Below, in pieces: positions 1 through 29,427 of a stretch of 29,427 nucleotides of DNA. A model generated the notes under the pieces. It worked only from the letters and a program-made list of their open reading frames with translations, had not been told where the DNA came from and did no database searches. The position numbers and the translations under genes are program-made. The stretch covers positions 1-29,427 of IMG/VR virus record IMGVR_UViG_3300012692_000165; one strand, written 5' to 3'. How positions within the stretch are numbered: position 1 is the stretch's first letter; every line of letters starts with the position of its first letter. The stretch is from a virus.

Positions 1-32
1 ATCCACTGCTTCTTAAAACAAAACAGCCCTGT

Positions 33-196
33 CCGTTCGGCTCACGGCAGAGTGAGCCTCAAGCGAACGGCGCCGTTGAGACGAACTACGGTTTACCCAA
101 TGGCAGCCTTTAAGGGCTGCCTTTAACCCATAGGGTTAGGCGCTGCAGGCGCCCCCCAAATACAACCCAAGGGTTGCCCATAGGCAACGCTTCGCG
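33..196 (+). promoter_or_regulatory. Tandem hairpin array in the leader of the terminase gene
   Basis: This gene-free leader holds a row of inverted repeats. A compound stem pairs 33-38 with 65-70 and 39-45 with 52-58. GGCAGCC (102-108) pairs with GGCTGCC (115-121), followed by TTT. TAACCC-ATA-GGGTTA spans 124-138, GGCGC-TGCAG-GCGCC spans 139-153, CAACC-CAAG-GGTTG spans 163-176, GTTGCC-CATA-GGCAAC spans 173-188, and a small CGC-TTC-GCG spans 188-196. The 163-176 and 173-188 stems share bases and cannot form together, and the AACCC/GGGTT arms recur, so alternative folds are possible. The repeats are seen directly. A role as packaging (cos/pac) site, structured 5' leader or attenuator is inference from position next to terL. 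Confidence 0.6.
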
Positions 197-213
197 GTAG
201 GAGAAATAGGTTT

Positions 214-2130
214 ATGGCTAAACCAAAGTCAAACAACTATAAACTTGCCCCAGAGGCAACTTTATCCGCCCCAGAGGCAAAGAAGCGCCTTATCGCGCTG
301 ATTGCCGATGGAGTGAAGATTGAAGACGCTTGCCGCGCAGTCGGCAAGAGCGTCAAGTCGTATGAGTATTATCGCGTCTCCGACCCGCAGTTTAAAGAAG
401 CAGTGGATCTTTCACGCGTCATCCAGAAGCGAAAAGGCGTAATCAGCGAAGATGACGCGAACATTAGTTTCGAGGACTTTCGGGCAAAGTATTTAAACTC
501 CCAGACCTTTCCTCACCAGCGCAACATCACCTCACTTCTTGAAGAAGGTGAGCCAGCCTGGCTTCACGGCAATATGACCTATGAGCCAGGATTTAAGAAT
601 TACGTTCTTGTCAACATGCCACCTGAGCATGCCAAGTCCATGACAGTCTCCATTGACTATGTGACATATCGAATCGTCACAAATCCCAATGTAAGAATTA
701 AACTTGTATCTAAGACTCAGGCTATGGCCAAGGAATTTCTCTACGCCATCAAGCAACGCTTGACCAGTCCGCAGTGGGCAGAACTTCAGCGTCGCTATGC
801 TCCCGCCGAAGGTTTTAAGGCTACCGCTGAGAAGTGGACGCAAGATGCCATCTACCTTGAGCGTGACTCAGGTGAAAAGGATCCTACCGTCCAAGCCCTT
901 GGTATCGGTGGACAAATCTACGGTGCGCGTGCCGATCTAATCATCCTTGATGACTGTGTGACTCTTGCCAACGCTGGCGAGTATGAGAAGCAGATCCGAT
1001 GGATCCAACAGGAAGTTTTAACTCGTGTTGGTCCTACAGGTAAGATCCTCGTCGTAGGTACCCGCGTTGATCCTATGGATCTATACCGCGAAATGCGTAA
1101 CCCTGAACGGTACCCAGATAACAAGTCCCCGTGGACATATCTGGCTATGCCAGCCGTACTCGAATTTGACGATGATCCTGAAAAGTGGATCACGTTATGG
1201 CCAAAGTCTGATCGGCCATGGGATACTGATGAAACTCCAGCGGATGAAGATGGATTGTATCCGCGCTGGTCTGGTCCACACCTTCGTCGTCGCAGAGGCT
1301 TAATTGACCCAAAGACTTGGGCTATGGTTTACCAGCAGCAAGATGTTGAGTCAACCGCCATCTTTGCTCCTGACTGCGTACGCGGATCAGTTTCAGGTAT
1401 GCGAGCCATCGGCCCGCTTATTCCTGGCGCACCTGGTCATCCAGATAATTTGAACAGCCAATACATTGTTGCTTCAATGGATCCAGCAATGTCAGGTGAC
1501 ACATTCTCTGTCATCATGTCAGGCGATAGAACCACAGGCAAGCGTTACCTGCTAGAAGCATCGCGCATGCCAGCACCTACACCACAGCAGATCAGAGACT
1601 TGATCTTCCACTGGACTGAGAAGTATCAGCCAAAGGTGTGGGTAATTGAGAAAAACGCTTTCCAGTTGTTCTTGACACAAGATGAAAAGATCAACCAATT
1701 CTTAGCCTCACGCGGTATTCGCCTCGTTCAGCACTACACAGGTGCGAACAAGATGGATGCTGAATTTGGCGTAGCCTCAATGGCACCACTATTCGGCTCG
1801 GTTGACAGCCAAGGCAAGCATCAAAAGAATAATCTCTTGGAACTGCCACGAGCCGATAACGAACATATCAAGGCTCTCATCGAGCAATTGATTACCTGGT
1901 CAGCAGGTACTAAAAATAAACAAGACGGTCCGATGGCCCTCTGGTTTGCAGAAACGCAGATGCGTGACTACATCAACCAAGCAGGCGCATATGGCGGAAC
2001 GTTCGTCAAGAATCCATTTGCCACTCGCAACCAGTTGGCTTCACGCAAAGTAATCAACTTGGAAGAATGGCAACAAATGCAGGAGAAACTTGCATCTAAC
2101 GGGGGATACATAAGTGGCAATAGATATTAA
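214..2130 (+). CDS. terL: Terminase large subunit with N-terminal helix-turn-helix domain
   Basis: ATPase/nuclease motor that pumps phage DNA into the prohead and cuts it. Residues about 21-68 look like a small-terminase-style helix-turn-helix (IEDACRAVGKS, then an SDPQF.EAVD motif). The ATPase has a deviant Walker A, PPEHAKS at 136-142, a Walker B LIILDD at 242-247, and a GTR coupling motif near 282. The RNase H-like nuclease begins with SMDPAMSGD (D423), a second acid in VIEKNAF (about E479), and a third in QDGPMALWFAE near the C terminus. The start has AGGAG about ten bases upstream. At 638 aa it is longer than many TerL proteins, which fits the added N-terminal domain. It overlaps the portal gene by 17 bases. 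Confidence 0.93.
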   Translation: MAKPKSNNYKLAPEATLSAPEAKKRLIALIADGVKIEDACRAVGKSVKSYEYYRVSDPQFKEAVDLSRVIQKRKGVISEDDANISFEDFRAKYLNSQTFPHQRNITSLLEEGEPAWLHGNMTYEPGFKNYVLVNMPPEHAKSMTVSIDYVTYRIVTNPNVRIKLVSKTQAMAKEFLYAIKQRLTSPQWAELQRRYAPAEGFKATAEKWTQDAIYLERDSGEKDPTVQALGIGGQIYGARADLIILDDCVTLANAGEYEKQIRWIQQEVLTRVGPTGKILVVGTRVDPMDLYREMRNPERYPDNKSPWTYLAMPAVLEFDDDPEKWITLWPKSDRPWDTDETPADEDGLYPRWSGPHLRRRRGLIDPKTWAMVYQQQDVESTAIFAPDCVRGSVSGMRAIGPLIPGAPGHPDNLNSQYIVASMDPAMSGDTFSVIMSGDRTTGKRYLLEASRMPAPTPQQIRDLIFHWTEKYQPKVWVIEKNAFQLFLTQDEKINQFLASRGIRLVQHYTGANKMDAEFGVASMAPLFGSVDSQGKHQKNNLLELPRADNEHIKALIEQLITWSAGTKNKQDGPMALWFAETQMRDYINQAGAYGGTFVKNPFATRNQLASRKVINLEEWQQMQEKLASNGGYISGNRY

Positions 2131-3895
2131 CGAGTTGGGCGTAAAAGTCCGCAAGTTGCGGGATAGGTTCCACACCCGCGACTCTCGTTGGGCTGACCTT
2201 ATGGCTATCCGCCAAGGTGACATCCAACAAGTCTTTCCTGGCATGTTCTCTGAAGAATATCCAAAGCCAATGGTGGCAAACTTCATTGACGTTGCTGCCC
2301 GCGATGTGGCTGAAGTTATTGCTCCGCTTCCTGCTTTCAACTGCGACACAACCGATGCCATTTCAGATCGTGCAAGAAAGCGTGCTGATAAGCGCACCAT
2401 GATTGTCGCTGGTTACCGCGATTCTTGCAACCTTCAGACCATGATGTATTCAGGTGCTGACCGTTACTTGACCTTTGGAATGCTCGCCTTTATCATTGAG
2501 CCTGATTGGGAAAACAAACGCCCAATGATTCGCATTGACAACCCAATCAACTCATACCCTGAATTTGATCGGTTTGGCAAGTTGCTTTCCTACACCAAGC
2601 GCTACCAAAAATCTGTACGCGAACTATGCAACGACTTTCCAGAACTTGAAGGCGAGATTCTCACCAAGTATGAGAACCGCAACTCAGAGCGTATGCTTGA
2701 GGTGTATCGCTATCAAGACAAGAACGAGTTAGTTCTTTTCATTCCTGAGCGTAACAACCTCGTGCTTGAGCGTGCAGCCAACCTTCTTGATGAACTACCA
2801 GTTGCCCTTGCCATCCGTCCTGGCGTTGACTCAGATGAGAACCAACGCGGACAGTTTGATGACATTATGTGGGTACAGGTTGCTCGCGCACGCATGGCAA
2901 CATTCCAATTGGAAGCAGCACAAAAGTCTGTACAGGCTCCATTTGCTTTGCCTTCAGATGTTAACGTTATTGAAATTGGTCCAGATGCGACTATCCGCTC
3001 TGCCAACCCAGAGAAGATTCGCCGTGTATCACTTGACATTCCTAACGGAATCTTCCAAGAGACTGGCGAACTAGATCAAGAACTTCGTGTAGGTTCACGC
3101 TACCCACAAGGTCGCATGGGCGTACAGTCAGGCTCTATCGTCACAGGCCGTGGCGTAGAAGCCTTGATGGGTGGATTTGATACTCAGGTTAAGACAGCAC
3201 AGGCTGTATTTGCTGAGACATTTCGCCATGTCATGCGTTTATGCTTTAAGATGGATGAGACACTATTTGGTGATGTTGAGAAGGAAGTACGCGGCGTAAC
3301 TGCTGGCGCACCTTACGAGATTACCTACACGCCTAAAAAGGACATTGCTGGCGATTACTGGTGCGATGTGTCTTACGGCATGATGGCTGGACTAGATCCA
3401 AACCGCGCACTTGTCTTTGGACTACAGGCTCGTGGAGATAAGTTAATCTCACGCGACTTCTTGCGCCGTCAAATGCCTTGGGATATGAACGTTACCCAAG
3501 AAGAAGAAAAAGTAGAAGTTGAAGAATTACGCGACGCACTTATGACTGCAGTTGCAAATTACGCAAGTGCCATTCCTCAGATGGCTTCACAGGGGCAAGA
3601 CCCATCAAAGGCTATTGCAGCAATCGCAGCAGCGATTAAAGGTCGTATGAACGGCGAGAACATCGAAGATGTTATTACCGCTGCGTTTGAGCAACAAGTC
3701 TCCCCACAAGTTGCAGCCGCTGGTGCACCAGGACAGGCTCCTGGTGGGGAACCTACTCCACAAGGCGCACCGCAAGGTGGACTGCCTGCGGCACCTGCAC
3801 AGCAAGGTCAATCGCTACAGAACCTACTGGCAGGACTTTCATCTTCTGGCGCACCGCAGTTATCTGCAAATGTTGCCAGACGCTCACCCGCCTAA
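2114..3895 (+). CDS. Portal protein
   Basis: Probable dodecameric portal at the capsid vertex through which DNA enters and leaves. The call rests on position directly after terL, the 593-aa length, and the portal-like mix of helical N terminus, a central segment with YPEF and YTKRYQKS stretches, and a long helical region after residue 350. The last 55 or so residues (from about 535) are a Gln/Pro/Gly/Ala-rich tail that looks disordered. Translation starts at GTG inside the end of terL, after GGGGGA about 8-10 bases upstream. It probably shares a transcript with terL and the following small genes. No catalytic motif is expected in this family, so the assignment leans on context. Confidence 0.85.
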   Translation: MAIDINELGVKVRKLRDRFHTRDSRWADLMAIRQGDIQQVFPGMFSEEYPKPMVANFIDVAARDVAEVIAPLPAFNCDTTDAISDRARKRADKRTMIVAGYRDSCNLQTMMYSGADRYLTFGMLAFIIEPDWENKRPMIRIDNPINSYPEFDRFGKLLSYTKRYQKSVRELCNDFPELEGEILTKYENRNSERMLEVYRYQDKNELVLFIPERNNLVLERAANLLDELPVALAIRPGVDSDENQRGQFDDIMWVQVARARMATFQLEAAQKSVQAPFALPSDVNVIEIGPDATIRSANPEKIRRVSLDIPNGIFQETGELDQELRVGSRYPQGRMGVQSGSIVTGRGVEALMGGFDTQVKTAQAVFAETFRHVMRLCFKMDETLFGDVEKEVRGVTAGAPYEITYTPKKDIAGDYWCDVSYGMMAGLDPNRALVFGLQARGDKLISRDFLRRQMPWDMNVTQEEEKVEVEELRDALMTAVANYASAIPQMASQGQDPSKAIAAIAAAIKGRMNGENIEDVITAAFEQQVSPQVAAAGAPGQAPGGEPTPQGAPQGGLPAAPAQQGQSLQNLLAGLSSSGAPQLSANVARRSPA

Positions 3896-3937
3896 CGTTA
3901 CGAGTGAGATTCCCAAAACCTATAGGAGAAACAAAAA

Positions 3938-4144
3938 ATGGCACAATTCAAGTCAAGCCTTAACTCACCAAAGGTGAGCGTTAAGTTGCAGGGTGGACAT
4001 GGTTCATCAGACGCAACAACACAGAAGACATCAATTCAGAAGGCACCATCTGTTAAGCCAACTGGCAAGTCAGACATCAAGTACACAGTACAGCCTTCAG
4101 GCACACGCGGAACAGGCACCGAAGCAGGAAAGCCACGCGACTAA
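3938..4144 (+). CDS. Small Ser/Thr/Lys-rich hypothetical protein
   Basis: A 68-aa basic, polar protein with no predicted membrane segment and no recognised domain. It is rich in Ser, Thr, Lys and Gly and looks largely disordered. The start is well supported: TAGGAG lies about ten bases upstream in a 42-base gap after the portal gene. Its place between portal and the next small genes suggests a minor virion or assembly function, but the sequence itself does not show one. Confidence 0.7.
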   Translation: MAQFKSSLNSPKVSVKLQGGHGSSDATTQKTSIQKAPSVKPTGKSDIKYTVQPSGTRGTGTEAGKPRD

Positions 4145-4147
4145 GTT

Positions 4148-4363
4148 ATGACTAATGAACAGGGCAAGGCTCCTACAAGCCTAAGCAAGTGGGATGTATT
4201 TGCCCTGTTCGCTAGCACTGCATCCGAACTATGCGATGTAGCATCAAGTTTTTTTGAAATTCTAACGCACATGTTAGACACACAAGCAAGTTTCGTGGAT
4301 GACAAAAAATCGTTCCACGAGTATGCGGCTCGGACCATTGAAACATTAAAAGAGGGAGAGTAA
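4148..4363 (+). CDS. Small helical hypothetical protein
   Basis: A 71-aa protein that starts three bases after the previous stop, with no clear ribosome site, so it is probably translated by coupling. The middle (WDVFALFASTASELCDVASS and the following FFEILTHML) is predicted to be amphipathic helix, and the C terminus is charged. No family is recognised. An almost full-length minus-strand frame overlaps it, but the plus-strand frame fits the operon and its spacing. Confidence 0.6.
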   Translation: MTNEQGKAPTSLSKWDVFALFASTASELCDVASSFFEILTHMLDTQASFVDDKKSFHEYAARTIETLKEGE

Positions 4364-4366
4364 ATC

Positions 4367-4834
4367 ATGCCACAGGCAGCAAAGCCAGCAATGATTTCAG
4401 GCCCAGGGGCTATGAGCCAAAGAACCGATGGCGGACCAGCATCAAAGCAAGCAGTACGTTACATCTCAGGAATGCCTAATTACGGCGATGGCCAAGAATT
4501 AGCAGACCTACAAGCATCGGCACCAATGTCTGCAAGTGGTGCGCCAGCATCTCAACCTGCTCAAGCAAGCGGCGGAGAGCCAGCACAGCAATCACAGATC
4601 ATCCCTATTGATGCTCCAACGCAACGCCCAGGCGAGCCTGTCACAGCAGGCGCTGCAAGCGGCCCTGGACCAGGACCTGAAGTGCTACATGGCACACCAC
4701 AGGCTGAGCAACAAGGCTATCAAAACGCTTTAGTATTGCTTAACCAATTAGGCGATAGCGCCTCTGTACAAGTTAAGCAAATTCGTAATGCTCTGGCTGC
4801 TCATATGAACAATATGGCGGGTATCCAGAAGTAA
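4367..4834 (+). CDS. Pro/Ala/Gln-rich hypothetical protein
   Basis: A 155-aa protein with a good ribosome site (GAGGGAGAG) before the ATG. The N terminus carries a short SQRTDGGPASKQ segment followed by YGDGQELADLQASAPM, the style of a small protein often found beside portal genes in related phages. Residues about 50-115 are low-complexity Pro, Ala, Gly and Gln, and the C-terminal 40 residues are predicted helical. It is likely virion-associated or an assembly factor; the function is not evident. The stop codon overlaps the next start by one base (TAATG). Confidence 0.68.
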   Translation: MPQAAKPAMISGPGAMSQRTDGGPASKQAVRYISGMPNYGDGQELADLQASAPMSASGAPASQPAQASGGEPAQQSQIIPIDAPTQRPGEPVTAGAASGPGPGPEVLHGTPQAEQQGYQNALVLLNQLGDSASVQVKQIRNALAAHMNNMAGIQK

Positions 4835-7800
4835 TGGCTACTGATAACACAAACATTTCTCCTGACGCAGCAAACCTTAATAACAATTTGACTGCATTAG
4901 GACAAAGCGGACATGGCTGGCTTGACCCAACTCTACAGGTTGGTCTTGCCCAAAATGCTGGCAGCACGCAAAATGCTGTTACAACCGCTGGCATTTATCA
5001 GAATGTCATGAACAATACGCCTAACAGCATTCCAAACAAATACATGGATCCTTCGCTTAGTGCGAAGCCAGGTCCAGCAACTACCGCTTTGGCAACTGTT
5101 ACCAACACACATGGCCCAATTCCTTTTACGCCAGAAGACATTACAGGCATCCAAAAAAAGATGCAGGCTATGGGCTTTGGTGTTGGCCTACCTACTGGCA
5201 CATGGAACAGCGCTTGGCAAAGTGCATGGCAGCAAAACAACTATGCAAACCTTACAAAGCCTGGCGTAGGCAATGTAGATTCTTTTAAACTTTTTAAAAG
5301 CATTCTTAATGAATTGTCTCCATCTAATTGGTTACCTACAGATGTACATGCTGTAGCGCATTTCGTTACATCTATGGCACAACCAATTCGTCAAATGGTT
5401 GCCGATACTGTCGGTAACACAATTGCAGATTTTGGTTATGGCAAAGGCGCAACGCCTGAAGAAAACCACGCAATGGCTGTGGCTGCTGTAGAAAATGCCC
5501 TTGGTGGCAAGATGACTGCACAGCAAATTGAAAACATTGGCATGACTCGCCGTAGCATTGAAGATATTGGTAACCTATTTACCCTTGTTATGCTTAAAGG
5601 TGCAGGTGGAAGCCTGCTTAAGTCAGCAAGTGTAATTGGTAAAGGCTTGGCAGAATCTGCTGGCGCAGAGGCTGAAGCGGGTACGCTTAACGGTCTTGCT
5701 GCAGGAGCCAAAGCATTGGTGCAAAACCCATCAATGCTTGTTACTAAATCACTTCCTGAAGAATTTGCTAACGCTCCAAAGTTGACAATTGTTAAAAGCC
5801 TAGCAAATGCCGCTGCTAATTCAGCAAGCGGTGTAGGTGTATTTAGCAAATTTACTTCACCAATTGCTTCTCGTATTGCACCAGCGTTAGAATCGCTTGC
5901 ATCTGAAGATGGCACATATTATGCTGGTAAGCAGGCTATCGCCTCAACCATGCGTAACCCACTTCGTGCTGGATTAAGCGCATTACAAACACGCGGATCA
6001 GCCCTTGGTCTTGGATTGCTTGGACAGACTGAAGTGGAAAAAGCGCTTGGTCAGCAACCAGCATTTGACGCTACCAAAGTAGGGCCATATCAAGGCATTT
6101 TTGGCAATGCTCTTAATGTAATTTCTCTTGCATCTGGTTCTGTTGCAGAGCCTTTAAAGGTAAGCACATCCCTTGGCAATACAGTGTCTGCTACCCATGA
6201 AGCAGTTACTAATGCCCTTGGTCCTATCGGCTTTGACACAGTACTTAAAAATGCCCTTGGCATTAAACTAAAAGATTTACAAAAAGGTGTTGGCGAAGAT
6301 TTTGTTAACGATCATTTTATTCGCACAAAACTTCCTCAATACGGCGCATCACACCTTGCTCAGCAAGCAGCACAGATGGAAGTTGATGCTGGCAAGTTTG
6401 AGCGTAACAGCGATGAGTATCAACAACTTGTTCAAAGTTACGAACATGAGATTCTTAACGATCCAGAGTTGCGTGACGCCTCTGTAGAGTCTTTGGTTAA
6501 CAACCCGCATTTGTGGACGCAGATGCTGCGTAATGATTTTATCCGCCAGTTTGGTTCATTGGTTCGCAAGAACGGTGTTGCTAAGAAAGATCAACAGGCT
6601 TTCTTTGATGGTCTAAACAACCTCAAGAACGGCCCACATGCTTTCATGGAGCCAATTCTTGACCCAGAGGTTCGCAACCTTGTGCATGGCTCATCTGCTT
6701 CTCGTGCAGTTGAAGACATGGCAACACAGGAATTGTCTAACAAATTTGGCCAACAAACACCGCAATTTTCTAGCAACTTGCTACCATCTGGCAAACCATC
6801 GCCACGCCTTATGGCTGTTCACCGCGATGTAAGTGATTTTGCCCCATCAGGTTCAGATCTTGCTCGCACAACAAAGTACGGCAAAGGCGTTGTAGCAACA
6901 GAAGATCCTGCGATTGCTGGTCGTGCAAATGCCAATATCTATGCTTTGCGTCACATTGAACCAACAGAGCAACCAGACTTTTTAGATCTTACTAAGAACG
7001 ATCGTACAAATCTTCTTGCTGCAAAGATTAAAGATTTTGCAAACAATCAAGAAATGAATGTCAAGCCTGGCGATATTACTCCTGAGTATAAAACGCTACA
7101 GGGCTTGCTTAAAAACCCAGTTGATACAACTGGACAAAAGATTATTGACGCATATCGTGACGCTTTGCGTGCTGGTGGACAGTTAAACAAAGATCAGATT
7201 GACCAACGCATAGATCAACTTACTGGTCAGTTTATGGTTGAAAACAAGATTACTGGCATGAAGTATAGTGACGCTAAATACGGCACACAGACTTTGGTAC
7301 GCCCTGATAAGGCAATGGCTAATATGATTAAGCCAAGCCCAGATCTAAGCAAAGATAAACTTCTTTCTTCATACCTAGTGCATAACAATGTCAACGGTCT
7401 TGGCACCATTGGTGTTGCCCGCAAAGATACTATTCTTGCACAGGATGCCATCCGTGAGGCTAAGAAAGTCTTTAGCCAACTTAAAAAGGCTGGCTATGGC
7501 GATGATGCTGATGCTGCTCGTTCTACACTAGAACTAGAAGCAATCAGCAAGCAACGCGGCATTAAGATGGATACAACACCATTGCCTCGTATGCAGAATG
7601 TTGCTGAAGATCCTAAACTTGTTAAAATTACCAATGATGCTCGTGATACTCTTATCAAGAAGTTTGACAAATCTAATAACGATTTAACTCGTCTTGATCC
7701 AGTTCAACTGGCTTCATTGATGTGGCGTGAAGCACGTTTGCGTGCAAGCGAAGCGTATCTTCCTGCCGAAAAACCAGCAGGTCTTAGCGAAGCCAAGTGG

Positions 7801-9963
7801 AATAACGCCAAGGCTGCATTTGAAGAAGCAGACCGTAAAGGCTATCGCATTGCCCTTGGCACAGATATTGGCCATGGCTACGAAAAGCCATTGCTTCCAA
7901 ACTATGTTGTAAATCAACGCACATCCTTGCTACGCAAGGCTGCTATGCGTTTTGGGCTTGATACAACAAAAGTCAGCGATTTGTCAGTTGCTAATGCTCG
8001 CCGCAACAATGTTGTTGACGAAATTAACAAAGTGCTTGGCAAAGATGTTCACCCTACACTTGGTGACACGGGTGAGTCAATCTACTCACGCCTGCTTCAA
8101 GGCGCACAGAGCAGTTTGTTTGATAAGACAACAGTTACTTCAAGCCAAAAGGCTTTAAAGAGACTGCAAAAGATCCAAGGCCTTGATACAAATAGTAAGA
8201 CATACCAAGATCTTGAAGAAGAACTTAACGCTGCACGCAACAAGGAAGCAGAGATTAACCGCTCTGCTCACCAGATCCGCGACTTAAGCCTTAAGCAAAT
8301 GACGCAGATTTTGCAACGTTCTGTAGATCCAGCCGATATTACTGGCGTGCCTATTCCTGGTTATGCCAAGGCAGATGCTCAAAAGATTGCCCGTGCTGTG
8401 CTAGTCGGCTATGCCAAGACGCCAACATCTTTATACGGTATTTCAAAAATTGAAGATTTTGTTCGCGCATCTGGCGCTATGTTGGCAAACCAAACTGCAT
8501 CATTTATGGGCGAGGCTCCGCTACTTAAAAAGTTTAAGATTGGCGAAGGTCCACTTATCAATACATTGGCTTCATTGCCAAATGATCTTGCTCGCCTACG
8601 CGACAAGTGGCGTTTTGATAACAACCCAATTTTCTCATTCCGTCGTCTTGCCAAGACAAACCTTAAGGCAGCGATTGAAGGCGTGCCACCAACAATGAAT
8701 CCGTATGCAACGCTTAATCGCATGGGTAAAGTTGACGAGGCAATGGAAGTGCTAAACCGCACAATGCCAGATGTGTACAAAGCGCAAAAAGAACTTGAAC
8801 CATTGGAAAAACTTTTGGTTCAAAACGACCGTTTCAACATTTACAATCCTGGCCATAATATGATGTGGCAGGCGTACAATCTCAAGCAACTTGGTAAGAC
8901 AGATGCTGAGATTACAAAGGCTCTAAACAAGATCAACACATACGGCGACCGTACGCCTCTTGAGCGTACAGTCAACACGATCTTTTACCCATTCTCGTTT
9001 AACAAGACTTTGTACCGCAACATTGGTGGCTATCTACTAGACAACCCTGGTCATTCGTTATTGATTGACGCTGGCTTTAACCTTTACAGCCATTACAACA
9101 AAAATAACGCTATTGGTAACTGGATTGATACACACGCTCCTTTGCTTGTTGAATTGCAGAAATTAAACGCATTTGAACATGGCGCTGGTCTTGGACAATT
9201 TGGCGGTATTAACGCACCATATCTAAGCCCGCTAATGAACCTGTTTTCGCCACAACGCATTCAACCATCACAGGCTAAAGATGCTATTTCAACTATGATA
9301 AATCTTGTTCCAGCATTGTCTGAATTAAACAAGATTTTGTTTAACTATCAATCTTCAACTGGTACCGCAAACTTAAAAGGCACAGGCGAAGAAACTTTGC
9401 ATGTTGGATATTGGGCATTAAAAAATCTTGGCGAGCATGCCAAAGACCTTTTTGACCATCAAAAGCGTATTGCTTATCAGCCAATGATGACTACCGAAGC
9501 GCAAATAAAGGCTGGCGAGCAAACTGTTACAATGCTTAAAACACAGTTGGCATCGCTTATGGGTACCAGCGAAGTATGGCCAAATAGCCCTGCGGTACCA
9601 GCGTCTATTCGTGGCAAAAAGTACGATGCATCAAGTTTTGGTCAATTTGCTCATACGCTATTTCCAGCCTATGACCCAACTGCTGGAACAGCAATTGCTC
9701 TTGAGAAAAATCAAAAAGCACTTGATTATGTTGCTTCTTTGGAAGGCACTTCTCGTTACAATTTTTATAGCCAGTTCCAAAAAACTGCTATAAGTGCAAT
9801 TCAAAAACTGCACAAAACAAATGATCCAGCAACAATTCAAAATATTGTAGATCCGCTTCGTCAAGCAGCCACTTACATGGCTGAAGCCGATAGCCAGTTC
9901 TTAAATTTCTACAACAAATACTATGAATCAGCGTTAGGTCCAATTGAGGGGTTGAGCAAATAA
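4834..9963 (+). CDS. Giant (1709 aa) putative internal or ejected virion protein
   Basis: The largest gene here, taking 5.1 kb. No enzyme family can be assigned with confidence. Residues about 96-135 (an IQKKMQAMGFGVG segment followed by TGTWNSAWQSAWQQ) resemble a peptidoglycan-binding repeat. Residues about 240-420 contain several Gly/Ala-rich, weakly hydrophobic helices that could insert into a membrane. Residues about 1377-1421 hold an FYPFSFNKTLYRNIGGYLL segment like a PF-motif seen near the C terminus of other very large phage virion proteins. The rest is mostly charged helix. In podoviruses a large protein of this kind is commonly carried in the capsid and ejected with DNA, so I infer an ejection role. 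It starts by a TAATG overlap and ends the same way with the next gene. Confidence 0.72.
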   Translation: MATDNTNISPDAANLNNNLTALGQSGHGWLDPTLQVGLAQNAGSTQNAVTTAGIYQNVMNNTPNSIPNKYMDPSLSAKPGPATTALATVTNTHGPIPFTPEDITGIQKKMQAMGFGVGLPTGTWNSAWQSAWQQNNYANLTKPGVGNVDSFKLFKSILNELSPSNWLPTDVHAVAHFVTSMAQPIRQMVADTVGNTIADFGYGKGATPEENHAMAVAAVENALGGKMTAQQIENIGMTRRSIEDIGNLFTLVMLKGAGGSLLKSASVIGKGLAESAGAEAEAGTLNGLAAGAKALVQNPSMLVTKSLPEEFANAPKLTIVKSLANAAANSASGVGVFSKFTSPIASRIAPALESLASEDGTYYAGKQAIASTMRNPLRAGLSALQTRGSALGLGLLGQTEVEKALGQQPAFDATKVGPYQGIFGNALNVISLASGSVAEPLKVSTSLGNTVSATHEAVTNALGPIGFDTVLKNALGIKLKDLQKGVGEDFVNDHFIRTKLPQYGASHLAQQAAQMEVDAGKFERNSDEYQQLVQSYEHEILNDPELRDASVESLVNNPHLWTQMLRNDFIRQFGSLVRKNGVAKKDQQAFFDGLNNLKNGPHAFMEPILDPEVRNLVHGSSASRAVEDMATQELSNKFGQQTPQFSSNLLPSGKPSPRLMAVHRDVSDFAPSGSDLARTTKYGKGVVATEDPAIAGRANANIYALRHIEPTEQPDFLDLTKNDRTNLLAAKIKDFANNQEMNVKPGDITPEYKTLQGLLKNPVDTTGQKIIDAYRDALRAGGQLNKDQIDQRIDQLTGQFMVENKITGMKYSDAKYGTQTLVRPDKAMANMIKPSPDLSKDKLLSSYLVHNNVNGLGTIGVARKDTILAQDAIREAKKVFSQLKKAGYGDDADAARSTLELEAISKQRGIKMDTTPLPRMQNVAEDPKLVKITNDARDTLIKKFDKSNNDLTRLDPVQLASLMWREARLRASEAYLPAEKPAGLSEAKWNNAKAAFEEADRKGYRIALGTDIGHGYEKPLLPNYVVNQRTSLLRKAAMRFGLDTTKVSDLSVANARRNNVVDEINKVLGKDVHPTLGDTGESIYSRLLQGAQSSLFDKTTVTSSQKALKRLQKIQGLDTNSKTYQDLEEELNAARNKEAEINRSAHQIRDLSLKQMTQILQRSVDPADITGVPIPGYAKADAQKIARAVLVGYAKTPTSLYGISKIEDFVRASGAMLANQTASFMGEAPLLKKFKIGEGPLINTLASLPNDLARLRDKWRFDNNPIFSFRRLAKTNLKAAIEGVPPTMNPYATLNRMGKVDEAMEVLNRTMPDVYKAQKELEPLEKLLVQNDRFNIYNPGHNMMWQAYNLKQLGKTDAEITKALNKINTYGDRTPLERTVNTIFYPFSFNKTLYRNIGGYLLDNPGHSLLIDAGFNLYSHYNKNNAIGNWIDTHAPLLVELQKLNAFEHGAGLGQFGGINAPYLSPLMNLFSPQRIQPSQAKDAISTMINLVPALSELNKILFNYQSSTGTANLKGTGEETLHVGYWALKNLGEHAKDLFDHQKRIAYQPMMTTEAQIKAGEQTVTMLKTQLASLMGTSEVWPNSPAVPASIRGKKYDASSFGQFAHTLFPAYDPTAGTAIALEKNQKALDYVASLEGTSRYNFYSQFQKTAISAIQKLHKTNDPATIQNIVDPLRQAATYMAEADSQFLNFYNKYYESALGPIEGLSK

Positions 9964-10835
9964 TGGCAACAAAATTTAAGCAAGGCAGTACAGATGCTGC
10001 TTCTGCAGCAGCCGCTGCTGCCCTTGCTGCTGCAAGCGCTGCTGGCACAAGTACTAGCACAGCCAACAGCCTTCTTACCCCAAAAGCCTTTGCCGCAGCA
10101 CCATTTGACAATTCAAACCTTGGTTTAAAAGATGCAAGCGGAGCATTGCTTCCATCTAAAATTACCGTTGGTCAAGCAGAAAAAGCCCTTCAAGATACAA
10201 AAAATAACGGCACTGCAATTGAAAGTGTCAAGATGCAGATTGCTGCAACTTTGCCATCTGTTATGCGTGATGCTGGCGTAACTTCTCTTAGCCCTAGCGG
10301 TACGCTTACGCCAAAAGAATTTACAGCAATTCACAATGTTCTTGATACTGGTTATCAAAACGAGCAAACAAATACATTGTTAAACTTTAACAACATCATA
10401 GGAAAATTTGCTTCTGGTGATTACAACGCTAATGCATCAAGCCTTACAACAAGCATTAATGCCAAAAGCCTAGATCAACCAAACATTGAGGCTTCAAAGG
10501 CTACAATCAATAGCATTTTTTCGGATATGCTTGGCCGTACAGCAACCGATGCTGAGATTAGCAAATATACAACACAGTATCTAAAATATGCGGCTCAAAA
10601 TCCAACCAGTACTACAACTGGTACATATAACTATGGTTATATTAATACGCCATCTGGAACAAATCGTTTAATGCGTCAAAGCCAAAACGAAACTTCTACA
10701 CAAAACAACCTTAACGAAAAGGACTACATTACAAATCAGGTCCTTGGTTCTGCTGATTACAATACATTTGCAGCGGCTAATACAGCCTATGGCTTCCTAC
10801 AAAATCTTGCTAAGCAAAGTGCAGGTACTGAATAA
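9963..10835 (+). CDS. Ala-rich putative virion protein
   Basis: A 290-aa protein coupled to the giant gene by a one-base TAATG overlap, with GAGGGG about ten bases upstream. Residues about 11-28 are an almost pure Ala/Ser helix. The C-terminal half contains IFSDMLGRTATDAEISKY, reminiscent of an LGR..t..E motif seen in several phage virion proteins. No signal peptide or enzyme motif is seen. Context between the giant protein and the 342-aa gene suggests an internal or ejected virion component, but this is inference. Confidence 0.65.
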   Translation: MATKFKQGSTDAASAAAAAALAAASAAGTSTSTANSLLTPKAFAAAPFDNSNLGLKDASGALLPSKITVGQAEKALQDTKNNGTAIESVKMQIAATLPSVMRDAGVTSLSPSGTLTPKEFTAIHNVLDTGYQNEQTNTLLNFNNIIGKFASGDYNANASSLTTSINAKSLDQPNIEASKATINSIFSDMLGRTATDAEISKYTTQYLKYAAQNPTSTTTGTYNYGYINTPSGTNRLMRQSQNETSTQNNLNEKDYITNQVLGSADYNTFAAANTAYGFLQNLAKQSAGTE

Positions 10836-11863
10836 TGGCTACAGATAAAACTACTTCAACAACACCTGCAACTGTATCTGGTTTAGGATCAGGCGTTATT
10901 CCATCGGATGTTTCTGGTACAAATGTTGCTCAAGTTGAAGCGCAACTGAATAAAGAATATCCTGCCATTTACGCATTCTGGATGTCAGATCCAGAACTTA
11001 AAAACATTTTTGAAAGTGCTGTTAAAGATGGAACAATTGCTTCTTTGCAGACTGGCAGCCAAGCGGCTGCTCAAAAGTTTAGCGCAGCACTTCAACCTTG
11101 GATTAACAAAAATGGTTCAAGCATGCTTGCGGCAGAGGCTGATAAAGCAGCGCAACCTGGCAAATATGCCGAGACACTTGCAAACCGTGAAAAAGAAGTT
11201 CAAGATGCAGCCGCAAGAATTGGCTATAGCAATTTAGATCCTGCAACAATTACAAAAATTGCAGAGACAACGTTTAACACTGACTACCTAGATACTTCGT
11301 TTACCAGTCCAGCGGGTCAAGATCGTCTTGCTACAACAATTGCCAATACTGCCGCAGCACAAAAGATTGCTTTAACTGGCGGTGCTGGTGCCGATGTTCG
11401 CAGTTCTTTGATTGACTATAACAACCAAATGGGCAATCCTTACAGCAGCGCTTGGATTGATAGCGCAGTTGCCAACATTGAAGACCCTTCAAAGGGTGTA
11501 GATCCTAATACCTACAAGACCATGATTAAGACAGCAGCAACAACCAAATACTCAGGTTATGCAGACCAAATTAACAAGGGCGTAACCGTTCAACAGATTG
11601 CAGATCCTTACATTTCAACCATGACTAACTTGCTTGAATTGCCATACGATTCAAACAATTACTCACAGTATCTTAACGATCCTTTGGTGCAAAAAGGTTT
11701 GGCTGCAACTGTAAATCCAGATGGTACAACACAGCCAATGACGAACTGGCAATTTGCTGATTCAGTTCGCCAAGACCCTCGTTGGGCATATACAAACAAT
11801 GCCCGCGATTCTGTCAATAGCATGCTCCATCAAATCGGCAAAGACTTTGGATTCGTGTCGTAA
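10835..11863 (+). CDS. Putative internal virion protein
   Basis: A 342-aa protein, joined to its neighbours by TAATG at both ends. It is predicted mainly helical and Ala/Gln/Thr-rich. The last third (INKGVTVQQIADPYISTM, then an acidic loop, then FADSVRQDPRWAYTNNARDS and a closing FG) follows a pattern I recognise from virion proteins of other actinobacterial phages, though without an assigned biochemical role. Its coupling to the 290- and 411-aa genes suggests these products are made in fixed ratio. Confidence 0.65.
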   Translation: MATDKTTSTTPATVSGLGSGVIPSDVSGTNVAQVEAQLNKEYPAIYAFWMSDPELKNIFESAVKDGTIASLQTGSQAAAQKFSAALQPWINKNGSSMLAAEADKAAQPGKYAETLANREKEVQDAAARIGYSNLDPATITKIAETTFNTDYLDTSFTSPAGQDRLATTIANTAAAQKIALTGGAGADVRSSLIDYNNQMGNPYSSAWIDSAVANIEDPSKGVDPNTYKTMIKTAATTKYSGYADQINKGVTVQQIADPYISTMTNLLELPYDSNNYSQYLNDPLVQKGLAATVNPDGTTQPMTNWQFADSVRQDPRWAYTNNARDSVNSMLHQIGKDFGFVS

Positions 11864-13098
11864 TGGCTAAACTTTCACAAGCGCAAATAGATTTTGCCAA
11901 TGAATTTAAACCACAAACATCGGCACAAACATACTCAGAGCAGGTGCCAGTTGGCGCAACACAAACGCCACAAGCAGCAACGCCAACAACAGTAGTTGAC
12001 ACTTCTACACTGGCTGGCGTACTTGCAGCAAGCAATGCTGCTCCAGGTACACTTACATCAAATTACAATGCTCAATATTGGTCAGATGTTGCAGATGCTT
12101 CTTACAACGAAAATGTAGATGGCACACCTAAGCCAGCAACTTCTCCAGTGCCTTCAACACCAACAACAACTGATACGCCTAAAACGCCTGATACAACAAC
12201 TTTAACCGACGCTCAACAACAAGATCGTCAGAATATTTTTGATGCTGTTCAGGCTCAAATGCAAGCATGGGGCATCCTTATTCCAGGTGATACAAATTCA
12301 CAAGGATTGCTTAATACGCTTAAAAGCCTAGCAATGTCAGGCGCAGGAGCAGATACAGTCAGCCTTGCTCTGCAAAATTCAGATGCTTACAAAGCCCGCT
12401 TTTCTGGTAATGAGGCTCGCAAGGCTGCTGGCTTGGCAGTGCTTAGCCCTGCGGATTACATTGCAACTGAGCAGGCTTACGATCAGATTCTTCGTGGCGC
12501 AGGTGTACCTACAGGCTACTACTCATCATCTGCAGATAAAGCCAAACTTATTGGCGCCGATGTATCTGCATCAGAATTGCAATCTCGTGTAGATCTTGCC
12601 AAGCAAAGCATTTCACAGGCAGATCCGTTCTACACCAGTACTTTGCAAAACCTTTACGGCCTTTCATCTGGCGACATGATTGCCCATGTGCTTGATCCAG
12701 CAGCCGCATTACCACTCATTACTCAACAGGTTAACTCAGCCCAGATTGCAGCAGAGGCTGCTCGTGCTGGTTCAGGCATTGGCCTACCACTGGCTAACCA
12801 ATTGGCTGGTCAAGGTGTAACACAGGCTCAAGCAGCACAAGGCTTCCAGCAGATTGCTACACAACAGCCAGCGCTTCAGTCAATTGCCAGCCGTTATGGT
12901 GCAGGTCTAGCAACAGAGCCTAATATCGGATCTGCTTTGCAAGCAGCAACCTTTGGCACAACAGTCAATGGCATTAACCAAGCACAGGCTCAACAACAAA
13001 TTAACCTACTTAAAACTGCAGAAACATCTGCCTTTAGCGGATCTGCAGGTGCTGCCACAGGCAGCCTTGGCCCACGCGACACAAGCGGCCAACTCTAA
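11863..13098 (+). CDS. Gln/Ala-rich putative internal virion protein
   Basis: A 411-aa protein starting by TAATG overlap with the previous gene. Residues about 1-115 are Thr/Pro/Gln-rich and probably disordered. A helical core follows, including a PADYIATEQAYDQILRG segment and a long Ala/Gln-rich tract from about residue 280 (ITQQVNSAQIAAEAARAG and after). It is the last of the four coupled genes before the capsid genes. No enzyme motif is seen. A role as internal or ejected protein is inferred from place and composition. Confidence 0.63.
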   Translation: MAKLSQAQIDFANEFKPQTSAQTYSEQVPVGATQTPQAATPTTVVDTSTLAGVLAASNAAPGTLTSNYNAQYWSDVADASYNENVDGTPKPATSPVPSTPTTTDTPKTPDTTTLTDAQQQDRQNIFDAVQAQMQAWGILIPGDTNSQGLLNTLKSLAMSGAGADTVSLALQNSDAYKARFSGNEARKAAGLAVLSPADYIATEQAYDQILRGAGVPTGYYSSSADKAKLIGADVSASELQSRVDLAKQSISQADPFYTSTLQNLYGLSSGDMIAHVLDPAAALPLITQQVNSAQIAAEAARAGSGIGLPLANQLAGQGVTQAQAAQGFQQIATQQPALQSIASRYGAGLATEPNIGSALQAATFGTTVNGINQAQAQQQINLLKTAETSAFSGSAGAATGSLGPRDTSGQL

Positions 13099-13222
13099 CA
13101 ATATCCATCACGGCTGACCAGCACCGATGGTGTGTAACTAAGACTGGTAGTAAGAGCCAACGCTCCTTCCCCTGGGAACTGTTGAGGCTTACGCTAATCC
13201 GACAACGAAAGGGAGTGCCGAA
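13099..13222 (+). promoter_or_regulatory. Structured leader before the scaffold gene
   Basis: This 124-base gap is one of the two longest in the operon. It contains several short inverted repeats: ACCAG near 13118 can pair with CTGGT near 13144, enclosing CACC-GAT-GGTG (13122-13132); GAGC-CAAC-GCTC lies at 13154-13165 and TTCC-CCTG-GGAA at 13167-13178. GGGAG near 13211 is the ribosome site of the scaffold gene. I see no convincing promoter. A regulatory leader for the highly expressed capsid genes is inference. Confidence 0.35.
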
Positions 13223-13708
13223 ATGGCAAACCAATATCAAGATGATGAAGACGATATGGACCTAGATACAGAGGTTCAGTCAGATGGTCCAGCAAATCTC
13301 CGCAAGGCTTTAAAGCGTGCAGAGAAAGAAAAGAAAGAATTGGCTGAGCAACTTGCTTCAATCCAATCCGATCTTCGCAATCGTTCCGTAAAGGAAGTAT
13401 TGGCAACGAAAGGTGTACCTGACAAGGTAGCCAAGTTTATTCCTGGCGACGTAAGTACGCCAGAGCAGGTTGACGCATGGCTTACTGAGAATGCCGATGT
13501 ATTCGGTTTTCAGCCAGCAAATGCAGAGTCTGCTCCTACCGATGAAGCGCAGGCAGCAAATCAGGCAGCGTATCAACGCATTAATGCCGCAACCCAAAAC
13601 GCATCAACACCATCACGCGACGCAGACCTTATGGCCAAAGTCGCAGGTGCAAAGTCAATTGACGAACTGAATGCCCTGACGGGTCAGATCAGCCAGCGTC
13701 GTCGGTAG
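13223..13708 (+). CDS. Capsid scaffold protein
   Basis: A 161-aa acidic protein directly upstream of the major capsid gene, the usual place for a scaffold. The N terminus is very acidic (DDEDDMDLD). Residues about 28-55 form a Lys/Glu/Ala/Leu coiled coil (LRKALKRAEKEKKELAEQLA). A conserved-looking block with KGVPDKVAKFIPGDV and a WLTENADVFG follows, the typical style of actinobacteriophage scaffolds. The C terminus is basic (QISQRRR), which often contacts coat protein. It would fill the prohead during assembly and then leave or be degraded. A GGGAG site supports the start. Confidence 0.82.
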   Translation: MANQYQDDEDDMDLDTEVQSDGPANLRKALKRAEKEKKELAEQLASIQSDLRNRSVKEVLATKGVPDKVAKFIPGDVSTPEQVDAWLTENADVFGFQPANAESAPTDEAQAANQAAYQRINAATQNASTPSRDADLMAKVAGAKSIDELNALTGQISQRRR

Positions 13709-13755
13709 CACTTAACCCATCCAACGCACAAACCTTATAGAAAGAAGGTGACACA

Positions 13756-14793
13756 ATGGCAAACGCATATACAGATACATCGTCTGGCTCGCTTGGTACC
13801 TCACTCGTCCAAACAGCCTATGACCGATATGTCGAGTTTGCACTTCGTGCTGTCCCTCTTATCCGCGATGTCGCAGATAAGCGTCCAGTACAACAGGCTA
13901 TGCCTGGTTCTTCAGTAGTATTCCAGATCTACACAGATCTATCACCAGTTACTTCTGCATTGTCAGAAGACGTTGATCCAGATGCTGTAGCACTTGGAAA
14001 CACAACACCAGTTACCGTTTCACTCAATGAATACGGTAACGCTTCACTTGCAACACGCAAGTTGGAGTTGTTCAGCCTTTCAGACGTTGATCCTGCAATT
14101 GCAGACATCATCGCCTTCAACATGGCCGACTCACTTGATACAACTGTTCTTAATACCCTTGTTGGTGGACCAAACGCAATTGCTAAGGTCAACGGTGCTA
14201 TCGTTTCAACATACGCTGGTTCATACACCAACGGAACAACACAAGCCTCAATCAAGAATACAGACGTAATCTCAGCAGCAATGGTTCGTACCGCAGTTGC
14301 TAAGTTGCGTGCTAACAAGGCTGTCCCACGTCAAGGCGAATACTACTGGTGTGGTATCCACCCAGAAGTTTCATACGACCTACGCTCAGAAACTGGCGCA
14401 GGCGGATGGCGTGATGACCATAAGTATTCTGAGAACGGTGCTTCAGAATTTTGGCCAGGTACAATCGGAACATACGAAGGCGCAATGTTTGTTGAGTCTC
14501 CTCGTTTGTTCAGCGCTACCGACGGTACAGGTGCTGGTTCATCTTCAGGTACTTTTGGTACTTCTTCATATGTCAACGCTACAGGTGGCGTGCGTGTATT
14601 CCGTACACTCGTTGCTGGTAAGCAAGCACTTGCAGAAGCAGTTGCCGAAGAACCACACGTTATCTTCGGACCAATTGTTGATAAGTTGATGCGTTTCCGT
14701 CCAATCGGTTGGTACGGTGTACTCGGCTGGAGCCGTTACCGTGACGCTGCATTGGTTCGTCTCGAATCAACATCTTCAATCCACAACTCATAA
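13756..14793 (+). CDS. Major capsid protein, N4-gp56-like
   Basis: A 345-aa coat protein with an HK97-type fold expected. Signature features of the N4-gp56 family are visible: an EYGNASLATRKLELFS segment around residue 93, followed by a helix with ADSLDTTVLNTL, and later YYWCGIHPEVSYDLRSETG with a WPGTIGTYEGAMFVESPR stretch. It has a strong ribosome site (GAAGGTGA) in the 47-base gap after the scaffold gene, and a perfect hairpin follows the stop. No long N-terminal extension is seen, consistent with a separate scaffold. The family call rests on motif recall, not on a search. Confidence 0.85.
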   Translation: MANAYTDTSSGSLGTSLVQTAYDRYVEFALRAVPLIRDVADKRPVQQAMPGSSVVFQIYTDLSPVTSALSEDVDPDAVALGNTTPVTVSLNEYGNASLATRKLELFSLSDVDPAIADIIAFNMADSLDTTVLNTLVGGPNAIAKVNGAIVSTYAGSYTNGTTQASIKNTDVISAAMVRTAVAKLRANKAVPRQGEYYWCGIHPEVSYDLRSETGAGGWRDDHKYSENGASEFWPGTIGTYEGAMFVESPRLFSATDGTGAGSSSGTFGTSSYVNATGGVRVFRTLVAGKQALAEAVAEEPHVIFGPIVDKLMRFRPIGWYGVLGWSRYRDAALVRLESTSSIHNS

Positions 14794-14800
14794 TTGAGTA

Positions 14801-14838
14801 GTTGTTACCCGCCCTCGCACGTGGGGGCGGGTGGCAAC
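14801..14838 (+). terminator. Perfect 14-bp hairpin after the capsid gene
   Basis: Bases 14801-14814 (GTTGTTACCCGCCC) pair with 14825-14838 (GGGCGGGTGGCAAC), using two G-U pairs as RNA, around a ten-base loop. It starts eight bases after the capsid stop. There is no following T-run, so it is not a classical intrinsic terminator. It could act as an attenuator, or protect the 3' end of a processed capsid transcript. The pairing is seen directly; the role is inference. Confidence 0.65.
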
Positions 14839-14855
14839 GCCCTTGAAAGGTAGCC

Positions 14856-15116
14856 ATGACATACATCTTTAAACCACCAACGGTGGAAGAAGCACCAGCA
14901 GGTTTTAGCCGCTTATTCTGGCGCTTTAGAATTGCTCGTGGCGATAGCATTTTGGTTTACGGCACAGCCATTGTGCGTGAGCGTACGCCAGGTGTAGATG
15001 AAACACAGGCAGCAGACTACTGCTATTTGGGTGGACATGAATATGTCATCACCCCAGTCGAATATAACATTCTTGTCAATGGTGGTTATGGCCAGTACAT
15101 AACCACAACAGCATAG
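14856..15116 (+). CDS. Small virion-associated hypothetical protein
   Basis: An 86-aa protein with a GAAAGG ribosome site, first after the post-capsid hairpin. It is predicted mainly beta (RFRIARGDSILVYGTAIV, YEYVITPVEYNILV-like strands) and ends in YGQYITTTA. No family is recognised. Its place between the capsid and fibre genes suggests a head, neck or decoration protein. Confidence 0.6.
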   Translation: MTYIFKPPTVEEAPAGFSRLFWRFRIARGDSILVYGTAIVRERTPGVDETQAADYCYLGGHEYVITPVEYNILVNGGYGQYITTTA

Positions 15117-15124
15117 GAGACACA

Positions 15125-17379
<2,255 letters not shown>

Positions 17380-17382
<3 letters not shown>

Positions 17383-17398
17383 TAAGATTGCGCTATGG
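17380..17398 (+). promoter_or_regulatory. Putative extended -10 promoter giving a leaderless glycosyltransferase mRNA
   Basis: TGA-TAAGAT (17380-17388) reads as an extended -10 element (TGN-TANNNT), followed by six bases (TGCGCT) and the ATG at 17395. With usual spacing, transcription would start at or next to the A of the ATG, a common leaderless layout in actinobacteria. No good -35 is seen (TTCTGA with a 17-base spacer). The same layout occurs before the integrase, matching at 13 of 19 positions. Confidence 0.5.
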
Positions 17399-18471
17399 TC
17401 AAGATAGCAACCTACTCAATATGTAAGAACGAATCTAAGCATATCCTACGGTGGGTTGAGGCAACAAAAGATGCCGACTATCGCATAGTAGTAGATACTG
17501 GATCTACCGATGGTAGCCAAGATATGCTACGAGCATTGGGTGTAACTGTTCATCAGATTCACCTTAACCCATTTCGCTTTGATGTGGCTCGTAACACAGC
17601 CTTATCACTCGTACCAGAGGATGCTGATGTCTGTCTTATCTTGGATATGGACGAAGTGCCAGAACCGACTTTCTTTAAAAAGGTCAGGAAAAAATGGGTA
17701 CCAGGTTCACATCTTGGCTGGATCAGCATGGATACTGGGCAAAAATGGGAGAGGGACAGGCTTCACTCAAGGTTCGGTTGGTACTGGAAATATCCATGCC
17801 ACGAAGTGCAGTTGTGGTACGGGGAAGGCGATACACGAGATTGCGATATCCGCAATGCCGTTATCCAACACCTACCAGACAATAGTAAATCCAGAGGACA
17901 ATATCTAACGCTGCTAGAAATGGCGGTTAAAGAAAATCCTCAAGATCCACGCATGTGGACATATATGACTCGTGAGTATTACTTCCACCATAGATGGCAA
18001 GATGTCATTGACTCAGCGGAGAAACAAATACCGCTCAATGGTTGGGATGTAGAACAAGCCGTTGTCTGCCGATGGGCAGGTGAGGCTTGCCACCAACTGG
18101 GCTTGCATGAACAAGCCACCGCTTGGTATGACAAAGGTGTACAACTTCTTCCCCGTGAAGGCGAATCGTGGTATGGCGTAGCAATTGACGCATACCGTCG
18201 TGAGGATTGGACAAGGTGTTTAGATGCTTCTATTAACGCTTTGGAACGTCCTCGCTCCGTCCATTACTGCTACGAATCAGCGGTGTGGGACTGGAAAGCC
18301 TATGACCTTGCCTCAATCGCTGCTTACAACCTCAAGCATATTGACGAAGCAATAGTCTTTGCTGAACAAGCCGTAAAGGGCAATGGCGAAGAAACAGAGC
18401 GTATCCAACGCAACCTTAACTTCTTTAGACAGGTGAAGAATGCCACATCAACACACAGTAAAAATCCTTGA
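17395..18471 (+). CDS. Family 2-type glycosyltransferase with C-terminal TPR-like helices
   Basis: A 358-aa enzyme expected to transfer a sugar from a nucleotide-sugar. The N-terminal GT-A fold starts with MVKIATYSICKNE, then VVDTGSTDGS (32-41), which contacts the nucleotide, and LILDMDEVPE (81-90), whose DMDE at 84-87 supplies the metal-binding acids. A PCHEVQLWYG segment follows. Residues about 180-345 are paired helices like tetratricopeptide repeats. No signal peptide or membrane segment is seen. It has no clear ribosome site but a leaderless-type promoter. Possible acceptors are the Thr-rich collagen-like fibre just upstream or a host surface polymer; neither is shown by sequence. It overlaps the next gene by 32 bases. 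Confidence 0.85.
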   Translation: MVKIATYSICKNESKHILRWVEATKDADYRIVVDTGSTDGSQDMLRALGVTVHQIHLNPFRFDVARNTALSLVPEDADVCLILDMDEVPEPTFFKKVRKKWVPGSHLGWISMDTGQKWERDRLHSRFGWYWKYPCHEVQLWYGEGDTRDCDIRNAVIQHLPDNSKSRGQYLTLLEMAVKENPQDPRMWTYMTREYYFHHRWQDVIDSAEKQIPLNGWDVEQAVVCRWAGEACHQLGLHEQATAWYDKGVQLLPREGESWYGVAIDAYRREDWTRCLDASINALERPRSVHYCYESAVWDWKAYDLASIAAYNLKHIDEAIVFAEQAVKGNGEETERIQRNLNFFRQVKNATSTHSKNP

Positions 18472-18883
18472 CTGGGGCTTAGACGCTAATTACGACTCAG
18501 TACCAATCAAGTACGGTTGCACCAAGTGCGACGATGTATTTACAGAAATTCCCAAGTACGAAGAAGAACCATCTGAACATTCCAAGCATACAGAATATGT
18601 AGATGGCTGCTTTGGTTGCAAGGCCAAGACGCTAGAACTTTCCACAGGTGATGCCGCAAGCAATAAAGGCATGTCAACCAAGAAGTGGAATGCAGAACTA
18701 GACGCTTATGCAGATGCTCGTTCACAAGGCATCCAACCTGCAGGTACAACCATGAAGGCTGTAGCAGAGGCTAAAGAAGCCAGCGACAAACTAGGCACAG
18801 CATTTGATGCAGGCACTATGCCAGCAGCAGCAAAGATTACCAAGCAAAGCGCAAAGGTAATGAAAGAAACAGGAGCAATCTAA
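18440..18883 (+). CDS. Small putative zinc-ribbon protein
   Basis: A 147-aa protein whose N-terminal part holds two CxxC pairs (C27/C30 and C57/C60), spaced as for a zinc ribbon. The C-terminal half (from about residue 75) is Ala/Lys-rich helix. It starts inside the end of the glycosyltransferase gene, with AGGTGA just upstream of the ATG, so it does not depend on the leaderless promoter alone. No family is recognised. A structural or nucleic-acid-binding role is possible. Confidence 0.7.
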   Translation: MPHQHTVKILDWGLDANYDSVPIKYGCTKCDDVFTEIPKYEEEPSEHSKHTEYVDGCFGCKAKTLELSTGDAASNKGMSTKKWNAELDAYADARSQGIQPAGTTMKAVAEAKEASDKLGTAFDAGTMPAAAKITKQSAKVMKETGAI

Positions 18884-19068
18884 TGGCAGCAGCAAAAAAG
18901 GGTATGGGCTTCGCAGCCGCTCAAAAGTCAATCGCTAAAAAGTCTGGCGTATCAATGGAGTCAGCAGGAGCAATCCTAGCCTCATCAACACGCAAGGCTT
19001 CACCAGCAGCAAAGAAAGCAAATCCAAATCTCAAGAAGGTAGCAATGCCTAAAAAGGGTGGTAAGTAA
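18883..19068 (+). CDS. Small Lys/Ala-rich basic protein
   Basis: A 61-aa strongly basic protein joined by TAATG to the previous gene. The pattern GFAAAQKSIAKKSGVSMESA, then AILASSTRKASPAAKKANP and a basic end, is one I recognise from short proteins in other environmental phages, without known function. Charge suggests nucleic-acid binding or DNA condensation, which is inference. Confidence 0.68.
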   Translation: MAAAKKGMGFAAAQKSIAKKSGVSMESAGAILASSTRKASPAAKKANPNLKKVAMPKKGGK

Positions 19069-19069
19069 T

Positions 19070-19198
19070 ATGTGCATGTCATGCGGATGCAACAACAACG
19101 CAGTTAAGGTAACTGGCAAACTAGACGGTAAGCCAACTGCTACACCAGAAGGTTCTTACGAGGGCGTGGGCGGCACCGTCACATGGCCAAGCAAGTAA
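19070..19198 (+). CDS. 42-aa Cys-rich mini-protein
   Basis: A short frame starting one base after the previous stop. It begins MCMSCGCNNN, giving four Cys in the first seven residues, then a polar Gly/Thr/Lys segment ending in TWPSK. The frame is tightly placed between neighbours, and its stop lies inside the next small gene. A Cys cluster could bind metal, but there is no second half-site. Function is unknown. It could be missed by length cut-offs. Confidence 0.55.
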   Translation: MCMSCGCNNNAVKVTGKLDGKPTATPEGSYEGVGGTVTWPSK

Positions 19199-19299
19199 AG
19201 GCTACTGGCCAAGCAAACCAAATAACCACTAAGACAATTGTCATCGGTGGTAAAGAAATAAAAGTATTGGCACATCCAAGTTCAGCGAAAGGTAGATAA
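19183..19299 (+). CDS. 38-aa basic mini-protein
   Basis: Starts 16 bases before the end of the 42-aa gene and ends with TAATG, sharing one base with the next start. It begins MAKQVKATGQ and ends HPSSAKGR, with a central TKTIVIGGKEIKVLA that looks like a beta hairpin. The stop-start chain with both neighbours is the main evidence that it is translated. No family is recognised. Confidence 0.45.
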   Translation: MAKQVKATGQANQITTKTIVIGGKEIKVLAHPSSAKGR

Positions 19300-19562
19300 T
19301 GACTATACCCACCTTGCAATACAGTCTTAACAGATTGGCTGGCACCATTGTCAACGGGGTACCAACCCTTGACGCACAAGGTGCAGCCAATGTTTGGGCT
19401 GGTACAACAACACCGCTGGACTTGGAAGGTGCGCTTAACTACCTTTACGCAAAGCGCTTTTCTGCTCCAAACTACAACACCGACATGCCAGGTATCTTGA
19501 ATAAACTTGCTGGCACCTATGGCTTGGGCGAAGCCTTAGCCGCCTCATTGATAGCATCATGA
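19299..19562 (+). CDS. Small hypothetical protein before the connector gene
   Basis: An 87-aa protein, coupled by TAATG upstream and an ATGA overlap downstream. It begins with LQYSLNRLAGT and includes an ALNYLYAKRF helix, followed by MPGILNKLAGTYGLGEALAA. No family is recognised. Its tight coupling with the next gene suggests a linked role at the neck or connector. Confidence 0.65.
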   Translation: MTIPTLQYSLNRLAGTIVNGVPTLDAQGAANVWAGTTTPLDLEGALNYLYAKRFSAPNYNTDMPGILNKLAGTYGLGEALAASLIAS

Positions 19563-20449
19563 CTCTATTTTCAGATTTAATTGACGAGACTGCTTTATCT
19601 CTGACAGGTTACACCAACCGTCAAGATCAGGCTACATACCTTACTGCCCCAATGGCAGCAACAGACCTAACCTTTCAGGTTGCCGATGGCACAGTGCTAA
19701 CTCGTGGCTTGGTTGAGATTGATGAAGAATTGATCTGGGTTGATTCTTTCGACCGTACCAGCAACACAGCAACCATTCCTGCCTATGGTCGTGGCTTTAG
19801 AGATACAACCGCTACAACCCACACATCAGGTACACGGGTAACTGTTACTCCATCATTTCCACGCTCAGTCATTCGCCGCAATATTCAGCAGGCAATTGAT
19901 GCTGTGTATCCAGATCTATTCGGCGTGTACTACACAACCTTTACATTCCAAGCAGCGGTTACAACCTATGTCTTGCCAGATGAAGCAGTAGATGTATTGG
20001 CTGCCTCATGGCAGACCATCGGCCCTTCTAAGGAATGGCTACCAATCCGTCACTATCGTGTAGATCGTACTGCTAACCCATTGGTATGGAACAGTGGTAA
20101 GACTATCTCGATCCGTGAAGGCATTATTCCTGGCCGTCAAGTCATGGTGACTTACACCAAGAAGCCAACCGTGCTTCAGCAAGATTCAGATGACTTTTCA
20201 ATGACTGGCCTTGAAGATACTTGCCGTGAGGTAATTGTCCTTGGTGCCGCCTACCGTACCGCAATGTACCTAGACTTTGGTCGTGTACCTGCGCTATCTG
20301 CAGAAGCAGGCTCAATGGGTCAAGCCAATCCAATTGGCTCAGCAGTCAACATTGGCCGTGCTATCCAGAACCTTTATCAGCAACGGCTGCAAATTGAGAT
20401 TCGCCGTCTTCAAGAGCAGTTCCCACCACGCACCCACTACACCTCGTAA
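19559..20449 (+). CDS. Putative head-to-tail connector (adaptor) protein
   Basis: A 296-aa protein. Residues about 24-100 form a small beta domain (dLTFQVADG, then EIDEELIWVDS, then a YGRGFRDTTATTHTSGTRVTV ending) that recurs in the 131-aa protein just downstream. A helix (VIRRNIQQAIDAVYPDLF) and further strands follow, with VLPDEAVDVLAASW and GRQVMVTYTKKP, a pattern common in phage adaptor proteins under the portal. The C terminus is a long helix (IGRAIQNLYQQRLQIEIRRL). A connector role fits the podovirus-type gene set but is inferred. Confidence 0.65.
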   Translation: MTLFSDLIDETALSLTGYTNRQDQATYLTAPMAATDLTFQVADGTVLTRGLVEIDEELIWVDSFDRTSNTATIPAYGRGFRDTTATTHTSGTRVTVTPSFPRSVIRRNIQQAIDAVYPDLFGVYYTTFTFQAAVTTYVLPDEAVDVLAASWQTIGPSKEWLPIRHYRVDRTANPLVWNSGKTISIREGIIPGRQVMVTYTKKPTVLQQDSDDFSMTGLEDTCREVIVLGAAYRTAMYLDFGRVPALSAEAGSMGQANPIGSAVNIGRAIQNLYQQRLQIEIRRLQEQFPPRTHYTS

Positions 20450-20458
20450 GGATAGTAA

Positions 20459-20854
20459 ATGCCAGCGGTTAATAGATATTACACTTCCACAGCGCAGGAT
20501 ACTACCCTTACCAGTTCGGTTAACTCAACTGGTACAAGTATTCCAGTAAGCGCATTGGTCGGTTACCCTTCCCAATATCCTTACATTGTTGCCCTTGACT
20601 ATAACACCGCCTCAGAAGAATTGGTGCAGGTTAACGGCGTTACTGGTCTAATCCTTAACGTTACCCGTGGATTTAACAGCACCAACCCAACCAACCATGG
20701 CGTTGGAGCAGTTGTGCGTCACGTTATTACCGCTCAAGATATGACAGAGGCACAGCAGCATATTGCCGCTGAAAGCAATGTTCATGGCGTTGTTGGTCAA
20801 CTTGCTGGCATGGGCGATGTAGTGGCTACAACATTTTTGACAATGGGCGGATGA
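20459..20854 (+). CDS. Small beta tail/neck protein
   Basis: A 131-aa protein with an AAGGAT ribosome site. Residues about 14-90 form the same beta domain as in the connector-like protein (TGTSIPVSALVGYP, EELVQVNGVTG, VTRGFNSTNP and a VVRHVITAQDM end). A short helical tail follows with HIAAESNVHGVVG. The domain is common in phage tail and neck proteins. An attachment role at the fibre base is inferred. Confidence 0.68.
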   Translation: MPAVNRYYTSTAQDTTLTSSVNSTGTSIPVSALVGYPSQYPYIVALDYNTASEELVQVNGVTGLILNVTRGFNSTNPTNHGVGAVVRHVITAQDMTEAQQHIAAESNVHGVVGQLAGMGDVVATTFLTMGG

Positions 20855-20880
20855 CCCAACTACCGAGAAAAGGAAGATAA

Positions 20881-21231
20881 ATGGCAACAGCATATAAGGT
20901 ACTTGGGCAGGCGGTGCCAGCGGCTACAACGGCTGCAGGAGCATCCTCTAACCTAACCACTCTTTACACCCCGTCTGGAACAGCAGCGGCTGTAATTTCA
21001 AGCATCGTTATAACAAACCAGTCAGCAGCGGCAATCACCTATCGTGTGTCTGTTCGTGTTGCTGGTGCCGCAGATACTCCGAAGCAATATATCGCGTATG
21101 ATATAGTTCTTGGTAGCAATTCAACAGATACTTTGACACTTGGAGTAACACTGGCTAACACTGACGTTCTGTCAATCGCCGCATCAAGCACATCAGTTTC
21201 GTTCAACGCTTTCGGATCGGAAATTTCATAA
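20881..21231 (+). CDS. Small beta-rich virion protein
   Basis: A 116-aa protein with an AAGGAAG ribosome site. It has the order LGQAVPAATTAAG, SSIVITNQSAAAITYRVSV, then a DTLTLGVTLANTDVLSIAA strand pair and FGSEIS end. This is a beta-sandwich pattern seen in phage proteins next to fibre genes. A decoration or fibre-base role is likely but not proven. Confidence 0.65.
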   Translation: MATAYKVLGQAVPAATTAAGASSNLTTLYTPSGTAAAVISSIVITNQSAAAITYRVSVRVAGAADTPKQYIAYDIVLGSNSTDTLTLGVTLANTDVLSIAASSTSVSFNAFGSEIS

Positions 21232-21232
21232 T

Positions 21233-22582
21233 ATGACTGTTAACCGTCACCCTAGTACTGGGTCGGCTGTTACCGTTAAACAGTGGCGTTATACTGCCAC
21301 TGGCGGAGAAACAACCCTCACAGGTACAGATGGCTTTAGCCAAAGCCTAGCCTATACGGTAGGCGCAGAAGAAGTTTATGTTAATGGCGTACTTCTTGAG
21401 CGTGCCGTAGATTACACCGCAACCACAGGTACTTCTGTCGTTCTAACCAATGCTTTGGTTGCTGGTGATATTGCGACTGTAATGTCTGCAAATGCTTTTA
21501 ACGTGGCTAACGCCATTCCTAACTCAACAGTAACCGCCAAAGGCGATTTGATCGTAGGTAATGGCGCAGCCAGCGTCACCAATCTCGGCGTAGGCGCTGA
21601 CGGCTCAACACTCGTGGCAAACTCTTCTGCTTCAACTGGTATGGGTTGGGCTGGCAATCAAGCCGCTGGCCGTAATGCCGTCATCAATGGTGGGTTTGAC
21701 ATCTGGCAGAGAAGCACATCAAGCACTTCAAGTTCTGGCTACAACACGGCAGACCGTTGGGTGCAATATATTGGCTCAGGTTCAGGAACTTACTCTCAGG
21801 AAACTTCCGTTGTGCCAGCCAATGCTCGTTACGCTTTGAAATTCCTTGCTTCGGCAAGCAACACAGGCGCAAACATCACAACATATTTAGAAACAAGCAC
21901 ACTAATACCTTTCATTGGTAAAACTGTAACTATTTCAAGTCAAGTCGCTGCAACAACATCAACTCAAATGAGTTTCAATGTTCAGTATTCAACCACCGTT
22001 GATGCTGGCTCTGGCGCTACTTGGACAACAATTAACCCAACAACAGGTGGAACTGCTACCCCAACCAGCACAACCTATGTGCCAATGGTGGGAACTTATG
22101 CCATTCCTTCAAATGCCTTGGGCTTTAGAATCATTGTTATCACAAACTCAAACATCGCAAATGGTGTTGCTTGGTATCTTGGCAATGTTCAGATGGAACT
22201 AGGCTCAACTCCAACTACCTTTACTCGCGCTGGCGGCACACTTCAGGGGGAGTTAGCCGCTTGTCGTAGATACTTGCCAGTTTATTCAAACTCGGCTGGT
22301 GCTTATAGCGATAACATCCTTGGATATGCTTACGCTACAAATGCTGTTGTTTATTCAATTCCTTTTGATGTGCCAGCACGAACGGCTCCAACTGGGATTA
22401 CTTTGTCAGGAACATTCCAAACCTTTTCTCTAAACAGCGCAAGTACGCAAGCAATTACTTACAATCAAGGAACAACCAATGGATGCACAATTATTGCATC
22501 TCCGACCATTACCGCTGGTCAAGGTTCAAGAGCAGGTGTCTCTGCTAATGGTTATATTCTATTTACAGGATGTGAGTTGTAA
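21233..22582 (+). CDS. Tail fibre 1 with anchor domain and lectin-like region
   Basis: A 449-aa fibre. Residues about 15-90 form an anchor-type beta domain (YTVGAEEVYVNGVLLERAVD, then TSVVLTNALVAGDIATVMS) found at the base of many fibres. Residues about 90-145 are a Gly/Ser-rich linker. From AVINGGFDIWQR (about 150) a lectin-like beta domain begins, running to the VQMELGS segment. After TLQGELAACRRY (about 339) a C-terminal tip ends in GCEL. Both motifs recur in the second fibre. It would recognise the host surface. It starts two bases after the previous stop. Confidence 0.8.
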   Translation: MTVNRHPSTGSAVTVKQWRYTATGGETTLTGTDGFSQSLAYTVGAEEVYVNGVLLERAVDYTATTGTSVVLTNALVAGDIATVMSANAFNVANAIPNSTVTAKGDLIVGNGAASVTNLGVGADGSTLVANSSASTGMGWAGNQAAGRNAVINGGFDIWQRSTSSTSSSGYNTADRWVQYIGSGSGTYSQETSVVPANARYALKFLASASNTGANITTYLETSTLIPFIGKTVTISSQVAATTSTQMSFNVQYSTTVDAGSGATWTTINPTTGGTATPTSTTYVPMVGTYAIPSNALGFRIIVITNSNIANGVAWYLGNVQMELGSTPTTFTRAGGTLQGELAACRRYLPVYSNSAGAYSDNILGYAYATNAVVYSIPFDVPARTAPTGITLSGTFQTFSLNSASTQAITYNQGTTNGCTIIASPTITAGQGSRAGVSANGYILFTGCEL

Positions 22583-22740
22583 TGGCTGATGTAACGATTT
22601 ATCAAAACCTAAACGGCGAAGATTGTGTTGCTTGGACAGATGAACAAGGCAGCCATTCAATGCTCAAGTCTGCTTACGATGCTCAACAGGCATCTGACAC
22701 ACTTCCATCCAACTCTTCTACACCACAGGCAGGTGCATAA
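22582..22740 (+). CDS. 52-aa fibre companion protein
   Basis: Starts by TAATG at the end of fibre 1. It begins MADVTIYQNLNGEDC and ends with a Ser/Pro/Thr/Gln-rich tail. A small gene after a fibre often encodes a fibre partner or assembly factor, and a comparable small gene follows fibre 2, though the two share only the general layout. No family is recognised. Confidence 0.6.
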   Translation: MADVTIYQNLNGEDCVAWTDEQGSHSMLKSAYDAQQASDTLPSNSSTPQAGA

Positions 22741-22908
22741 ATGAACGAACAGGAATTGCGCGAAAAGATTGCTCAAGAGATTGAAGATTTTGCCGACAAA
22801 GGTTATGCGGGTGCAGCAACTAGCGATTCTGTCAGAGTTTTAGAAGTGGCTGAATACATCAAGGCTGCTTTGCTTCATTCTGCCGCGATTGCAAGAGGTG
22901 ACAAATAA
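22741..22908 (+). CDS. 55-aa helical hypothetical protein
   Basis: Begins directly after the previous stop, with AGGTG upstream. It is predicted as two helices (ELREKIAQEIEDFADKG and VLEVAEYIKAALLHSAAIA). It ends with TAATG into fibre 2. Function is unknown; the gene lies between the two fibres. Confidence 0.6.
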   Translation: MNEQELREKIAQEIEDFADKGYAGAATSDSVRVLEVAEYIKAALLHSAAIARGDK

Positions 22909-23900
22909 TGTCACGCGCACAACAAACTTCAACAGTTGAGCAGAATACGGGTGGGGCAGTAGCGCCGTTCTTGGCGGGTAAGAATAAGATCATCAATGGT
23001 GACTTTGGCATCTGGCAGCGCGGTACATCCTTCTCAAATCCTGCTGCTGGAACTTTTGTTGCAGACCGTTTTTATCTTGATTATTCGGGAACAATCGGAA
23101 CAACAACAATTTCCCAACAAACTACGCCAACGGTTATTGCCACAGGAATAGACACCGCATCATTCTTGCAATGGTCAAGCACCGTAGCAGGTTCTTCACA
23201 AACCTATAATGTGCTATCTCAAAGAATAGAAAATGTTGCCACGCTTGCAGACCAACTAGTCACTTTTAGTTTCTATGCAAAAGCATCATCAAGCACCGCG
23301 TTGAGCCAGATTTACCTACATCAGAACTTTGGCTCTGGCGGTTCTTCTGAGATTTATTACAACCTTGGAAGCGCCACCATCACAACTTCGTGGGCTAGAT
23401 ATTCATTTACCACAACCCTTGGAAGCATAAGCGGAAAGACAATCGGCGCAGGTTCATTCTTGCGAGCTTTTATTGGCGCACCACTCAACTCAACATTCAC
23501 AATCAGCACTTGGGGATGGCAGGTAGAAGCAGGCTCAGTAGCCACACCTTTCACCACCGCATCAGGCACACTCCAAGGAGAGTTAGCCTTGTGCCAACGG
23601 TATTATCAAGTGTATGGGATTAATGATTTTTTTGGTCAAGTAGTAACGGGAACTTCGGCAAACTTTTATCGTTATTTTCCAGTTTCAATGCGAGTTACCC
23701 CAACCCCAACTGCACCAACTGGTACTTTTACCAGTTATATCAATATAACTTATCAAGGTTATGCAACGCCAACTGCTTTATCTGCTAATGGAATTAGCCC
23801 AACTGCATTTTCTCTTTATGCTTCTGGCGCATCTGGATTAACCATTGGTTATCAATGTCAATGGAATGGCGGCAATGTATCCTTGAGTGCGGAGTTATAA
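22908..23900 (+). CDS. Tail fibre 2, paralogue lacking the anchor domain
   Basis: A 330-aa paralogue of the preceding fibre. IINGDFGIWQR lies already near residue 27, so the anchor and linker of fibre 1 are missing. The lectin-like domain shares order and framing motifs: QVEAGSVATPFTTASG, then TLQGELALCQRY, and an end in SAEL. The sequence between motifs differs strongly. It has its own ribosome site (AGAGGTGA). It may be an alternative tip, or a partner that binds fibre 1. Confidence 0.77.
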   Translation: MSRAQQTSTVEQNTGGAVAPFLAGKNKIINGDFGIWQRGTSFSNPAAGTFVADRFYLDYSGTIGTTTISQQTTPTVIATGIDTASFLQWSSTVAGSSQTYNVLSQRIENVATLADQLVTFSFYAKASSSTALSQIYLHQNFGSGGSSEIYYNLGSATITTSWARYSFTTTLGSISGKTIGAGSFLRAFIGAPLNSTFTISTWGWQVEAGSVATPFTTASGTLQGELALCQRYYQVYGINDFFGQVVTGTSANFYRYFPVSMRVTPTPTAPTGTFTSYINITYQGYATPTALSANGISPTAFSLYASGASGLTIGYQCQWNGGNVSLSAEL

Positions 23901-23901
23901 A

Positions 23902-24081
23902 ATGGCTATTACATATCAACCAGTATCGGCAACTGAATACAGTCCAGCATATATTTTGAGATTGAATGAAGATAATACTCAATCATTCATACCGCTAGAC
24001 CCTGCCAATAGCGACTACCAAGCCTACCTAGCCACAATCGCAGCCAACTCTGCGCCACAGGCTAACTCCACAGAGAGTTAA
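23902..24081 (+). CDS. 59-aa fibre companion protein
   Basis: The preferred start is the ATG after GGAG, which sits in the end of fibre 2; an upstream in-frame ATG gives only five extra residues and no ribosome site. The end of the protein, IPLDPANSDYQAYLATIAAN, matches a short motif very common in small phage proteins near fibre genes. It probably assists or decorates the fibre. Confidence 0.65.
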   Translation: MAITYQPVSATEYSPAYILRLNEDNTQSFIPLDPANSDYQAYLATIAANSAPQANSTES

Positions 24082-24086
24082 ATCGG

Positions 24087-24105
24087 TGGTAGTCTTGTCC
24101 TATGG
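24087..24105 (+). promoter_or_regulatory. Putative extended -10 promoter giving a leaderless integrase mRNA
   Basis: TGG-TAGTCT (24087-24095) is an extended -10 type (TGN-TANNNT), followed by TGTCCT and the ATG at 24102. Transcription would start at or near the ATG. A weak -35 match, TCCACA, lies at 24067-24072 with a 17-base spacer. No ribosome site is present, unlike most neighbours. The layout equals that upstream of the glycosyltransferase. Confidence 0.5.
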
Positions 24106-24899
24106 AACTTACACCAATGGACGAGATATACCGTCAGTTAAAAAACCGCTATGATTCATCGGGCTTTAGCCCGTATGTCATTAGAACCGATTGGCAGATC
24201 ATACGCCGCATTGGCGTACATCCTGCAGTGGCTAAGCGAGAAGACTTAGAAAAGATCGTATTGGCTGCTACCAAGCAGTCCACGAAGGCTAACTATGTTT
24301 CTCGCTTACGCTCAATCTATAAGCACTTAAACAAACTTGGCCTAGTCAATGGCAACAACCCAGCGGTTGATCTGCCAGATGTAAAGGCTGGCAGGGGCGT
24401 ACCTAAGCCTGTTACCAAGGGCGAATATGCAAAACTGTTAGCAGAGGCTAATCAGCCATATAAAGACTGGTTTATTCTAGGTGGTATGGCAGGCTTGCGC
24501 TGCATGGAAGTAGCCAAGATCCGTGGTGCTGACTTGATTGAGACTGAAGATGGTCCGATGCTTCAAGTGCTAGGCAAAGGAAACACTGACCTAATTGTAC
24601 CTATCAGCCCCGTAGTGGCTGACATGATTAAATCTCATAACACCTTGGGTCGTTTGTGGGAAATTGATCCTAACAAGTTTTCCAAAAAAGCAGCCGATGA
24701 GATGCGTCGCATCCTCGGACCAGAGGCTAAGCATTTCCACAGCCTTAGACATTACTTCGCCACCACAATGCTTGAAAAAAGCGGTGGCGATTTGATTGCT
24801 GTTAAAGAACTTATGCGCCACACAAGTGTGGCTACAACGCAAGTTTACACACAACTAGCACATGGGCGAACCAGATCGTTGGTGAACCTTTTAGAATAA
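24102..24899 (+). CDS. Tyrosine recombinase (phage integrase)
   Basis: A 265-aa site-specific recombinase. The N-terminal SAM-like core-binding domain covers about residues 1-95. The catalytic residues are all seen: R133 in GLRCMEVAKIRG, K159 in LGKGNTD, H213 and R216 in HFHSLRHYF, H240 in LMRHTS, and the nucleophile Y249 in TTQVYTQLAHG. There is no large N-terminal arm-binding domain, making it a small, Xer-like type. It lies inside the structural block, between fibre 2 and the nozzle-like gene, on the same strand. No attachment site was recognised beside it. It may integrate the phage, or act on the adjacent fibre cassettes. Confidence 0.93.
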   Translation: MELTPMDEIYRQLKNRYDSSGFSPYVIRTDWQIIRRIGVHPAVAKREDLEKIVLAATKQSTKANYVSRLRSIYKHLNKLGLVNGNNPAVDLPDVKAGRGVPKPVTKGEYAKLLAEANQPYKDWFILGGMAGLRCMEVAKIRGADLIETEDGPMLQVLGKGNTDLIVPISPVVADMIKSHNTLGRLWEIDPNKFSKKAADEMRRILGPEAKHFHSLRHYFATTMLEKSGGDLIAVKELMRHTSVATTQVYTQLAHGRTRSLVNLLE

Positions 24900-24908
24900 G
24901 GAGTAAGC

Positions 24909-27143
24909 ATGACTGATGGTTTTATCCACATTGCGGAACCAGTTGTAGATTCGATTGGTTTACCATCAACAGCAGGCTCTACCTATGTCAACACATCCAA
25001 CAACTACGACTGTGCCATCTCTGGCTTGCCGTTCTTCCTTGGCATTAGCCGTGAGCATCCGTATAAGCGTGAGACAGCCCAGTATCGCAAGCAACAAATT
25101 GACCAACAGAAAGAACCAGGTGAGCAGACGCTCACAGGTTGGTGGCTACGCAGCCAGTCCTCGTTTCACTACGGCGCTGGCATTCGCTACGAAGAACCAG
25201 TTGAAGGCGAGACTGTTGGCTACCGCTTTAACAAGTCCGCTGGTGTAGATGTATTTAACATTGGTCGAGTAACACTACTCCCAGATGTAACACAAAACAG
25301 CAACATCACAGTAGGCAGTGGCGTTACGCCACTCATGGTTGGTGGCACAGACGCCGCTGGCGTCAACCTATACTTGACAGCAACTGGCTCAACTTTGCAA
25401 CGCACTACATCTGCAGGTGCTACTACAACCCTGACATGGGGCGGCTCAGGTACCATCCTAGCCCTTGCCCAAGATGGTCAAAACTATTATGTCCTTAATG
25501 CCACAGGCATTTACAAAGGCCCATTGACCAATGCAACCAACGGCACATTGATCTTTACCAATCCATCATTCCTTGGCACTGTTACCACAGGCGTTATGGG
25601 TTGGGTTAAACAACGCCTCATCGCAGGCATCAACAATGCCTTGTTCGAGGTTAACAGCGTTAACTCATACAACGTTGCCTCAACATACATTGATGGCGCT
25701 TTCAACGCCAATATCACAACTGCATCTGCTCACAACTTTGTAACTGGCTCAGAGGTAACACTTGCCAGTGTAGGCAGCCCATACAACGGCACCTTTACCG
25801 TTACCAGCGTACCTAGCCAGACACAGTTTACTTTTTTCATCAACAACGCTGCAGTATCTAACAACGCCTCTGCCACAGGTACAGTGCAATTGGCGAGCAA
25901 CAACAATCTACCAATCTATGTACATCCAAACGCATCATGGAAATGGACGGCAGTTTGTGAAGGCCCAAATAATATTTACGTCTCTGGTTATGCTGGCTCT
26001 TATTCTTCAATATTTAGACTCGCACTAGATACAACAACGGGTAACATCCCGCTACTTACCCGTAGCCTTGAGGCTGCCATCATGCCTACTGGCGAGCAGA
26101 TTTATTGCATGGGTGCATACCTTGGCAAGTTTATTGTGCTTGGCACAAACAAGGGCATACGTATCGGCACCATTGATACATCAGGCTTTGTATCCAACGG
26201 CTACATTACCTACGGTCCACTGATCGTTGTAACCAATGGCTATGATCCTGTCAGCGCAACAGTCCTTAACGGCCTGCCTTGCCGCAACCTTACCTTCAAT
26301 GATCGTTTTGCCTATGTCACAGTCTCTAACTACATAGACAATGGCGATGGCACATACTCATCTGGCCTTATCAAGATTGACCTAAGCCGTGACTTTGGCA
26401 CCTTGCAAATGGGATGGGCTACACACCTTCGTGTGCCATCTACAGCAGAGGCAACAGCCGTCTGCGTCATGGGTCAAACCAATCAACTTGTTATCGGCGT
26501 TAAAGGCACTGGCGTTTACCAGCAAGCCAACACACTTGTATCTAGTGGCTATCTACAGACTGGTCAGATCCGTTACTTCACTCTTGAGGATAAACACTTT
26601 GAGTTGGTCAAGTTGCGTGAGACTTTGCCTATGCTTGGCACGCTTAAACTAAGCAGCGTACTTGCAACTGGTGAAGTAACAGACATTATTACAGTCAATG
26701 GCAGTTTTGATTTTACCCAAGATGTATCTGGACTAAACGCAGCGGCAAACAATATTCCACAAGAATCAGTTGCCTTGAAGTTTACATTTTATCCAGAATC
26801 TGGACAACTTGTTGGCCAAGAAGATTCATTCAATGGCTATCAACTTAAAGCCCTACCAGCGGTGCGTCGTGAGCGTATCTACACCTTACCGCTTATGTGT
26901 TATGACTTTGAAGAAGATCGTTACAACATGGTTACTGGCTATGAAGGCGCAGCAATTGAGCGTCTATCTGCGCTAGAAACTATTGAGTCAAATGGCGATG
27001 TAGTTATCTTGCAAGACTTTACAAACAACGAAACTGTTCGTGGAGTTATTGAAAGCATTTCCTTTACTCGTGAGGCTCCTTCTGATCGTCGCTTTCAAGG
27101 ATTTGGCGGCGTTATTAACCTTCAATTCCGTACCGTCGTTTAA
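24909..27143 (+). CDS. Putative tail nozzle/hub protein
   Basis: A 744-aa beta-rich protein with a strong AAGGAGT ribosome site. It begins with a segment including GLPFFLGISREHPYKR. Repeated strands in the middle (about 110-540) suggest a propeller-like body, including NFVTGSEVTLASVGS with a FTVTSVPSQTQFTF strand pair. The C terminus has YTLPLMCYDFEEDRYN, an IESISFTREAP loop and GGVINLQFRTVV. The overall build is like the nozzle proteins that close the tail of podoviruses. No enzyme motif is seen. The assignment is from length, composition and context. Confidence 0.62.
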   Translation: MTDGFIHIAEPVVDSIGLPSTAGSTYVNTSNNYDCAISGLPFFLGISREHPYKRETAQYRKQQIDQQKEPGEQTLTGWWLRSQSSFHYGAGIRYEEPVEGETVGYRFNKSAGVDVFNIGRVTLLPDVTQNSNITVGSGVTPLMVGGTDAAGVNLYLTATGSTLQRTTSAGATTTLTWGGSGTILALAQDGQNYYVLNATGIYKGPLTNATNGTLIFTNPSFLGTVTTGVMGWVKQRLIAGINNALFEVNSVNSYNVASTYIDGAFNANITTASAHNFVTGSEVTLASVGSPYNGTFTVTSVPSQTQFTFFINNAAVSNNASATGTVQLASNNNLPIYVHPNASWKWTAVCEGPNNIYVSGYAGSYSSIFRLALDTTTGNIPLLTRSLEAAIMPTGEQIYCMGAYLGKFIVLGTNKGIRIGTIDTSGFVSNGYITYGPLIVVTNGYDPVSATVLNGLPCRNLTFNDRFAYVTVSNYIDNGDGTYSSGLIKIDLSRDFGTLQMGWATHLRVPSTAEATAVCVMGQTNQLVIGVKGTGVYQQANTLVSSGYLQTGQIRYFTLEDKHFELVKLRETLPMLGTLKLSSVLATGEVTDIITVNGSFDFTQDVSGLNAAANNIPQESVALKFTFYPESGQLVGQEDSFNGYQLKALPAVRRERIYTLPLMCYDFEEDRYNMVTGYEGAAIERLSALETIESNGDVVILQDFTNNETVRGVIESISFTREAPSDRRFQGFGGVINLQFRTVV

Positions 27144-27161
27144 CATATAAGGAATACTGCA

Positions 27162-27479
27162 ATGCTTAAAACAGTCAGCGATAGTTTAACAAACCAAGTG
27201 AATCTGTCAGGCACGATTTACTACTACTTCTTCGTATTTGGCGGTGTAATGACTGCCCTTGGAATGCTTTTTAGGCATTACATTGTTAAGACGATTAAAG
27301 AAGAAACAGAGAAGTTAGGCACTGTAATTTCTGAGATGGACAAGCGCACTAGCCGTATTGAGTATGCGCTATACAACGACGGCAAGACTGGCTTGATAAA
27401 CAAAGTTGACGACCTTATTAAAAACCAACAACGTATCAAGACCGATGTAGCAGTAATGAAGGCGAGACACGATGATTAA
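27162..27479 (+). CDS. DUF2746-like membrane protein of the lysis region
   Basis: A 105-aa protein with one membrane segment (about residues 16-44, YYYFFVFGGVMTALGMLF) followed by a coiled coil. The end, RIEYALYNDGKTGLINKVDD, is the hallmark I associate with DUF2746, found in the lysis region of actinobacterial phages. It has an AAGGAA ribosome site and overlaps the next gene by eight bases. A holin or holin-associated role is inferred. Confidence 0.72.
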   Translation: MLKTVSDSLTNQVNLSGTIYYYFFVFGGVMTALGMLFRHYIVKTIKEETEKLGTVISEMDKRTSRIEYALYNDGKTGLINKVDDLIKNQQRIKTDVAVMKARHDD

Positions 27480-27822
27480 TCCTTTTAAGAAAAAATACAT
27501 CCACCCAGATACTCAAGATGTTTTGACCTTTAGCGAAAATATCTCGTGGAAGATTCAAGGACTTATCCGCAACTGGTACTTTGTATTGGCTTGGACTTGC
27601 ATGACATTTGTGTGGTGGGCGCAACCTGAGTTGTTCCACGACACACACAACTACATCCTCTGGATGAATCTTGCCTCATGGCTTGCAGTAACAGTTGAAC
27701 TTATCATCGGCATTGCCTTGATCGGTCAGACCAAGCGTGATGCCATGATTATCCGCCACATCCTCAAACTTGAAAAGCAAGAGATTGAGCATCTGGAAGA
27801 TTTGATCGAGGACAACAAATGA
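27472..27822 (+). CDS. DUF1003-like two-span membrane protein
   Basis: A 116-aa protein with two membrane segments (about 35-52 and 63-86) joined by a WAQPELFHDTHNY loop, and a charged helical C terminus (LKLEKQEIEHLEDL). The layout recalls a short DUF1003-type protein. It may be a holin or a regulator of lysis. It overlaps the next gene by four bases (ATGA). Confidence 0.6.
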   Translation: MINPFKKKYIHPDTQDVLTFSENISWKIQGLIRNWYFVLAWTCMTFVWWAQPELFHDTHNYILWMNLASWLAVTVELIIGIALIGQTKRDAMIIRHILKLEKQEIEHLEDLIEDNK

Positions 27823-28295
27823 CATACGAGCCACGCATTGGTGATTATGGAGTAGTAAGCAGCAATGGCTTTTTTGCCAAACTAATCAAACTAGGAACGG
27901 TGTCACGCTGGAACCATGCGTTTATCTACATTGGTGATGATCAAGTCGTTGAAGCCAATCCTACTGGCGTTGCTATTAGCCCAGTTACAAACTACCCACG
28001 CATTGCATGGAACTTGCATGAAGAACTATCCGATGACGAGCGAGCAAAGATTGTTGTTCACGCCAAGTCAACAGTCGGACGGCCATACAATTTCGGCATC
28101 ATTGTCATGCTTGCATTCCGTGCGTTAGGCGTCAAGATTTTCCCACACGCAATTATTAATTACCTTGCAAAGCATGATGGCTACATCTGCTCTGAACTGG
28201 TAGCAGAATGCTACGCAGAGGCAGGCCATCCCATCTGTAAAGAGGCAGACCTTTGCAATCCAGGTGATTTAGCAGAGAGACTTATATGGCAATAA
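27819..28295 (+). CDS. Permuted NlpC/P60-like (YiiX-type) hydrolase
   Basis: A 158-aa protein with the order of a circularly permuted papain-like cysteine hydrolase: H33 in RWNHAFIYIG, E45 in QVVEANP, and C124 in GYICSELVAE. This class cuts amide bonds, often in cell-wall peptides. It contains VGRPYNFG, a typical segment. No signal peptide is seen, so it would depend on a holin or act from the virion. It lies between two membrane proteins and an amidase, so an endolysin or lysis helper role is likely. It overlaps the amidase by ten bases. Confidence 0.75.
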   Translation: MTYEPRIGDYGVVSSNGFFAKLIKLGTVSRWNHAFIYIGDDQVVEANPTGVAISPVTNYPRIAWNLHEELSDDERAKIVVHAKSTVGRPYNFGIIVMLAFRALGVKIFPHAIINYLAKHDGYICSELVAECYAEAGHPICKEADLCNPGDLAERLIWQ

Positions 28296-28834
28296 AATAC
28301 CCATTCATACAGGCTAAGCATTACTCGCCTGGTCGTGGTGGCAAGACCGTCAAACTAATCGTCATCCACACAATGGAGACGCCACAGTCTGAAGGCCGTG
28401 CCAATCAGGTAGCCCTGTGGTTTGCAGGCTCATCAGCCCCACAGGCTTCTGCCCACTACATGGTGGACGATAAGCAGATTGTCCAGTCAGTTAGCGAGCA
28501 AGACACAGCATGGGCTGTGGATGAGTATGACCTGAACCAAGAGTCTATTTCCATTGAGCATGCGGGCTATGCGGCACAAACACCTGCTGTCTGGGCTAAC
28601 GCCTACAGCACCGCAGAATTGGCCCTCAGCGCCTCTCTCACGGCCGATATAGCCAATAGGCATGGAATACCTGCAGTCAAGTTAACACCTGAGCAGATTG
28701 TCGCAGGACAGTCTGGCTTTTGTGGACATGTTGACATTACCAACGCCTTCAAGATTGCGGGGGGACATCAGGATCCTGGCCAAAATTTTGACTGGAACAA
28801 GTACATGACATTGGTTAAACAGCACATGGCATGA
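28286..28834 (+). CDS. N-acetylmuramoyl-L-alanine amidase (endolysin)
   Basis: A 182-aa zinc amidase of the Amidase_2 (PGRP) type, which cuts the bond between N-acetylmuramic acid and L-Ala of peptidoglycan. Likely zinc ligands are H28 (VIHTME), H148 (CGHVDIT) and D163 (HQDPGQNF). A catalytic Glu is E91 in SISIEHAG, and SAHYMVDD is the usual core strand. No extra cell-wall-binding domain and no signal peptide are seen, so it is a single-domain endolysin. It follows the cysteine hydrolase and precedes a holin-like gene. Confidence 0.9.
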   Translation: MAIKYPFIQAKHYSPGRGGKTVKLIVIHTMETPQSEGRANQVALWFAGSSAPQASAHYMVDDKQIVQSVSEQDTAWAVDEYDLNQESISIEHAGYAAQTPAVWANAYSTAELALSASLTADIANRHGIPAVKLTPEQIVAGQSGFCGHVDITNAFKIAGGHQDPGQNFDWNKYMTLVKQHMA

Positions 28835-28862
28835 GCCATCTTCCCCTTGGCTTAGGATATGC

Positions 28863-28893
28863 TTATGGCACAGGCTTTGCCTGTTAGTCATAA
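28863..28893 (+). other. Hairpin before the holin-like gene
   Basis: ACAGGC-TTT-GCCTGT (28870-28884) forms a tight stem, with a weaker outer TTATG/CATAA pairing (28863-28867 and 28889-28893). The outer arm touches the AAGGAG ribosome site at 28892-28897, so the fold could modulate its access. There is no T-run, so a terminator is unlikely. Confidence 0.45.
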
Positions 28894-28901
28894 GGAGAAA
28901 C

Positions 28902-29084
28902 ATGAAGATCAGCAAAAAGGTACTTGAGCATTATCTATCTGCTCTGCTTGTTGCATCTGTTGCCATCTGGCAGACAGGCAATCATCACCTCAAGTCAGTT
29001 GCTTGGGGAGCATTGGTCGCAGTACTTGGACCAGTAGTTGTCGGTGCTTACGAGCATTTCAAGACAACAGCACCAACAAAGTAA
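28902..29084 (+). CDS. Small holin-like membrane protein
   Basis: A 60-aa protein with an AAGGAG ribosome site. It has a basic N terminus and one or two hydrophobic segments (YLSALLVASVAIWQT and VAWGALVAVLGPVVVGAY). The form and place after the amidase fit a holin. The HFKTT end is probably cytoplasmic. It is the last plus-strand gene before the terminator. Confidence 0.7.
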   Translation: MKISKKVLEHYLSALLVASVAIWQTGNHHLKSVAWGALVAVLGPVVVGAYEHFKTTAPTK

Positions 29085-29100
29085 AACTTAATAGCACGAA

Positions 29101-29427
29101 TTAGCCCTCATCGCCATCGGCGGTGGGGGCTATTTTGTTGTTCCAGTCCTTGTAAATTGCTGTCTTTAGCCTATGGCAATTGGCGCATAATGTCTTTAAA
29201 TTTTCAAGACTATTGTTTTTATTATTGCCGTCTATATGGTCAACATCCAGTTGTGAAGGATGGGTTGGCACGAAGCCACAATGTTCGCACTTGTCTTTCT
29301 TAAACTTTTTCCACGGGGTTTTGTGCTTCTTGTAACTTTTCATACATCGAAATGTTTTTTTATTATTGGAAAGGTTTACGACCTTGATTTTAATTGGCCC
29401 GCATTCCCTGCAAATGGCTGTACGAGC
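29101..29427 (-). CDS. HNH endonuclease, cut by the window edge
   Basis: A minus-strand gene convergent with the late operon. The visible HNH core shows KCEHCGF, DVDHIDGNNKN (metal and catalytic His) and CANCHRLK. An in-frame ATG lies at 29343, but the frame stays open upstream to the edge. The extra 28 codons encode ICRECG and FRC, the start of an N-terminal zinc site usual in phage HNH proteins, so the true start is probably outside the window. At least 108 aa. It may be a free-standing homing endonuclease or a packaging-associated HNH; which is unclear. Confidence 0.85.
   Translation of the reverse strand, partial: ARTAICRECGPIKIKVVNLSNNKKTFRCMKSYKKHKTPWKKFKKDKCEHCGFVPTHPSQLDVDHIDGNNKNNSLENLKTLCANCHRLKTAIYKDWNNKIAPTADGDEG
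29102..29140 (+). terminator. Rho-independent terminator of the late operon
   Basis: Bases 29102-29115 pair with 29119-29132 in a perfect 14-bp stem (two G-U pairs) around the loop ATC, followed by TTTTGTTG. It starts 17 bases after the last plus-strand stop. The same bases encode the C terminus of the minus-strand HNH gene. Confidence 0.85.

Follow-up and report, generated by a model that had tools for sequence, protein, structure and literature searches.

Why should a phage place a long row of hairpins immediately ahead of the gene for its terminase large subunit (terL)? The question is raised by the virus record IMGVR_UViG_3300012692_000165, of which a stretch of 29,427 nt, here called the window, was analyzed. 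A first-pass annotation, made from the letters alone, had described tandem and in part mutually exclusive hairpins at positions 33-196, far denser than anything elsewhere in the window, and had offered a cos/pac region, a switching leader, or a structured RNA as possible explanations. The dense row itself is real. With arms of at least 6 nt and loops of at most 10 nt, the segment contains five non-overlapping perfect inverted repeats, which is the maximum among all 164-nt segments of the window (mean 0.62, SD 0.76), and the RNA fold of positions 1-213 reaches -85.7 kcal/mol (z = -4.29), a value equaled by none of 200 shuffled sequences. The asserted preeminence holds for the inverted repeats but not for the strength of folding: by fold z the leader ranks second among 293 segments of 200 nt, and since positions 24001-24200 obtained a lower z, folding density is not strictly unique to it. 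That other segment is mostly coding, and the overlapping interval 23900-24110 gave only z = -1.9 on refolding.

The left end of the window is not a genuine part of the leader (table 1). In the sister contigs L002 and L006, this place is occupied by TATATATAGGGGTTAAAAC; the promoter that sister contigs carry there, TATATATAGGGG, is absent here because of a chimeric assembly end that takes up bases 1-14 of the window. The sister L002 (41.5 kb), whose TerL is 100% identical to that of the window, contains the late promoter motif CCTTAGTATATATAGGGG only once, just upstream of the leader. Reading toward the leader, this genome presents opposite-strand early-type ORFs and then several hundred noncoding bases, followed by a palindrome of CRP-like type (TGTGACTAACATCACA) and by CCGCCTTAGTATATATAGGGG. 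Such a CRP/GlxR-like palindrome (TGTGA-N6-TCACA, at about 4734-4750 in L002, where it is unique) also lies upstream of the late promoter in relatives, which suggests that a host regulator may control this promoter. On the downstream side, a scan of the plus strand found no terminator-like site between the promoter and terL, and none in 1-29000 comparable to the one strong site near the right end; with only that one, the late genes look like a single operon of ~29 kb headed by the leader. The operon also encodes a 1709-aa protein without a PHROG or Pfam match (4834-9963), a protein with long collagen-like GXT repeats (15472-17382; Pfam Collagen, E = 1.5e-47), downstream of it a TPR-bearing glycosyltransferase of family 2 (17395-18471), and, in an unusual location within the late structural block, a tyrosine integrase (24102-24899).

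A set of 93 non-redundant freshwater leaders was gathered by a TerL search and two RNA patterns. Their mean fold z is -4.6, and 83% of them fall below -3; the corresponding means are -1.7 in the coding sequence of terL and -0.7 in the sequence 490-720 nt upstream. The pattern matches in IMG/VR numbered 105, and all except four are on the terL strand, 148-253 nt before that gene (101/105); two of the four are truncated by the end of a contig or locus yet have leader sequence, and the other two are chance matches without terL. The loss of stems without compensation, named in the first-pass annotation as the result that would speak against its proposal, did not occur among the leaders compared. 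One contig with a related terL (L082) had been binned into a beta-proteobacterial MAG, yet the closest named isolates infect Streptomyces.

Table 1. Features of the terL leader and of the late operon that it heads (positions in the window; paired segments are separated by a slash).
Feature	Positions	Strand	Observation
Assembly chimera at the contig end, no true part of the leader	1-14	.	Identical to the reverse complement of 395-408, inside terL
Core domain D1, long irregular hairpin	33-89	+	Same nested fold is the MFE in 34/36 distinct relatives, as counted by our own reading of the fold list
D1 P1	35-39/82-86	+	GUUCG/CGAAC; compensatory changes
D1 G40.A81 mismatch	40, 81	+	Between P1 and P2
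D1 P2	41-44/77-80	+	CUCA/UGAG
D1 P3	45-48/72-75	+	GGCA/UGCC; compensatory changes
D1 P4	52-53/67-68	+	Compensatory changes
D1 tandem G.A	54-55/65-66	+	GA/GA internal loop
D1 P5	56-57/63-64	+	GC/GC
D1 apical loop	58-62	+	CUCAA; CUCAA or CUCACA among relatives
Conserved GA module GAGC-CUCAA-GCGA	54-66	+	GAGC-CUCA(C)A-GCGA in 91/93 unique leaders
Alternative local hairpin GGCTCAC/GTGAGCC, excludes D1 fold	39-58	+	88% of cells pair; 5/7 pairs (near-)invariant
Hairpin H2 GGCAGCC-TTTAAG-GGCTGCC	102-121	+	At least 14 different self-complementary stem sequences in relatives
Hairpin AACCC-ATA-GGGTT	125-137	+	Close relatives keep part; others lost it
Hairpin H3 GGCGCTGCAGGCGCC	139-153	+	Stem-variable homologues GGGGCT/AGCCCC, GCGCTC/GAGCGC, others
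AACCC-AA-GGGTT, clade-specific, not conserved	164-175	+	Relatives have AACCCAAGTGTT
Domain D3: hairpin AAGGGTTGCC-CATA-GGCAACGCTT, then mini-hairpin CGC-UUC-GCG (188-196)	169-197	+	Stem covaries
terL Shine-Dalgarno AGGAG	199-203	+	10-nt spacing to ATG 214
Start-codon hairpin GGTTT-ATGGCT-AAACC	209-224	+	Fold
terL (large terminase subunit), which opens the late operon	214-2130	+	phrog_38, E = 6.8e-70
Sole strong terminator-like site on the plus strand, end of the late operon	29102-29132	+	14-pair stem, 9 G-C, then TTTTGTTGTT

The pairing of D1 is maintained in spite of changes in its sequence. In P1, the pair types UA/AU and CG/UA vary among the relatives, and L057 and L062 have a two-sided change to GAACG/CGUUC; in P3, the types are GC, AU, and GU, and the L264 class has the two-sided change GACA/UGUC, the pairing being kept in both cases. 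A GA/GA or GGA/GRA internal loop is found in all 48 distinct versions of the conserved module, and the two P4 pairs flanking it are likewise paired in 48/48, with two and three pair types (0 of 5,000 shuffles), a count that is somewhat biased by the choice of the best-pairing match in each leader. All the leaders compared belong to one TerL clade, and such covariation counts are not independent of one another; P2 is near-invariant, so covariation says nothing about it. The GA module is absent from L016 and L017, and P1 and P2 are absent from the most distant class (L077-L080). A covariance model of the domain (R1) has a single match in the 41.5-kb sister genome, at D1, and it also matches, more weakly, the class E leaders that were left out of its construction.

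Two other folds of this domain deserve comment. When applied to the sequence alignment, RNAalifold favored a three-way junction with kissing loops over the nested hairpin. We rejected this junction, because the same complementarity between loops follows from the nested hairpin, which in addition accounts for the conserved GAGCC..GCGA, for the P4 pairs with their changes, and for the G.A pairs. The second fold is the local hairpin GGCTCAC/GTGAGCC (39-45/52-58), which is incompatible with the long hairpin at 35-86 and is present in the MFE fold of the whole L002 leader. It provides a better supported case of mutual exclusion than the pair of hairpins originally proposed, in which the GGTTGCC/GGCAAC stem is conserved but the overlapping AACCC/GGGTT is not. 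This alternative is kept in most classes, and the leader might conceivably be a switching one. As to the strand, a count of GU against AC over all hairpins (65 vs. 66) did not discriminate. The GA/GA motif is stable as RNA, and the opposite strand would carry TC/TC; that the conserved motif is stable only on the terL-sense strand argues for a sense-strand RNA.

The location of the GA module is equally informative. Its distance to the promoter motif is 59 +/- 3 nt (n = 87) and its distance to terL 188 +/- 24 nt; this tight spacing on one side and loose spacing on the other tie D1 to the start of transcription. The downstream part of the leader is more a matter of the clade. The D3 stem occurs as GTTGCC/GGCAAC, GTTACC/GGTAAC, ATTCCC/GGGGAT, or CATGCC/GGCATG, and CGCUUCGCG and UGCUUCGCA alternate among the relatives within this domain. 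The start-codon hairpin belongs to the clade of the window, and elsewhere a hairpin encloses the Shine-Dalgarno sequence (e.g., AATCTC..GGAGATT). In several relatives such as L024, AUCUCAC is a possible partner of GUGGGAU, but its AUCUC part could also form a stem with GAGAU on the Shine-Dalgarno side, and the resulting hairpins exclude one another. Attenuation by an intrinsic terminator within the leader was considered and discarded; there is no T-tract after H2 or H3, and the scan gave no match there.

We conclude, with a probability of roughly three in four, that the region is the structured leader, untranslated and cis-acting, at the 5′ end of the one late transcript of the phage. Of the original suggestions, it is thus the structured RNA that is borne out, by the compensatory changes, the tandem G.A module, the promoter directly upstream, and the lack of a terminator before terL. 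A conserved structure with compensatory changes upstream of one orthologous gene is what characterizes cis-acting leaders and is what we observe here; that the leader is transcribed we infer from the promoter motif directly upstream of it in relatives. Late transcription would start at the TATATATA-GGGG promoter, enter terL, and end at the 29.1-kb terminator. The nascent RNA would fold into the promoter-coupled D1, with its tandem G.A cap and conserved loop, and then into a string of hairpins of conserved stems and variable sequence, the last domain adjoining the ribosome-binding site. D1 could act on the elongating polymerase or bind a phage or host protein, in a put-like antitermination or a comparable function of the late transcript, and the most likely role of the 3′ hairpins would be to damp the translation of terL, because only a few copies of terminase are required, even though terL opens the operon. 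Taken together, the leader probably governs either the synthesis or the translation of this long message.

Could the hairpins instead matter as DNA, in a cos or pac site that is cut or bound by the terminase? The proximity of terL and the mostly perfect Watson-Crick stems are in keeping with such a site, as is the fact that three contigs (the window, L003, and L004) start at nearly the same base; as a cause of this last coincidence, however, natural DNA ends are a less economical candidate than an assembly break at a promoter sequence common to many co-occurring phages. Moreover, the sequence of closely related contigs continues across the region without a break, and its GA/GA mismatches stay unpaired rather than being made palindromic. 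The Streptomyces phages Manuel and Dennebes, whose TerL is 46% identical, possess direct terminal repeats (276 and 254 bp); these stop ~370-390 nt short of terL, and a similar GGGTATATATATANTGGGG promoter lies downstream of their end. The sister genome has a CAAATCGGACA..CCCCAGGGTTNTTAACG-like sequence at the same place (-401), again ahead of the promoter. Most of the other freshwater contigs examined show related AACCC-GGGTT-TTAA sequences in front of theirs as well. The terminus for packaging should, by analogy, lie outside the leader, and the cos/pac proposal appears highly improbable. A terminus-like module, AACCCnnGGGTT-TTTAAC ... CCACCAAAATATTTTTTCTAAATATAGG, occurs ~300-400 nt before terL in L002 (upstream of 4780) and at other loci; it resembles the boundary of the Manuel and Dennebes terminal repeats and is probably the packaging end of the clade. 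It is also very unlikely that the leader is a separate noncoding RNA transcribed with terL, such as the packaging RNA of phi29. Like that RNA, it is a conserved phage RNA from a packaging-related region, adjoining the gene of the packaging ATPase and having a compact conserved fold with its own promoter. But the phi29 pRNA exists as an RNA of its own, with loops that interlock, whereas here there is no terminator before terL (processing could still occur), no match to an Rfam family, and a loop complementarity that is accounted for by nested pairing.

The remaining alternatives concern what a leader of this kind does. It might mainly repress the translation of terL, by occluding the Shine-Dalgarno sequence or the start codon, with relief coming from a phage protein or from TerL itself. 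Operator- and riboswitch-type leaders of phages and bacteria are likewise untranslated, rich in hairpins, and placed beside the ribosome-binding site, with exclusive stems, and both the hairpins enclosing the Shine-Dalgarno sequence or start codon in different clades and the mutually exclusive ones of several relatives fit this scheme, as does the median unpaired probability of the Shine-Dalgarno sequence over 62 relatives (0.41, a raw fold value). We regard it as a tentative possibility, well short of even odds, given that this occlusion is only moderate and that D1, the most conserved part, is tied to the promoter rather than to the start codon. It differs from these known leaders in matching no Rfam family and in having no known ligand or protein. 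A stabilizer shielding the 5′ end of the late mRNA from ribonucleases would be well served by strong hairpins of variable sequence at a fixed place near that end, but would leave the conserved G.A module and loop unexplained, and this role is unlikely.

The most attractive specific role for D1, judged by its position, its size, and the length of the operon, would be a polymerase modification of the put kind, in which the nascent RNA binds the polymerase and lets it pass pause sites and terminators all along the late operon of 29 kb. The put RNAs of HK022 are ~70 nt long and remain effective over at least 10 kb; putL directly follows its promoter (PMC9378689). D1 (~60 nt), likewise part of a phage leader, is comparable in size and closely follows a promoter that heads a long operon, and the fixed short distance of its module from a single promoter, with one strong terminator for the whole ~29 kb, fits such a function. 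However, put consists of two stem-loops (PMC9378689) and serves early operons, whereas D1 precedes late genes and folds, in 34/36 sequences, as one irregular hairpin with tandem G.A; nor did we find the strong internal terminators that would need to be suppressed. This more specific version of the leader hypothesis is therefore advanced with considerable doubt.

At the gathering threshold, Rfam gave no match for the window and 11 relatives; the permissive matches (E <= 5) to SNORD23 (E = 0.1) and Plasmid_R1162 (E = 2.3) are both on the minus strand and were dismissed as chance. A search of isolated phages for the leader returned only a 28-nt chance match, and no description of it was found in the open-licence PMC literature. 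The leader is a previously uncatalogued RNA family within a known kind, the structured phage leaders. Comparable terL leaders are found in the Streptomyces Beephvirinae (Manuel, Dennebes, and Immanuel3): in most of them, though a search of Immanuel3 gave no such motif, TATATATA-NNGGGG precedes a leader of ~220 nt that is rich in hairpins and followed by terL, and Manuel and Dennebes have CRP-like TGTGA-TCACA sites upstream. They differ in their conserved elements (CTCGGGATCATTCCTCC and GCCGCACGGC), and model R1 found neither D1 nor the GA module in them. The element CTCGGGATCATTCCTCC is common to the terL leaders of Streptomyces phages (L083, L085, and L312-L319); it resembles the 3′ end of 16S rRNA (GGATCACCTCC) and could pair with a Shine-Dalgarno sequence.

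These results reveal an RNA family that practically all sampled members of a common clade of lake phages possess, always ahead of the packaging gene. It is conceivable, if rather unlikely, that D1 is the first representative of a new class of phage RNAs that lie close to the promoter and act on the polymerase in late transcription; such an RNA would be an antiterminator, working with or without a protein and based on a hairpin with tandem G.A, and a large clade of freshwater phages would use it. A small, promoter-locked, conserved RNA is in any case a testable candidate for how long late operons are run from one promoter, and the cultured Streptomyces relatives with analogous leaders open this broader question to laboratory testing.
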